NCBI RefSeq assembly: GCF_004137855.1
Contig: NZ_QBKB01000002.1
Span: 817,518 to 881,517, forward strand
Origin: Methanohalophilus profundi
GTDB lineage: Archaea; Halobacteriota; Methanosarcinia; Methanosarcinales; Methanosarcinaceae
Direction of reading: 5' to 3'
DNA length: 64,000 bases
The translations under genes and the position numbers were made by a program. This document shows positions 1 to 64,000 of the stretch, in pieces; within the stretch, counting starts at the first letter, position 1; each line of letters starts with the position of its first letter. The notes below the pieces were generated by a model. That model saw nothing but the letters and a program-made list of their open reading frames with translations. It had not been told where the DNA came from and did not search any database.

Positions 1-130
1 CTTATTTATGATTATCCAAACTCGTGAGAAGTATATATTCGAAAGGTTCATATACAATATTACAATTAATGAACTCTCCTAATAGCAAAGCTTAGTATTA
101 TACTTAAATCACAAAACAGAGGTTCCAATC

Positions 131-508
131 ATGATATCCCAGGGAAGATCAAAGAGAACGGCCACAGCTGCCAAGAGAAAAACAGCACGCGGAAAGAGGA
201 AATACGAAATCGGCAGTGAACCTGCAGAAACACATGTCGCAGAAACAAGAAGGAAATCCGTAAAGACCAGGGGCGGCTCCCACAAAGTAAAACTCCTTCA
301 GGAAAAAATTGCCAATGTCACCGATCCCTCGACCGGAAAGACAGCAGTAGTTACAATAGAGAATGTTACCGATAACGAAGCCAACGAGCACTACGTCAGG
401 CGTAACATACTCACAAAGGGCAGCATCATCAAGACCGAACTTGGAGATGCCAGGATCACCAGTCGTCCTGGCCAGGATGGCGTTGTCAACGCAATTCTTA
501 CAAAATAA
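131..508 (+). CDS. rps8e: 30S ribosomal protein S8e
   Basis: Small, very basic protein of 125 residues of the archaeal/eukaryal S8e family, part of the small ribosomal subunit. The N-terminus carries the family pattern QGRSKRT followed by a Lys/Arg-rich stretch, and the C-terminal half has the conserved segment around [11 protein letters not shown] and the end ITSRPGQDG. The length is normal for archaea. The gene opens the window; an AT-rich stretch upstream (about 30-60) can hold its promoter. It is followed 26 bases later by an Lrp-type regulator on the same strand, with no visible link in function. Confidence 0.95.
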
Positions 509-534
509 ACAAAAATACAGGTGGCTCAAAGAGC

Positions 535-1026
535 ATGGACAGACAAACAAGGGATATATTGGAGATCCTGGAAAATGATGCCAGGGCAAGCCATGAAGAT
601 ATCTCCGCCCTTGTTGACATGACTCCGGAAGAAGTCCAGAAGCGAATCCATCAGCTTGAAAAAGCAAAGATAATCCGCAAATATAAAACAGTGATTGACT
701 GGGAACTTGCCGGGGAAGACTATGTCTATGCAATCATTGAACTGAAGGTAACACTGGAACGCAAACAGGGATACCAGGCCATCGCAGAGAGATTATACCG
801 TTTCCCCGAAGTGCGTTCTGTCAGACTGCTTTCAGGAGAACATGACATAGCCCTCACAGTCCGTGGCAAATCCATGAAGCAGGTCGCTTTTTTCGTTGCA
901 GAGAAAATAGCCACTCTGGAACAGGTGCATAATACCGCCACCCATTTCGTACTTAAGACCTACAAAGAAGACGGGTTGATTATGGAAGAGCCCGAACATG
1001 TAAAACGTCTGCCGGTTTCCCCCTAA
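535..1026 (+). CDS. Lrp/AsnC-family transcriptional regulator
   Basis: A 163-residue feast/famine regulator. Residues 1-60 form the winged helix (DRQTRDILEILENDAR, then EEVQKRIHQLEKAKII) and about 65-150 form the RAM/ACT-like ligand and oligomerisation domain. It is separated by only about 14 bases from the following class I aminotransferase, which suggests co-transcription and control of an amino acid pathway. The ligand cannot be read from the sequence. The family assignment is firm; the target is inference. Confidence 0.9.
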   Translation: MDRQTRDILEILENDARASHEDISALVDMTPEEVQKRIHQLEKAKIIRKYKTVIDWELAGEDYVYAIIELKVTLERKQGYQAIAERLYRFPEVRSVRLLSGEHDIALTVRGKSMKQVAFFVAEKIATLEQVHNTATHFVLKTYKEDGLIMEEPEHVKRLPVSP

Positions 1027-1040
1027 AGGAGGTATGAGAA

Positions 1041-2207
1041 CTGACAGACACTTCACGCTTTGTAGCCAGTTATCTGGACAGGGTACCCCCTTCAGGGATC
1101 CGCCGCTTTTTTGACATGGTCTCCGACAATGAAGACATTATATCCCTCGGAGTTGGAGAGCCCGATTATATTACTCCCTGGCACATCCGGGAAGCCTGCA
1201 TTCATTCACTGGAACAGGGAGAAACGTCCTATACATCCAACTATGGACTTGTAGAACTCAGGGACGAAATATCCAGGACTTATACCCAGAAGCAAGGATT
1301 ATACTATGATCCTACATCCGAAATACTGGTGACATCGGGAGTAAGTGAGGCACTGGACCTGGCGGTGCGTGCTATCACCGACCCGGGTGACGAGATCATA
1401 ATTGTGGATCCCTCTTACGTTGCCTATGCACCTGCAATCATTTTTGCAGGTGGAAACCCTGTTCCCGTACAAACATGCAGGGAAGACAAATTCAAACTTA
1501 CCTCCGAAAACCTGAAAAAAGCAATCACTCCAAAAACCAAAGCCATCCTGCTCAATTATCCAAACAATCCCACCGGGGCCGTGATGGATAAAAAGGAACT
1601 GGAACCCATCGCAGACATTGTGGAAGAACATGATATAATGGTCATCTCGGATGAAGTCTATGAAAGGATGACCTATGACGCACAGCATACATGTTTTGCC
1701 TCCCTTGATGGCATGAGGCAACGCACCATAGTCCTCAACGGGTTTTCCAAGGCATATTCGATGACCGGTTTTAGAATGGCCTATGCACTTGCCCCTGCAC
1801 CGGTTTTAGCAGCCATGATGCGCATACACCAGTATAGCATGCTTTGTGCCCCCATAACCGCACAGGTAGGAGCGATAGAGGCCCTCAAGAATGGTGAAGA
1901 AGAAGTGGAGAAAATGGTCAATGAATATAACCGGCGGCGCAGACTTATTGTCAAAGGATTCAATGATATAGGCCTGAAATGCTTCAACCCGGGCGGGGCT
2001 TTTTACGCATTCCCATCAGTTGCGTCCACAGGCCTGACATCGGAACAATTTGCCGAAAGACTACTTGAACAGCAACAGGTGGTTACCATACCAGGAGATG
2101 TATTCGGCAGTGCAGGAAATGGATATCTCAGATGTGCCTATGCGGCCTCCAGGGAAAACATCAAAGAAGCTCTTGAGAGAATCGAGACTTTCATATCAAA
2201 CATATAA
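1041..2207 (+). CDS. Class I/II pyridoxal-phosphate aminotransferase
   Basis: PLP-dependent aminotransferase of about 388 residues, aspartate/aromatic aminotransferase fold. Visible landmarks are the N-terminal SLGVGEPDY, the NNPTG motif binding the cofactor region, SDEVYE, and the PLP lysine in NGFSKAYSMTG. The first ATG (1116) would remove the conserved N-terminal helix (RFVASYLDRVPPSGIRRFF), which reads in frame back to CTG at 1041. An AAAGGAGGT Shine-Dalgarno lies at 1026-1033, about 8 bases before that CTG, and an in-frame TGA at 1035 excludes anything further upstream. CTG is therefore the best start. The preceding Lrp-family gene is probably its regulator. Substrate specificity is not decided by sequence. 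Confidence 0.88.
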   Translation: MTDTSRFVASYLDRVPPSGIRRFFDMVSDNEDIISLGVGEPDYITPWHIREACIHSLEQGETSYTSNYGLVELRDEISRTYTQKQGLYYDPTSEILVTSGVSEALDLAVRAITDPGDEIIIVDPSYVAYAPAIIFAGGNPVPVQTCREDKFKLTSENLKKAITPKTKAILLNYPNNPTGAVMDKKELEPIADIVEEHDIMVISDEVYERMTYDAQHTCFASLDGMRQRTIVLNGFSKAYSMTGFRMAYALAPAPVLAAMMRIHQYSMLCAPITAQVGAIEALKNGEEEVEKMVNEYNRRRRLIVKGFNDIGLKCFNPGGAFYAFPSVASTGLTSEQFAERLLEQQQVVTIPGDVFGSAGNGYLRCAYAASRENIKEALERIETFISNI

Positions 2208-2239
2208 AGCCCATTCCGTAAAGCAATTGTGAAGGAAAA

Positions 2240-3016
2240 TCACTTCCCATCGCTTTTCTTATCCTTCACGTAAATCAACCGGTTATTGCTGGAATTATCC
2301 GCCCGGACTTCATCGATATCAAAAAGATCTATTGCCCGGGAAATATCCCACATTTTTTTGTAACCATAGTTACGAGGATCAAAATCCGGCTGTTTCTGCA
2401 CAAGATTACTGCCCACATTGCCCAGGAAAGCCCAGCCACTTTCTTCAGCTGAATCTTCCACAGCATCCCTTAGCATTTTAACTAGCTTGCTGTCACCTTT
2501 GAGGCGGTTGGTGTCCCATTTTCCCGGGGCCTGCATTGGTGACTCAGATACTGTGCCTACTACATCTTCTTCTTTACGCAGGTTTTCCGTATATATGAAC
2601 TTGTCACAAGCCGCAATAAAGGGTTTTGGAGTCTTGATTTCTCCGAAACCGTATACCTTGCGACCTGATTCCCTGATCCGGGATGAAAGGCGTGTGAAAT
2701 CACTGTCACTAGAAACAATACAGAAACCATCCAGAGGCTCGGAATATAGCAGGTCCATCGCATCGATAATAAGGGAACTATCGGTAGCATTTTTCCCGTA
2801 AGTATAGCTGAATTGCTGTATCGGCTGGATGGAGTGTTCCAGGAGGCTATCCTTCCAATTTTTAAGGTTGGGACGTGTCCAGTCACCGTAAATCCGTTTT
2901 ACGCTTGCAATCCCGTATTTGGCTATTTCCGAAAAAAGTCCCTCCACGATGGAAGGTTGTGCATTATCAGCATCGATAAGTACTGCCAGTTTCTTCTGTG
3001 CTGTATCGGCCTCCAT
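2240..3016 (-). CDS. NYN-domain (LabA/DUF88-like) protein
   Basis: A 258-residue protein. Residues about 8-150 form a NYN/PIN-like nuclease domain with the acidic residues expected for metal binding (AVLIDADNAQPS near the N-terminus, DSSLIIDAMDLL, and CIVSSDSDFTRL). The C-terminal 80 residues resemble an OST-HTH/LOTUS-type RNA-binding domain (LVKMLRDAVEDS onward). This family is thought to act on RNA, but no substrate is known. It converges with the aminotransferase and stands apart from the MFS gene behind it. Confidence 0.85.
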   Translation of the reverse strand: MEADTAQKKLAVLIDADNAQPSIVEGLFSEIAKYGIASVKRIYGDWTRPNLKNWKDSLLEHSIQPIQQFSYTYGKNATDSSLIIDAMDLLYSEPLDGFCIVSSDSDFTRLSSRIRESGRKVYGFGEIKTPKPFIAACDKFIYTENLRKEEDVVGTVSESPMQAPGKWDTNRLKGDSKLVKMLRDAVEDSAEESGWAFLGNVGSNLVQKQPDFDPRNYGYKKMWDISRAIDLFDIDEVRADNSSNNRLIYVKDKKSDGK

Positions 3017-3132
3017 TAATATTCCCCAAAAAGATAGTGCAAAATCCAGAGCTAATCAACCTAATAAATAACCCACTGAATTGATAAATATAACGAGTTC
3101 ATATCCGTTTGTACTGTCGAACCAAACTAAAT

Positions 3133-4293
3133 TCAGACATTAACAAACCATCCCTTCACCATATAAACAGAAATCCCAGCAAACAAAGCCAATAAACCTG
3201 CAAGCAAGAAAACAGTCTGCAGTCCAAAATAAAAATAAACCATCCCCATCAGGGCAGGAGACAAACTCATTCCCACATATTTTGTGGAATTATGAATGGA
3301 AAGTACGCCCCCTCTTACCTGAGGAGGGGATATGTGAACGATCATCCCGTCTATGACTGTCTGGGAAAGGCCATACCCGCAGCCAAAAAGGAACATAAGG
3401 GCAATGACAGGGAGTACAGAGTCCACCTGTGTCAGCAACAATATAGCAATACTTACAAGGAAAAAGCCAATACCTATCATTGAAATCATCTCAAACCTTG
3501 CAGCTATCTTACGTACATTTGAAGCCACAATAATAACTGCAATTCCCTGAAAAGCTAGCACAATTCCGGATTTATCTGCAGTATATCCGAAATATTCCTT
3601 AAGCATAAACGGCACATAAACTACCACTGAATACAGCAGGAAAAATGTCACAAACACCAGAAATATTGTGTAGGCCACACGGAAATCCCTCATTGCACCA
3701 AATGCATCCAGTAACCCTCTTTTATTGATTTCCAGATTATGGGGCCTTGTTTCGGGCAGATGGAAGAACATAATTACTGCAAAGGGCAGGGAAAGAGCAT
3801 AGAACAGGAATGGATAATTCCAGCCGGCAATTGCCAGACCCCCTCCAATAAGAGGAGCCGCAATTATACCAATCGCTATCGTCGTACTGACCCGACCCAT
3901 TGCGTGTAAACGTTCACTACCAGAATAAGCTTCTCCGATAATCAACATTGCAAGAGACATCATTCCGGCCACCCCCGCACCCTGCAAAAGTCTCAGAATC
4001 AGGAGGGTTTGCAAATTAGTGGCAAAAAAACTTGCCAGGCCCATTAAACCATATATCAAAAGGCAGGGCACCAGTACTTTTTTCCGATCCAGCCGGTCTA
4101 CAAAATGGCCAATTATGAGAGTGAAAATTGCGGTGGAGATGGTATAGACTGAAATAACAAGCCCTATCTCACGGGATGTTGTATTTAGAGGCGCCACCAT
4201 ATCAGGCAAAACAGGAGCAAGAATTGCACCTCCTGCCATGGCAAAAAAGGCAGTGATACAAAGCAGCAGGAGATGACTTTTCCCGAATTTCAT
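3133..4293 (-). CDS. Major facilitator superfamily transporter
   Basis: A 386-residue membrane protein with about 12 hydrophobic segments. The signature between helices 2 and 3 is present as GHFVDRLDRKKVL, and a charged loop (LPETRPHNLE) divides the two six-helix halves. MFS carriers of this type often export drugs or small metabolites; the substrate cannot be inferred here. A TATA-like TATTTATACG on the minus strand at about 4344-4353 could be its promoter, leaving a 5' leader of roughly 30 bases. Confidence 0.88.
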   Translation of the reverse strand: MKFGKSHLLLLCITAFFAMAGGAILAPVLPDMVAPLNTTSREIGLVISVYTISTAIFTLIIGHFVDRLDRKKVLVPCLLIYGLMGLASFFATNLQTLLILRLLQGAGVAGMMSLAMLIIGEAYSGSERLHAMGRVSTTIAIGIIAAPLIGGGLAIAGWNYPFLFYALSLPFAVIMFFHLPETRPHNLEINKRGLLDAFGAMRDFRVAYTIFLVFVTFFLLYSVVVYVPFMLKEYFGYTADKSGIVLAFQGIAVIIVASNVRKIAARFEMISMIGIGFFLVSIAILLLTQVDSVLPVIALMFLFGCGYGLSQTVIDGMIVHISPPQVRGGVLSIHNSTKYVGMSLSPALMGMVYFYFGLQTVFLLAGLLALFAGISVYMVKGWFVNV

Positions 4294-4504
4294 AGTTTAC
4301 ACCAAATACCAGAGGCAATAGCCACTGTTGCCAAACAGTTCTTCGTATAAATAAATGAGTGGGCCATCATGCAAAACACAGGAACGAAAAATCAAAATAG
4401 CAAAGAAAAACTCGCGGTATTGCCTGATTCACCCGGCAACTTTGGACATATCAGGAAAGGGCAATTGCTTGTCAAAAATGAAATTATTCCATATATGTGG
4501 ATGA

Positions 4505-4888
4505 TTATGACATTTCGTCCCCTACAAGTTCCTTATCAATTTTATTAATAAGATGGCTTACTTTATCATACCACTGGTCAACACTTTCCTGAAGCATTCG
4601 TCTGACCTCTGCAGGATTTACAGCCACATATTCATAAAAATAGCCACCTACATCAATGGTATGTGTTTCCCTGTAAACAAGTCCACAGGAGATCAGGTTC
4701 TGGAGAGAACGATAAGCTGTACTGCGTTCACGGCCCAGATGCTTCCCGAGTTTTTCAGCTGTCAGAGGGCCATTGGAAAGCAGAATTTTATAAGCCTTTA
4801 GATCCAGGTCTTTTAGGCCTAGAATACATTTGGCAACATCATCACATTCACAATTCGCTTTCAGCATTTCCGAAATTGAACCCGTCAT
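4505..4888 (-). CDS. Winged-helix (TrmB/MarR-like) transcriptional regulator
   Basis: A 127-residue protein. An N-terminal cysteine cluster (CECDDVAKC) is followed by a winged helix (AYKILLSNGPLTAEKLGKHL, then RSTAYRSLQNLISCGLV) and a C-terminal helix that could dimerise. The start at 4888 is chosen because a GGTGAG Shine-Dalgarno precedes it by about 7 bases; an upstream in-frame ATG at 4948 would add a hydrophobic stretch that does not fit the family. The cysteines could bind a metal or sense redox state (inference). It is divergent from the DUF5591 gene. Confidence 0.8.
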   Translation of the reverse strand: MTGSISEMLKANCECDDVAKCILGLKDLDLKAYKILLSNGPLTAEKLGKHLGRERSTAYRSLQNLISCGLVYRETHTIDVGGYFYEYVAVNPAEVRRMLQESVDQWYDKVSHLINKIDKELVGDEMS

Positions 4889-4993
4889 TTTAAAACTCAC
4901 CTGGAGCCCTATAAACAAAGTTGCACAGATTGTACAAAACCATAACAATCAAATCGTTAATTATATATATAGTTTTTCAGCAACGGTAGTCAA

Positions 4994-5677
4994 GTGCCCA
5001 CTATAATACCAGAAAACGAAAGGTCCGATGAACCACTTGATACAGAGCGATTAATCTATCATCCGGACATGATACGTGCCAATGAATGGGTCCTCAATGA
5101 ATATGAGGCACCTACACGCAAATTCTGCATATTCGTCCCCTGTTCTATGAGGAAACCCTATCATACGAGTCCATCCCACAGGATGTATGACAGGATCATT
5201 TTTGATCTGCTAAAGCCCGAAGATGTCCATATAGTAGTTTTTGGAACCTGTGGTGTAACTCCCCGGGAAATTGATAATGAATACCCTTTTACAGATTATA
5301 AATTCATGATGGGAAAATGCAATGTGGCAAAGATCAAGCGGGATTTTATAAGTATGGAAAGCAAAAGACTTGCAACATATCTCGAGAAGACCCGTGACAA
5401 CTATAGCCACAGGATAGCCTACTGCACAGGCGACTTCAGGAAGGCAATGCTCAAGGGTCTTGAGAAGACGGATATTGAAGTAGATATTGCCCCCAGGCAA
5501 AAAACAATGGAGGAGCACATCCGCCCCAATAAGAGATTCATTTACGGCAGTCTGAGCCAGAAAGGCTATCTCCAGGACCTCTCTGATGCAATCACCGACA
5601 AACTGGGGATTGAAAGAAGGGTTGTGGGAATTGACCCCGAGTGTTCAGAAAACGATAATGACTGGTATCTTTTGTGA
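4994..5677 (+). CDS. DUF5591 / archaeosine-synthase-like protein
   Basis: A 227-residue protein starting at GTG. Residues about 49-62 carry the pattern PC-x3-KPY-x2-S-x2-H (PCSMRKPYHTSPSH), which is the conserved core of archaeosine synthase ArcS, the enzyme that converts preQ0 at position 15 of archaeal tRNA to archaeosine. The full-length ArcS/TgtA2 also has TGT-like and PUA domains; this protein has only the core domain with a C-terminal extension. It may be one half of a split ArcS or a paralogue with another role. No tgt gene lies in the window. Confidence 0.75.
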   Translation: MPTIIPENERSDEPLDTERLIYHPDMIRANEWVLNEYEAPTRKFCIFVPCSMRKPYHTSPSHRMYDRIIFDLLKPEDVHIVVFGTCGVTPREIDNEYPFTDYKFMMGKCNVAKIKRDFISMESKRLATYLEKTRDNYSHRIAYCTGDFRKAMLKGLEKTDIEVDIAPRQKTMEEHIRPNKRFIYGSLSQKGYLQDLSDAITDKLGIERRVVGIDPECSENDNDWYLL

Positions 5678-5824
5678 AGAGAACAGACATGCAACGTCAA
5701 TTGCTGTATCACATCAATAAAATATACACAAAGAATAAATAAAAAGAGTTACCTTACCTACCATAACTCGCATGTTTATGCAAATAAACATTATAAAAAT
5801 ATTTAAAATACTATAAAGTGCAAT

Positions 5825-7691
5825 GTGGTTAATGTGGATAATTTAGAATTTAATGCGCCCGTGAGCAAATCAAAAATATTTGAGGATATGATCCAGCAGT
5901 CCACAGATGCCATAATATATACTAATCCTGATTTTACCATTAATTTTGTAAACCGAACTGCAGAAGAGATGTTCGGATGGACCTTGCCTGAAATAAAAGG
6001 CAAACCAATAACAATCCTCCATGAGCAAGAGCTGACCTCGGAACAGAAAAAAGAAATGTTCTCAAACCTCTATTCAGGAGAGCCTCATGAGTTTGAAGGG
6101 ATCAGGAAGCGCAAGGATGGAAGTACTTTTTATTGCCAGATAAAAATATCACCTCTTTTTACAGAAAAATCCAGAATATACGGATATCTGGGGAAAATAA
6201 GGGACATCACTGAAGAAAAACAGAATGAAGGCAGTTTGCTTAAAGAAATCGACCTTTTAACAGGCCTAATCGGCACTGCCAGAGTGATTGTGGCTGTTCT
6301 TGACAGGCAGGGAAAGATAGTATATTACAATCCCCATATGGAAAAACTCTCCGGCTACGAACTTAAGGAAGTAAAGGGAGAAGATTGGATTTCCAGATTC
6401 ATACCTGAAAAAGAAAAGGAGAGGACCAGGTCTGTATTCAAAAAGGCGATTGCCGGCCATCCCAATGAAGGCAATGTCAACCCTATTGTCACAAAAGAAG
6501 GCAATGAAGTCATTGTCGATTGGTACGACACGGCATTAAAAGATGATGAAGGAGAAGTAACCGGCCTTCTTGCCATCGGAAATGACATTACACAAAAAGC
6601 CGAAGCTGAAGAAAAGTTAAAGACGATACATGAAAACATGCCCGGTGGCATCCTGATGATAGATCAGGATTACATCATAAAAGATGTAAACTACCGTACA
6701 TGTGAGATTACAGGTTATAAAAGGGAAGAACTCGTCGGACAACTATGTGACATCGTTTGCCCCAAGGGATCCACCTCAAAAAATGCCCCATATGGGGAGA
6801 GGGACAGGAAGGATTCAGGGGAATGGATACCACAATAAAGTGCAAAAATGGAATAAAAAAACCCATATTGAAAAATGCACAGGAAATTTCCATAAAAGGG
6901 GATATATACATTCTGGAAATGTTTCAGGATATCTCAGAACGCAAAAATGCCGAAGAAAATGCCATCGAAGCAAAAAAGACTGCAGAAGAAGGGAACCAGG
7001 CCAAAAGTGAATTTCTGGCAAACATGAGCCATGAATTGAGAACTCCTTTAAATTCAATCATTGGATTTTCCGATATCCTGTCAAAAGAAGTAAAAGGTGA
7101 GCTCAATGATAACCAGAAGAAATATGTGTCCAACATTGCCAAAAGCGGCAATCACCTGCTAAGTCTGATAAATGATATTCTCGATATTTCAAAGATCGAG
7201 GCCGGACAAGAACAACTTGAATACAGTAGTTTTGAGCTGCATGAAGCATTGGATGAAATCAGCATACTCATCAAACCTCTCACGTCCAAAAAGAATATAG
7301 GCCTGCAAATGGAGTTACCTTCTGAAGATATCAGGGTTTATGCCGACAGGAAAAAGTTCAAACAGATTATGTACAACCTGCTGAGCAATGCAGCCAAGTT
7401 CACCCCGGATAAAGGAACAATTACAATTATTGCCAATCAAGAAAAGGATAAATTGAAAGTTGCAGTCTCGGACACCGGCATAGGCATACCCGAGAGCGAG
7501 CAGGCTACAATTTTTGAACCTTTCCAGCAGGCCAAATCCTCCAAATCCAGTGAACATAAGGGCACCGGACTGGGACTTCCCTTGTCAGGGAACTCGTGGA
7601 AATGCACGGCGGACAGGTCGGACTGAAAAGTGAGGTTGGTAAGGGAAGTACATTTACCTTCACGATCCCGGATAAACCGACTGCGGATTGA
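5825..7691 (+). pseudogene. PAS-domain sensor histidine kinase, two frameshifts
   Basis: Reading across two shifts gives a kinase of about 620 residues: three PAS domains (about 15-125, 140-255, 265-370), a HisKA domain with the phospho-acceptor His in [14 protein letters not shown], and an HATPase domain with [16 protein letters not shown] and GTGLGLPL. The frame changes once at the A-run 6778-6783 and again near 7580-7586. Adding one base at each place restores a continuous protein ending at the TGA at 7689. As written, the first frame stops at 6838 and the second at 7626. GTG 5825 or the nearby GTG 5834 is the likely start. It is cytoplasmic, with no membrane helix. Signal and partner are unknown. 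Confidence 0.85.
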
Positions 7692-7710
7692 TAATTAAAA
7701 ATCGTATAAA

Positions 7711-9186
7711 TTACAAACTGACATCTATCACTTCATCCCAGGCTTTTTTGAGGCTGATTTCAGTACCCCCATCTTCCATGAGAATGTTAAGCATCCTGTG
7801 TACAACATCCGAATTGTGGACAAGCACACAATCTTCACAGCTCCAGACCCTGCTACCTGTAGTGCTATCTATCCATTTGCCCCCCGTGCGCGTATCTTCA
7901 CATGGGTAGAAGGGACAGAAACAAAAAGTACAGTCCTGACCTTCGAAATGACAGGGATAGTATTCACAGGTATTGCGGCTTGAAGAACAGCCGGAGGAGG
8001 CGCCTTTTATGGTTTCTTTCAGTTTTTCCTCAGCATAATCCTTACCGGATTCAGTAAGGACCTCTCCGATAGTATGGATCAGTATATCCGTTTCTTCAGG
8101 AGGCCGCACGGCAAGACGGATAAAATCGTTTTCCATCAGCGGGAAAGAACTGCAATCCCTTATAAGTACACCATGTCTTGCAAGTCTTTTCGTGAGTTCT
8201 ACAGAATCCATTAGGAGCTCGGAGATATCCACAAGTATATAATTTACAGAACTTGAATGAGGATGGAAACCGTAGATATCACTCAGCCGATCTATAAGAT
8301 AATCCCTGTATTCTGTTATCTTCTGGCGGGACACATTCAGGTATGTTGATTCCATACCGCCTTCCATACTCATTAGGGCACACCCCACCTCTTCAGCAAG
8401 AGAGCCCATATTCCAGGGCAGACGGGCCGTATTCAATTTTTCAGCCATTGCCTCAGATGCAACACCAAATCCCATACGTATACCCGGCAGTGCAAATGAT
8501 TTGGTAAGTGACCTCATTACGAAAACATGATCATTGGAGATGGCAACATCAACAACGGTACTTGATATATCGGACAGTTCAATAAAAGCTTCATCAACAA
8601 AAAGCAGAGTATCTGTTTCTGCACAAAGCCCTGCAAGGCGCAGGATATCTTCCCTTGCAAGCAACTTACCGGTAGGGTTGTTGGGATTGCACACAAAAAG
8701 AATGCGTGCCGATTCCAGTGCATCCTCTGAAATGGAAAGCAGGGATTCTACCGGATAATATACAATCTTTGCACCGGCCACCCTGCATTGTTGCTCATAT
8801 TCAGCAAAGGTAGGCTGGGGAATCATTACCTCATCCCCCTCGTTGAGAATACAGCCGGCAACAAGCCTGATAATTTCTGATGAACCATTACCGGGGACAA
8901 GGTTTACAGCATCTGCGCCCCCTCCTACAAAAAAGGCAGCTGCAGTTCTGTATTCAAGATAGCGATTATCAGGATATTGACCCATTCTTTCAAAGGAAGT
9001 GGCAAACAATTCCTGCAGGTCCATACCCCATTCAGGATTATCAAAAGGACTGCCCAGAGGATTTAAACTGGCACTTAAATCCACTATATCGGACAGAGGA
9101 GTGGAATACTGCTGTGAAGTCTTTCGGATAAGTCCGCCATGGGTTGAAGGAATTAACTCAAGTATATTTTCTTTGAAAGGGAGCAT
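7711..9186 (-). CDS. cobD: L-threonine-phosphate decarboxylase with Cys-rich C-terminal domain
   Basis: A 491-residue protein. Residues 1-370 are a class I PLP enzyme of the CobD/HisC type (VPGNGSSEII, NPNNPTGKL, PLP lysine in RSLTKSFALPGIRMGFG), which makes (R)-1-amino-2-propanol phosphate for the cobamide nucleotide loop. Residues about 390-491 form a Cys/His-rich domain (CSSSRNTCEYYPCHFEGQDC, then CFCPFYPC and WSCEDC). This architecture is known from Methanosarcina CobD, where the tail is reported to hold metal centres and the protein also has threonine kinase activity. Its place next to the pyl and mtbA genes fits the cobamide need of methylamine methyl transfer. Confidence 0.92.
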   Translation of the reverse strand: MLPFKENILELIPSTHGGLIRKTSQQYSTPLSDIVDLSASLNPLGSPFDNPEWGMDLQELFATSFERMGQYPDNRYLEYRTAAAFFVGGGADAVNLVPGNGSSEIIRLVAGCILNEGDEVMIPQPTFAEYEQQCRVAGAKIVYYPVESLLSISEDALESARILFVCNPNNPTGKLLAREDILRLAGLCAETDTLLFVDEAFIELSDISSTVVDVAISNDHVFVMRSLTKSFALPGIRMGFGVASEAMAEKLNTARLPWNMGSLAEEVGCALMSMEGGMESTYLNVSRQKITEYRDYLIDRLSDIYGFHPHSSSVNYILVDISELLMDSVELTKRLARHGVLIRDCSSFPLMENDFIRLAVRPPEETDILIHTIGEVLTESGKDYAEEKLKETIKGASSGCSSSRNTCEYYPCHFEGQDCTFCFCPFYPCEDTRTGGKWIDSTTGSRVWSCEDCVLVHNSDVVHRMLNILMEDGGTEISLKKAWDEVIDVSL

Positions 9187-9322
9187 AAGTTTATCATCTG
9201 CCGGGCTTTAATTGGTGTTTTTCAAGATGCATGAAGTTATATAAAGCAATTTTTAGCAGCGAACTTATAATTAATATAATTTATGATAGAAAACTGTTAT
9301 TCCCCATCACACACCCATAAAG

Positions 9323-9330
9323 TTAAATAC
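9323..9330 (+). promoter_or_regulatory. TATA box (box A) for pylT
   Basis: TTAAATAC centred about 36 bases before the 5' end of tRNA-Pyl, in an AT-rich intergenic region. The spacing suits an archaeal box A with transcription beginning some 9 bases upstream of the mature tRNA. The position is inferred, not proven. Confidence 0.5.
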
Positions 9331-9361
9331 AAATTCAAAGAAATAAAGCAGACTATCCTGT

Positions 9362-9433
9362 GGAAACCTGATCAGGTAGATCAAATGGACTCTAGATCCA
9401 TTCAGCCGGGTTAGATTCCCGGGGTTTCCGCCA
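9362..9433 (+). tRNA. pylT: tRNA-Pyl (anticodon CUA)
   Basis: A 72-base tRNA with encoded CCA. The acceptor arm GGAAACC (9362-9368) pairs with GGTTTCC (9423-9429), followed by discriminator G9430. The anticodon stem is six pairs (AATGGA/TCCATT) around the loop CTCTAGA, with CTA at 9392-9394. The small D-loop, short variable region and the T arm CCGGG/CCCGG with a TTAGATT loop match known tRNA-Pyl. It reads UAG codons as pyrrolysine when charged by PylS, encoded just downstream. Confidence 0.97.
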
Positions 9434-9514
9434 GTAAAATAGAAAGTGACGGTCTGGATATGTTGCAAAATTAGATGCCTCAGCAAATGTAGATGTCAAA
9501 AGTCGCCTCTATAG

Positions 9515-11805
<2,291 letters not shown>

Positions 11806-11806
11806 A

Positions 11807-12889
11807 ATGAAAACGATATGTCTGATTGGGGGCAAGCTACAGGGCTTCGAGGTTGCTTATCTTGCCAGGAAATCCGGGATACAGGTACATCTGATCGACA
11901 GGAAAAACCAGCCTCTGATACGTAATAGTGTGGATGAGCATTTTTGCTTCGATATTACAGAAAGACCAGAAAGGCTCATAGAATTATCCCGCCACTCAGA
12001 TGCCATAATTCCGACAAATGAAAACCTTGATACCCTTCTCTTTTTGAAAAAAATAGAATCAGAACTATATTGCCCTCTTCTTTTCGATTTTGCCGCCTTT
12101 CATACCAGTATGGACAAAAGGCTTTCAAGGGAATATTTCAAATCGATCGATATACCCATTCCTTCAGAAAAACCCAAAAATCCACCTTATTTTGTAAAAC
12201 CCCCATGTATGAGCAGCAGCAAAGGGGCACGCATAATTGACAACGACAGTGAAATGGCAAACATTGATGATTCGATGGTCATTGAAGAATATGTACCCGG
12301 ACCGGTAGTTTCACTGGAAGTCGTGGGTGACGGGAGGAATTTCATGATCGGTCACCAGACACAGGTCCATATTGACCGGGAACATGATTGCCACAGGGTC
12401 ACCCCGATGGAGACAGATGCAAATTTCAGGGAAATCGCATACCTGCTGGCCAGCAATCTGTGCCTTAAAGGAATCATGGATGTGGAAGCAATACTATCCC
12501 CTGAAGGAATCCGTGTTATTGAGATTGATGCACGGTTTCCCAGCCAGACACCTACCGTAGTATATCACAGTGTTGGTGTAAACCTGCTCGAATGGCTAAT
12601 GGGAACTTTTGCAGGAAAAATAAAGGAAAATAATCCTCTTTCTGTTGGCAAACAATGTAACTATGAACACCTGATGGTATCTGATGGGAAACTTATCCCT
12701 GTTGGAGAACATATGCTTTCAGGCGGTGATGACTACCGGCTATTCCATGAATCAAACGGGTTGGAAATATTCAAATGTAAGGGGAAAAGACCAATCTATA
12801 CCCTGATATCCAGTGGCACGACCCGGCATGAAATGTGTGATAAAAGAAAAAAAGCAATTCAACTCATCAAATCCGATATGAAGCAATAA
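11807..12889 (+). CDS. pylC: 3-methylornithine--L-lysine ligase
   Basis: A 360-residue ATP-grasp ligase that joins methylornithine to the epsilon-amine of lysine, the second step of pyrrolysine synthesis. N-terminal fold MKTICLIGGKLQGFEVAYL, ATP-grasp centre around SSSKGARII and VIEEYVPGPVVSLEV, and the metal-binding IEIDARFPSQTPT. The start at 11807 is one base after the pylB amber codon and gives the usual N-terminus; an in-frame ATG at 11717 lies inside pylB and is not used. Translation is probably coupled to pylB. Confidence 0.95.
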   Translation: MKTICLIGGKLQGFEVAYLARKSGIQVHLIDRKNQPLIRNSVDEHFCFDITERPERLIELSRHSDAIIPTNENLDTLLFLKKIESELYCPLLFDFAAFHTSMDKRLSREYFKSIDIPIPSEKPKNPPYFVKPPCMSSSKGARIIDNDSEMANIDDSMVIEEYVPGPVVSLEVVGDGRNFMIGHQTQVHIDREHDCHRVTPMETDANFREIAYLLASNLCLKGIMDVEAILSPEGIRVIEIDARFPSQTPTVVYHSVGVNLLEWLMGTFAGKIKENNPLSVGKQCNYEHLMVSDGKLIPVGEHMLSGGDDYRLFHESNGLEIFKCKGKRPIYTLISSGTTRHEMCDKRKKAIQLIKSDMKQ

Positions 12890-12902
12890 AAGGAGGATTA
12901 AT

Positions 12903-13682
12903 ATGGCACTACTTACACCACAAGACCTAGAAGGACTTACAAAACAGCTTGAGTGCAATAACAATACTATCAAAAAAGCAACCGGAATGGACATTGCTGA
13001 CATATGCAAACAAATATACGGCACAACTCTTGACGGAGAAAAGGTAGGTATTGTGCCCATGACTTCCGGCAACGGTATCATTACCAATTTTTCGTCATCC
13101 CTGCTTACGATAACCGAATATTTCGGCCTTGATGGTGCTGTAACCGAGCACCCTGACGTTACCGGGTACTATGAAGCTGTTTCCAGTGATGCCGACATAA
13201 TACTGATGGCAGATGACCACATTTTTATTGCACATAATATGAGAAACGGCAAAATTGCAACCAATCATGTATGCACCGGAGTGGTTTATGCTGAAATCGC
13301 CTCCCGTTACAAATATGCCGACTCAAAAGATATACTTGTAATCGGCCTGGGAAGAGTTGGTTATGCCGGAGCACAACATCTCGTAAAAAGGGATTTCGAT
13401 GTGTATGCCTATGACCCCGACCGGGAAACTATGGAAAAGGCCCGCAGAGAACTGGGCATCATACCCTATGATCCCGAAGAAGAACACAAGTTCTCCATGG
13501 TCCTGGAGGCTACACCAAACCCCAACACGATCTCTGAAGGCATGGTGGCAGAAAGATGCCTCGTGTCCACACCGGGAATCCCCTGTGGTTTACCTGAAGA
13601 CATTGGGGAAAGAAACGAAATCGATCTGGTAATGGAACCTCTGATGATTGGCGTGGCTTCAATGCTTTATGCGGTAATGTAA
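12903..13682 (+). CDS. pylD: Pyrrolysine synthase, oxidative ring closure
   Basis: A 259-residue dehydrogenase that oxidises 3-methylornithyl-lysine so that it cyclises to pyrrolysine. The C-terminal Rossmann domain has the NAD-binding VIGLGRVGYAGA at about residues 147-158. The N-terminal helical domain is typical of PylD. An AAGGAGG Shine-Dalgarno sits 6 bases before ATG. It completes the gene order T-S-B-C-D. Transcription probably continues from pylC, 13 bases upstream. Confidence 0.95.
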   Translation: MALLTPQDLEGLTKQLECNNNTIKKATGMDIADICKQIYGTTLDGEKVGIVPMTSGNGIITNFSSSLLTITEYFGLDGAVTEHPDVTGYYEAVSSDADIILMADDHIFIAHNMRNGKIATNHVCTGVVYAEIASRYKYADSKDILVIGLGRVGYAGAQHLVKRDFDVYAYDPDRETMEKARRELGIIPYDPEEEHKFSMVLEATPNPNTISEGMVAERCLVSTPGIPCGLPEDIGERNEIDLVMEPLMIGVASMLYAVM

Positions 13683-13754
13683 GGGAAAGAGAACCCCTGC
13701 GATAAAAACAGGCATATTGATAGCGCTTTTTCATGAAAATTGAACATGAAAAGA

Positions 13755-13762
13755 TATATATA
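13755..13762 (+). promoter_or_regulatory. TATA box for mtbA
   Basis: TATATATA about 65 bases upstream of the mtbA ATG, in the 140-base gap after pylD. It predicts a 5' leader near 40 bases carrying the AAGGAG Shine-Dalgarno at 13809-13814. mtbA can thus be made independently of the pyl operon, which fits a highly expressed catabolic enzyme. Confidence 0.55.
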
Positions 13763-13822
13763 TGCTAAATGCGTAGCCAGATTACCTTTTAGAATAAAAA
13801 TAAGTTTTAAGGAGTAAAGGTT

Positions 13823-14851
13823 ATGGTTGAATATACACCCAAAGAGAGATTAGCACGCGTATTTGCAGGTAAAGAAGTAGACAGGATGCCTGCTATCTGT
13901 GCCACCCAGACAGGAACAGTCGAACAGATGGATGCAGTAGATGCTTACTGGCCAGAAGCTCATGAAGACCCTGTAAAAATGGCAGCATTGGCAGAAGCAG
14001 GACACACAGTTGTAGGATTTGAAGCAATACGTGTTCCTTTCGACATCACAGCAGAAGCAGAATTTTTCGGATGCGGAATCAAGCCAAGTACCAAGGAACA
14101 GCAGCCATCCGTAATCAGCCACATTGTCAGCAAGATCGAAGACGTCGAGCAATTCGAAGGATATAACGTTGAAGATGGCAGGATCGGAAATGTATCCAAG
14201 GCAGTCAAGATCCTCGCAGACAAATACGGTGACGAACTTCCAATCATCGGCAGTATGATCGGACCATTCTCCCTCGCACAGCACCTTAACGGTGACTCCT
14301 GGTTCATGAACATCATGACCGACCAGGAATTTGGCCTCAAACTCATGGAATTCACCACTGAGTTCTGCACACAGTACGCCCTCAAGCAGGTCGAGAACGG
14401 TGCCGACACCTTTGCAATCATTGATCCAACAGCCAGCTACCAGCTTATTGGTGCTGACTTCTACAAGACTTTCGTAGTTCCGTTCCACCAGAAGATTGTT
14501 GAAGCACTCCACGAAAAAGGTATACCATCCATCCTCCACATCTGCGGAGACACAACAAACGGACTTGCAATCATGGAAACCTGCGGCGTAGACGCAATCA
14601 GTGTAGACCAGAATGTCGACCCTGCAGCAGCAGTTGAGAATGTGGACAAGGCCCTCATATTAGGTAACCTCGACCCTGTAAGTGTCCTCTGGAACCAGGG
14701 CGAAGACAATGTCGAAGGTGTAAAGGAAGAATCCAAGAACGTTCTCGATGCAGGAGTACAGCTTCTCGCACCGGGTTGCGGTATTGTGAGCAAGACTCCT
14801 ACCCAGAACCTTCAGGCAATGATCGAAGCAGCAAAGAACTGGACATACTAA
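13823..14851 (+). CDS. mtbA: Methylcobamide:CoM methyltransferase, methylamine type
   Basis: A 342-residue zinc enzyme of the uroporphyrinogen-decarboxylase fold that moves the methyl group from a methylated corrinoid protein to coenzyme M. The zinc ligands are visible as His-x-Cys in ILHICGDT (about residue 237-239) and Cys in LAPGCG (about 316). The N-terminus ([22 protein letters not shown]) and [11 protein letters not shown] resemble MtbA more than the methanol enzyme MtaA, and the neighbouring pyl genes favour a methylamine role. The codon choice (many C- and G-ending codons) looks optimised for high expression. MtaA-type use cannot be fully excluded. Confidence 0.88.
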
Positions 14852-14876
14852 GTCCAGTCTTTTTCTCTCTTTTTTC
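14838..14876 (+). terminator. Intrinsic terminator after mtbA
   Basis: Perfect 7-base inverted repeat ACTGGAC (14838-14844) and GTCCAGT (14852-14858), with a 7-base loop containing the mtbA stop codon, followed by a pyrimidine tract rich in T up to 14875. It has both the hairpin and the T tract, more than most archaeal terminators need. Confidence 0.75.
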
Positions 14877-15013
14877 ATAACTCCTATATTTGTTTGGCTT
14901 TTTACAGACCAGGAATGCTTACTGCAATATTTTTTTATTACATTATTCCATAAGATATTATTAGCTTATTATATGCAGCATAAGAGGTTTTCTATAATAT
15001 CGTTTTGAGAAAG

Positions 15014-15023
15014 TTATATATAA
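15014..15023 (+). promoter_or_regulatory. TATA box for the Fsr-like operon
   Basis: TTATATATAA about 45-50 bases upstream of the first gene of the operon at 15067. It leaves a leader of about 20-25 bases containing GAGGA before the ATG. It is the only strong promoter-like element seen before the run of overlapping genes 15067-21012. Confidence 0.5.
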
Positions 15024-15066
15024 TTCCTCCTTTATGTGCTAAATATAGTAAATAAGAGGAATAACA

Positions 15067-15459
15067 ATGAAAATCTGCATAACATCAAAAGGCAATGAAC
15101 CCGATTTTGATATTGAGCCCCGTTTTGGTAGAGCACCTTATTTCATAATAACAAATACCGAAACCGGAGAATTTGAAACAAAGGAAAACACTGCAGCGGG
15201 TGCTACCGGGGGTGCCGGCATACAAGCTGCCCAGGACGTCGCAAAAATGCAGGCAGATGTTTTGATCACCGGCAATGTGGGACCTAATGCCTACGAAGTC
15301 CTTTCCACAGCAGGAATAGAAGTCGTAACTACTTCCGGCGTATCAGTAAAAGAAGCAGTTGAACAGTATAATAAAGGTACTCTGGAAAAGGTATCCGGTC
15401 CAACTGCCAAGGCACATGCAGGCATGGGTCGCGGACAGGGCAGAGGGGGAAGAAAATGA
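15067..15459 (+). CDS. Dinitrogenase iron-molybdenum cofactor family protein (NifX/NifB-C like)
   Basis: A 130-residue protein of the NifX/NafY/NifB C-terminal fold, which in known members binds Fe-S cofactor precursors. Typical features are KICITSKGNEPDFDIEPRFG (conserved N-terminal strand and RFGRAPYF), the loop KENTAAGATGGAGIQAAQ and TSGVSVKEAV. The C-terminus is Gly/Arg-rich (GMGRGQGRGGRK). It heads the operon leading to the Fsr-like reductase and overlaps the next gene by ATGA. No nif genes are present, so a role in another metallocofactor is more likely (inference). Confidence 0.85.
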   Translation: MKICITSKGNEPDFDIEPRFGRAPYFIITNTETGEFETKENTAAGATGGAGIQAAQDVAKMQADVLITGNVGPNAYEVLSTAGIEVVTTSGVSVKEAVEQYNKGTLEKVSGPTAKAHAGMGRGQGRGGRK

Positions 15460-15821
15460 AAGTATGTATACCGGCAACCGAAAATAGTGGAATAGATTCA
15501 CCTGTAGGGCAGCACTTTGGTAGAGTCCCTTATTACACAATATACGACAGTGAGACTGGCAAGGTAGATGTTCTGGAGAATACCAGTGAGCATATGGGTG
15601 GCGTTGGATTGCCTCCTGAATTACTCGCAAATGAAAGAGTTGAAACCATGCTCTGTGGAAGTCTAGGGTGGAAAGCCGTACAGTTGTTCGAACAGTTCGG
15701 CATCAAAGTTTTTGTAGGGGCACAGGGAAGCGTCAATGATGCCATCGAGGACTGGAAAAGTGACAGGCTCGAGCAAGCTGGTGCAAACAACTCCTGCAGT
15801 GGACATGACCACGAACACTGA
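15456..15821 (+). CDS. Second dinitrogenase-cofactor family protein with His tail
   Basis: A 121-residue paralogue of the preceding protein, same fold: SGIDSPVGQHFGRVPYYTIY at the N-terminus, then ENTSEHMGGVGLPPELL. The end (CSGHDHEH) is a likely metal-binding tail absent from its neighbour. The start codon overlaps the preceding stop, so the two are made together, possibly as a heterodimer. The reductase gene begins 10 bases later. A function in Fe-S or siroheme cofactor handling for that enzyme is inference from context. Confidence 0.85.
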   Translation: MKVCIPATENSGIDSPVGQHFGRVPYYTIYDSETGKVDVLENTSEHMGGVGLPPELLANERVETMLCGSLGWKAVQLFEQFGIKVFVGAQGSVNDAIEDWKSDRLEQAGANNSCSGHDHEH

Positions 15822-15830
15822 TGTGATTAT

Positions 15831-17747
15831 ATGGTAGAAAATAAATGGTTCCTGAAAGATGCTATTGTAGATACAGGCATGTGTACCCTTTGTGGGGCAT
15901 GTGCTGCTGTTTGTCCGTATGATCTTATACGTTTTGATGAAAACGGACCATATCTTAAAGATGAATGCTACAGGAATGGCGAGGGAGCATGCAAAGATGT
16001 ATGTCAGCGGGTAATGACCGATGCTTCCCGGATAGCACTTAATACTTTCAATTTCAAGGCAAAACCTCCCAGTGTATTGGGACAATACGAAAAAATAGTT
16101 TCCGCAAGAGCAACAGATGAGGCTCTCGCAGAAAAAGGACAGGATGGAGGCGCTGTCTCATCCCTTATTGCATATTGTATGGATAAGGGACTTATAGACG
16201 GAGCCATAACAACAGCTGGTTTTGCCAAACCTGCAGCAAACATAATTGGAAAGAGGGAAGAAATAACAACATCTCAGGGAGCAAAATATTCAACCGTCCC
16301 ATTATTATCTACTCTCAGAAATGAAAAAGATAATTTCAACAAAGTAGCAGTCGTAGGAACTCCATGTCAAACCTATGGCGTCCGTAGAATGCAATATTTC
16401 AACGGGCTTAACGTGCACCCTGTAGAAAAAGGAATGGATGGAGAATTTGCCAATAATCCTACTATTGAATACACGATTGGCCTATTTTGCATGGAAAATT
16501 TCAATTATCACAAACTATCCGATTTCCTGGAAAAACAGGGAATCAAACTTAACGATATTAAAAAATATTCCATTCAACTTGATGAAATGATTATAACCAC
16601 GGATGAGAAAAATATTGAGATCTCCCTGAAGGACCTTCAAGATTGTGTTTGGGATGGCTGTAAGATCTGCAGGGACGCAGTATCAAAGGTCGCTGATATT
16701 TCTGCAGGAAGCTCCGGGTCGTCAAAGGGGTGGACTACATTGATAGCCCGCAATGCCAAAGGATTAAAATTGCTTAATGATGCAAATGAAGCGGGTTATA
16801 TTGAGATTTCAAATGAAGTAGATATTGAAATGACAAAAGAACTGGCACAATTCAAAATGAGAAAGTTCCGTCATGAACTTGACAAACGTCTCAATTCAGA
16901 GGAAAAAGTCAGCTACTACTGGGTTCGTGACTATCCGGGAGTAAGACCCGAAGCAAAAGGAACAAACTTTGTCAAGATAAAAACCGATTCCGGAATTACC
17001 ACATACAAATATCTGGAAAAAGTTGCCAAACTTGCCGAAAAATATGGAGACGGTACACTGGAAATGACTACAAGGAAAAGTATCGAAATCCAGGGTGTCC
17101 CGGGGGAAAACATCGATGATCTTATGGCAGAAATATACGCTGAAGGATTGAAGACAATCGGAATGGGATATGCTACAGCATGCCCGGGAATGGATTATTG
17201 TCCCGAAGGGCTTGTGAGTACAAAGGAACTGGCCAACAAGCTAACAATGCATTTTGCTCAAAAATTGACACCCCATAAAATGAAAGTGGGGATTGCCGGT
17301 TGTCCGAATAGCTGTGTCCGTGTAAGAGAGCATGACATCGGCATAATGGGCCAGCTCAGACCGGTTATCGATGAAACAAAGTGCACAGGCTGTGGAAGAT
17401 GTACCGAACTTTGCAAGTTTAATGCCATATCCATTGAGGGCAAAAAGGCAGTTATAAACCGGGATCTTTGTGGAAATTGTGGATGGTGTGTCAGAGGATG
17501 CCCCCATGAAGCTGCCCTGGAAGATAAACGCGGTTACTCTTTATGGATAGGAGGTAACGGTGCACGCCGTCCTACAGAGGGAGTATTGATCAAATCATTC
17601 TGTGACGAGGAAGAAATCATAGAGACGATCAATGATATAGCTAGAGCATTCATAAAATACCGCACAGATCCCGGTAAAGAAAGGTTAGGCAATATTATGG
17701 ACAAAATCGGCCAGGGAACTTTTATCAAAGAAATCCTGAAAAACTGA
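15831..17747 (+). CDS. fsr: F420H2-dependent sulfite/nitrite reductase (Fsr-like fusion)
   Basis: A 638-residue fusion. Residues about 15-60 hold ferredoxin-type cysteines (CTLCGACAAVCP), about 80-330 an FrhB/FpoF-like F420H2 oxidase (KGQDGGAVSSL, VVGTPCQTYGV, CVWDGCKICRD), and about 360-600 a dissimilatory-type sulfite reductase: siroheme-cluster cysteines C-x5-C (ACPGMDYC) and C-x3-C (GCPNSC), with an inserted ferredoxin (CTGCGRCTELC and CGNCGWCVRGC). This is the Fsr layout, near the 620 residues of the Methanocaldococcus enzyme. The Methanosarcinales/ANME homologues (group II) are a separate branch, one of which is reported to reduce nitrite. The physiological substrate here is open. Confidence 0.9.
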   Translation: MVENKWFLKDAIVDTGMCTLCGACAAVCPYDLIRFDENGPYLKDECYRNGEGACKDVCQRVMTDASRIALNTFNFKAKPPSVLGQYEKIVSARATDEALAEKGQDGGAVSSLIAYCMDKGLIDGAITTAGFAKPAANIIGKREEITTSQGAKYSTVPLLSTLRNEKDNFNKVAVVGTPCQTYGVRRMQYFNGLNVHPVEKGMDGEFANNPTIEYTIGLFCMENFNYHKLSDFLEKQGIKLNDIKKYSIQLDEMIITTDEKNIEISLKDLQDCVWDGCKICRDAVSKVADISAGSSGSSKGWTTLIARNAKGLKLLNDANEAGYIEISNEVDIEMTKELAQFKMRKFRHELDKRLNSEEKVSYYWVRDYPGVRPEAKGTNFVKIKTDSGITTYKYLEKVAKLAEKYGDGTLEMTTRKSIEIQGVPGENIDDLMAEIYAEGLKTIGMGYATACPGMDYCPEGLVSTKELANKLTMHFAQKLTPHKMKVGIAGCPNSCVRVREHDIGIMGQLRPVIDETKCTGCGRCTELCKFNAISIEGKKAVINRDLCGNCGWCVRGCPHEAALEDKRGYSLWIGGNGARRPTEGVLIKSFCDEEEIIETINDIARAFIKYRTDPGKERLGNIMDKIGQGTFIKEILKN

Positions 17748-17758
17748 AGTGAATAACT

Positions 17759-18583
17759 ATGAAAATAACTGTGGCAAGCGGGAAAGGAGGAACTGGAAAA
17801 ACAACAGTTGCTGTTAATTTCTTCCTTTCTGTTCCAAAAACCAGCCTCCTTGACTGTGATGTGGAGGAGCCAAATTCCAATCTGTTTTTACACAATGATC
17901 TTGAAAAAGTAAAAGAGGTTACTATACCAGTTCCTGTGATAGATGAGCAAAAATGCGAGCATTGCGGCAAATGTGCTGATTTTTGCAATTACAATGCGCT
18001 TGCAGCACTACCACAAAAAGTGATGGTTTTTTCCGATCTCTGTCATGGCTGTGGAGGCTGTAGCCTCGTCTGTCCCAATGATGCTATCAGTGAAACAGGA
18101 CGCAACATAGGGAACATAGAGAGATCCTTTTCAGGACAGTTCCATACAGGACTTCTGAATATAGGAGAAGCAATGGCATCACCCCTGATAAAAGAACTCA
18201 AGAACTATGCAGGCGAAAATACAGTAATAATGGACGCTCCCCCGGGCACCGCATGTCCTATGATCACAACAGTTGAAGATACTGACTATTGCATCCTTGT
18301 TACCGAACCCACACCTTTTGGACTCAATGATCTGAAACTAGCAGCGGAAGTTGTCCGGGAAATGAAAATTCCTGCGGGAGTGATAATCAACCGTGCAGGA
18401 GTAGGGGATGGAGGTGTTGAAGAATATTGCCAGCAAGCCGGTTTACCAGTAATAATGGAAATTCCCTATGACCGCAGAATAGCTGAAGCTTATTCAGAAG
18501 GCATACCTTTTGTTGAAACAATGCCGCAGTGGAAAGAAAAATTCCTGCAGATGTTTGAAACTATAAAGGAGGCTGTTAGATGA
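17759..18583 (+). CDS. MinD-superfamily P-loop ATPase with inserted ferredoxin domain (first)
   Basis: A 274-residue ATPase. The deviant Walker A is intact (SGKGGTGKTTVAVNF, with the signature Lys). Residues about 62-105 hold an inserted two-cluster ferredoxin (CEHCGKCADFC, CHGCGGCSLVCP). Switch II is seen as MDAPPGTACPM, and VTEPTPFGLNDL follows. COG1149-type proteins are believed to assist Fe-S or metallocofactor assembly by analogy with Mrp/NBP35. It follows the reductase by 11 bases and overlaps the second ATPase by ATGA. Confidence 0.88.
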   Translation: MKITVASGKGGTGKTTVAVNFFLSVPKTSLLDCDVEEPNSNLFLHNDLEKVKEVTIPVPVIDEQKCEHCGKCADFCNYNALAALPQKVMVFSDLCHGCGGCSLVCPNDAISETGRNIGNIERSFSGQFHTGLLNIGEAMASPLIKELKNYAGENTVIMDAPPGTACPMITTVEDTDYCILVTEPTPFGLNDLKLAAEVVREMKIPAGVIINRAGVGDGGVEEYCQQAGLPVIMEIPYDRRIAEAYSEGIPFVETMPQWKEKFLQMFETIKEAVR

Positions 18584-19443
18584 AACAACTCACAGTAATC
18601 AGTGGCAAAGGAGGCACCGGCAAAACCACCCTCACCTCAGCCTTTGCAGCTCTTGCGGAAAATGCCACCATTGCAGACTGTGATGTCGATGCTGCAAATA
18701 TGCACCTGCTGCTGCAACCTGAAATAATAAAAACCCATGATTTTACCGCATTACCTACCGCAATCATACACCCTGAACAGTGCACAGGATGTGGGCTATG
18801 TGTTGACCATTGCAGATTCGGGGCAATAAAGGAAGGTTTCAAAATCGATCCGTACATATGTGAAGGTTGTGGAGTATGCGAGTATGTCTGCCCTGCCGAT
18901 GCGGTGACAATGGAATATAATAAGTGCGGGGAAGCCTATGAATCTAAAACCCGGTTCGGACCGCTTGTTCATGCCAAACTCGGAATAGGGGAAGAAGCCG
19001 GAGGAAAACTTGTCACACTTGTCAGGGAAATTGCAGAAAGGGTAGCTAAGGAGAACAATTCAGATACAATAATCATAGACGGACCGCCAGGTACCGGTTG
19101 CTCGGTAATTGCAGCTCTTGCGGGTGTGGACATTGCCCTTGTAGTCACCGAACCCACTGTAGCCGGAATCCATGATCTTAAAAGAGTGATAGAAGTGGCA
19201 GAACACTTCGATATACCATCTCTGGTTTGCATAAACAAATCCGATATAAACGACAGCAAAAGAAAAGAAATAGAAACTTTCTGCACCCAGAAAGGGATTA
19301 AAATTGCAGGCAAAATCCCTTATGATACAACCCCTACCGAGGCAATGGTACAGGGAAAAACAATTGTGGAATATACCGACAATTCTTTTGCAAAATGCGT
19401 CATAGAAGTATGGGAAGAAGTAAAAGAAGAGATGCAATCATGA
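18580..19443 (+). CDS. MinD-superfamily P-loop ATPase with inserted ferredoxin domain (second)
   Basis: A 287-residue paralogue of the preceding ATPase: Walker A SGKGGTGKTTLTSAF, ferredoxin insert CTGCGLCVDHC and CEGCGVCEYVCP (about residues 68-110), switch II IDGPPGTGCSV, and VTEPTVAGIHDL. Two such proteins encoded together probably act as a heterodimer, since MinD-type ATPases dimerise around ATP. Both neighbours overlap it by four bases, so expression is coupled. Cofactor delivery to the Fsr-like reductase is a reasonable guess from the operon. Confidence 0.88.
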   Translation: MKQLTVISGKGGTGKTTLTSAFAALAENATIADCDVDAANMHLLLQPEIIKTHDFTALPTAIIHPEQCTGCGLCVDHCRFGAIKEGFKIDPYICEGCGVCEYVCPADAVTMEYNKCGEAYESKTRFGPLVHAKLGIGEEAGGKLVTLVREIAERVAKENNSDTIIIDGPPGTGCSVIAALAGVDIALVVTEPTVAGIHDLKRVIEVAEHFDIPSLVCINKSDINDSKRKEIETFCTQKGIKIAGKIPYDTTPTEAMVQGKTIVEYTDNSFAKCVIEVWEEVKEEMQS

Positions 19444-20012
19444 AATGTGCAACCTGTCAGGAGAAGGAATGCCGCAACGGGAAAGATTGCAGCGGTGTTG
19501 CAGAAGATATCGAATATACCGGTGAAGACCTCGACTGTATGCAGGTTGCAGCTGCTATCGAAGGGCAATACTATATGCAAAAAACCCGGCTGGAAGAACT
19601 TATCCTGTTTGCCAGACAAATGGGTTACCAAAAACTGGGAATTGCTTTTTGTATCGGGCTGGCGAGTGAAGCCGCAACTATCACCCGAATCCTGGAAAAG
19701 GATTTTAAGGTTTATTCCACCTGCTGCAAGGTCTGTGGTATCCCGAAGGAAAAGTATGAACTTGAAAAGATCCAGCCGGATCAATTCGAGGTTACCTGTA
19801 ACCCGAAGGGACAGGCCCTCTTACTTGCCAAAAAACAAACCGAGCTCAATATCATCGTCGGCCTCTGTATGGGCCATGACATTATATTTACCCGCCACAG
19901 TGAATCCCCGGTAACCACCCTGATTGTCAAGGATCGGGTGCTTGCACATAATCCTGCAGGTGCAATCTATTCCGGATATTACCTGCGTAAAAAATTCAAT
20001 ATGGAAGATTGA
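19440..20012 (+). CDS. DUF1847 cysteine-rich protein
   Basis: A 190-residue protein with an N-terminal cysteine cluster (CATCQEKECRNGKDC) and further cysteines in the middle (STCCKVCGIPKEKYELEK, EVTCNPKGQ) and in GLCMGHDIIF. This matches DUF1847, a family of unknown function often found with corrinoid or Fe-S proteins. The start at 19440 overlaps the previous stop; a longer in-frame extension into the ATPase gene is not supported. Metal or cluster binding is likely from the cysteines but unproven. Confidence 0.8.
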   Translation: MKCATCQEKECRNGKDCSGVAEDIEYTGEDLDCMQVAAAIEGQYYMQKTRLEELILFARQMGYQKLGIAFCIGLASEAATITRILEKDFKVYSTCCKVCGIPKEKYELEKIQPDQFEVTCNPKGQALLLAKKQTELNIIVGLCMGHDIIFTRHSESPVTTLIVKDRVLAHNPAGAIYSGYYLRKKFNMED

Positions 20013-20014
20013 AT

Positions 20015-20707
20015 ATGGAACTTACCGTTGTTTATGATAATAATGCAGCCGAGGGTTTCCATGCAGGATGGGGATTTGCCTGCCTGATTCGACAGGGAGA
20101 CACTACGCTTCTTTTTGATACGGGTTGGAACGGACCCGCCCTGCTGGAAAACCTTCAAAATGTGGGCGTGAAACCCTCTGACATAGACATACTTATCCTA
20201 TCTCACCAGCACTGGGATCATATAGGAGGATTGTCTGCAATATTACATAATTCAGATGCCCTGGAAGTGTATGTACCCAGGGCATTCTCCCCAAATCTCA
20301 AAAAGGAAATAGCCAGATATGCCCATCTTATAGAAGTCACAAAATCCCGGCAGGTCTGCAAGGGAGTTTTTACCACCGGTCAACTGGGAAGCCGCATAAA
20401 AGAACAATCCCTTATCCTGCAATCTGAAGATGAATTGTATATTATAACCGGATGTGCCCATCCGGGACTGGGGAAAATAATCGATAACGCTGCAAAAATG
20501 GGTAATGTCACAGGTGTACTCGGAGGACTACACGACTTCAATGACATGGACACATTGGGCAAACTTTCATACATAGCAGCCGGGCACTGCACATCCCACC
20601 TGGATGAAATCAGACGCAAATATCCGGATAGATTTGCATACATCTATGCGGGATACTCCGTAGACATATGGCAATATGACAAGAAATATATCCTAAGATT
20701 TCTATAA
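20015..20707 (+). CDS. Metallo-beta-lactamase-fold hydrolase
   Basis: A 230-residue protein with the metal motif H-x-H-x-D-H in LSHQHWDHIGG and later ligands in TGCAHPG and GGLHDFND. It resembles the archaeal MJ0888-like group sometimes named after dihydropterin-ribofuranosylaminobenzene phosphate synthase, whose role in methanopterin synthesis is not settled for all members. ATG 20015 is preferred: a GGAAG lies 7 bases before it, whereas the alternative TTG 20009 has no room for one. It is the sixth gene of the operon. Confidence 0.82.
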   Translation: MELTVVYDNNAAEGFHAGWGFACLIRQGDTTLLFDTGWNGPALLENLQNVGVKPSDIDILILSHQHWDHIGGLSAILHNSDALEVYVPRAFSPNLKKEIARYAHLIEVTKSRQVCKGVFTTGQLGSRIKEQSLILQSEDELYIITGCAHPGLGKIIDNAAKMGNVTGVLGGLHDFNDMDTLGKLSYIAAGHCTSHLDEIRRKYPDRFAYIYAGYSVDIWQYDKKYILRFL

Positions 20708-20727
20708 TGTTTGATGGGAGGATACGT

Positions 20728-21012
20728 ATGTTATCAAAAATACCAATTGACCTTGATGCTGTAGAGGATGAGAACATAGATAAGGAAATCTTAAGGGCTG
20801 GCATTATAGCCGAACTTGATGCTATCAACCTCTATGAACAGATGGCCGAACTTGCTTCCAGCGAGGAGATCCGGGCAGTGCTGCTAGACATTGCAAAGGA
20901 AGAAAAAACCCATGTGGGGGAATTCCAGACCATGCTGCTTGAATACGATGATGAGCAGGGAGATGAACTGGAAGCAGGCAGGAAAGAAGTTGAAGAAGAT
21001 ATCCTTAAATAA
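20728..21012 (+). CDS. Small ferritin-like (encapsulated-ferritin type) protein
   Basis: A 94-residue half-ferritin with two helices: ELDAINLYEQMAELASSEEI carries the first Glu, and LLDIAKEEKTHVGEFQTMLL gives the E-x-x-H pair. It strongly resembles the ferritin-like domain attached to archaeal encapsulins of Pyrococcus. No encapsulin shell gene is visible in the window. The start at 20728 is chosen for its GGGAGGA 6 bases upstream; an ATG at 20707 has none. Iron storage or detoxification for the Fe-S-rich operon is inference. Confidence 0.78.
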   Translation: MLSKIPIDLDAVEDENIDKEILRAGIIAELDAINLYEQMAELASSEEIRAVLLDIAKEEKTHVGEFQTMLLEYDDEQGDELEAGRKEVEEDILK

Positions 21013-21049
21013 AGGAACTTAAAGACTTTACCAATCCGGAGGTGGAGTG

Positions 21050-22346
21050 ATGGAAATTATACCCACCGTCGGTCTTGATCCTTTTTTTATTTGATTTTTT
21101 GCAAAAACTCATCCTGTCTCTGATGATAGGTATAATCATCGGGATAGAAAGAGAACATCGAAGAGCAGAACATCCGGTTTTTGCAGGTGTGCGTACATAT
21201 TCCCTGGCTGCTGTCACAGGCATGCTGGCAACAATTGCAGGAAAAACAATCGGCAATGATATTATAGTTGCTGCAGCCTTTTTGATAATAGCATGTAGTA
21301 TTGCCCTGATATACCGTACCTACACAATGCGAGGCAAACTGGGCATGACAAGTGCCCTGTCTTTATTCTGCACCTTCCTGCTGGGAATACTGGTAGCAAA
21401 TGGTAATTACCTGTTTGCTATTGCCGGTGGAGTTGCAATAACTTTCCTGACTATTGAAAAACGCCCCCTCCATTCTTTTGCCCAGAACCTTTCCAATGAA
21501 GATATCCTGAACAGCCTTCAGTTCCTTGCCGTGGCTTTCGTCCTGTATCCCCTCGTACCTGATGAAGAACTATGGGGTATTGTGGATCTTAAAGCCACAA
21601 TCCTTATTGTCGTACTTGTGATGTTCATTGGATTTATCAGTTACATTTCCCTCAAACGCTTTGGAGCAGGAGGAGGTATACCCTATTCTGGATTGTTGGG
21701 AGGATTCGTGAGCAGTGAAGCCACTACTGCTGCCCTGGCATCAATAGCAAAGGAAAAAGCCGGACTTGTAAATGCCTTTTACATCGGCGTCCTTTTATCC
21801 AACCTTTCTATGTTCATCAGTAACCTGGTAATTGCCCTGATTGTAGATAATTCAGGCAAGACTACCCTGAATATGTTACCTCCGCAATTATTGATGATAC
21901 TGGTAGTAATAGGGATTTTTTGGAAAAACAAGAACCTATCAAAGAAAATGGAAGAAACTCTTGACATTGGTTCACCCTTTGCCCTGAAGCCTGCACTGCG
22001 TTTTGGAGCAATCTTTCTGATATTACAGGTTTTTGCAACTTTTGCCAACGAATACGCGGGAACATACGGAACATATGTAACTGCGCTGGGAGGTGTGGCC
22101 AGCAGCTCGGCAGTAACAGCTTCCATGGCAAGCCTTGCAGTGAAGGGAGAAATTTCATACATCGTGGCTGCTGAGACCGCAGTTTTTGCCGGTATTGTGA
22201 GCACACTCAACAAGATCACCTACATCCGGATTGCAGGTGCTTTGGAACTTGAAAAAAGAGCCCGTATGACATTGATACTGTTATCTCTTGTGGGAATTAT
22301 CGGGCTTGTTGTATGGGCATATGCAGATGTTAAACCTGTTTTCTGA
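21050..22346 (+). pseudogene. MgtC/SapB-like DUF4010 membrane protein, one frameshift near the start
   Basis: The main frame (from about 21075) codes for about 420 residues with an N-terminal MgtC-like domain (LMIGIIIGIEREHRR, FAGVRTYSL) and a C-terminal DUF4010 region, with ten or more membrane helices and GGFVSSEATTAALAS and GGVASSSAVTASMASL repeats. The only good start, ATG 21050 with a CCGGAGG upstream, is in another frame. Removing one T from the seven-T run 21082-21088 joins them and gives a normal N-terminus. The role in cation or envelope homeostasis is not known. Confidence 0.75.
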
Positions 22347-22387
22347 GCAAAACCTCATAAGACTTAAATATATTTTTAACTCAACAG

Positions 22388-22634
22388 GCGAGAAGCCCCC
22401 TTCCGTAAGGTAGGGGATGAAAGCCGTGTTATAATAATATAATTGCATAAGTTATTTATAGTTATATTAACATTTATGCAACCCTATCCAATTATGCCAC
22501 TTGGACAGGCTATGAGCATTTTGCTCATAATCTACGACAAACAGGGTTATTGACATTTGATGTATCCAAAATACATCCAATGAATGACATAACAACTCGT
22601 AGGAATCTCCATGCGTAAGCGTGGAGTAGTTCAA
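22388..22634 (+). mobile_element. Non-autonomous IS200/IS605-like element or remnant
   Basis: This 301-base gap holds no gene but four hairpins: a left one with CCTT-CCGT-AAGG flanked by CCC/GGGG (22396-22416), TATGAGCA-TTT-TGCTCATA (22511-22529), GATGTAT-CCAAA-ATACATC (about 22558-22576) and a right one, CTCCATGC-GTAA-GCGTGGAG (22607-22626), followed by TAGTTCAA. Subterminal hairpins, no terminal inverted repeats and a right end of this shape are typical of IS200/IS605-family ends. There is no tnpA or tnpB, so it is a mini-element or relic. The exact ends are uncertain. Confidence 0.55.
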
Positions 22635-22647
22635 TTAAACTCCAACC

Positions 22648-23067
22648 ATGGAAAAGATAACAGGGCTTGAGCTTTCCCCGCGTAAAATAGAATATCTCAA
22701 ATATATTCACCAGAGAAAAGAAAACGTACGCACCAATGAACTTTCAGCCCACCTTAAAGTAGATCCCTCTACAACAACCAAAACAATCAACGAACTTGCA
22801 GAGGAGGGATACGTCAACCATGTACCTTATCGTGGTGTGAAACTTACAGAAAAAGGGAAGGAATATGCTGCTTTTCTGATTCGCAGACACAGAATATTGA
22901 GCCTTATGCTCAAAAACTATGGCCTCTCACCTGAAGAAGCCTGCAGAGAGGTAAGCCGTTTTGAAAGCTTTGTTTCCCTTCAGGCTATCGATACCATATG
23001 CAGTACCATGGGCCATCCTACAATGGGAGTGTGTGGCAAAATAGAGCACCCCCACTGTGACGTATAA
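22648..23067 (+). CDS. DtxR/MntR-family metal-dependent regulator
   Basis: A 139-residue protein. Residues 1-65 are the winged helix (EYLKYIHQRKENVRTNELSA, DPSTTTKTINELAEEGYVNH) and 70-135 the dimerisation and metal-binding part (RRHRILSLMLKNYGLSPEEA, and the end CGKIEHPHCDV with Cys/His ligands). It lacks the third SH3-like domain, as MntR does. Members sense Fe2+ or Mn2+. Its promoter region would lie in or beside the IS-like element just upstream. Confidence 0.88.
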   Translation: MEKITGLELSPRKIEYLKYIHQRKENVRTNELSAHLKVDPSTTTKTINELAEEGYVNHVPYRGVKLTEKGKEYAAFLIRRHRILSLMLKNYGLSPEEACREVSRFESFVSLQAIDTICSTMGHPTMGVCGKIEHPHCDV

Positions 23068-23070
23068 AAT

Positions 23071-23717
23071 TTAAAGATTCAACTCCTTTATTCTGGAAAG
23101 GACCGCCAGAGCATCTTTTCTTTTGATATCCACTTCAGTGTCACGACAAAAACCAAGTAAACACACGGCCGTCTGTTCATCCAGCATTCCTTTGTCCCGG
23201 GCACTTTTTATTATGCCGTAATAGCTCCTTAGAGAATAATGGGTAGCTTTTGCAATGTCCAGCAGGAGAGCTTCCTGAACAGACGTAATAATTCCCTCAT
23301 CCATAGCAGAGAGGAAGGTACACCGGATATTCACAAGCGGAGCAGAAATGGACTCATAGGTATCAGGGTTTGTGGCAACCGCCACCTCATCGTCATCTTC
23401 AATAACACCATCGCGGTACCATTCATAGATTTTACCCACACCTATCATCCCGTGGCGATCCATTTCGGATGCACGCAAAGCTCCCATGCTACACCCACCG
23501 ACAATTGTTATATTTTTGCGCAGGGACTCCAGTATTTCCCTGTGACCGACTGCAGCCCTGTGGAAAAAATACCATCAATGATGCCGATCAAGTCATAACC
23601 CTGTTTTACAGCCTGTGTAACATCTCCGCGTTTAACAGGGCTGTGGACGGTGGCCCCACTGAGTTTTCCTGCTTCTTCTAGGCCTATACTGGTGCCGGCA
23701 AAAACGATTGTTTTCAT
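23071..23717 (-). pseudogene. tfuA: TfuA-like thioamidation protein, one frameshift
   Basis: Two frames code for one TfuA protein of about 215 residues. The first (from 23717) covers MKTIVFAGTSIGLEEAG to GIIDGIF; the second carries GGCSMGALRASEMDRHGMIG and the C-terminus. Adding one base to the run of six at 23564-23569 restores FFHRAAVGHREILESLRK between them, the expected family sequence. TfuA supports the YcaO enzyme in thioamide formation, in methanogens the thioglycine of McrA. The start overlaps the ycaO stop (ATGA), so the two form an operon. Confidence 0.87.
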
Positions 23718-24994
23718 ACTTTTGGCCTGCGTTTCCAGGGTTTTTCCCTTTCAGGACCTTTTCTTTTGCCTACCAGACGAATCCTTTTACCAACCCTTTC
23801 ACGATCAAGGGTGTATTGCTCAAAGCCGGGAATTACTACCCTGACTACAGGTATATTGATAGAACTGCGGCTCAAATCCACAACAATAACATTGCGAGCA
23901 ATCTTTTCCAGATGGGACAGAACGGTATTGATGTTTCCTGCGGGTGTCGGGGAGGAAATGTCCTGCATATATGCCAGGGATATCTTATCCACACCTTCCT
24001 CATACCAGTAAACGTTCATCCTTCTCATACGTTCATAGCCAATCTTACGTACCAGGTCTTCCCGGGTTGTATCTTCACGTGCCCCGTGGATCTGGACAAG
24101 ACGGGACTGTGCAGCCTCAGTAATAGCACGCATAACAGCAATCTCTGGTCTTAGATGAGAACCCGCCCCCATGACCAGTAGGGCTGGATCTTTCAGCTGT
24201 ACATCATCCGTAGCAGCGACCACTGTTGTGACAGGAGTGTCATGTAGCAAACCCCAGAGACGAATATCCACACCACTATCCCTGAAGGCTTTGAGCATTT
24301 CGTAGGCCTGGCCGTCTTCCTCAGTTAGCACAAGTTCCATTCCCGGATTGCGGTTGAACTCGGCCATACTCAGAGCATCCCTTTCAATTACTTCCAGCAA
24401 ACCGTGCAGGATGGCTTCTTCCATCACATTACCCGAGGCAAGTCCATTGGTATTGCTGCGGAAAAGATGTGCAGACATACCCGGAGCATCATAGGGATGA
24501 TAAACAGCATTGGAAGGCACATATACCTCTTTTCCTGAAAGCAGGTCAAAACCTTCTGTCCATTCGATCAATGAAGAAGAATCAAGGGGTTGCGGCATCA
24601 GGAATTCTTCAGGATGAATCAGGCCATGCTGGACACCAGCTTCTTCCATTGTAGCCATGAATTCATCAGCAGCTACGTTTTCGTCAATGTCTGCATTCAC
24701 CCCGTTGCGCTCTGCAAGACAGCGTTCGTAGCATTCCATAATCGTGGAGATGCGGGCCTGCTGCTGGTTCACTCCTTTACCGGAATAAACGGAGATGGCA
24801 CCATCAGCAGCTGTGGGACGGATGCCTGAAAACACAGGGATTCCCAGCCGATCAAGATCAGTAATATTGGCAATACGGGTCACACCAATTGTATCTAGGC
24901 CGGCACTGGCCTTTTCCAGGGTTGCTTCACCATCCAGCACCCTCTGGCTATCTCCCGCATACTTTACAGAAGGATCAATGTTTATTATAGGCAT
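23714..24994 (-). CDS. ycaO: YcaO-domain protein (McrA thioamidation)
   Basis: A 426-residue YcaO cyclodehydratase-type ATPase. ATP-binding features are STIMECYERCLAERNG, the GLLEVIERDALSMAEF helix and RAITEAAQSRLVQIHGAREDT. In Methanosarcina the YcaO-TfuA pair is required for thioglycine in methyl-coenzyme M reductase, and nearly all methanogens carry ycaO. The start at 24994 (MPIINIDPSVKYAG) has an AGGAGA about 10 bases upstream; an in-frame ATG at 25045 adds a poor extension. Confidence 0.9.
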   Translation of the reverse strand: MPIINIDPSVKYAGDSQRVLDGEATLEKASAGLDTIGVTRIANITDLDRLGIPVFSGIRPTAADGAISVYSGKGVNQQQARISTIMECYERCLAERNGVNADIDENVAADEFMATMEEAGVQHGLIHPEEFLMPQPLDSSSLIEWTEGFDLLSGKEVYVPSNAVYHPYDAPGMSAHLFRSNTNGLASGNVMEEAILHGLLEVIERDALSMAEFNRNPGMELVLTEEDGQAYEMLKAFRDSGVDIRLWGLLHDTPVTTVVAATDDVQLKDPALLVMGAGSHLRPEIAVMRAITEAAQSRLVQIHGAREDTTREDLVRKIGYERMRRMNVYWYEEGVDKISLAYMQDISSPTPAGNINTVLSHLEKIARNVIVVDLSRSSINIPVVRVVIPGFEQYTLDRERVGKRIRLVGKRKGPEREKPWKRRPKV

Positions 24995-25277
24995 GGAAGG
25001 GAAGTCTCCTGCATCGCTAATAATCCTTACGATAATAAATAGCACAAGGGCTGATTACGTTGCAATTAAGCCAATTTATTGGTAAATGTAAGAAAAAGTG
25101 AGACTTATATCACCAATGTAATGTATTTTCATAACCCGACCAATAACGATTAACAAATAAATATATATAGAAAGAACACCTAGAAAGTTGTTTAATATTC
25201 TAATATGCTGCTGATGCTTGAGGGGTCATGTATGGCAGCAGAGTATTGAAATTGAAGAAGACAGGAGGTTATACCAT

Positions 25278-25430
25278 ATGACAACTATAATGAAAAAACA
25301 TGATATTTTGAGATGTGAAGAAAAGAAGGGAAAATGCTATTCAGTAGTCGGAGGACGTACAGAAGGCAAACTCAATGAAGATGATGAGGAACTCTACCAC
25401 TTTATGGTAGGCGGGATGCAGGCCAAATAA
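25278..25430 (+). CDS. Small hypothetical protein, 50 residues
   Basis: A short gene with a strong ACAGGAGGT Shine-Dalgarno ending 8 bases before ATG. The product begins MTTIMKKHDILRCEEKKG, with KCYSVVGGRTEGKL in the middle and a C-terminal acidic helix. I do not recognise the family. It lies 41 bases upstream of the cysteine desulfurase gene and may share its transcript; a TATA-like AAATATATATA lies near 25158-25168. The ribosome site makes translation likely. Confidence 0.6.
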   Translation: MTTIMKKHDILRCEEKKGKCYSVVGGRTEGKLNEDDEELYHFMVGGMQAK

Positions 25431-25471
25431 CCTGCAAAACCTATTTTACCCTTTATCAATAACATGCCTGC

Positions 25472-26650
25472 ATGTATGACGTCGAAAATATACGTGCGGA
25501 TTTTCCTGTATTAAAGGATAACATTTATCTGGACAATGCCGCCACCACCCAGACCCCGGTGCAAGCGGTAAGGGCCATGGAAGACTATTTCTTCAAGTAT
25601 GCGGCAAACCACGGCAGGGGAGCCCATCACCTGGCCCGCCAGACCACTGATCATTTTGAAGATGCCAGAGAAACGATAGCTGATTTGCTGAACTGCCCGG
25701 CAGAAAATACCATTTTTACCAAGAATGCAACCGAAGGCCTTAATCTGATAGCCCAGGGCATAGACTGGCAAGAAGGAGACCATATAGTAACCACCCTGGT
25801 TGAACATCACTCAGACCTGCTCCCCTGGATGGAACTCAGGGAAAGGGGAGTCGAACTTACCATCATGGAGCCAGATAGTGAAGGGCATATTTCTGTGGAA
25901 GCCCTGGAGCAGCACATCCGCCCTTCCACACGCCTTGTTGCAATTACCCACATATCCAATTCCTTTGGTTCCATACAGGATGTACAAGGCATCTGCAAGC
26001 TTGCCCGGGACCACGAAAGTCTCTGCCTGATAGATGGTTCCCAATCCGCAGGGCACATGCCGGTGAACCTCAAAAAAATGGATTGTGATTTTTTCGTTGT
26101 CCCGGGACATAAAGGCTTGCTGGGCCCCCAGGGAACCGGTGTGACATACATTAAAGAACCGGAGTCAATCAAACCCCTCAATGTAGGAGGAGGAGCAGTA
26201 AGATCAGTTACCACCACAGGCTATGAACTGGAAGAAACACCTACCAGGTTTGAAGCCGGCACACCCAACATCCCGGGAGGAATCGGGCTGGGCAGGGCTG
26301 TGAAATATGTCCAGGAAATAGGTGTCAGCGACATCGAGAAACATGAAAGGCAACTGGCACAAAGTGCCGCACGCAGGCTTGCACAAATAGAAGGAGTGGA
26401 AGTATACGGCCCGCAAGACAGGGGTGCAGTCGTACCTTTCAATGTCCGGGGACTTAATCCCCATGATGTGGCAATGATACTGGATGAAACCCGGCAGATA
26501 TGCCTGCGCAGCGGTTACCACTGTGCCATGCCGGGGATTGATTTCATGAAACTGGAAGGAACGGTGCGGGCATCCTTTGCCCTGTATAACACCGAAGAAG
26601 AAGTCGATGCCCTGGTGGAAACCGTTGAACAGATAACCACCCTGGCCTGA
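25472..26650 (+). CDS. sufS: Cysteine desulfurase (SufS/CsdA type)
   Basis: A 392-residue class V PLP enzyme that takes sulfur from cysteine. N-terminal LDNAATTQTP, PLP-region HHSDLLPW and LIDGSQSAGH, cofactor lysine in VPGHKGLLGPQG, and the persulfide cysteine in RSGYHCAMP. The length and RSGYHCA pattern fit the SufS group. Many methanogens lack it and use sulfide, so its presence is of note. No clear Shine-Dalgarno precedes ATG; translation may depend on the preceding small gene. Confidence 0.9.
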   Translation: MYDVENIRADFPVLKDNIYLDNAATTQTPVQAVRAMEDYFFKYAANHGRGAHHLARQTTDHFEDARETIADLLNCPAENTIFTKNATEGLNLIAQGIDWQEGDHIVTTLVEHHSDLLPWMELRERGVELTIMEPDSEGHISVEALEQHIRPSTRLVAITHISNSFGSIQDVQGICKLARDHESLCLIDGSQSAGHMPVNLKKMDCDFFVVPGHKGLLGPQGTGVTYIKEPESIKPLNVGGGAVRSVTTTGYELEETPTRFEAGTPNIPGGIGLGRAVKYVQEIGVSDIEKHERQLAQSAARRLAQIEGVEVYGPQDRGAVVPFNVRGLNPHDVAMILDETRQICLRSGYHCAMPGIDFMKLEGTVRASFALYNTEEEVDALVETVEQITTLA

Positions 26651-26652
26651 TT

Positions 26653-28797
26653 TTATTCCATCATCAATCTGGTTAATGAAGCACGGGCATCCTTAATCTC
26701 ATCCAGATCTACTTCAATGTGCTCATTGCTTACTGTAATCTTTACACTGTTACCACCGGTAGTACCGATTACAACGTGTGGGATATTGCCAAGCTGTGCA
26801 GAGACGGCATCCGGCTTATCTGTTGCAAGGAGAGCCCTGCCATGGGATTCGGAAAAGAGAAGTTCTTCTGCTGACATATCCCCCGCAATCTCAGAGAGAT
26901 CCACTTCTACACCCACATTCCCACACATCTCACAAAGTGCAGCTGCAAGTCCACCCTGTGAAACATCGTGAGAAGCAGCGACTTTACCCGCCCTGATTGT
27001 TGTAATCAGAGACTCAACTATTGCCGCCATATCAGCCGGCACTTGCGGGACATTCCCTGCATTTGGACTACCCCTTACATTATAGTATTCTGAACCACCC
27101 AGTTCTGCTTTTGTGGTTCCTACAAGGATAACAGACTGGCCCGTCCCTGTAAATTGAGAAGATGGGACCGCGGAAACATCCTCAACTTCCCCCACAACAC
27201 CTATTGCAGGAGTTGGCAGGATTGCAGTATGATGTTCCTCACTTTCGTTGTACAGGGAAACATTACCTCCTACCACCGGAATAGAAAGGTCACGTGCCGC
27301 ATCAGCCAGTCCATTTATGGTGAACTTGAATTGCCAGTAGATATCAGGCTTTTCAGGATTGCCGAAGTTCAGGCAATCTACCAGGGCCAGGCCACGGCCG
27401 CCCTTTACAGCAAGGTTCATTGCATTTTCAGCAAGGGTTCCCTTCCCTCCTTCGTAAGGGTCAAGATAGGTATGTCTGGGATTGCAACCACATGACAAAG
27501 CAATCCCCTTTTCACCGATAATCCGCTGGATAGCAGAATCTTCTCCGGGCTTGGCTACTGTCCGTATCTGGACCTCATGATCATACTGGCGGTATATCCA
27601 GTCCTTTGAAGCCACATTGTGGGATGCAAGTACAGCAAGAACTGCCTGTTTCAGGTCCCCTGTTGCAGCCGGCACAGGATCTTTTTTGACTGTAAAGGGC
27701 GTGGAGGGACGCTCAAACGTGGGTGCACCTTCTGTTAATAAATGAATGGGAATATCCGTCTCAGTATTACCCTCAAATTCAACTGTAAAGTAAGTTCTCT
27801 CGGTCAATTCGCCAATGACAGCCCCGTTGAGATCATATTTTTCGGCAAGCTGGAGCATATAGTCCACATTTTCAGGTTCCACCTCGAAAAGGATACGCTC
27901 CTGGGATTCTGCGATCATAATCTCAAAGGCATTCATTCCTGCCTCTCGCTGTGGAACACGATCTGCATGTATATGAATACCCAGATCACCTTTGGAAGCC
28001 ATTTCTGAAGAAGCACCTGCAAGGCCGGCAGCTCCTAGGTCACGGCAGGATTTTACGACACCTTCTGCAACCGCTTCAAGAGAGAGTTCAATAAGAAGTT
28101 TTTCAGTAAAAGGGTCACCTATCTGGATACTGGGCCGGTCCTCTGCCTCGGCGCTTTCGGACAGATCCCTGGAAGCAAAAGAGGCACCACCCAGGCCATC
28201 ACGTCCGGTAGTAGAGCCAATAAGTACGATCTTATTACCTGCCTTTTGTGCCGTGGCAGTTACGAGCTGATCTTGACGGGCAAGCCCCACACATACAACA
28301 TTCACCAGAGGATTGCCGCTGTAACGTTCATCAAAAAATGCCTCACCCCTAACAACCGGCACACCTATACAGTTACCATACCCCCCAATGCCTTCTATAA
28401 TATGCTCAAACAGATACAGATTCTTAGGAGTGTTCAGGGGGCCGAAATAGAGCGGATCCATAAGGGCAATTGGCCGGGCACCCATGGAGATGATATCACG
28501 GACAATGCCCCCCACACCTGTAGCCGAGCCATTGTAGGGATCTACATAGGACGGATGATTATGGCTTTCCATACCCAGGGCAAGTACCCAGCCATCACCA
28601 AACCGCACAATTGCAGCATCATCACCAGGACCTATGATTACACGGTCACCGGTAGTTGTAAAACTCTTAAGCAGTGGGGCACTGGAGCGATAGGAGCAAT
28701 GTTCACTCCAGAGATTGAGAAAACAACCCTGCTCCACATTATTCGGCTGCCGTCCCATTTTTTCTACAATGATCTTCAGGTCATCTTCAGGTAGCAT
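26653..28797 (-). CDS. purL: Phosphoribosylformylglycinamidine synthase subunit II
   Basis: A 714-residue enzyme of purine synthesis (FGAR to FGAM), the small-type PurL that works with PurQ and PurS. Seen: [47 protein letters not shown] with GGIVRDI, and a second half repeating the AIR-synthase-like fold ([24 protein letters not shown]). The length is typical for archaea. It converges with sufS, only two bases between their stops. Confidence 0.96.
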
Positions 28798-28858
28798 GTG
28801 AGAACCTCATTAAATTGGAATGATGTACCCATAAATAGGGCATGTAAATAAACATTTC

Positions 28859-29218
28859 TTATGTATGGGTGTTTTCCAGGGACATCTGCTGCCCTACCTC
28901 AAGTCCATGTTTCTCCACGGAACCTGCAGGCATTTCAACCATATATCGGGTTGCATTTTTTGCGCGGGCAAAACCCAGCCATGGGCGAAGTGATTCAATT
29001 TGTGTTATACGATAATTCGAATCAAGGAAAAAAACATCCAGGGAGAAGGGGACAAAAAGCATATGTATGGAAAACTTGCACGGTTTGTTTATAGAAAAAA
29101 ACATAGCATAATCCTGTGGGATATTCATCCTGAACATCAGACCAATTGTTCTTTTCAGTAATGTATCGGCCATGTCAACGTCTCTTGCAATCATTTTACC
29201 ATTAACTTTTAATAGCAT
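28859..29218 (-). CDS. DUF192 family protein
   Basis: A 119-residue protein of DUF192: [20 protein letters not shown] at the start, then [16 protein letters not shown]-like core and [18 protein letters not shown] at the end. Function is unknown in all organisms I know of. Most members have a signal peptide; this one has none, so it is cytoplasmic here. It is divergent from the SUI1 gene, with a short shared promoter gap (29219-29295). Confidence 0.82.
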
Positions 29219-29295
29219 CGCATTTAACTTCTATTTGTCTGTATATAAATTATACAGACAACATAATACTAAATTTTCGGAGGAAAAACCAGAAG

Positions 29296-29604
29296 ATGAG
29301 TTCAGAAATGTGCTCTGTTTGCGGATTGCCAAAAGAATTGTGTATCTGCGAAGAAGTGGCCAAAGAGCAACAGAGAATAACCGTAAAGGTAAACAGGCGA
29401 AGGTATGGAAAAGAAGTTACAGTAGTAGAAGGTTTTGATGCCAATGAAATTGACCTTCATGAACTTTCAACATACCTCAAATCAAAATTCGCCTGCGGTG
29501 GTACAGTACGTGGCAATGCCGTGGAGTTGCAGGGCAATCATCTTGGAAGGATGAAAGACGTTCTGGTCCAGAAAGGGTTTTCTCCCGATCAGATCAAGAA
29601 TTAA
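29296..29604 (+). CDS. Translation initiation factor SUI1/eIF1 homologue
   Basis: A 102-residue protein with an N-terminal zinc-knuckle-like cysteine set ([16 protein letters not shown]) and the SUI1 fold ([52 protein letters not shown]). It helps select the start codon on the ribosome. A GGAGG precedes the ATG by about 12 bases. Confidence 0.93.
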
Positions 29605-29781
29605 AACTTTTTTCAATGACTAATTAAATGACAGAAATCCGAAAAACATCTGTCCCGGCAAAAGGAAGAAACACAAAATCTTTTTTGAGCCGGCCTTTTC
29701 AGTTACTTATAGAACCTTATCCTGCAGTAAAGAGAGGGATTAGTGTCATCTGAATAAAACCAACATAGAGGATACCATTAA

Positions 29782-30141
29782 ATGAAACCTACCTGTGAAA
29801 TAATGGTGCAAAGGGTATTGCCAGCCATCAGAGCCGTACTTGCACGTGAACTTATGAATGAACATAAGTGCACACAGCAACAGGTGGCCAACCTATTGGG
29901 CCTGTCAAGAGCCGCCGTATCCCAGTACGTCAGCGAGAAAAGAGGTGCAGAAGTAGGATTTTCTGAAAATACAAATGAAGAAATCCGTAAATTTGCCTTC
30001 TGCCTTGCAAAGGATGGCCTAACCCCCAAGCAAAAAGTAAAACGTATGTGTGAAGTATGCAAACACGTCCAGAAGTCCGGCTGGCTTTACAAGAATGCAC
30101 CAGAAGTAGGATATTGTATCCTGTGCGGTGAAGATGATTGA
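29782..30141 (+). CDS. HTH transcriptional regulator (COG2522-like)
   Basis: A 119-residue protein: XRE-type helix-turn-helix at about 25-60 (CTQQQVANLLGLSRAAVSQY) and a C-terminal part with cysteine pairs (CEVCKHVQK, YCILCGED) that may form a zinc site. Similar small regulators are common in methanogens but their targets are unknown. The stop overlaps the start of the nreA gene (ATGA), so the two are co-transcribed. Confidence 0.85.
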   Translation: MKPTCEIMVQRVLPAIRAVLARELMNEHKCTQQQVANLLGLSRAAVSQYVSEKRGAEVGFSENTNEEIRKFAFCLAKDGLTPKQKVKRMCEVCKHVQKSGWLYKNAPEVGYCILCGEDD

Positions 30142-31354
30142 AAAACCGGTGTATTGAATGTAAAGGGAAGGGACTTTGTGGAAGAGCGCGGTGCCCCATA
30201 CTTGAAAAGTTCAGGGACGCCGCTAAATATTCCCCTCAAAAGCAAGGGGAAAAAACTATTTTTGGAGCATCTCCTCCTGCTGTATTTGTTGGTAGGTATG
30301 GCTATCCCGAGGTCAGTGCCGGACCCATGATACCTCCTTTACTGGAAAGTGAGGACGCTGCACAACTGGAGGACCCTCATGCACTACTTGGCATGGGAAT
30401 TGACGATATCATACAAAAAAGGTGCCAGCTGGTACGGGCTAACACCACTGTCAAAGTAAAACAATTTGAAAAAAGCCGCCTGATAGAAAAAGCCCAGGAA
30501 ATGGCACTTTCCCGCAAGCCTGTGGATACAGAAGTATTGCTCAGCAAACCTTTAAAGCCTGCCCAAAAATTCGATGGGATACTCACACCGATGGGGCCGG
30601 CCGGAAAAATGGAACGTTTTGATATCGCAGAAAATCCGAAAGTTCCTGATAAAGTTGACTACCTGAGTTATGATACCGATGTAAAGGCGACTGATGCTGC
30701 CCTGGAGCTTTATGGCCATGATATTGGCTGTGAACATATAACCCGACTTCTTTCCATCGGTTTGCTCGGACAGGAAAGAAAACTTGTCCCCACACGCTGG
30801 GCAATTACCGCCACAGATGATATGGTGGGCAAAGAACTGTCAAAAGGTTTACTGGATTACCCCGAAATAAAGGACATACAACTATACAGCGGAGGTAGCC
30901 ATGGGAACCATTTCGAAATACTGTTGATACCCAGGAGTTATTCTTTTGAATTGTTGGAGTTGTGGATGGCACGTACGGTGTGGTCTGCAGACAAAGCCTG
31001 GATTGGGCAGGACATGGAAGGAACTTCAGGAAAGAAAGGATACTCACCCCTGGCAGGAGGCTATTATGCAGCCCGTCTGCCGGTTCTGGAAAAACTTGAG
31101 AGCATAAGAAAGCAGGCTGCAGTATTTGCAATCAGGGAGATTACTCCTGATTACTGGGCACCCCTGGGAGTATGGGTTGTCAGAGAAGCAGCACGCAATG
31201 CTCTTTCAACAGAGCCGGATACTTTGAAACTCTGGAAGAAGCACTGATGGATATGAAGACACGTATCAATACGCCTTTCTACCAGTGGAGAGAAAAATCA
31301 GAGCTTCTGCCTTATGTAAAGGAGCAAACAACGCTCTCAAGGTTTTTGTCATAA
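30138..31354 (+). pseudogene. nreA: DNA repair protein NreA, one frameshift near the 3' end
   Basis: About 405 residues when one base is restored. N-terminal zinc motif CIECKGKGLCGRARCPI, then FGASPPAVFVGRYGYPEVSAG and further Nre core motifs (LYSGGSHGNHFEILLIP, AGGYYAARLPVLEKLE). The frame breaks at the GG of 31217-31218: one more G gives EPGYFETLEEALMDMKT and a normal C-terminus to TAA 31354. As written the protein would end at 31247. Archaeal Nre proteins act with PCNA in repair after DNA damage. Confidence 0.87.
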
Positions 31355-31508
31355 GCATCCACAGCCGGTATGCAGCAATAAAAAGGGTTAGAAAAAGAAA
31401 GAGGATGCAGCGGTGCCTGTCACTTGACTGAATTGATGAAGACAACCGCTTACAGCAAACAGGACTGGAAAATGCATCCAGCAGCCTGCCAGCAATGATA
31501 TTTACAGT
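31355..31508. repeat. Intergenic repeats GCATCC/GGATGC between convergent genes
   Basis: Between nreA and purC the sequence holds GCATCC (31355-31360), its complement GGATGC (31403-31408) and GCATCC again (31474-31479), so the middle copy could pair with either flank. Inside lies CTGA then TTGATGA (31428-31439), resembling the D'/C' boxes of a C/D guide RNA, but no good C box accompanies them. No open reading frame of note is present. The region could be a bidirectional terminator or an unrecognised RNA. Confidence 0.35.
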
Positions 31509-32240
31509 TCAATTTTCAAATATTTCGGGGACAAGGCGGCGCGCCAATTTTTCATAGGTGCCGGAGACATTACCCTTGTTAAACCTGAATACATCCTTAT
31601 CCAGGGATTCACGGGTATCCGCATCCCAAAAACGACAGGTATCACAGGATATTTCGTCGGCAAGCACAATTTCACCGTTTGCCCAACCAAACTCAAGTTT
31701 GAAGTCAACGAGTAAAAGGCCCTGGTTTTCCATGTACGTTTTTAGAATGGAATTAATATTCAGGGCAAGTTCACGGATCTTTGCAATATCCTCACTTGTG
31801 GCTATCCCAAGGGCAAGGGCTATGTCCTCGTTCAGCATGGGATCCCCATATTCATCGCTCTTATAATCCATTACAAGCACGGCTTCTTTGAATTCGTCCC
31901 CTTCATTGAAAGGATATTTCCGGGTGATAGAACCTGCAGCTATGTTGCGTGGAATCACCTCAATAGGAATAATTTCCACTTTTTCGACAAGCATCCGTTC
32001 ATCGTCAAACATCCCAAGATAATGGGTATTTATACCCTCATCCTCAAGCATCTCGAACAACTTGCGAGATATCTGGGCATTATAATATCCCTTTTTCTCA
32101 GCTTCACTTTTCTTCTTGCCATCAAAAGCGGTAAGACTGTCCCTGAAATGGGATACAAGTACTTCCGGATCATTCGTTGTATAGATGGTCTTGGCCTTTC
32201 CTGAGTATAGTTCTTCCTTGATCTGGATATCAGACATCAT
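31509..32240 (-). CDS. purC: Phosphoribosylaminoimidazole-succinocarboxamide synthase
   Basis: SAICAR synthetase of about 243 residues. Typical features: [70 protein letters not shown] and [10 protein letters not shown]. It joins aspartate to CAIR in purine synthesis. Two adjacent ATGs (32240, 32237) follow GGAGA; either can be the start. Confidence 0.95.
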
Positions 32241-32376
32241 GCAATCTCCTTCCATAGTAGATACACAAAATCCAATATAAATCTATCACACCGTTTACAC
32301 ATGGTATAATACATAGTAATCTAAAGTAACACAAAATATTATTAATACGCAAGACTATTGAAATAAAGGTGATAAC

Positions 32377-32799
32377 ATGGAACAAGAACTTATGCGAATC
32401 GGAGTTTCCCTGCCCAATAACCTGCTGGAAAAGTTTGATTCCATTATAGAGCAGCGTGGTTACTCATCCCGGTCTGAAGGAATAAGGGATGCTATTCGAA
32501 GTTATATAAATTACCATGAATGGATGGGCGATATCAGTGGCAGGAGAGTTGGTACTATAACCCTGATCTATGATCATACAAAAAGGGGTTTGTCCAATGC
32601 CATTGCAGATGCACAACATGGTTACACAGACCTTATTAAAACTTCAATCCACATACACCTTGACCCTGATAACTGTATGGAAATCATAATCTTTGACGGG
32701 GACGGGGAGAAAATAAAGAAACTTGACGAAAATCTCATTTCCCTGAAAGGTGTCAAGTATGTCAAACTCAATACAACACCACCTGCGGAAAAATTGTGA
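32377..32799 (+). CDS. nikR: Nickel-responsive regulator NikR
   Basis: A 140-residue ribbon-helix-helix repressor. N-terminal RHH ([30 protein letters not shown]) and a C-terminal ACT-like domain with the four nickel ligands in their known spacing: His in DAQHGY, H-x-H in SIHIHLD, and Cys in DNCMEI. It probably controls nickel uptake for F430, hydrogenase or CO dehydrogenase. No nickel transporter lies nearby. Confidence 0.95.
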
Positions 32800-32849
32800 A
32801 GAATAACATTAATTGAGCATATATCAGTAAAAAAGAATAATCCATAAAT

Positions 32850-33986
32850 ATGTCACTCAAGATACTCATATTTGTTTGCGGAGAAGGGCTTGGCCATACA
32901 GGCAGGTGCCTTGCAGCCGGCAGGGAATTATCCAGAGCAGGACATGAAGTGACCTGTGGTGCTTATGGCTATTCCGCACAGTTTCTGGCCGAGCATGGAA
33001 TGAATGTAAAAGAGATCCCTCCCGAAATTCGACTTGTGGGAGAGAAAGGTTCTCTTAACCTGGGAAAATCCATAAAGGAAAGTATCAAGTTGGGACAGGT
33101 ACCCGGCCTGTTCAATGTTCAAAGTCTTGTTGATGAAGAAAAACCGGATGTAATTCTTTCGGACAGTTATTACCTTGGAACTATAGCAGCCCTGAGAAGA
33201 AAGATACCTGTTGCATTGATGGTTAATCAATCCAATATGGAAATATTCTTTCAGGAGAATTATTTGTTCCAGGGCCTGGGGAAAATTGCAAAAGAATTCT
33301 ACAACGGAATTTTCAAACGCGTGGATAGGACAATCATACCCGATTATCCACAACCAAATACAATCTGTGCTCTGAATCTCAACTTTGAAGATGAATCTAC
33401 TTCAAAAGTGGAATACACTGGACCTCTACCTGCCAGAAATTATGGAGATGTAATAGCACAGGATCTGCCCAGACCTCATGTCCTTTCCCTCATAGGTGGT
33501 TTTGGTTACAGGGCACCTATTTTTCGCAGAATAATCGAAGCTGCCAGTATGGATAGCACTATCAAATATACACTACTCTCAGGCCCGGGTCTTGATAAAG
33601 AAGAACTACCCCCACTTCCTGATAATGCAGAACTTCTACCATTTATTCCCGACCAGTTCCCATATCTTAAAAGCTGCGACCTGGCAATTGCCCCTGGTGG
33701 CCATACAACGATGATGGAGGCTCTTGCCTATGGTGTGCCAATGTTGTCATTCCCTGACAGGGGGCATAGCGAACAGCAAAATAATGCAGAGGGACTTGAA
33801 GCTAAAGGATGTGGAAAGCAGATGGATTACAAGGCTTCAGCTTCTGAAATACTTGAATCTGTCAGAGAAGCCGTAAACGGCAAATACAGGGATAAAACAG
33901 AACAGATGAAAAAACTTGCCGATGAAATAAATGGACCTGAAAAGCTGAGAAAAATACTCGAAGATATGGCATACCAAAGATTATAA
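32850..33986 (+). CDS. MurG-like UDP-glycosyltransferase
   Basis: A 378-residue GT-B glycosyltransferase. N-terminal GEGLGHTGRCLAAGREL forms the first nucleotide-fold loop, and the C-terminal half holds the donor-binding region (LAIAPGGHTTMMEALAYGVP, FPDRGHSEQQNNAEGLE). It resembles archaeal MJ1255-type proteins. The following genes (a LPG-flippase-like protein and a PAP2 protein) suggest a lipid-linked or envelope substrate, but this is context only. Confidence 0.83.
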   Translation: MSLKILIFVCGEGLGHTGRCLAAGRELSRAGHEVTCGAYGYSAQFLAEHGMNVKEIPPEIRLVGEKGSLNLGKSIKESIKLGQVPGLFNVQSLVDEEKPDVILSDSYYLGTIAALRRKIPVALMVNQSNMEIFFQENYLFQGLGKIAKEFYNGIFKRVDRTIIPDYPQPNTICALNLNFEDESTSKVEYTGPLPARNYGDVIAQDLPRPHVLSLIGGFGYRAPIFRRIIEAASMDSTIKYTLLSGPGLDKEELPPLPDNAELLPFIPDQFPYLKSCDLAIAPGGHTTMMEALAYGVPMLSFPDRGHSEQQNNAEGLEAKGCGKQMDYKASASEILESVREAVNGKYRDKTEQMKKLADEINGPEKLRKILEDMAYQRL

Positions 33987-34047
33987 ATGTCTGATATACA
34001 TCTAGAGAATAGCCTCTGCATGCTGATTCCATAAAATCGTTACCAGC

Positions 34048-35109
34048 ATGGCATCCAGCAAAAAATATCAGGTGCAAAGGATGAATAAGTTCGCAAAATG
34101 GCTTGCTGTTTCTTCAATAATCAGTATTGTAACAATAATAGGAGTATTCGTTTACACAATCGATCCTAAAACTACGGAGAGTCTTCACAATATCCGCCCA
34201 CTTTACCTTGTTGCAGCTGCTGGCATTCATTTACTGGGATTTGCTATGTGGGGGATCCGGACTAAAATAATGGCTGGAGCCCTGGGGTACCACCTTGAAA
34301 TCAAAAAGGCATTTGAAATTGTTATATCCAGCTCGTTCCTCGCAGCAATGACCCCTTCATCTGTAGGAGGAGAGCCCTTACGGATACATCTGCTTCAGAG
34401 TGACCGGATGCCTGTAGGAAGTGCTACTGCAGTCGTGCTTGGCGAAAGGGTACTGGATGCTATAATAATACTGACAGCAGCACCCTTTGCGCTATCCCTC
34501 TTTGGAGAAGTACTTGGAGGCGGCAAACTTGACAGTCTACTTATGTTTGGTCAATTATTCTTATTTTTCATACTTGCAATACTTCTATATGCAATCTGGA
34601 AGCCCCACTACACACGCAGATTTCTCCAGTGGATAATAAATAAATGCAGCAGACTCTTTGGAGACGATAAAAAACACATATTCTGCAATATATCTGAAAA
34701 AGTTGATACGGAACTTGAAGAGTTCCATTACAGTATTTTCTTTTTCCTGAAAGAGGGGAGACTGGGGTTAATCGCAGGAATATTATGCACATTTGCATTC
34801 TGGTTCATTGAATTTTCCATGTTGCCCGTACTTCTGATGGGTCTAAACCAGTATCCTTCACCAGTCATTGTTTATGCAGCCCAGGTTCTGCTGATGATTG
34901 TTATAATCATACCCGCTACACCTGGTTCCAGCGGAGTGGCGGAGATTGGGGCAACCACACTGTTTTCAGTTTTCGTGCCCACTTATATGCTGGGAATCGT
35001 TGTGGTGGCATGGAGGGCACTGACATTCTACCTGAATCTACTTGTCGGAGGCTTTGTGAGCTTCAAGATACTCAAGGATACCGTTGAAGTTGACGAACTT
35101 CTAAAATAA
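34048..35109 (+). CDS. Lysylphosphatidylglycerol-synthase-TM-like (UPF0104) membrane protein
   Basis: A 353-residue integral membrane protein with about eight helices, the flippase-like domain of the UPF0104/MprF family. Landmarks: SSFLAAMTPSSVGGEPLRIH and IIIPATPGSSGVAEIGATTL, the two conserved re-entrant PSxxGG/PGSSG loops. It may flip a lipid-linked molecule. The start could be ATG 34081, which has AGGTG 8 bases upstream. It follows the glycosyltransferase by 61 bases. Confidence 0.83.
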   Translation: MASSKKYQVQRMNKFAKWLAVSSIISIVTIIGVFVYTIDPKTTESLHNIRPLYLVAAAGIHLLGFAMWGIRTKIMAGALGYHLEIKKAFEIVISSSFLAAMTPSSVGGEPLRIHLLQSDRMPVGSATAVVLGERVLDAIIILTAAPFALSLFGEVLGGGKLDSLLMFGQLFLFFILAILLYAIWKPHYTRRFLQWIINKCSRLFGDDKKHIFCNISEKVDTELEEFHYSIFFFLKEGRLGLIAGILCTFAFWFIEFSMLPVLLMGLNQYPSPVIVYAAQVLLMIVIIIPATPGSSGVAEIGATTLFSVFVPTYMLGIVVVAWRALTFYLNLLVGGFVSFKILKDTVEVDELLK

Positions 35110-35114
35110 TCCCC

Positions 35115-36161
35115 TTAGGGAGAAAAGCGCTTCCTGAAGCGCTTTAACACAGAACCCATACGACCTTTGATGTTATATTCAGTACCACAATAATCACATT
35201 GCATAACCGAATCAAAATTTATACGCCTGTTACACCCCACACAGGGCAGTGCCGGACCTTTTAATTTCCAGGCTATCATGGCGACAAGCCAGCGATAAAA
35301 GGCAAATAAATGCTCACTGTAGCGAAAGGCAATCATACAACATACAATAGCAAGCAATGTACCTCCTATAAGATCACTCAGCCAGTGAATCCCCAGATAG
35401 AGAATTGTGAAAAGAATTGTTGCCGTGGTAACAACTGCAAAAGCCTGATATCTGCGGGATTTTACATTATGCAGGACAATAATCATAGCCATTACAGAAA
35501 GAGCCGCATGGAGACTCGGGAAACAATTATTGAGTTTGGGATCCACAATACGAACACCTTCGGCTATGAAAGGACTCAGATTGTAAAGAAGCGGACTGAC
35601 ACCAGAAAGGGTATAACCGGTCACATGGACAGGGAACAATACGTAGAACGGAAATGCCAGCATGTAAATCAGGATGAAAGCCACCACAAATTCCTGAATG
35701 GCTTTGTGCCTTTGCAGATAAACCAGAAGCAGGAAAGTAAATACCATTAAAAAAGGAAACATTAAAAGGTAAAAAAAACCGCTTACATAAGTTAGCAGAG
35801 GAGTAGCAATTTCCTGGAGCAGGCTTACTGCATCACCTTCCATTATCATGATGTAACGAGCATAATTCTGGTTTGCCGGGATTCCAAGTAATGTGGCAGC
35901 AGTTGTTTGCATATGCACAAGTGCAAAAACAATTAGCAGGGGGATGGCATAAATAGCAACATCCACCACAAAATAGAAAAATCCTTTCATACTGCTGAAT
36001 TCAGGACGTCTGTTTTCGACAGGCACAAAAAAAACATACCCAACAGTAACCATAAGAAATAATAATGGAATCATTACTATTGTCATTATATATTGAGATA
36101 ACCATTGCCCGCTGAAGCTGGATATAATCTCAGAGAGCAAAAGCTGGATGAAAGAATACAT
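35115..36161 (-). CDS. PAP2/AUR1-like phosphatase with C-terminal zinc ribbon
   Basis: A 348-residue membrane protein with seven or more helices. The PAP2 acid-phosphatase motifs are KLNNCFPSLHAALSVMAM (SLH) and YLGIHWLSDLIGG (H...D), as in inositolphosphotransferase or lipid-phosphatase families. The last 50 residues form a zinc ribbon (PCVGCNRRINFDSVMQCDYC), an unusual addition. ATG 36161 with GGTAGG upstream is preferred to the TTG at 36182. It converges with the flippase-like gene. Confidence 0.8.
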   Translation of the reverse strand: MYSFIQLLLSEIISSFSGQWLSQYIMTIVMIPLLFLMVTVGYVFFVPVENRRPEFSSMKGFFYFVVDVAIYAIPLLIVFALVHMQTTAATLLGIPANQNYARYIMIMEGDAVSLLQEIATPLLTYVSGFFYLLMFPFLMVFTFLLLVYLQRHKAIQEFVVAFILIYMLAFPFYVLFPVHVTGYTLSGVSPLLYNLSPFIAEGVRIVDPKLNNCFPSLHAALSVMAMIIVLHNVKSRRYQAFAVVTTATILFTILYLGIHWLSDLIGGTLLAIVCCMIAFRYSEHLFAFYRWLVAMIAWKLKGPALPCVGCNRRINFDSVMQCDYCGTEYNIKGRMGSVLKRFRKRFSP

Positions 36162-36341
36162 ATCCGACCTACCGGTTTTCAATATGCGAAGACTTATATA
36201 TATATTTTAAGTAGCTGGCCATAAAGTCCATATTTCAAGTGAGAACAGGACAACCAACAATTTAGGGAAGAAATCGCCTTTAACCCGCAAAAAATATTAA
36301 CGTTCAAAACATAGGTTAATTATTAAAATGGAGGGAAATTC

Positions 36342-36521
36342 ATGCAATCTTTCATAGTGGAACATTACCTTGGAACCGAACTTGATATCTATTGTGGCGG
36401 ACCAGATACCTTTAAAGGGACCGTGGAGGCCTGCGCAGACGGTGTGCTTACAATAAATAAGGACAACAAATACACCCATATAGCCATCGACAAGATCATA
36501 GCTGTCTGGGAAGAAAAGTGA
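36342..36521 (+). CDS. Small beta-rich protein, 59 residues
   Basis: A small gene with a GGAGGG Shine-Dalgarno 6 bases before ATG. The product begins MQSFIVEHYLGTELDIYCGG, continues with TFKGTVEACADGVLTIN and ends HIAIDKIIAVWEEK. The pattern of short strands with a conserved Gly resembles an Sm-like barrel, and I recall similar small conserved proteins in Methanosarcina, but I do not know a function. An intrinsic-type terminator follows directly. Confidence 0.75.
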   Translation: MQSFIVEHYLGTELDIYCGGPDTFKGTVEACADGVLTINKDNKYTHIAIDKIIAVWEEK

Positions 36522-36529
36522 ACTACAAG

Positions 36530-36552
36530 CAGGCTCATGCCTGTACTTTTTT
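36530..36552 (+). terminator. Hairpin and T-run after the 59-residue gene
   Basis: CAGGC-TCAT-GCCTG (36530-36543) followed by TAC and a run of six T (36547-36552), just after the stop codon. Confidence 0.6.
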
Positions 36553-36626
36553 ATGGAATAAAATATGCAACTTTATTGGTTTGCAAAAAAGGCAAACCTG
36601 AAACATTACTTTGATAAAGACAAGGT

Positions 36627-36653
36627 GAAAAATAGATGACAGGCAGTTGCCTG
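36627..36653 (-). terminator. Hairpin and T-run after the TRAM gene
   Basis: On the minus strand CAGGC-AACT-GCCTG (36653-36640) is followed by a T-rich tract (complement of the A-run 36628-36632), downstream of the TRAM gene stop at 36675. Confidence 0.5.
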
Positions 36654-36674
36654 CCGGTTTGTGAAATAGAATTT

Positions 36675-36890
36675 TCAGACTACTTCTCCAAAAGCGAATT
36701 TCGAAAGGACTTTGGTTACCTTAATTGAAAGTTCATCGCCCACTTCTGTTTCGGGCACAAAAATGACAAAACCGTCAATACGAGCAATTCCGTCGCCTTT
36801 CTTGGCAATATCTTCAATCACAACATCGTAGGTTTCTCCAGATTCTACCGGAGCACTTGATTCAACACGTTCGAACAAACTAATACACAT
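36675..36890 (-). CDS. TRAM-domain protein
   Basis: A 71-residue single TRAM domain: GETYDVVIEDIAKKGDGIAR, IDGFVIFVPETEVGDEL and TKVLSKFAFGEVV. Stand-alone TRAM proteins are abundant in methanogens and bind RNA; in Methanosarcina and Methanococcoides they are described as RNA chaperones, some cold-responsive. It is divergent from cdc48, with its own promoter in the 36891-37054 gap. Confidence 0.9.
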   Translation of the reverse strand: MCISLFERVESSAPVESGETYDVVIEDIAKKGDGIARIDGFVIFVPETEVGDELSIKVTKVLSKFAFGEVV

Positions 36891-37054
36891 CCTTATTTAA
36901 GTTAGCCTTTCTAGAAGGCACAAATTAATAAATACACTTCACCTATATCAAACCTTTGCAAGAAGGAAAAACAGGGGCAGTACCATAAATATATATCATT
37001 TGGGAATTTAATAAGATAGACATATCAGTACAACATATTTTCGGGATGAACTAA

Positions 37055-39289
37055 ATGGAAGAGTTACAGATAAAAGTGGAGAAAGCGCATCCTATCGATT
37101 TTGGCAGGGGTATAATACGACTTGATCCGAGTACCCTCCTGAGCCTGCAGATTTCCCCCGGAGACATTGTCCTAATCGAAGGAAAGCGCCAAACTACGGC
37201 AAAGGTATGGCGTGCTGACAGGCAGGATTGGGGACAGGGAATTGCCCGTATAGATGGTTATACACGACAGAATGCAGAAGTGGGGATTGGTGAGAGGATA
37301 ACACTTAGTAAGGCAGAGCCAATACCCGCAGAAAAAGTACTCCTTGCACCTCCAGAGGGAATTGTCATGGAGTTTGGTGACAACACAAGTGCCGTGATCA
37401 AGCATAATATCCTGAAACGTCCCCTTGTAAAAGGTGACATTATTCCTATAATCAGTTCCATGGGGCAAACGACCCCGGGTAGTCAGGCCATTCCTCTAAT
37501 AGCTGTTGAAACCGAGCCATCTGATGGCATACTTATCATCAATGAAAATACTGAGATCCAGCTCCAGCAGAAACCTGTAGTGGGTTATGAGGGAGCTGCC
37601 AGAGGTATCAACTACGAGGATATCGGCGGGCTTAGAACCGAAATTCAACGGGTACGTGAAATGATAGAACTTCCGTTGAAACATCACGAGCTTTTCCTGC
37701 GTCTTAATATAGACCCACCAAAGGGTGTTATTCTCTACGGACCACCCGGCACAGGGAAAACCCTGATAGCAAGAGCAGTTGCCAGCGAATCTAACGCCTA
37801 TTTCATCAATATTGCCGGCCCGGAAATAATGGGAAAATATTATGGGGAAAGTGAGGAAAGGCTGCGAAAAATATTTGATGAAGCTGCGGAGAATGCACCT
37901 TCAATAATATTTATTGACGAAGTAGATTCCATTGCCCCAAAAAGGGAAGATGTTACCGGAGAAGTAGAAAGAAGGGTTGTAGCCCAGCTTCTCACCCTGA
38001 TGGATGGAATGGATGAACGTAAACAGGTAGTTGTAATTGCAGCCACAAACAGGCTTGATTCTATTGACCCGGCCCTGCGCCGCCCTGGCAGATTTGACAG
38101 GGAAATCGAAATAGGTGTTCCGGATAGTGAAGACAGGCTCGAAACACTTCAGATCCACACTCGTGGAATGCCACTTAACGAAAATATCGATGAAGAATTT
38201 TTTGAGCACCTGGCAGAATATACCCAGGGTTTTGTGGGAGCCGACCTGTTAGCCCTTGTACAGGAAGCCTCCATGAGGGCACTCAGGAGATTGCTTCCTG
38301 ACATCAATTTTCTCGACGAAGAGGAAATTCCACAGGAAATACTCGATAAACTGGAAGTCACCCCCGATGACTTCGAGGAAGCCCTGAAAGAAATTGAACC
38401 CTCGGCAATGAGGGAAGTTATGGTAGAAATACCATCTGTGGGCTGGGATGATGTTGGCGGGCTGGACCTGGCCAGGCAGGATATCAGCGAAGCAGTCGAA
38501 TGGCCGCTTAAATGGCCCGATAAAATCAGCCAGATGGGAATAAAACCTCCCACCGGAATACTTTTATATGGCCCTCCGGGAACAGGCAAAACCCTGCTTG
38601 CCAAAGCTGTGGCAAACGAAACTAATGCCAATTTCATCAGTGTCAAAGGCCCCCAGATATTGTCCAAATACATGGGGGAATCTGAAAAAGCAATTCGTGA
38701 TACTTTCAAAAAAGCACGACAGGTTGCACCCTGCATAATATTCTTTGATGAAATCGATGCTATCTCTTCGACAAGACAGGGTGGCAGTGATGGAGGCAGC
38801 CGGGTTTCCGAACAGGTTGTCAATCAGATGCTTACCGAGATGGATGGACTTGAACCCCTGAATGAGGTGGTTGTCATTGCGGCCACCAACAGGCCTGACC
38901 TTATTGATCCGGCATTACTGCGATCAGGAAGATTTGACAGGCTTGTAATGGTAGGAGCCGCCCCCGCAGATGGCAGGGAAAGAACATTCCAGATTCACAC
39001 AATGGGTATACCCCTGGATAGTGATGTTGACATAAAGGAACTTGCCACAATGACTGAAGGATATGTTGGATCAGATATAGAGTCCATATGCAGGGAAGCA
39101 GCAATGTTATCCCTGAGAGAAAATTTCGATAATGAAAAGGTAAGCAAAAGACATTTCCTTTCAGCTATGGAAAAAGTAAAACCAACGGTCAATGAGGACA
39201 TGATAGACTTCTACAACCGGGTTCAAGAAAAATTAAAGGGCGGATCTATCCGCAAGACAGACGCAGGATCATTTACAGGATATATTTGA
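37055..39289 (+). CDS. cdc48: CDC48/VCP-type AAA ATPase
   Basis: A 744-residue double AAA protein. Residues about 1-185 form the N domain that binds substrates ([27 protein letters not shown]). D1 has GPPGTGKT near residue 229 and [16 protein letters not shown]2 has GPPGTGKT near 506 and [15 protein letters not shown]; both carry the Arg-finger and sensor regions ([26 protein letters not shown]). It is a hexameric unfoldase that probably works with the proteasome. The PRC-barrel gene follows 16 bases later. Confidence 0.95.
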
Positions 39290-39305
39290 AAAGGAGGTTA
39301 TGAAA

Positions 39306-39563
39306 ATGCCAAAGGTATTTGCAAAAAACCTATCCAACAAACAGGTCATGACAACAGACGGAACAGAAATTGGTATACTCGACAATATAGTAATGGAAGT
39401 CAAAACCGGCAAACTTGAAGACCTGATGGTCAAACCAGATATCGGGCTTGACACATCTAAATATGTTACCGACGGACAGTTTTTGAAGATACCCTTCAAA
39501 GCCGTGCGTTCGATCAAGGATTATATTGTTGTGGATAAACAGATAGCCACCAGTCTGGAGTGA
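39306..39563 (+). CDS. PRC-barrel domain protein
   Basis: An 85-residue protein of the archaeal PRC-barrel family: NLSNKQVMTTDGTEIGILDN, VKTGKLEDLMVKPD, and LKIPFKAVRSIKDYIVVD. It is related to the ribosome-maturation RimM barrel; in archaea small PRC proteins have been tied to cell division (CdpB), but this assignment is only by family. ATG 39306 has GGAGGT 8 bases upstream; ATG 39300 is too close. Confidence 0.87.
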   Translation: MPKVFAKNLSNKQVMTTDGTEIGILDNIVMEVKTGKLEDLMVKPDIGLDTSKYVTDGQFLKIPFKAVRSIKDYIVVDKQIATSLE

Positions 39564-39623
39564 ACTACCCCCTCCTAATTAATGTGACTTTGTCACATTA
39601 ATTTGAGGAGGGAGACTTCTCGC
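39560..39623 (-). mobile_element. Short palindromic element with IS200/IS605-type ends
   Basis: Long imperfect palindrome: CCCTCCT (39570-39576), AATTAATGTGAC, loop TTT (39589-39591), GTCACATTAAT, AGGAGGG (39606-39612). Read on the minus strand, it begins GCGAGAAGTCTCC (39623-39611) and ends TAGTTCA (39567-39561). The same GCGAGAAG start and TAGTTCA end bound the element at 22388-22634. It overlaps the stop codon of the PRC gene and may also end transcription of both convergent genes. Confidence 0.5.
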
Positions 39624-39631
39624 TTAATAAG

Positions 39632-40312
39632 TTAAAAGAAACTTTTTCGACGTAATATCTCAAGAGCCTCCACGGTACCTTCCCCAAAGGACGTGGAGGT
39701 CACAGTGTCTGCAATCAATTTAAGGCCGGGGTCAGCATTGGCTACCGCTATTCCGTAACCTGCTAGCTCAAGCATTTCCCGGTCATTTACGGAGTCGCCG
39801 ATTGCAATAAAATCAGAAACATCCAGACCGGTCAGTGAAGCCATTTTTTCAAGTCCTGTGCCTTTATTGACCTTTTTGCTCTTTATATGCAGGGCAAATT
39901 GTGTGTCAATAACTTCTATAGAAAATCCTGCCCCTTCAAGACTTGTCTGTAAATCATCTGCATTGACATTGCGCCGCAAGGCTATTTCGGTTTTTCTCAG
40001 GTCACCATCAAGCCTAATCAGATCAAAATGACTGGAAAGATAGGAAAACGCTTTTTCACATTCCTCCATACTTTCAGAAATATGAGGTTTAGTATCGAAT
40101 CCTGTGGATATGACACCACCGTTTTCAGAAATAACTTTACCTCCAAGGCCTATAAGCTTAGAAGTTGCTGCAGCATAGCAGAGTACATTTCCCGTGGCAA
40201 GAACTACCGGAATACCCAGATCCCTCAGATGTTCTGCTGCCAAAAAATGAAGACGGCGATCACTATAGGTGATCGTACCGTCAATATCTATTGCAAGTGC
40301 TTTGAATTTCAT
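39632..40312 (-). CDS. Phosphoglycolate phosphatase, archaeal HAD type
   Basis: A 226-residue HAD hydrolase, Cof subfamily: motif 1 IDIDGTITYSDR near the N-terminus, motif 2 VVLATGN, motif 4 IAIGDSVNDREML. Archaeal homologues of this length (TA0175 group) hydrolyse phosphoglycolate. The start at 40312 gives MKFKALAIDIDGT; a longer frame to 40399 would run into radA and has no support. Confidence 0.88.
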   Translation of the reverse strand: MKFKALAIDIDGTITYSDRRLHFLAAEHLRDLGIPVVLATGNVLCYAAATSKLIGLGGKVISENGGVISTGFDTKPHISESMEECEKAFSYLSSHFDLIRLDGDLRKTEIALRRNVNADDLQTSLEGAGFSIEVIDTQFALHIKSKKVNKGTGLEKMASLTGLDVSDFIAIGDSVNDREMLELAGYGIAVANADPGLKLIADTVTSTSFGEGTVEALEILRRKSFF

Positions 40313-40349
40313 TATATTGCAATACGATTGTTTGATAATATAATTTTTC

Positions 40350-41327
40350 TCAGGCATCACAGAGACCATCGGTGGTAATACACGCAACCGCTTCTCCATC
40401 AGGCAGGCAAGGTGAATCCACGAGTTTCACAATCCTTTTATCACCTTTGGATTTGCGTATATAGAGTCTGAATGTGGCAGTATGTCCCAGGATATGGCCG
40501 CCAATCGGACGGGTTGGATCACCAAAGAATGCATCCGGTTTTGACATTACCTGATTGGTAACTATCACCGATGCATTGTTGAGATCACCAAAACGTTGGA
40601 GGTCATGCAGATGTTTGTTCAGTTTTTGCTGCCTGTCAGCCAGTGTCCCCCTGCCCACATACTCGGCCCTGAAGTGAGCTGTAAGGGAATCCACAATAAC
40701 CAGCCTGACCGGTTTATCCGTATTTTTGAGATTGTTGGCCATTTCCATTGCTGCATCGACCAGAAGGATCTGGTGGTTAGAATTGTAAGCCCTTGCCACA
40801 TGTATATTCTTCAAGAACTCGGCAGGGTCAAAATCCTGTTCAAATTTTTGCGAAAGACCTGCAACCATATGTTCAATACGTTCAGGACGGAACGTATTCT
40901 CTGTGTCTATAATTATGACTGAACCGTCAAGTCCGCCCATTTCCCTTGGCAACTGCGTATTAACCGCCAGTTGATGAGCTATCTGGGTCTTACCCGAACC
41001 AAATTCCCCATACATTTCGGTGATTGATTGGGTCTCTATCCCACCACCCATCAATTCATCGAATTCTTCGCAACCCGTGCGGAGTTTACCCACTTCCATG
41101 CGCCTCTGCATCACAAAATCTCCTGTTTCAAAACCACCGATATCAGCTGCACTGCGCGCAGCACTTATGATTTTGGCAGCTGTGGATTCACCAATCTCGG
41201 CAGTTGCCACAAGTTCGGAGGGGGAAGCAACTGCAACTGCTTCCACACTGTTATACCCCGCATCATTCAATTTCTGGGCTGTTGCCGGCCCTACATGATC
41301 AAGTTCTTCAAGCAAAATTTCACTCAT
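40350..41327 (-). CDS. radA: DNA repair and recombination protein RadA
   Basis: A 325-residue archaeal recombinase. N-terminal helix-hairpin-helix domain ([20 protein letters not shown]), Walker [14 protein letters not shown] at about residue 105, Walker [12 protein letters not shown], and L2-region motifs ([32 protein letters not shown]). It forms filaments on single-stranded DNA and drives strand exchange. The length is normal. Confidence 0.97.
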
Positions 41328-41431
41328 ATCTGATACTCCTTTAGGTGCACTGGTTTTCCCTCTTGTACACTGTACTTATGATGCTATCCTGCTGAACGTA
41401 TTTATATGTAGTCAAAGCGAATTGAAAGTAT

Positions 41432-42790
41432 TCAGGAACCCGATAATCTCCTTTCAAGTAACCTGTATTCTTTCATGAACATATACACTGCAAGCAGAAC
41501 TGCCAGAAGATCCGAAACCGGGAACGCCATCCACACTCCGGTAGTACCAAAAAACCAGGGCAAAACAATTACAAGGGGAAGCAAAAACACCTGCCTGGCT
41601 GTTGAAAGAATGAAAGAAGGCCGTGCCTTACCCAGTGCCTGATACATACCACCACTCACAAACTGGATACCAAGCAGGGGGACCGCAAGGACCATGATCT
41701 TCGTAGCATCTGTACCTTCCTTTATAAGAGTTGCATCCGTTGTGAAAATCGAAAAAAGATAAGATGCGAAAAAGAACAACATTAAAAAACCCGCCACTGC
41801 AATCACAGATGAGATTATCACGGAGATACGCAATGTATCTGTTACCCTCTCGAATTTATGTGCCCCATAATTAAATCCAATTATCGGCTGCATACCCTGC
41901 AGCAGCCCTATCATCGGCATAAAGGAAAACATAAGCATGCGGTTAAAGATACCATAAATTGCAATCGAGACATCCCCACCATACAATGCCAGAATATTAT
42001 TCACAACAACCACTATAGCACTAGTGGAAGAATTGCGTGCAAAAGGGGATGCTCCGATTGCAACCATTTCTCTGATTATGCCCTTATCCGGTCTCATAAA
42101 ACCCGCATGGAACTGCAGGCTACTTTTACCCGACAGAAAATAATGTATCAGAAATATTGTTGTGGCAAACTGGGAGATGACAGTTGCAGCTGCAGCCCCC
42201 CTGATACCCATGTCAAGACCAAATATCAGGATGGGATCAAGTAAGATATTAAGTCCGGCCCCTATAAGCATTGTATACATAGCGACTTTGGCATTGCCTT
42301 CAGACCTCACCACATTATTGATAGCCTGGGCAAATGTGATTAAAGGAGTACCATAAAGTATAATTTGTAAATAATCCCGGGCAAAAGGCAATATTGTCGG
42401 TGTTGCTCCGAAGGCTTTGAGAATGGGCACAATAAAAATTGAACCGAAGATAAAGACCAGAAATCCCAGCGAAAGAGACAGACCGACCATATTACCAAAG
42501 GTACGTTCCGCACCTTCCAGATCATCGCCACCCAGTCGGCGGGAAATAATGGAAGAACCACCCAGGCCGATTGCCAGGGAAACAGCCATTGCTATCATTA
42601 TTACAGGGAAACTGACAGCAATACCACCAATACCCTGGACACTTTCCCCTCCAAGGGCACGACCGACAAAAATAGTATCCACTATATTGTACAGTCCCAT
42701 AACAACCATACCCACAGTGGCAGGGGCTGAAAGCCTGAAGAGCAGTTTGCCGACACTTTCCGCCCCGAGGGCACGGCTCTGCTCCTTCAC
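41432..42790 (-). CDS. MATE-family efflux transporter
   Basis: A 452-residue protein with 12 membrane helices arranged as two homologous halves (RALGGESVQGIGGIAVSFPV in the first, ALYGGDVSIAIYGIFNR in the second). MATE carriers export cationic compounds using Na+ or H+. It begins with GTG overlapping the marR stop (GTGA), so the two form one operon and the regulator probably controls the exporter. Confidence 0.9.
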   Translation of the reverse strand: MKEQSRALGAESVGKLLFRLSAPATVGMVVMGLYNIVDTIFVGRALGGESVQGIGGIAVSFPVIMIAMAVSLAIGLGGSSIISRRLGGDDLEGAERTFGNMVGLSLSLGFLVFIFGSIFIVPILKAFGATPTILPFARDYLQIILYGTPLITFAQAINNVVRSEGNAKVAMYTMLIGAGLNILLDPILIFGLDMGIRGAAAATVISQFATTIFLIHYFLSGKSSLQFHAGFMRPDKGIIREMVAIGASPFARNSSTSAIVVVVNNILALYGGDVSIAIYGIFNRMLMFSFMPMIGLLQGMQPIIGFNYGAHKFERVTDTLRISVIISSVIAVAGFLMLFFFASYLFSIFTTDATLIKEGTDATKIMVLAVPLLGIQFVSGGMYQALGKARPSFILSTARQVFLLPLVIVLPWFFGTTGVWMAFPVSDLLAVLLAVYMFMKEYRLLERRLSGS

Positions 42791-43227
42791 TTACACGCCC
42801 TCACACAATTGGAAATGGCCCTCTCCAGCAAATTTCTGAATAGGGTTTTTTCCTCTTCTGAAAAACCAGCAAGCATACTTTCACTTCTTTTTTGCGAAAG
42901 CTGGCGGATAAAACGATGCATACGATGACCTTCCTCTGTAAGGTTTACCACCAATGCACGCCGATCTTTTGGATCCGGGGCCCTCTGCACATAACCCGCT
43001 TCCTCAAGTCTTTTCAGCGCCCTTGTGGCAGTGGCCCGGTTGACCATCAGCATGCGGGATAATTCTTCCGGACGAATCCCGTCAACATGATACAGAGCAA
43101 GCAAAAACCTGAATTGACCGCCGCCTATCCCATATATTTCCAGTTCCTGCGAAAGGTAACGCAGGTTATGCCGGTGAAGGCAGGCAATCATTGCTCCCAA
43201 ACTGTGCACATGTTCGTCCTGATTCAT
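42787..43227 (-). CDS. MarR-family transcriptional regulator
   Basis: A 146-residue winged-helix repressor: N-terminal dimerising helix, recognition region EELSRMLMVNRATATRALKR, wing DPKDRRALVVNLTEEG, and a C-terminal dimerising helix. It is the first gene of the marR-MATE operon, and a palindrome in its promoter (43259-43272) is its probable operator. Confidence 0.92.
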   Translation of the reverse strand: MNQDEHVHSLGAMIACLHRHNLRYLSQELEIYGIGGGQFRFLLALYHVDGIRPEELSRMLMVNRATATRALKRLEEAGYVQRAPDPKDRRALVVNLTEEGHRMHRFIRQLSQKRSESMLAGFSEEEKTLFRNLLERAISNCVRACK

Positions 43228-43258
43228 AGCCGGGGGATGAAATTGGAGTTATATAATT

Positions 43259-43272
43259 GTTGCGTATGCAAC
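43259..43272. promoter_or_regulatory. Palindromic operator for the marR-MATE operon
   Basis: Perfect inverted repeat GTTGC-GTAT-GCAAC, 32 bases upstream of the marR start, beside AT-rich TATA-like sequence (AATATT at 43273-43279). Size and place suit a MarR dimer acting as autorepressor. The gap also carries the coaD promoter on the other strand, so that gene could be affected too. Confidence 0.5.
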
Positions 43273-43317
43273 TAATATTTACAAATATTTATCAACCGGG
43301 AAAACCTCACACAAACC

Positions 43318-43785
43318 ATGCCAAAAACTGCTGTGGGAGGCACCTTCGAATACCTCCATGATGGTCATCGTAAACTTCTTCGCAGGGCTTTTGAAATCGC
43401 GGCGGGAGATTTACTTGACATCGGCCTAACATCCGACTCGATGGCAGAGAAAAAAGACAGGAAAATACCCTCCTATGCCACCCGTCTCAACCAGCTTGAA
43501 GATTATATTGCCAGCCTTAACATTCCTGATAAAAATTACCAGATCGAAAAACTGGAAGATCCTTTTGGCACCACCGTCAGTGGTGACTACAGATATATTG
43601 TGGTTTCCCCGGAAACATATGATGTTGCTGAAAAAATAAACAAACTCCGCAGGGAGGATGGAAGAGAGCAACTTGAAATTGTCAAAATTGGCTATGTCAT
43701 GGCAGAGGATGAAAAACCCATATCATCAACCCGGATATCAAATGGCGAAATAGATATACATGGCCACCTGAGAGGAAAGTTTTAA
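43318..43785 (+). CDS. coaD: Phosphopantetheine adenylyltransferase, archaeal type
   Basis: A 155-residue nucleotidyltransferase for coenzyme A synthesis. The signature T/H-x-G-H is seen as GGTFEYLHDGHRKLL, and the second motif as ISSTRISNGEI near the C-terminus. A TATA-like AAATATTTATC about 30 bases before ATG suggests a leaderless or nearly leaderless transcript. Confidence 0.93.
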   Translation: MPKTAVGGTFEYLHDGHRKLLRRAFEIAAGDLLDIGLTSDSMAEKKDRKIPSYATRLNQLEDYIASLNIPDKNYQIEKLEDPFGTTVSGDYRYIVVSPETYDVAEKINKLRREDGREQLEIVKIGYVMAEDEKPISSTRISNGEIDIHGHLRGKF

Positions 43786-43809
43786 AGGAAAAATACCTTA
43801 TTTTCCTGC

Positions 43810-44139
43810 ATGGGACGAGAATTTACAGACAGAGACATGGATATTTTTAACAAACTTGCCCCCGAAGCCGGCGGAAACAATATTTCACAGATGGGACATC
43901 CCTATCCGTTTATCCTCAGGCCGATTTCCCATCGTTTTGCCGAATCAGGAGAAGATTTCCGCAATCGACTGGAAAAACTGAAACGGGAAGATTTGGAATA
44001 CCTGGCAGACCTTGCAATTGAGGGAAAAGAGGATGTCAGGGGGCTGGAAGATGAGGATATGGATTCTTTTTTCAGCGTTCTTGAGGGATTTTCACCTGAA
44101 AAACTCGAAGAACTCAAGGATAAGTTGGGGATGATCTGA
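43810..44139 (+). CDS. Hypothetical acidic helical protein
   Basis: A 109-residue protein, acidic and mostly helical, with no membrane segment. Short clear stretches are GGNNISQMGHPYPFILRPIS in the N-terminal half and EEYLADLAIEGKED-like helices after it. I do not recognise the family. It sits 24 bases after coaD and one base before the endonuclease IV gene, so it is probably co-transcribed with both. Confidence 0.72.
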   Translation: MGREFTDRDMDIFNKLAPEAGGNNISQMGHPYPFILRPISHRFAESGEDFRNRLEKLKREDLEYLADLAIEGKEDVRGLEDEDMDSFFSVLEGFSPEKLEELKDKLGMI

Positions 44140-44140
44140 A

Positions 44141-44968
44141 TTGCCTCTCCTTTTCGGAACTGCCGGCACACCTCTTAGTGCCAAAGGCAGGGGAAGCGAA
44201 GGTGGCATCCGACGGGTAAAAGAGCTCGGGCTGGGTTGCATGGAACTGGAATTTGTAAGAGGAGTACGGATGAAAGAACCCACTGCGGAAAAAATTGCAG
44301 ATACAGCCCGCAAAACAGGGATTGCCCTGAGTGTACATGCACCCTACTACATAAACCTGAATTCAAAAGAAGAGGAAAAAATCCAGGCCAGCATCAAACG
44401 CATCTATGATTCTGCCTACATAGGCACTATCTGTGGAGCCAGCTCAATAGTCTTCCATCCGGCCTACTACCATGAACAAAGTGGGAACACCGTTTTTTCA
44501 AAAGTGGAGACTCTGCTGGAAAAACTTGCAGGCCAACTTGAAGATGAGGGAATAGATGCGACCCTGCGCCCGGAAACCACGGGTAAGCCCAGCCAGTTTG
44601 GCAATCTGGAAGAAACCCTTGCCATTTCAGCAGGTATTGAAGGAGTCATGCCATGCATCGATTTTGCCCATTTGCACGCCCGCTCAAAGGGTCAGGAAAA
44701 TAGTTATGCAGAATTCAGTGCAGTGCTGGAAATGGTCGAGGAATACCTGGGCAAGGAAGGCCTGAAAAATATGCACATGCATATTTCGGGAATCGAGTAT
44801 ACCGACAAAGGAGAAAAGAACCATCTTGTGCTCGAGGAATCAGACCTGAATTATTCAGAACTCATGCAGGCATTAAATGACTTCGGGGTGCAGGGACTTG
44901 TGATTTGTGAGAGTCCAAATCTAGAAGAGGATGCCCTGCTGCTACAGAAGACTTATGAAAATAAGTAA
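44141..44968 (+). CDS. nfo: Endonuclease IV-family AP endonuclease
   Basis: A 275-residue TIM-barrel enzyme starting at TTG (the stop of the previous gene ends one base before). Features: MPLLFGTAGTPLSAKG, SVHAPYYINLNSKEEEK, VFHPAYY, LRPETTGKPSQFGN, CIDFAHLHAR and HMHISGIEY, holding the His/Glu/Asp metal ligands of the Nfo fold. It cuts DNA at abasic sites in base-excision repair. Archaeal members start with the same FGTAGTP. Confidence 0.9.
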   Translation: MPLLFGTAGTPLSAKGRGSEGGIRRVKELGLGCMELEFVRGVRMKEPTAEKIADTARKTGIALSVHAPYYINLNSKEEEKIQASIKRIYDSAYIGTICGASSIVFHPAYYHEQSGNTVFSKVETLLEKLAGQLEDEGIDATLRPETTGKPSQFGNLEETLAISAGIEGVMPCIDFAHLHARSKGQENSYAEFSAVLEMVEEYLGKEGLKNMHMHISGIEYTDKGEKNHLVLEESDLNYSELMQALNDFGVQGLVICESPNLEEDALLLQKTYENK

Positions 44969-44984
44969 AGACCTGGCGGGACCT

Positions 44985-45560
44985 TTACTTATTATAATTT
45001 GCACAAACATCGAAGAAATTCATGAATAATTCCTCGCCTTTGTCCGTATGTGCAACCTCAGGGTGCCACTGGATACCGTACAGCGGTTTGTCTGGATGTT
45101 TCATCGCTTCGATAGCGCATATATCAGAGCGGGCAAGTTTTAGGAAACCCGGGGGTAGTTCTGTAACCTCATCTCCATGTGAAGCCCAAGTCGAAATGCG
45201 GGGACCAAGGCCTTTGAGAATATCATTCTCCTCCACAACCTCTACATCCACGGCAGCATATCCGCCATGGCTGCCGGCTCCTGTGGACCCTCCATAGGCA
45301 TGTGCTATAAGCTGGTGACCCAGGCATATACCAAGTATAGGAATATCCAGTTCTTTTGCATATTGCTCATAGAGACCCCCTCTTTCCAGGGAAGGACCGC
45401 CACTAAAAATCAGCCCGTCCGGTTTTTCGGCAAGAATCTTCTCAACCGAAGTTGTGTTGGGTACAATACTTGTATCCATATCAAGATCCCTTACGGTCCT
45501 GTGAATAAGGTGACAGAATTGTCCGTGATTATTGATTACAAGGATTCTCAACTCTTCCAT
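44985..45560 (-). CDS. guaAA: GMP synthase glutamine amidotransferase subunit
   Basis: A 191-residue class I glutaminase: catalytic Cys in [16 protein letters not shown], and His and Glu in [14 protein letters not shown]. In archaea it supplies ammonia to the separate GuaA ATP-pyrophosphatase subunit. ATG 45560 ([14 protein letters not shown]) is the natural start; the longer frame to 45611 is not. Confidence 0.93.
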
Positions 45561-45717
45561 ATCTGCCAGAAGGAGAACTGCATATATAAGCTTATTCCGG
45601 CAAAGTATCAACTTTCTTTATATACTCAAACGCTTATAGAAAATTATAAGGGAAAATTATAAATAGAGTTGAGTGATACCATGTCACATACTAACATGAT
45701 AATTACGGAGGGGTAAT

Positions 45718-46515
45718 ATGCCAGAAATAGGAAAACAAATTCGAATTGAAAGAATAATGGACAGAGACAGCAGGAATATGGTTATCATACCTATGGACCA
45801 CGGAATCACAGATGGACCAATAAAGGGATTGATCAACATAGCAGATTCCATAAACAGTGTTGCCGAAGGAGGAGCCAATGCCGTCCTTATGCAAAAAGGC
45901 ATGATCCTCCACGGTCATAGAGGATATGGCCATGATGTAGGACTCATACTCCATATGAGTGCATCAACTTCACTGGGACCCGACCCCAATGACAAAGTGC
46001 TTGTCTGTACTGTAGAGGAGGCATCCCGCATGGGAGCAGATGCCGTATCCGTACACATCAATGTGGGATCGGAAACCGAATCCGAACAACTTAAGATACT
46101 GGGTCACATAGGAAGACAGTGTGACTACTGGGGTATACCCCTGATTGCTATGATGTACCCCCGGGGCAGAAAGGTCACAAACCCGAGGGATCCGCAGATG
46201 GTAGCCCACGCTGCACGTGTAGGAGCTGAACTTGGAGCTGACGTGATCAAGACTGTCTACACCGGAGACATTGAAAGTTTCTCCAGGGTTGTAGAAGGCT
46301 GCCCTGTACCCGTAGTAATTGCAGGTGGGCCAAAGACTAACACTGACAGGGAATTCCTGGAAATGATTCGTGAAGCAATGGATGCGGGTGCCCGTGGTGT
46401 TGCCATTGGCAGGAATGTGTTCCAACACCCAAGCCCCACCCGGATGACCCAGGCGATCACAGAGATCGCACACAAGAATAAAACAGTGGATGAAGCCCTC
46501 AAGCAACTTCAGTGA
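45718..46515 (+). CDS. 2-amino-3,7-dideoxy-D-threo-hept-6-ulosonate synthase
   Basis: A 265-residue class I aldolase-type enzyme, first step of the archaeal route to 3-dehydroquinate (AroA'). Seen: [28 protein letters not shown], the Schiff-base lysine region [12 protein letters not shown], and [10 protein letters not shown] with [12 protein letters not shown]. An ACGGAGGGG lies 6 bases before ATG. It heads the aromatic operon 45718-50475. Confidence 0.93.
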
Positions 46516-46524
46516 GGATACAAA

Positions 46525-47667
46525 ATGAAAAAGCAGGTATGGATACGTGCCGATGAAGGCGACTGGGAAGAAAAGAAAGAACGAATAACAGGCGGCCTGG
46601 AATCAGGTGCCGACTGTGTTCTGGTAGAGGCAGAGGATGTAGATAAAGCAAAAGAGCTAGGAGACATCAAGATTGCTGCATTTACCGATAATGCGGATAC
46701 TGCCGCAGACATAATAGTTATCGGTCGCGGAGGGGAAGGCGACGGGACACTTCCATTACCTGTGGATATGAGTAACTCCCGGGACTTTGAAAATCTGGCA
46801 ACATTGAGACGCCAGAGAAAGAGTATCGCTGCCCTGGTTGTAATCCAGGACAAAAAATATGAGAAATTTGCCGCTGCAATAGGGACTGAATGTGACTACC
46901 TGATCGCTATCGGCACGGACTGGAAGGTCATCCCTCTGGAAAACCTCATAGCACAACTTCAGGACAAGGAAGTGAATATAATATCCGGTGTCAGAGACCC
47001 TGAGGAGGCAAAACTTGCGCTGGAGACTATGGAGCATGGGTCCGATGGCGTCCTGCTGGATACCGCAAATCCCGACACCCTGAATAAAACCGTAAAACTT
47101 GCAGAAGAAGCAGGTGTAGAGGGAGTTGACCTTGTACCTGCCACTATCACCAAAATAGAACCTGTGGGAATGGGTGACAGGGTTTGCGTGGATACCTGTA
47201 ACCTGATGGAAAGAGGGGAAGGTATGCTTGTGGGATCCAAATCTGCCGGAATGTTCCTTGTGCATTCTGAATCCGAAGAAAGTCCCTATGTAGCATCCAG
47301 ACCATTCAGGATTAATGCCGGAGCAGTTCATGCTTATGTTAAGATCGGTGACAAAACAAGATACCTATCCGAGCTGGAAGCAGGAGACGAAGTAACTATT
47401 GTAAATACAGAAGGCCAGCAACGTAAGGGAATTGTGGGGAGGGTCAAGATCGAACGTCGCCCCCTGATGCTTGTGGAAGCCCAATCCAAAGACGGCAATA
47501 CAGTGAAAAATATCCTCCAGAACGCAGAAACAATAAAACTGGTTTCAACCAAGGGAAAACCGGTATCCATAGCCTCTCTGAAGGAAGGAGACGAGGTCCT
47601 GGTGCATATGGAAGATACTGGCAGGCATTTCGGGATGAAAGTCCAGGAAACCATCATAGAGAAATGA
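46525..47667 (+). CDS. 3-dehydroquinate synthase II
   Basis: A 380-residue archaeal-type enzyme (AroB') that oxidises and cyclises the aldol product to 3-dehydroquinate using NAD. It is unlike bacterial AroB. Typical: KKQVWIRADEGDWEEKKE, TDWKVIPLENLIAQLQ, GADGVLLDT-like centre (HGSDGVLLDTANP) and GMGDRVCVDTCNLMERGEGM. It follows the first gene by 9 bases and overlaps aroD by ATGA. Confidence 0.94.
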   Translation: MKKQVWIRADEGDWEEKKERITGGLESGADCVLVEAEDVDKAKELGDIKIAAFTDNADTAADIIVIGRGGEGDGTLPLPVDMSNSRDFENLATLRRQRKSIAALVVIQDKKYEKFAAAIGTECDYLIAIGTDWKVIPLENLIAQLQDKEVNIISGVRDPEEAKLALETMEHGSDGVLLDTANPDTLNKTVKLAEEAGVEGVDLVPATITKIEPVGMGDRVCVDTCNLMERGEGMLVGSKSAGMFLVHSESEESPYVASRPFRINAGAVHAYVKIGDKTRYLSELEAGDEVTIVNTEGQQRKGIVGRVKIERRPLMLVEAQSKDGNTVKNILQNAETIKLVSTKGKPVSIASLKEGDEVLVHMEDTGRHFGMKVQETIIEK

Positions 47668-48365
47668 ACATGACAGATTTTGTCGCCGGAAAAGATGTAA
47701 AAATTGTCGCATCCATTGACAGCGACCCTCTTTTACAGGCACGCATCGCCAAATTGCTTGGTGCGGATATTCTGGAAATCAGACTGGATTTGCTTGAGAT
47801 AAAAGAGGCTTTGCAGGCAAAGAAATTATTCGACTTGCTGGATTCGCAGGGCGAATTACCCCGTATTGCAACCAATCGTGTACATTCCGAAGGCGGCAAC
47901 TGGCAGGGACAAGAAGAGCAAAGAATAACCCTGCTGGAAGACCTGATTCCTTACGTGGATATGATCGATATCGAACGCAAAAGTCCCGATTGCCTTCGAA
48001 ACCGTTTGGTAGAGGAGGCAAAATCACAGGGGACAAAGGCAATAATGTCCTCTCATTTCTTTGAGACCACACCTCCTCTAAAAGAGATGGTTGCTATCCT
48101 CAACGAATGCACGGATAAGGGAGCCGATATAGCCAAACTCGCCGTCATGCCTCAAAAACCCGAAGATATACTGGAGCTTTTCCATGCTGCATTGCAGGCA
48201 AAGGGAGAAGTTTGTGTTATTGCTATGGGGGAACTGGGACGTCACAGCAGGGTTGTTGCCTGCAGGTACGGTTCATTACTGACCTATGGCTGTGTGGAAA
48301 AACCGGTCGCTCCGGGACAGATCAGAATAGACCAGCTTAAAATGGCTCTGGAGACTATCGTATGA
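47664..48365 (+). CDS. aroD: 3-dehydroquinate dehydratase, type I
   Basis: A 233-residue type I dehydroquinase. Conserved: EIRLDLLEIKEALQAKK, the Schiff-base lysine region GADIAKLAVMPQKPED, and the C-terminal PGQIRIDQLKMAL. An alternative ATG is 6 bases further on (47670). Coupled to both neighbours by four-base overlaps. Confidence 0.93.
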   Translation: MNMTDFVAGKDVKIVASIDSDPLLQARIAKLLGADILEIRLDLLEIKEALQAKKLFDLLDSQGELPRIATNRVHSEGGNWQGQEEQRITLLEDLIPYVDMIDIERKSPDCLRNRLVEEAKSQGTKAIMSSHFFETTPPLKEMVAILNECTDKGADIAKLAVMPQKPEDILELFHAALQAKGEVCVIAMGELGRHSRVVACRYGSLLTYGCVEKPVAPGQIRIDQLKMALETIV

Positions 48366-49171
48366 AACAAGTATTTGGTGTACTGGGAGACCCAATCGAA
48401 CATTCCCTCTCCCCGGCAATGCACAATGCAGCGTTCAGTAAACTGGGAATGGATTGCGAATACCATGCATTCAGGGTCAGGCAAAAAAATCTCAAAGACG
48501 CTATCCTGGGAGCACAGGCAATGGGTTTTGGCGGCCTCAATATCACTGTGCCCCATAAAGAAAAAGCATTAGAATTTACAAACCCCGATTCACTGGCCCG
48601 CAGGATAGGGGCTGTCAACACCATATCATTCAATGATGATGGGATACGGGGACACAACACTGATGGACTGGGAGCTGAAATGGCTCTGCGGGAAGCAGGA
48701 GTGGGAATAAAATCCTCTAACGTAGTTCTTGTCGGTGCGGGGGGTGCTGCCCGTGCAATTGCCTTTCATTTCGCAGAAAAGGGAGCTTGTGTAACAATTG
48801 CAAACCGTACCCCTGAAAAGGCAGAAGTTCTTGCAGAGGATGTCGGTTGTAGTCATGCAGGACTGGAGGACCTAAAGGAACTGCTGCAAGACAGTGATAT
48901 ACTGATCAATGCCACGTCCGTGGGAATGCATCCTCATATTGATGCAACCATTGCCAGTCGGGAAATCCTGCATCCGGATTTGGCTGTTTTTGACATAGTT
49001 TACAATCCCCTGCAGACAAAACTGCTGCATCAAGCAGAGCTTGCGGGTGCCAAACCGATCGGCGGGGTTGCAATGCTTGTCCACCAGGGTGCTGAGGCTT
49101 TTAGGATATGGACAGGTCAAAAGCCACCGGTTGAAATCATGCGCAAGGCAGTACAGGAGGGCCTGGATTGA
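48362..49171 (+). CDS. aroE: Shikimate dehydrogenase
   Basis: A 269-residue NADPH enzyme reducing 3-dehydroshikimate. Substrate-site motifs GDPIEHSLSPAMHNAAF and NITVPHKEKAL (Lys), and NADP fold LVGAGGAARAIAFHF; C-terminal GVAMLVHQGAEAFRIWTG. Standard length. Confidence 0.95.
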   Translation: MKQVFGVLGDPIEHSLSPAMHNAAFSKLGMDCEYHAFRVRQKNLKDAILGAQAMGFGGLNITVPHKEKALEFTNPDSLARRIGAVNTISFNDDGIRGHNTDGLGAEMALREAGVGIKSSNVVLVGAGGAARAIAFHFAEKGACVTIANRTPEKAEVLAEDVGCSHAGLEDLKELLQDSDILINATSVGMHPHIDATIASREILHPDLAVFDIVYNPLQTKLLHQAELAGAKPIGGVAMLVHQGAEAFRIWTGQKPPVEIMRKAVQEGLD

Positions 49172-50475
49172 AAATACTCATTATTGGTGGTACGGGGGAA
49201 ATGGGCCAGTGGTTTGCAACCTTTTTCAAAAAACGTGGTTATGAAGTATGGCTCAGTGGCCGCAGCGGAAAAATGGAAGTTGCCGAAAAACTCGGTGTGC
49301 ATTTTACAGCCGAGCCTGACACTGTTATTCCTACATGTGACATTGTGATAATTTCAGTACCAATCAACATAACATCAACCATTATAGCACAGACTGCTCC
49401 TAAAATGAAAAAGGGAAGTTTGCTAATGGACCTGACATCGTTGAAGAAAAAACCTGTTGAGGCCATGAAAAAATATGTTCCTGAAAATGTAGAATTTCTG
49501 GGTACCCATCCAATGTTTGGGCCTTCTATTCCCTCCCTGCAGGGTCAGACTTTTATCCTCACCCCCGTAGAAGGCAGGTGTGATCAATGGTTTGACCATA
49601 TATTCAACCTATTAAGTGAAGAAGAGGCGAGTATAGAAGTTATAACTCCCGATGAACATGATCACTTTGTATCCATTGTTCAGGGACTCACCCATTTTGC
49701 CTACATTACCATTGGCGCAACCATGCAAAAGCTGGATTTTGATGTGAAAGGCTCCCGGCGTTTCATGAGTCCTGTATATGATATAATGCTGGACTTTGTG
49801 GGGCGTATCCTGGGGCAAAACCCCGAACTTTATGCCCTCATCCAGATGGAGAATCCTGAAGTTATCCACGTACATGACGTGTTTATAGATCAATGCAGAC
49901 ATTTTTCTTCAATGGTACGTTCCCATGACACAGGGCAATTCTGTGAAGAAATGAAAGCAGCAGCCCTACATTTTGGCGACACAGCCTCTGCTTTCCGTCG
50001 CTCGGACAAACTCATAAACAGCAAGGTAGCCGAATTCGAGGAACTTGTACACTCCACAGGTCATGAAAAAGGACTTTTGCACATATATTCCAGAAAGATA
50101 CATGTTGGAATTGTGAAAAAAGTTACTTCAAATAGTGTAACCCTTGAAGAGGGAAAAAAGGAACTGCAGCTAAAAATAGGTAACATAAGAATCCTGTCAG
50201 CAGATGAACTGAATCGCTGGAAAGAAAATAAACTCAAACCAACCCTGCGCGACATCTCTGTTTTCATTCCTCATTCAGCCAGACCTTTTACGATACAACA
50301 AATCCTGGATTGTCGCATAGATGGAGTGAAGGTCGAAACGATCGATACATATCTGCACAAAAAGGGCCCTAGCGCAACCTTCCGTTTGAACATACGCGGC
50401 GATCTGGATGCCTGTGAAATACACAGAGAAATGGAAGAATTATTGGAAGGCATGGGTTGTAGCCTGCGCAAGTAA
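49168..50475 (+). CDS. tyrA: Prephenate dehydrogenase with C-terminal extension
   Basis: A 435-residue protein starting at TTG, with AGGAGG 8 bases upstream and an overlap with aroE. Residues 1-280 are TyrA: NAD fold IIGGTGEMGQWFATFF, DLTSLKKKPVEAM, GTHPMFGPSIPSLQGQ and QGLTHFAYI. Residues about 285-435 form a second region with ACT-like strands (ATFRLNIRGDLDACEIHREM), probably for feedback by tyrosine or dimer contact. It closes the operon that leads to tyrosine. Confidence 0.92.
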   Translation: MKILIIGGTGEMGQWFATFFKKRGYEVWLSGRSGKMEVAEKLGVHFTAEPDTVIPTCDIVIISVPINITSTIIAQTAPKMKKGSLLMDLTSLKKKPVEAMKKYVPENVEFLGTHPMFGPSIPSLQGQTFILTPVEGRCDQWFDHIFNLLSEEEASIEVITPDEHDHFVSIVQGLTHFAYITIGATMQKLDFDVKGSRRFMSPVYDIMLDFVGRILGQNPELYALIQMENPEVIHVHDVFIDQCRHFSSMVRSHDTGQFCEEMKAAALHFGDTASAFRRSDKLINSKVAEFEELVHSTGHEKGLLHIYSRKIHVGIVKKVTSNSVTLEEGKKELQLKIGNIRILSADELNRWKENKLKPTLRDISVFIPHSARPFTIQQILDCRIDGVKVETIDTYLHKKGPSATFRLNIRGDLDACEIHREMEELLEGMGCSLRK

Positions 50476-50532
50476 AGCAATTATTTATGTCAGCAGCCAC
50501 ATATCCAATCGAAGATAGTGCAGGGTGATAGG

Positions 50533-50856
50533 TTGAAAAAACAAACACAAAAAAGCGGAGTGAAAGCTGCTTTCGGCAAAGATATTACCGAATATCTCAG
50601 GTTTTACAAAATGGGACTGGTTCTGGTCGCTGGGCTGGGCATATATCTCGGACTCCTGGGATTATACCTAATCATTGTTGATAATAACTATATTCCAGGC
50701 ATTGCCCTATTTATTGCAGCCCTTCTCATATCCCCGCCACCTATCGGGATATCAAATATGATTATCAGGCATTTCAACATAGAACTTTCAATGGGATTAA
50801 AATTAGGAATAGCCACCTTGCTTATGTTTATTGCATGGTGGCAACTGGGTTTTTAA
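50533..50856 (+). CDS. Hypothetical small membrane protein
   Basis: A 107-residue protein with three likely membrane helices (LVLVAGLGIYLGLLGLYLII, a middle one near PGIALFIAALLIS, and the last LGIATLLMFIAWW). The TTG at 50533 follows AGGGTGAT and is the preferred start; GTG 50518 adds five residues. I do not recognise a family. Its stop overlaps the stop of tpiA by four bases. Confidence 0.65.
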   Translation: MKKQTQKSGVKAAFGKDITEYLRFYKMGLVLVAGLGIYLGLLGLYLIIVDNNYIPGIALFIAALLISPPPIGISNMIIRHFNIELSMGLKLGIATLLMFIAWWQLGF

Positions 50857-51521
50857 AGTTGGCTGACAAGATCTTCCAGGGCTGACCTGGGATCTTCTGC
50901 CTTTACTATACCTGATGCAAGCAAAACGCCTACAGAACCAAGATCCATTGCGGCGGTGAGGTCTTCTCCCCGGGAAATACCCGCCCCACACAAAACCTGA
51001 ACATCAGGATTTATTCTTTTTACAGCTTCAACCGAGCCCCTCACTACATCCGGATCAGCCTGGGAAACCGGTACACCCGTACCAATGAGTTCGGGAGGTT
51101 CCACCGCAACATATTCCGGAGCCAGGGCTGCAGCTGCTGCTGTTGTGGGAATATTATTGGTACACACAATCGTGGTCAGGCCTTCGGCCTGGGCTGCACG
51201 CACAGATGCTTCAATATCTGCCAAGTTGAGCCTGCATTCGGAATGGTTGATAAGAGATCCCACCGCCCCTGCCTGTTGTACACAGGAGGCCATTACATGG
51301 CCGGTATTGCTACCCGGGGAAACACCATCCACATGCTGGGCATAGACAGGTACATCCACCTGTGAAGAAACCCTGTAGATGTCACAAAGCTGGGGAGCAA
51401 CCCCAATGGTCACTCCCGCATCTGCGGCTACATCCCTGCAGGCAGCAGCAATTTTTACTGCTGCCTCACCTGTACCCTGTGAATAGGTTTTGAAGTTCAC
51501 AACTATCAGGGGCGAGTCCAT
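50853..51521 (-). CDS. tpiA: Triosephosphate isomerase
   Basis: A 222-residue archaeal-type TIM, shorter than bacterial enzymes as usual. Substrate lysine in VVNFKTYSQGTG, His in INHSECRL, catalytic Glu in YVAVEPPELIGTG, and the phosphate loop LCGAGIS. It links gluconeogenesis to the fae-hps gene beside it, which is read in the same direction. Confidence 0.94.
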   Translation of the reverse strand: MDSPLIVVNFKTYSQGTGEAAVKIAAACRDVAADAGVTIGVAPQLCDIYRVSSQVDVPVYAQHVDGVSPGSNTGHVMASCVQQAGAVGSLINHSECRLNLADIEASVRAAQAEGLTTIVCTNNIPTTAAAAALAPEYVAVEPPELIGTGVPVSQADPDVVRGSVEAVKRINPDVQVLCGAGISRGEDLTAAMDLGSVGVLLASGIVKAEDPRSALEDLVSQL

Positions 51522-51531
51522 GGGAATCTCC

Positions 51532-52710
51532 TCAGAAATCAGTCATTACCCTGAACTGGTCTATCTCGGGCTTGTTCAGGCCTTCGACAAACTGCTCTGC
51601 AGACTGGCGTATATCCTTGGAATTGGTAATTGCACGTCCGACAACAAGGACATCCGCACCTGCCTTGAGAGCATCAGGGATCGTATGCACACGCACACCT
51701 CCGGCAACTGCCACAAGAATCTTAGGGGACAGTTCCTTGATAGCCTCAATGCTACCCCAGGCATAAGCGGTATCCTCTACATCGATAGCACGGTGAAGTT
51801 CCACAACATCAGGAAGCTCATTGAGTTTCTTGAGCACATCCATTGGATCTGGATGGTTGAGTGTGTCCATTACCGCATAGATTCCTGTCTTGTGGGCCTC
51901 TGCGATTGCCTTTTCAAGAGTTGGCACCGGTGCAAGGGCGGAAACCACAATTGCATCAGCTGTGGCATCTGCCACCATACGTGCCTCAAGATTACCGGTA
52001 TCCAGTGTCTTCAGGTCAGCCACGATGAAAGCATCAGGTTTGACTTCACGCAGTTTGGTGATTACATCCACACCGTAACGTTTGATCAGAGGAGTTCCTG
52101 CTTCAAGGATGAGATGGTCACTCTTTGGCAGTTGTCTTACAACATTGAGCACTGCTTCCAGATTCGGATTATCCAGTGCTACCTGCAGGTATGGAGGGTC
52201 CCATAGCCTGGAAACCTTGAATCCCATAACTGCATGGGAAGCCTTGTCCTTTTCATCCAGTACAGTGTCTACGGCAGGGAAATTCTCCATTGCCCTTTTC
52301 AGTGCAAGTTTGGCCGCACCGTAATTATACCTGTAGATGCGATTGTAATCCAATGCCTGAGGGTGTATGAATACACTTGCCACGATCACAAGATCGTCTG
52401 CTTTTTCTTTGGGTACAATTCCTTCTTCCACGGCATCGGCAACCGCTTTTGAAACCGCTGCCTGTGCAGGACCAAATATCTGGGATGCCTGGTCCATATT
52501 CTTTACCGTTACCTTGGGAACGATGAGTGTGGAAGGTTTTGTGGGTAGGTTCGGCCTGATCACAGAAAGCAGGGGAGTATGTCCTGCGGATAACTGAGTC
52601 ATACCGGTAGCAAAGGCCTGCCCAACAGGTCCTTCCTTATCACCGATCATAAGATCAATATGTGCGAGTTCGGGTTCCTCGCCAATAAGTGCTTCTCCAA
52701 TTAACATCAT
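51532..52710 (-). CDS. fae-hps: Fae-Hps bifunctional enzyme
   Basis: A 392-residue fusion. Residues 1-160 are formaldehyde-activating enzyme ([36 protein letters not shown], the catalytic His in this stretch). Residues 170-392 are 3-hexulose-6-phosphate synthase, an orotidine-decarboxylase-like barrel ([51 protein letters not shown]). In methanogens it makes ribulose 5-phosphate or its reverse, giving pentoses and capturing formaldehyde on tetrahydromethanopterin. Confidence 0.95.
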
Positions 52711-52838
52711 ACTCGATCAGCTGCTAGATTGGAATGAACGTATATATGATTTCTGATGAAATGAACTCAAACCGTATATACATAATTATTTATTTTTTGG
52801 GCAACTGATAGTGATATGTGCCGCAGAAAACTTATTTA

Positions 52839-53624
52839 ATGATATCGGGCGACAAAAAGATAAAAAAAATGCATCTGTTGATCGCTTTTGTTGCAACATA
52901 CTTTGCCATCTGGCTTCCTGACATACATGGCGTTTTAGGAATGGAAAATGTGAAAATTAGTTCCACACTGGTTTTCGGCACACTGAACGGACTGCTTCTT
53001 GGCCCGGTATATGGGGCCATTGTATCCCTAGCAGCTATTTCAGTCTATCGTATAGTGCATGTTGATATGCTGCTCAATAACCCATTCTATCTCATAAGCC
53101 CTCTATTCCTTGCAAGTGCCTCCCTTGTGGCGGGACTGGCAATCGCGGGGAATAAAAAGAAAGCAGTCATTCTCCCGTGCCTATTAATCGCAGCCTGGTT
53201 CGCAACAGGGGTAGGCAGAGAGGTTTTTTATTATCCCTGGTTACACATATTGTCTATTGTATTTTTCCTTACTTTTACCAGAATAGAAAACAAAATATCC
53301 TTTTTTTCCAAAAACAAAGGATATCTGTACCTTTTTGCATGTTCACTACTTGCCGTCTCCACAGACCATCTTGCAGGAAGCCTGTCAGCACTCTTTATTT
53401 TCGACCTTGGAAGCAGTATGTATAAAGAGGTAATATTTATTTACCCGCTTGAAAGGATATTAATTGCGACTATATCAGCTCTTATATTCTACGCTTTCAT
53501 CGTTTGGATAAACCTGCTGAAAGCAAATGCCAGTGTACTGGACGAAAGAGAAGAACACAATGTCAAAGATGTAATGGATTATATCAATAGTGAAGTGAAA
53601 GACATAATTGAAAAAGAAAAATGA
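52839..53624 (+). CDS. Hypothetical multi-helix membrane protein
   Basis: A 261-residue protein with about seven membrane helices, for example MHLLIAFVATYFAIWLPDIH and LLGPVYGAIVSLAAISVYRI. The N-terminal half, with the GTLNGLLLGPVYGAI loop, recalls ECF-type S components, but I cannot assign it. The last 35 residues are charged and helical. ATG 52839 or GTG 52818 could be the start. It converges with the MinD-like gene. Confidence 0.65.
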   Translation: MISGDKKIKKMHLLIAFVATYFAIWLPDIHGVLGMENVKISSTLVFGTLNGLLLGPVYGAIVSLAAISVYRIVHVDMLLNNPFYLISPLFLASASLVAGLAIAGNKKKAVILPCLLIAAWFATGVGREVFYYPWLHILSIVFFLTFTRIENKISFFSKNKGYLYLFACSLLAVSTDHLAGSLSALFIFDLGSSMYKEVIFIYPLERILIATISALIFYAFIVWINLLKANASVLDEREEHNVKDVMDYINSEVKDIIEKEK

Positions 53625-53625
53625 A

Positions 53626-54369
53626 TTAATCACCGATACTGACCTTCAGCCTACCAATAGCACTGGAAAAAGGATGGGAAGGGTCTTCAACAGTAAATAT
53701 TTTCGATAGGCCCTGTGTGGATACTTCACACATGCACGGAATAGAAGAAAGCACAGGTACTCCATATTTTTCACCCATTTGCAATGATTGTCCATTAAGA
53801 CACATGTTCTCCACAATCCCACATTTTTTGCCCAGGGGAGTATATATTCCATCAATTGCCTGCTTTATATTTGTGAGGCAATATTCATTGGGTTTTATAA
53901 CCATCAGGACATAATCACTGCCTGCCACCACATTGGCCGATGTAAAATCCACCCCGGGACTTGTATCCATAATTACAACGTCAAAACCTTCTTGTTGGAG
54001 ATGCTTTTTGGATTGAATCAAGGCTTTGAGCGCATCTGATTGCCATTTCCGGTCTTTTGAAGAAAATTCCCTGATAGCGGATATGTCGGGATTTGAATAA
54101 CCTACATAGAAACGGCCCTCTGAATTAATACTTTCTGAACCGTCCACTATTACTTCCCGTATGTTTTTCTTGTAATCAAGGATATCATTTATCCACTTAC
54201 CCGAGGGAGGGAACATGCCATTGAATGTGCTGGGAGATTTCAGGTCCATATCAAGCAAACATACATCCTTACCTTCTTTTGCATAAGCACATGCAAGATT
54301 GATGGCAACACTTGTTTTTCCCGTCCCCCCACGTGGAGAGTGGACTGCAATTGTAAACGTATCTTTCAT
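53626..54369 (-). CDS. MinD/ParA-like ATPase with altered P-loop
   Basis: A 247-residue SIMIBI ATPase. The Walker A is SPRGGTGKTSVAINLA: the catalytic GKT is intact but the signature Lys before GG is Arg. Switch I region LLDMDLKSPST and Walker B VVIMDTSPGVDF are present, and VVIKPNEYC follows. Its N- and C-termini have no membrane helix of the MinD type that I can see. Orphan or plasmid-partition-like roles are both possible. No parB-like gene is next to it. Confidence 0.8.
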   Translation of the reverse strand: MKDTFTIAVHSPRGGTGKTSVAINLACAYAKEGKDVCLLDMDLKSPSTFNGMFPPSGKWINDILDYKKNIREVIVDGSESINSEGRFYVGYSNPDISAIREFSSKDRKWQSDALKALIQSKKHLQQEGFDVVIMDTSPGVDFTSANVVAGSDYVLMVIKPNEYCLTNIKQAIDGIYTPLGKKCGIVENMCLNGQSLQMGEKYGVPVLSSIPCMCEVSTQGLSKIFTVEDPSHPFSSAIGRLKVSIGD

Positions 54370-54566
54370 TTGATTTGCCTACATATTAATTATTTAATTA
54401 AATAAACCATCTCGTAACAAAGGTACAAATTCCTGATGGGAATACCTTTTACCTTAGAGTATAAAAGTCCAATTTTCACAATGAAGATGTAGTATACATT
54501 AATTGTTCTGGTGAATATTAATCAAAGTGATTAATATAATTTTTTCTCTACTTTGACATACATATG

Positions 54567-54908
54567 TTAAATGGATTGAACTGTAAAAAAGACTTTCCTG
54601 CCATCTCTGTGCTTATGTACATGACCCATACGTACAAGCTGATTGAGATAATTGCTTTCAACTGCTCTTTCCTTAGATGTTTTTTCTGATAGCTGTGCAG
54701 CAGTTGCGGTTCCCATTTCAAATAAAACGGTAGCTGTAGTGCGCAAATGATCCGGCAGGGAAAGAAGAGTCATTACATCGAGCTCATTTAACTCGTCTTC
54801 CTGCGAAACATGAGAAGAAGAATCCTGCTGGAATAACAGCCTGTCGAGCTTATCGTTGATTTCATTCAAAGCTACAAGAATATTGTTCATTTCAACTTCT
54901 GAAACCAT
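54567..54908 (-). CDS. Winged-helix protein
   Basis: A 113-residue protein. An N-terminal helix (NNILVALNEINDKLDRLLF) that could form a coiled coil is followed by a winged helix (DHLRTTATVLFEMG, ATAAQLSEKTSKERAVESNY, LVRMGHVHKHRDGRKVFF). It probably binds DNA. The MinD-like gene lies 197 bases downstream on the same strand, so a joint role is possible but unproven. Confidence 0.72.
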   Translation of the reverse strand: MVSEVEMNNILVALNEINDKLDRLLFQQDSSSHVSQEDELNELDVMTLLSLPDHLRTTATVLFEMGTATAAQLSEKTSKERAVESNYLNQLVRMGHVHKHRDGRKVFFTVQSI

Positions 54909-54993
54909 ATGGCCACCATAAATTGTATTCTGGTATTACAGTAATACTGTATTCCCGTAAAACTATAAAAAAGTACAGTATCCATGGAAAGAG

Positions 54994-56625
54994 TTAAAGA
55001 TATTTTACCATATATGGACCTTCCAGTACATACCCCAGTTTCCGATAATATTCACGCACTCCGATCCCGCTGATAATACTGAGTTTTTCAAAACCTGCAT
55101 CTTTTGCCATTTTCTCAGCCTCAGAAATCAACCTGAGACCATAACCTCTGTGCTGCCAGTCGTGGTCCTTTGCAGACCCACCCACAACAACCATTGAACC
55201 ATAAACATGTAATTCCCGTACAAGAGCCGAATCATCAAGTTCAGGCCGATGTGGCTTGTTCGGAAACCTCAATCTTAAAAATCCAATCAAAATGTCCTGA
55301 CTTACATCCTCAAACGAGAGGAAATGTTCCTGCCCACCGCAGGAAGAATAGGATTGCACCATAAATTCAATATCTTTTATTGAAGGTGGTCTTTCTTTCA
55401 GGATATTATGACCAACTTCCCTGCAACGTATACAATTGCATTTGCCACCTTTTTGCATAAGTCGCTGGCCTGCAAGCTGGCGAATATTACTCTTTTTCAC
55501 ACCGGCTAATATCTGCTGTGCAGGAATGTCCCGCTGGATACGTTGCAGCCGCACCCACTTTGGAAGCATTGATTTTATATCAGCAAGCAGTTCCACCGCC
55601 TCATCATCATAAAGGGGATCGTACTTGCCTGCCCTCCACATTTTTTCAAGCTCTGTACCTTCGGTTACAAGGGTGGGATAAATCTTCAGGAAATCCGGCA
55701 TGAAGCGCGAATCACTGAACAGTTTTTTAAATCCCCGCAGGTCCCGCTCATTATCCGAACCAGGCAGCCGGGGCATCATATGGAACCCAACTTTCAGGCC
55801 ACTATCGCGCAATATACGGTTAGCCTCAGCGGTGTCGGCAACTGTATGGCCCCGGCGCATCCTTGAAAGTACAAAATCGTATACACTTTGCACCCCGATT
55901 TCCACTTTTGTAGCACCAAAATCCAGAAGCCTATCCACTTCCACTGGAGATGTCCAGTCGGGGCGTGTCTCATATGTTATACCTATGTTGCGAACCGCAG
56001 AACTTTCATTGGCCTCCTGTACATCTTCAATAGGAATATAGCCGTAAACATTATGGACATTATCCCGCCATTGCTGCCCCTTAAAATCATTCATCGCCTC
56101 AAGACAACGTTTGGTAAACCATTCCTGATAATCCAGATTTCGGGATGTAAACGTACCTCCCATGACAATAAGTTCTGCCTTATCGACTTCGTGCCCGATT
56201 TCCTGCAACTGTTTCAGGCGTGCGTGCACTATCCTGTAGGGGTCATACTCATACTGTATGCCCCTCATGGCGGCAGGCTCCCTTCCCATATAACTCTGAG
56301 GAGACTCAAAAGCAGATGCAGGCCCACCGGGGCAGGGCACACAGACACCGTGAGGACAGGGGGCGGGAGATGTCATAACCGCTATAACGGCCACACCGGA
56401 TATTGTCCTTACAGGTTTACGCCGCAGCCGGCTGCGCACAAACTCCTTTTCACTATCAGAAGCAGCGGCTATGACATCGGAATTACGAGGAAGCGTTGAC
56501 AGGCCATATTGCCTGCTTATGTTCAATTTTTCCCTGTTGAACTGCACCTTATCCAATGTTAAATCTTCAAGAACCAGCTCAACAAGTTTCCTGCAGGCTT
56601 GAGCAAAATCACTCTCATCAGACAT
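54994..56625 (-). CDS. elp3: tRNA uridine-34 modification enzyme Elp3
   Basis: A 543-residue protein. The radical SAM part (about 85-380) has C-x4-C-x2-C in PCPHGVCVPCPGG; the C-terminal GNAT acetyltransferase domain (about 430-543) ends with WQHRGYGLRLISEAEKMAKD and LGYVLEGPYM. Archaeal Elp3 makes cm5U at tRNA position 34 alone. ATG 56625 (MSDESDFAQACRK) gives the normal N-terminus; the start overlaps the RFC gene by 8 bases, so the two are co-expressed. Confidence 0.95.
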   Translation of the reverse strand: MSDESDFAQACRKLVELVLEDLTLDKVQFNREKLNISRQYGLSTLPRNSDVIAAASDSEKEFVRSRLRRKPVRTISGVAVIAVMTSPAPCPHGVCVPCPGGPASAFESPQSYMGREPAAMRGIQYEYDPYRIVHARLKQLQEIGHEVDKAELIVMGGTFTSRNLDYQEWFTKRCLEAMNDFKGQQWRDNVHNVYGYIPIEDVQEANESSAVRNIGITYETRPDWTSPVEVDRLLDFGATKVEIGVQSVYDFVLSRMRRGHTVADTAEANRILRDSGLKVGFHMMPRLPGSDNERDLRGFKKLFSDSRFMPDFLKIYPTLVTEGTELEKMWRAGKYDPLYDDEAVELLADIKSMLPKWVRLQRIQRDIPAQQILAGVKKSNIRQLAGQRLMQKGGKCNCIRCREVGHNILKERPPSIKDIEFMVQSYSSCGGQEHFLSFEDVSQDILIGFLRLRFPNKPHRPELDDSALVRELHVYGSMVVVGGSAKDHDWQHRGYGLRLISEAEKMAKDAGFEKLSIISGIGVREYYRKLGYVLEGPYMVKYL

Positions 56626-57649
56626 TGGCCATCTCCGTGACCAGTCGTTCAAGATGTATCCTGTCGTTAGCGGCACTCCTGACATTCAGATCGGCATCAG
56701 CAATCTTCAACAGGATTTGGGCCAGGATTTCAGGAGATTCACCGGCATCACCCACAACCCGATACAAATGCCTGACAATTTCCACTCCGGACATGCCGTC
56801 TTCAATAAGCATTTTATCAATCGCCTTACGTGCCTGGGGAAAATCCGCAGCTGAGATAGCTTCCTGAAGGGAAGAAATACCCGCGGGTACATCTTCCATT
56901 ACTACTTCAAAAATTATATCTGCAGATAGTTTTTCACCGGGGTATTGGAGAGCGGCAGACTGGAAAAGTCGCAGAGCACAGTCCACGTTGCCTTTACAAT
57001 GACGTGCAAGACCTCCAAGAGCCTCCGGGTCATAAGCAAGAGCCTCACGATCAGCAACACTGCCAAGGAAACCTACGAGTTCATCATCTGACACGTAGGT
57101 GAAAAATAATTCCAAACCGCGGGAGCGCAGAGGAGAGATGAGTCTTGAGGGCTGGGATGTGGAAAAGATGAACCTGCAGGTGCGACTGTAGCGTTCCATG
57201 ATCCGGCGCAGGGCATGCTGGGCACTTTCATTGAGGGATTCCGCACTATCGACAAAGATAATCTTATAATCCGCATCAATTGAACCCATGCTGGCATATT
57301 CATTTACCAGCTCCTTAAATATCGAAATAACACTTGACCTGATCTTTTTGGGATCATCCGTCCCCAGAAAACGCACAAATCGCTTGTCCCTTACAAGATA
57401 ACGTTTACCCTGGTCAAAAAAATCTGAGGCATTGAAATAGGTGAAGTTGTGCTCAAAAGTATCACCATAGATGCCTCTTGCAAGGGCAAATACAGCGGAG
57501 GCTTTTCCACTTCCTGCAGGCCCGTGGACTACAAGGTGTGGCAATTTCCCGGCAGATACCAGATGTTGCATTATTGATATTGCCTTTTCATTGCCTACAA
57601 AATCACCCAGGTCCTGTGGCCTGTATTTCAATGTCCAGAGATCTTTCAT
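56618..57649 (-). CDS. Replication factor C small-subunit-like protein, degenerate ATP site
   Basis: A 343-residue clamp-loader subunit: WTLKYRPQDLGDFVGNEKAI at the N-terminus, RRIMERYSRTCRFIFSTSQP (Arg finger region) and the C-terminal collar helices. The ATP site is changed: Walker A is GPAGSGKAS (Ala at the Thr position, residue 50) and Walker B has VDSAES in place of DEAD. It may be the second small subunit (RfcS2/RFC2) known in Methanosarcina, with a structural rather than catalytic role. Its stop overlaps elp3 and its start overlaps secD. Confidence 0.82.
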   Translation of the reverse strand: MKDLWTLKYRPQDLGDFVGNEKAISIMQHLVSAGKLPHLVVHGPAGSGKASAVFALARGIYGDTFEHNFTYFNASDFFDQGKRYLVRDKRFVRFLGTDDPKKIRSSVISIFKELVNEYASMGSIDADYKIIFVDSAESLNESAQHALRRIMERYSRTCRFIFSTSQPSRLISPLRSRGLELFFTYVSDDELVGFLGSVADREALAYDPEALGGLARHCKGNVDCALRLFQSAALQYPGEKLSADIIFEVVMEDVPAGISSLQEAISAADFPQARKAIDKMLIEDGMSGVEIVRHLYRVVGDAGESPEILAQILLKIADADLNVRSAANDRIHLERLVTEMANV

Positions 57650-59337
57650 TGCCCCTCTCCTTTTTCCTGAAGCACTTCCTTTATCACCTTACCGTATACC
57701 GGACGGGCAATAAGTACACCGATCAATACACCGACAATGGTAGTTATGGCAAAACCTTTCAGGGCCCCAAAGCCCATGACAACCAGCGGCGACATTGCAA
57801 TGATCGTGGTTGCAGCTGCTGCAAAGATTATGCTGAAAGCCCGGGCAATCCTTGAAAGGTAAACTTTTGTTGGTGGTAATTTACCCTCATAAAGCACCTC
57901 GTCAGTAATTATCACAAGGTGATCAATACCCGTACCTATCACTGCTATTATACCGGCAATGCTTGGAAGGTCAAGTTGCCATCCCACAGCTGCAGCAAAA
58001 CCTAGGATCATGAGTACTTCACTAACAGAAGTGGCCACCATAGGCACAAGAATCTGTTTTTTACCATAACGCCTGAAGACCACACCGGCAACTGCAAGCA
58101 TAGAAAGCAATCCTGCAATAATCGCTTGCATCTTGAACTGATCTCCCAGCGATGCATCGACCTGTCCGGAACCCATGAGTTTCACATTGACCGGCAGGGC
58201 TCCCGCACGCAAGTGTATCTGGAGTTGTTCGGCCTGTGCCTTACTTTCATTATCCGCACCTGTGGAAGCTTCCCAGGAATAAATTGGGTTCGTCCTTATA
58301 CGAGATGCAGCTGAAGGGCTCAGCGGAGCACCGTATACTTCCTCATCATCAAGATACATGTAAAGCCAGTGAGAGTTGGGATCGTTTACTGCACCTGCCT
58401 CTATTGCAGCTTCTTGGAGAGCATTTGCCCCATCAAGGGTCAGCTTAAATGGAGTGTACCACTGTCCATCATGACGGGAGGGGACACCCACACTGGAAAT
58501 ATCGTCACCGTAGAGCACATGTTTGGTATTGTTGCCTTCGGTTTGCATCCGTATTTCAAATTTACCAGGTTTTTGGGCAATCTCCTTGGCAGTTGTAAGA
58601 TCGATACCTGCAAAATCCATCAGTATGTATTCATCACCCACCGTACGTACCGGTATATCCTTCAGACCAAGGGCATTGAGTTTTTCACTGAGAATTTCTT
58701 TGGTAAGGTCCCGTGTCTCTGTGCGCACACCCTCACGATAGAGTTTGTCACCGTTTTCATCGGTCAGCAGAAAACCGCCAACATCAGATAATAAATTTTC
58801 AACATTTTCCTGTTCTGCTTTGGTCCTGATTTCATATTCCACACCGCCGGGAACTGCATAGGGAATTACCTCGGCATTGAGTTCCTCAGAGAGATATGTG
58901 GCTATCAGTTGTTGTTCTGTTGTATAAAGAGTAATTTCTGAAAGATTGCCTTCTCTACTTACTGAAGAATCACTCAGACCCAGTTGATTTAGCTGGGATT
59001 GGGTTACTGAAGCTTGTGTTTTTAGGGAAATAGTCGTTGTGGATTGCCCTTCAGAGGGTGGTATGACATTCACGACTTCAACCGGAGAGCCAACAATATT
59101 TTCGACAAGAGCACTTGCAGTCATTCCAGAGTCAACATTGGCCTGTATTACAGCACCCTGCAGGCTTACCTGTAACCAGGAACCCCCTTCAAGATCAAGT
59201 CCATAATCAAGGTTGGTATCAAAACCTTCATCTGTCGAATACCAGGGCTGGATTGCAACTAGAGAAAGCAGAAGGGCTATTATGAATATACGTACACGCC
59301 AATCACTTAACAGACTCTTTGGTTTTTCTTCACTCAT
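57646..59337 (-). CDS. secD: Protein-export membrane protein SecD
   Basis: A 563-residue RND-type membrane protein: an N-terminal helix (VRIFIIALLLSLVAIQPWYS), a large extracytoplasmic domain with the P1 base (DYGLDLEGGSWLQV), and five further helices in the C-terminal half (GVVFRRYGKKQILV, GIIAVIGTGIDHLVIITDE). With SecF it uses the ion gradient to help export through SecYE. It overlaps secF by ATGA. Confidence 0.95.
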   Translation of the reverse strand: MSEEKPKSLLSDWRVRIFIIALLLSLVAIQPWYSTDEGFDTNLDYGLDLEGGSWLQVSLQGAVIQANVDSGMTASALVENIVGSPVEVVNVIPPSEGQSTTTISLKTQASVTQSQLNQLGLSDSSVSREGNLSEITLYTTEQQLIATYLSEELNAEVIPYAVPGGVEYEIRTKAEQENVENLLSDVGGFLLTDENGDKLYREGVRTETRDLTKEILSEKLNALGLKDIPVRTVGDEYILMDFAGIDLTTAKEIAQKPGKFEIRMQTEGNNTKHVLYGDDISSVGVPSRHDGQWYTPFKLTLDGANALQEAAIEAGAVNDPNSHWLYMYLDDEEVYGAPLSPSAASRIRTNPIYSWEASTGADNESKAQAEQLQIHLRAGALPVNVKLMGSGQVDASLGDQFKMQAIIAGLLSMLAVAGVVFRRYGKKQILVPMVATSVSEVLMILGFAAAVGWQLDLPSIAGIIAVIGTGIDHLVIITDEVLYEGKLPPTKVYLSRIARAFSIIFAAAATTIIAMSPLVVMGFGALKGFAITTIVGVLIGVLIARPVYGKVIKEVLQEKGEGQ

Positions 59338-60230
59338 GTCTTCACCCCCTTGGGGTTCTTATTCACATACCACCTGAGGATACCCGTATTCAACAACCAA
59401 GTATTCATCAGGTCAGCAAGTAGACCGAATATTAGTACAATGGAAATGTCAGATAAGAGGTTTATCTGTGAGACAGTTGAGGTCAGGACATAAGAATATG
59501 TGGAAACAATATACATAACCACCAGAGCTGCAAGGGTCGTGGTGGTCATCGTAATACCTGTATGCATTGCAAGGGATATTTTTTCATTTGCAGATCCACG
59601 TCGTTTGAGTACACGGGTTGTGAGTAAAATATCACTGTCAACAGAGTAACCAATAAGCATCAATAAAGCTGCAACTGTACCAAGGGATAGTTCAATTCCT
59701 GTGATATTCATGAATGCAGCGGCTATACTGATATCGGAAAATGCAGAAAGGACCACTGCTAAGGAGGGTATGGTGCTGCGGAAGATAAGGAAAACTACTA
59801 TCGCCATGCCTATAAAGGACAGAACTACAGCCTGGAGGGCCTGTACCTGCAAATCTTTGCCGTAGACAGCGCCTACCTGCCGGATCTCTACGAAGGAATA
59901 TGCAGATGTTATTTTCTTTTCAAGTTCCAGCTGTTCGTCATTCTCCATTGGACCAAACTGGAGTACTGCCCTTTGTCCGGTTTTACGTACATCGGCCAGA
60001 GAATAAGCTGAATAATCGGCCTCCAGTTTTTCTATAGGGTCGTCTGTCTGGAAGGAAATCATTGTTCCGCCCTTAAATTCCATACCCAGGTTCACAGGGG
60101 ACCCGGATGTGGAATACACAAATACCATAATCAGTAAGGCTATTGCAAACACCGCAAGCGGTATAGTTACAAGTTGCCTCTCATTATGGCTTTTAATAAA
60201 GTTTTCAAGTTTATCAATAAACAGCGCCAT
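59334..60230 (-). CDS. secF: Protein-export membrane protein SecF
   Basis: A 298-residue partner of SecD with six helices and one extracytoplasmic loop. Family motifs: GMEFKGGTMISFQTDDPIEK, SLGTVAALLMLIGYSVDSDI and MNTWLLNTGILRW. First gene of the secF-secD operon; the 177-base gap to the deaminase gene holds divergent promoters. Confidence 0.95.
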   Translation of the reverse strand: MALFIDKLENFIKSHNERQLVTIPLAVFAIALLIMVFVYSTSGSPVNLGMEFKGGTMISFQTDDPIEKLEADYSAYSLADVRKTGQRAVLQFGPMENDEQLELEKKITSAYSFVEIRQVGAVYGKDLQVQALQAVVLSFIGMAIVVFLIFRSTIPSLAVVLSAFSDISIAAAFMNITGIELSLGTVAALLMLIGYSVDSDILLTTRVLKRRGSANEKISLAMHTGITMTTTTLAALVVMYIVSTYSYVLTSTVSQINLLSDISIVLIFGLLADLMNTWLLNTGILRWYVNKNPKGVKT

Positions 60231-60375
60231 AAATTGTATGCTCCGATAACATAGACTCAGAAGTCAAATTACACTTTTCCATACTATGAAGTAATATATA
60301 CTATTTTCTTGTGTTATTGCTTTTTGGTGAAGGCTCCTGAAAACAGAATGATCGGAAAAGGGCTATTACATAACT

Positions 60376-60384
60376 AATATATAC
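60376..60384 (+). promoter_or_regulatory. TATA box for the deaminase gene
   Basis: AATATATAC ends about 24 bases before the ATG at 60408, so the start of transcription falls on or very near the start codon. No Shine-Dalgarno is visible, so the mRNA is probably leaderless. Confidence 0.5.
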
Positions 60385-60407
60385 ATCCCCACACCAACTC
60401 TGCAGGC

Positions 60408-60878
60408 ATGCCATACAGACCATCTGTTGACGAATATTTTCTTGAAATAGCTACCGTAATAGCCAAAAGATCCACATGCCTTCGCAACCGGGTAGGAGCG
60501 GTCATCGTGCGGGATAAGCAAATCCTTTCCACCGGTTACAATGGCGCCCCTAGTAATATGGAACACTGCCTGGATATAGGATGTATCCGGCAAAAGAACA
60601 ATATCGAATCAGGAACACGTCATGAGAAATGCCGGGCAGTGCATGCCGAACAGAATGCCATAATCCAGGCAGCCCTGCACGGAGCTGGAATAGAAGGGGC
60701 AACTCTCTACTGTACACACCAACCCTGTATTCTGTGTACTAAAATGATAATCAATTCCCGGATAAAACGGGTAGTTTACCTGACATCATATCCGGATACT
60801 GATGCTCTGGATTTCTTTAATGATGCAGGAGTGGAGATAATAAACCTGCCTGTATCAAGACTCCTTGAAGATGCGTAA
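60408..60878 (+). CDS. dCMP deaminase family protein
   Basis: A 156-residue zinc deaminase of the ComEB/dCMP type: CRAVHAEQNAIIQAALHG (His-Ala-Glu) and PCILCTKMII (the two Cys ligands). It probably turns dCMP into dUMP for thymidylate synthesis, though bacterial ComEB homologues may differ. Its last 24 bases overlap the convergent end of cofE. Confidence 0.9.
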   Translation: MPYRPSVDEYFLEIATVIAKRSTCLRNRVGAVIVRDKQILSTGYNGAPSNMEHCLDIGCIRQKNNIESGTRHEKCRAVHAEQNAIIQAALHGAGIEGATLYCTHQPCILCTKMIINSRIKRVVYLTSYPDTDALDFFNDAGVEIINLPVSRLLEDA

Positions 60879-61616
60879 AGCCTTCTTAATGAGATCCATA
60901 TTGTCCGGCCGGTAAAGCTGGCGGGCAGATGTTTTTTCTTCGGTAAACAGGGGTATGCCCCGTACAACAACCACCGGATTACCTCCACTCCCTTCACCCA
61001 TCAGCAGGTTTGCAGCAGCTGCCACTTCATCGGCAACCGCTTCTTCACTGATCTGCATTTCATAACCGAAAAGATCCTTTTTACCTCTCCAGTAATAAAT
61101 GGGTGTAGCGTGATACAGCCCTATTGCAACACCTGTCTGGCCCAGTCTGAAAGCCCTGCCATTGGTATCAGTTACCACAACAGCAACCCTGCAACCTGTA
61201 ATTTCTTCAACTCTCTGACCTATACTTCTGGCACTGGCATCCGCATCCTGGGGGAGATCGGCAAGTAAATCGTTCTCTACATTGGAATCATCCACTCCCG
61301 CATTGATACATACATGTGCTCTGTCGGATTGCACAAGCATTACAGGTGATTCGACAAAACACTCACTGCACCTATCCAGTACCGCCTGCACAAGCCGTGG
61401 GTCTTTATCATCCCTTTTGCCAATCCCGATTGCACAGGCAGAGGGCGTAATATCTTCAAGGGAAAACAGTTCATTTTCGGCTTTTGCAATGATGGTAGAA
61501 GCAATAACCAGCACATCGCCATCTTCCAGAGCGGCACGCTCACATATCATAGCCGCAATGTCGTCACCGGGTTTTACCAGAGGTATATCATCAACAGTAA
61601 AGGCTTCCATCCTCAC
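60855..61616 (-). CDS. cofE: Coenzyme F420:L-glutamate ligase
   Basis: A 253-residue enzyme adding glutamates to F420-0 using GTP. Conserved: IPLVKPGDDIAAMICERA, VVIASTIIAKAENE-like strand (DVLVIASTIIAKAENELF), RSIGQRVEEITG, and VVVTDTNGRAFRLGQTGVAI. The start is GTG 61616 or ATG 61610, two codons further on; neither has an ideal Shine-Dalgarno. F420 is the electron donor of the Fsr-like reductase in this window. A TATA at 61668-61675 (minus strand) fits its promoter. Confidence 0.93.
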   Translation of the reverse strand: MRMEAFTVDDIPLVKPGDDIAAMICERAALEDGDVLVIASTIIAKAENELFSLEDITPSACAIGIGKRDDKDPRLVQAVLDRCSECFVESPVMLVQSDRAHVCINAGVDDSNVENDLLADLPQDADASARSIGQRVEEITGCRVAVVVTDTNGRAFRLGQTGVAIGLYHATPIYYWRGKKDLFGYEMQISEEAVADEVAAAANLLMGEGSGGNPVVVVRGIPLFTEEKTSARQLYRPDNMDLIKKALRIFKES

Positions 61617-61680
61617 CTTTTTTCAACTCCACAGGAAAATACAGCAGCTCATAAATAATACTAGCCCTATATATTAACCT

Positions 61681-61743
61681 GCGGCGATGATGAGAGTTAC
61701 CCCCACCGAGCAAAGTATGAGGACAGAACTTAACTGATGCCGC
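61681..61743 (+). ncRNA. Archaeal C/D box guide sRNA
   Basis: A 63-base unit closed by a perfect stem GCGGC (61681-61685) and GCCGC (61739-61743). C box ATGATGA (61687-61693), D' CCGA (61706-61709, variant), C' ATGAGGA (61717-61723, variant) and D CTGA (61734-61737). The guides are 12 bases (GAGTTACCCCCA) and 10 bases (CAGAACTTAA), matching normal archaeal spacing. It should bind L7Ae, Nop5 and fibrillarin and direct 2'-O-methylation of rRNA or tRNA. Targets would contain UGGGGGUAACUC and UUAAGUUCUG. I could not search for them. Confidence 0.75.
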
Positions 61744-61797
61744 AAAAAATTAAACCTCCCTGCAACCTGCAGAGAGGTAATATCACATTTAACTAAT

Positions 61798-62262
61798 TTA
61801 TTCGATTGAGATCTTCGGTTTTTCAGCTTCTTTGGTTTTTGGTAATGTGACCGTCAGCACCCCTTCCTCAAGTTTGGCCGTGGCGCCTTCCTCAGTCACA
61901 GAAGCCGGCAAAGAGACTGCCCTAGAGAAACTTGAATACCTGCGCTCTTTCTGGGAGTATCCTTCTTCCTCTTTCTCTTCTTCCTTTTTGCATGTTGCAC
62001 TGATCTCAATCATGCCCTCGGATACACGGATGTCCACATCCTTCTTATTGACTCCAGGAAGATCTGTAGTTACTACTACGGAATCATCCTTCTCCTGGAC
62101 ATCCACCAGAGGAGCCAGAGTTTCACCACCCTTCCACTGTACCGAGGGTAAGAATTCCCTGAAAAGGTCGTTTAGGTAATCCTGTGTATGTTTTATCTCA
62201 TCGAATGGATCCCATCTACTTACTGAAGGTGAATTTCCCCTGCGTATTAATCCTCTTTTCAT
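61798..62262 (-). CDS. hsp20: Hsp20/alpha-crystallin small heat-shock protein
   Basis: A 154-residue chaperone. N-terminal Trp/Phe-rich arm (SRWDPFDEIKHTQDYLNDLF), alpha-crystallin domain about 45-150 (TTDLPGVNKKDVDIRVSEG, the conserved AKLEEGVLTVTLPK) and a short tail EKPKISIE with the I-x-I motif for oligomers. GGAGTGGT precedes ATG. A 7+7 inverted repeat in the leader suggests repression. Confidence 0.94.
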   Translation of the reverse strand: MKRGLIRRGNSPSVSRWDPFDEIKHTQDYLNDLFREFLPSVQWKGGETLAPLVDVQEKDDSVVVTTDLPGVNKKDVDIRVSEGMIEISATCKKEEEKEEEGYSQKERRYSSFSRAVSLPASVTEEGATAKLEEGVLTVTLPKTKEAEKPKISIE

Positions 62263-62277
62263 ATTATACCACTCCTG

Positions 62278-62298
62278 TTATTCCTTTTGTGGGAATAA
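62278..62298. promoter_or_regulatory. Inverted repeat in the hsp20 promoter
   Basis: TTATTCC (62278-62284), seven-base spacer, GGAATAA (62292-62298), lying at the predicted start of transcription: the minus-strand TATA (near 62322-62334) sets it about here. It looks like the site of a dimeric heat-shock repressor. A hairpin in the mRNA is the alternative. Confidence 0.5.
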
Positions 62299-62343
62299 CA
62301 AGCAATTATTGTGTTTGTACTTCTATAAAAATATTGTGGTTAT

Positions 62344-63528
62344 TCAAAGGGAAAGCATGGTATGTATCAGGTCGCAACCTTTGACAGTTGAAAGTACACC
62401 ATCTGTTGCTGCATCTTCTGAGTAGGTTTTGACAATATCAGCATCCTGATTGAATGATGGATAGATCACAAAGGGCACCGGATCAGGTGTATGGGTTCTT
62501 ACTGCAATTGGCGTAGGATGATCGGGAAGGACAAGTACGTTACACTTTTCTGACATCTTATCTATTCCTTCAAGGATGGTCCCAACAACTTTAGAATCAA
62601 AATCCTCGACTGCCTGTATCTTGGCTTCCAGACTACCCATATGTCCCGCTTCATCCGGAGCTTCCACGTGAACAAAAACAATGTCATGGTCCTTCAGGGA
62701 TTCAAGGGCATATTCTGCCTTACCCACATAATTTGTATCAAGATATCCTGTAGCACCGGGAACTTCAATTACATCCATTCCTTCACAGATACCCAGACCC
62801 TTGATAAGATCCACTGCAGATATTACAGCTGCTTTTAATCCGTACATTTCTTCAAAAGAAGGCATCGAAGGAGAATAGCCCTGACCCCAGAACCATATGG
62901 AATTGGCAGGTCTCTTTCCTTCTTCAATGCGTTTTTTATTCACAGGATGCTCGGAAAGAATATCCCAGGATGCCCTGATCAATTCTTCCAGTTTTTCTGC
63001 TGAATCTCCCCTTGGCATGTGATCTGAAGCAGGGTTCTCAACCACATCATGAGGAGGAGTACAGATAGCATCCGCACCAAATTGTGCAACCATAAGATGG
63101 CGATAGCTGATCCCCGGATAAAAATGGATGTCGCCACCTAGTTCATCCTCAATTGCCTGCATGAGTTGACTTGCTTCTTCGGTGGAAATATGACCGGCAC
63201 TGTGATCCAGTATATTGCCATTTTCAATTGTTATCAGGTTACAACGAAAAGCAACATCATTTTTATCCAGCTCAATTCCCATACTTGCTGCTTCTAAGGG
63301 AGCGCGTCCCGAATAATATTTGGCAGGATCATAACCCAGAACGGACATATTCGCCACATCGCTGCCTGCGGGCATCCCATCCGGAACATTGGTAGCCAGA
63401 CCATTTATTCCCTCCAGCGCCATACGGTCCATGTTAGGAGTATCCGCAGCTTCTAATACAGTTTTGGCTCCAAGTTCTTTAATAGGATAATCTGCCATTC
63501 CGTCACCGATTAATACAATATGTTTCAT
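62344..63528 (-). CDS. apgM: Cofactor-independent phosphoglycerate mutase, archaeal type
   Basis: A 394-residue alkaline-phosphatase-fold enzyme: [15 protein letters not shown] holds the first metal Asp, the nucleophile Ser is in [15 protein letters not shown], and the later metal ligands lie in [13 protein letters not shown] and [14 protein letters not shown]. It interconverts 2- and 3-phosphoglycerate. ATG 63528 starts the conserved MKHIVLIG; the in-frame start at 63543 adds five residues. Confidence 0.94.
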
Positions 63529-63613
63529 ACAAACACCTGCCATCTTTTTAAATACAAAACTGCCAATTATTCATAAGAAAATTAAAAATATAAGCATACG
63601 AGGGTGAGGACTA

Positions 63614-64000
63614 ATGAAATATATACGTTTTGCAATTGGCGTCATTTGTGTATTCACAATCTTCTGTGGTTTTGCCAGTGCTGCAGAAGAAATGGAGGAA
63701 CAAATCCAACATGCTGAAACCATAGTTTCAATCGGAGATGAAATCGAATTGGAACAGGGATACACAGCGGACATTGTCGATGTGAACAGTGACAATGGGG
63801 AACTCTGGCTCAAGCTCTACCTGAATGGAAAAAAGGTTGAGGGGGGTTTTGTCAAAGAGAATAATCCTTTCAGATACCTGAGGACAATAGAGGAAGAAGA
63901 CGATGAAGAAACTGATTACCTGTTATTCAATTTCAGCCTGCAGGGTACCGAAAAAGAAAATGGAGAAACATCCTCTGAAATCCTGATTAAACAATATCGT
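63614..64000 (+). CDS. Secreted S-layer-related protein, partial at window end
   Basis: The first 129 residues of a protein cut by the window end. Residues 1-23 form a signal peptide (MKYIRFAIGVICVFTIFCGF with ASA cleavage). Then follow DEIELEQGYTADIVDVN and GELWLKLYLNGKKVEGGFV, which resemble the beta-rich repeat of Methanosarcina S-layer (TIGR01567/S-layer duplication) proteins, with LFNFSLQG near the end. The rest of the gene, and so the domain count, is not visible. GGTGAGG lies 5 bases before ATG. Confidence 0.7.
   Translation, partial: MKYIRFAIGVICVFTIFCGFASAAEEMEEQIQHAETIVSIGDEIELEQGYTADIVDVNSDNGELWLKLYLNGKKVEGGFVKENNPFRYLRTIEEEDDEETDYLLFNFSLQGTEKENGETSSEILIKQYR

Follow-up and report, generated by a model that had tools for sequence, protein, structure and literature searches.

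An autonomous iron-sulfur-type gene module with a variable guest reductase in Methanohalophilus

Introduction

Several described systems share parts with the operon studied here. In Desulfovibrio vulgaris, the ORP complex (Orp3, Orp4, Orp5, Orp8 and Orp9/MrpORP) is a physical complex with a Mo-Cu-S cluster; its genes lie in one cluster that encodes one-domain NifX-fold proteins and a pair of MinD-type ATPases, paralogs of each other that both carry a double 4Fe-4S ferredoxin motif. ORP proteins are reported to exchange Fe-S clusters (PMC6345978). IssA of Pyrococcus furiosus, a protein of the PF02579/IPR003731 family with a basic Gly-rich tail, is described as a thioferrate store (PMC5524996), and proteins of the IssA clade reportedly increase in Methanococcus voltae on FeS2 (PMC8516115, PMC9431491). 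Group II Fsr, fusions of an FrhB-type F420 oxidase with a siroheme reductase, are reported to be expressed by methane-seep archaea (PMC6286981). The sulfite-binding Arg residues of group I are said to be replaced in group II by Lys and Gly, the Gly site according to PMC6286981 and PMC10229431. The only group II enzyme described as tested, FsrII of ANME-2c, reportedly uses F420H2 to reduce nitrite but not sulfite (PMC9295563), and a genus survey takes the nitrite/sulfite reductase of Methanohalophilus as a protection against sulfite (PMC6491703). Here we analyse an operon from Methanohalophilus profundi that combines elements of these systems, within a stretch of 64,000 nucleotides (the window), and compare it with loci of other archaea.

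Results

Gene content of the operon

Open reading frame and domain checks placed eight genes, all on the plus strand, between 15067 and 21012, bearing out the operon of up to eight co-directional genes proposed in the initial annotation. The gene identities given there (a NifX-like pair, an ATPase pair, DUF1847, a metallo-hydrolase, a mini-ferritin and an Fsr fusion) matched the domains found: PF02579 twice, FrhB/FdhB with NIR_SIR and Fer4, two ParA/CbiA-type ATPases, DUF1847, a metallo-beta-lactamase fold and a rubrerythrin/EncFtn-like domain. The four-base overlaps also described there are secure at three of the seven junctions (N1/N2, MA/MB and MB/DUF1847), but 9 and 11 nt separate Fsr from its two neighbours, and the hydrolase (MBL) overlaps DUF1847 only if it starts at TTG 20009, the alternative ATG 20015 leaving a 2-nt gap. 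A putative TATA/BRE-like promoter box (GAAAGTTATATATA, 15009..15022, plus strand) precedes the first gene by about 50 nt; it is kept in five of eight aligned genomes, the window counted, and has a diverged form in three. None of the eight genes has a TAG stop, which is relevant because the window encodes a tRNA-Pyl, and joining of the genes by TAG read-through is thereby ruled out.

The first two genes encode NifX-domain proteins. N1 (15067..15459; PF02579, E 9e-23) is of the MTH1175/ORP/IssA type, matching the structures of MTH1175 (1eo1, E 8e-22) and ORP (2wfb, E 2e-18), and ends in a basic Gly/Arg-rich tail of 21 residues (pI 12); among its homologs the tail has a pI above 9 in 49/82 and a Gly content above 25% in 35/82. 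N2 (15456..15821; PF02579, E 1e-19) carries a Cys/His tail (CSGHDHEH) and matches 1t3v and 1o13 (E about 6e-16) and, more weakly, ORP 2wfb (E 2e-5). Beyond the reductase, domain searches identified MA (17759..18583) and MB (18580..19443) as MinD-type ATPases that each carry a pair of 4Fe-4S ferredoxin motifs; these paralogs, 36% identical, are likened to Orp3/Orp4 by architecture, not by direct sequence alignment. The Cys-rich DUF1847 protein that follows (19440..20012; PF08901, E 2e-51) has a Cys pattern invariant in 28 rows and a predicted alpha/beta fold (pLDDT 86), and the metallo-beta-lactamase-fold hydrolase (20009..20707) matches 7dck (E 1e-35) and TM1679 (3h3e, E 2e-12).

The last gene encodes a half-ferritin (FTN, 20728..21012) resembling 5n5e (E 9e-22) and 2e0z (E 6e-21) over 72 residues. 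We take both structures to be the cargo domain of an encapsulin; unlike such EncFtn-type cargo, the half-ferritin has no encapsulin match (PF04454) in its own genome, which is about 90% complete. The gene and domain of the mini-ferritin initially described hold, but its start at 20707 is less likely than ATG 20728, which is favoured because GGGAGG precedes it and because the calls in two congeners (L033 and L034) begin 36 nt past the end of the hydrolase. In a further congener (L035) the call overlaps that end.

The operon differs from the ORP cluster in having two NifX proteins, DUF1847, the hydrolase, the half-ferritin and a guest Fsr. It contains no fused Mrp-NifX protein of the MrpORP type (NF041136; best score 54 bits against a 450-bit cut-off), and the Mrp/NBP35 match of the same genome lies about 50 kb away. 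The tail of N1 is also shorter than that of IssA and has no counterpart to its long segments rich in aromatic residues and Pro (PMC5524996).

An autonomous module with a variable guest

We define the core module as N1, N2, MA and MB, often accompanied by DUF1847 and the metallo-hydrolase. Among 185 genomes of the order, MB had a match (E<=1e-40) in 109, some few of which may be the paralog MA, DUF1847 was found in 111 and Fsr in 46. We collected 115 MB loci, the window excluded, and 99 had no Fsr within 8 kb in the stretch examined, 71 of these flanked by 5 kb or more on either side; the remaining fraction, 16/115, overstates the link to Fsr because the collection was drawn partly through Fsr. 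In the subset of MB loci flanked by 5 kb or more on either side (n=76), MA was present in 75, N1 or N2 in 73 and Fsr in 5. Neighbours of the module elsewhere include Mrp/NBP35, within 8 kb of 51/115 MB loci, a likeness to the ORP complex, together with DUF134, NifU and a cation-efflux/NifX fusion.

Two congeners (G105 and G110) carry N1-N2-MA-MB-DUF1847-MBL-FTN between the same flanking genes as in the window, without Fsr, with a spacer of 10 nt from N2 to MA at the place of the window's reductase. Fsr is thus a variable guest, since both keep the operon and its neighbours in its absence. The core genes are an autonomous iron-sulfur-type module, mostly without Fsr, and an accessory set exclusive to this enzyme is ruled out. 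A joint import of Fsr and the genes beside it can also be discarded for the window genus, because the flanks are native: MA is 97 and 99%, and N2 92 and 90%, identical to those of the two Fsr-less congeners.

The reductase and its linkage to the module

The guest (15831..17747) is a single chain of 638 residues with FrhB/FdhB, NIR_SIR and Fer4 domains, several Fe-S motifs and the C-x5-C and C-x3-C motif. A quick tree of 67 rows, with starred branches, separates group II Fsr from group I, and Lys382/Lys384 occupy two group I Arg positions of the substrate pocket (the first site) in 50/50 group II rows, against Arg in 9/9 group I rows; at the Gly site the alignment depends on how gaps are placed, and for it we relied on published descriptions (PMC6286981, PMC10229431). 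The fusion initially proposed is present, but its label as a sulfite reductase is doubtful because the tested group II enzyme is reported to reduce nitrite instead (PMC9295563). We sorted group II into two sets, IIa, which includes the window enzyme, and IIb. Linked IIa and IIb differ at 20 fixed positions, and Lys416 is found in 22/22 linked and 8/8 unlinked IIa rows, whereas at least 95% of the 20 IIb rows have Gln there.

Fsr of the IIa set adjoins module genes in 22 of 28 genomes, whereas 0.38 would be expected and the maximum in 200,000 simulated runs was 6, so that the linkage exceeds chance under a simple uniform-position model that uses a hand-compiled table and ignores kinship among genomes. 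These counts include one genome credited with a module though missing from the MB match list (G008) and two linked through N1 and an efflux/NifX fusion only (G092, G094). A Methanolobus genome passing a looser rule (G124; DUF1847 and an opposite-strand N1) was counted as unlinked in both the test and the residue comparison. The 28 do not include two genomes in which the IIa gene is partial; one (G012) is apparently the same as record L173, by contig and identity, where the gene is linked, and in the other (G077) the 3-kb contig bearing the gene is free of module genes. Our literature search found no account of an association between Fsr and the module.

Six of the 28 genomes are unlinked. The strict rule gave 0/4 in Methanolobus, where two genomes keep DUF1847 and the hydrolase near Fsr, and 0/1 in each of two further genera. 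Linkage was absent at 3/3 Fsr loci of Methanofastidiosia/Methanomicrobia, and the core module at all three Methanothrix loci (many surveyed loci being short). N1, N2, MA or MB occurred at 0/13 group I loci and at 0/12 loci of the ANME-2c-type family f4, several of them on short contigs; unlike the window, 12/12 loci of f4, a family with one member titled ANME-2c, carry a regulator of the AsnC/Lrp type within the examined stretch. In ANME-1 the module is convergent to Fsr at two of five loci, both from one genus, and missing at three. Other genes near Fsr included a cation-efflux/NifX fusion within 8 kb at one IIb locus (L074, G009), a hydrolase and a radical SAM gene at one f4 locus (L077) and a CGGC gene at another (L063).

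The linkage arose in different module lineages. Approximately unbiased (AU) tests, whose groups were all named after viewing the tree, rejected a single clade of the modules of all Fsr-linked genera (p 2e-6) and a clade of the linked modules of the window genus and Methanococcoides (p 0.0004). How often the linkage arose independently is uncertain, given this post hoc naming and because a clade of ANME-3 modules with those of family f3 (p 0.079) or with those of Methanococcoides (p 0.47) was not rejected. The ANME-3 Fsr groups with that of f3, and its placement with other Methanosarcinaceae Fsr was rejected (p 9e-7).

Discussion

In gene content the module resembles the ORP complex of bacteria and Fe-S storage of the IssA type. 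We give a probability of about 0.55 to a reading in which the operon is an autonomous archaeal module for handling iron-sulfur (metal-sulfide) units that has recruited an F420H2-dependent siroheme reductase, with detoxification and the storage and rebuilding of clusters under one promoter. N1 and N2 would hold anionic Fe-S units, MA and MB would move them at the expense of ATP, and the half-ferritin would take up free iron. The guest Fsr would draw on F420H2 to clear an oxyanion that damages Mcr and Fe-S centres (nitrite, on current evidence). A single stress would then elicit all these responses, and Fsr may also be a client of the module. The operon is likely to serve in Fe-S or iron stress with a recruited F420H2-dependent oxyanion reductase. 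To our knowledge, nitrite is an F420H2-dependent substrate of one ANME-2c group II enzyme only. It counts against our reading that this enzyme is of the IIb set, whose loci are without the module and whose sequences are set apart from linked IIa by those 20 fixed positions, and so does the sulfite protection proposed in the genus survey (PMC6491703). Recruitment of Fsr into an operon would have another case in some Methanococcales, where a group I fsr is reported in a nitrate operon (PMC13381448).

The initial annotation suggested that the set could serve Fsr, and the recurrent proximity to IIa agrees with this. A dedicated maturation set, with NifX proteins and ATPases loading or protecting the Fe-S and siroheme centres, would suit the several Fe-S motifs of the enzyme and the close, co-directional placement; it is nevertheless improbable given the 99/115 MB loci without Fsr, the two Fsr-less congeners and the absence of the core module from group I and f4 loci, many of which are short. 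Production of the ANME-2c FsrII with siroheme in M. acetivorans, as reported (PMC9295563), also speaks against it, though weakly, because most listed Methanosarcina-type genomes (g13) have an MB match of their own. In our reading the module did not arise to serve Fsr, even if Fsr may be a client. The alternative given in the initial annotation, a separate metallocofactor pathway, was the better half of its reading, to which we add the recruitment of Fsr into that pathway.

A closer partnership, in which the substrate of Fsr IIa is a product of the module (ferric iron-sulfide on an IssA-like N1, or polysulfide) and F420H2 drives the release of Fe and S, seems unlikely, even if the basic tail of N1, the Arg to Lys change in the pocket, Lys416 and the restriction of linkage to one Fsr set speak for it. 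Lys416 is also common to unlinked IIa enzymes, the tail is short, the thioferrate role of N1 is putative and we know of no precedent for an activity of this kind. Rather unlikely, too, is its strongest form, where Fsr IIa would mobilise the metal sulfide stored by the module in a store-reduce-deliver route for Fe and S that lies in one operon and was assembled more than once. There is a slim chance that Fsr moved between lineages by recombination in homologous modules, the linkage reflecting shared flanks and not function. The position of the ANME-3 Fsr with that of f3 suggests transfer, but the flanks native to the window genus and the convergent arrangement in ANME-1 do not fit. Finally, the initial annotation would have seen a chance transcript, devoid of functional meaning, if the flanking genes rarely accompanied Fsr elsewhere. 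Most modules do lack Fsr and some IIa genomes are unlinked, yet the 22/28 linked genomes against 0.38 expected lead us to reject this for IIa, at a very faint probability.

Overall, the recurrent link to an ORP/IssA-like module offers a genetic lead to the still unsettled job of group II Fsr, and also to archaeal Fe-S handling. The lodging of Fsr beside such modules in several lineages hints at a partnership between the two, and congeners with and without Fsr, in operons otherwise alike, make it directly testable. If the reductase did mobilise stored metal sulfide, archaea would have a route to store, reduce and deliver Fe and S within a single operon.

Results

Eight genes run in one direction from 15067 to 21012, and a domain search bore out the identities proposed in the initial annotation: two NifX-domain proteins (N1 and N2), an Fsr-like fusion of F420H2 oxidase and siroheme reductase, two MinD-type ATPases, each carrying a pair of ferredoxin motifs (MA and MB), a DUF1847 protein, a metallo-beta-lactamase-fold protein (MBL) and a half-ferritin. 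We call N1, N2, MA and MB, often with DUF1847 and MBL, the module. A tRNA-Pyl gene lies upstream, with ORFs that we take to be pylS/B/C/D-like genes of a pyl locus, followed by a presumed mtbA-like methyltransferase gene (all within 9362-14851); genes of similar size stand beside the Fsr-less module in congeners and Methanococcoides. Downstream, the frame of a gene that we presume to be MgtC-like (about 21048-22346) is apparently interrupted near a T-run at its start when compared with congener locus L081, and this break may be a sequencing error or a real change. Another gene of the window, PAS/histidine-kinase-like by eye, is split over two overlapping frames (5825-6838 and 6757-7626), by a frameshift or an error.

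The best solved relatives of the Fsr in the window are group I structures, and the enzyme itself falls in group II in a tree of 67 rows, from which duplicates and ORFs of up to 550 aa were excluded. Lys382 and Lys384 are present in 50/50 group II rows, and Arg occupies these positions in 9/9 group I rows. We coined the label IIa for the set closest to the window's Fsr, which shares 66-72% identity with it beyond its genus and within the order (Methanococcoides, ANME-3, genera of ANME-2a type in a family here called f3, Methanolobus and others) and 62-66% in rows from Methanofastidiosia/Methanomicrobia. Our second label, IIb (54-59% identity), covers a starred clade of 18 rows (a family here called f4, some f3, ANME-1) and, on a separate branch, two GoM-Arc1-type rows. 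These clade names come partly from record and contig titles and partly from what we presume of the lineages.

Fsr was scored as linked when at least two module genes lay within 8 kb, as in 22 of 28 IIa genomes: all those of the window's genus (4/4, window included), Methanococcoides (9/9), ANME-3 (4/4) and f3 (5/5), and none of Methanolobus (0/4) or the others (0/2). Uniform placement, a model that ignores relatedness and was fed from a hand-entered table, predicts 0.38 such genomes, and the link is not random. On the named contigs, several with short flanks, N1, N2, MA and MB were all missing from the Fsr loci of group I (13/13), Methanothrix (3/3) and Methanofastidiosia/Methanomicrobia (3/3). 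They were also missing from 12/12 f4 Fsr loci, although a genome of f4 can hold a module elsewhere (L099). Among five ANME-1 Fsr loci, two, both from one genus, had the module convergent to Fsr and three lacked it. The 12 f4 loci (L063-L065, L068-L073, L076, L077, L079) all carry an AsnC/Lrp-type regulator, divergent from fsr in the maps.

The module is common without Fsr. Within the order, 109 of 185 genomes had an MB match (E<=1e-40; a handful of these could be hits to its paralog, MA), 111 had DUF1847 and 46 had Fsr. Around 115 distinct MB loci, window excluded (a set drawn partly via Fsr, with two ANME-1 loci and many short stretches), we found within 8 kb MA at 113, N1 at 84, N2 at 92, DUF1847 at 53, MBL at 45, half-ferritin at 7 and Fsr at 16. 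The 76 loci with at least 5 kb on each side, a filter that removes 11 of the 16 Fsr-linked ones, had MA (75), N1 or N2 (73), DUF1847 (36), MBL (31) and Fsr (5). Other neighbours within 8 kb of MB among the 115 loci were Mrp/NBP35 (51), DUF134 (50), a cation-efflux/NifX fusion (37) and NifU (9). The fusion is a CDF transporter with a C-terminal NifX domain (e.g., L097:6781-8013), frequently placed between N2 or Fsr and MA. DUF169 proteins are common near both Fsr and modules (L053, L055, Methanococcoides loci; 31/115 MB loci).

Congeners G105 and G110 have the complete operon with the same flanks and without Fsr, 10 nt separating the N2 stop from the MA start where the window holds Fsr with gaps of 9 and 11 nt; Fsr is likewise absent from the site in the remoter congeners G107 and G111. 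Fsr is therefore the variable element of the operon, and this comparison is compatible with gain as well as with loss.

The module label required five changes on the Fsr tree, where 21 rows are unlabelled owing to short flanks. Fsr-linked rows required ten on a 54-row MA/MB tree, seven of them forced by starred branches, with a few f3 and ANME-3 rows scored as unlinked lying on short contigs and perhaps linked. AU tests, whose groups were chosen after tree inspection and take in close Fsr-less kin of linked rows, gave p = 2e-6 for modules of all linked genera as one clade, 0.0004 for those of the window's genus with Methanococcoides, 0.079 for ANME-3 with f3 and 0.47 for ANME-3 with Methanococcoides. 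Joining ANME-3 Fsr to other Methanosarcinaceae Fsr gave p = 9e-7.

Discussion

The initial annotation had suggested that these seven or eight genes might be an accessory set of Fsr or a separate metallocofactor pathway. An Fsr-module link appeared in none of the titles or abstract beginnings among the matches listed from the open-licence PMC literature (one listing being the best 15 of 114). The main texts of PMC9295563 and PMC6286981 lack 'neighbor', 'operon' and 'gene cluster', and that of PMC9012536 lacks MinD, NifX and DUF1847; PMC3448663 has 'operon' and 'gene cluster' once each in its main text, neither of them identified in the passages available. In the available parts of a survey of the genus, one to two nitrite/sulfite reductases are named, with no Fsr or NifX term (PMC6491703), and those of the M. 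mahii genome paper have no nitrite/sulfite reductase, Fsr or NifX term (PMC3017947). Excerpts of PMC9295563 list Methanohalophilus mahii among organisms with Fsr homologs and describe the sole group II enzyme known to have been tested, from ANME-2c, which reduces nitrite and not sulfite with F420H2; we place it in IIb by taxonomy, not by its sequence.

The absence from the operon of a fused Mrp-NifX protein means that we do not class it as an ORP complex, although it would work like the ORP of Desulfovibrio or the IssA thioferrate store of Pyrococcus furiosus. N1 resembles both MTH1175 and Desulfovibrio ORP in sequence, and its tail is basic and rich in Gly and Arg. According to the passages available, the ferredoxin-bearing ORP-complex proteins Orp3 and Orp4 receive Fe-S clusters from MrpORP (PMC6345978), IssA stores thioferrate (PMC5524996), two IssA-clade proteins increase in Methanococcus voltae on FeS2 (PMC8516115, PMC9431491), and some Methanococcales have group I Fsr as a recruited part of a nitrate operon (PMC13381448). 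Passages of an earlier survey (PMC8351635) give IssA homologs for 110 of 132 Methanosarcinales genomes, a frequency that fits a module often found apart from Fsr. Together, the N1 matches, the module neighbours and the ORP, IssA and FeS2 literature suggest that iron-sulfur handling is the best-supported theme for this operon.
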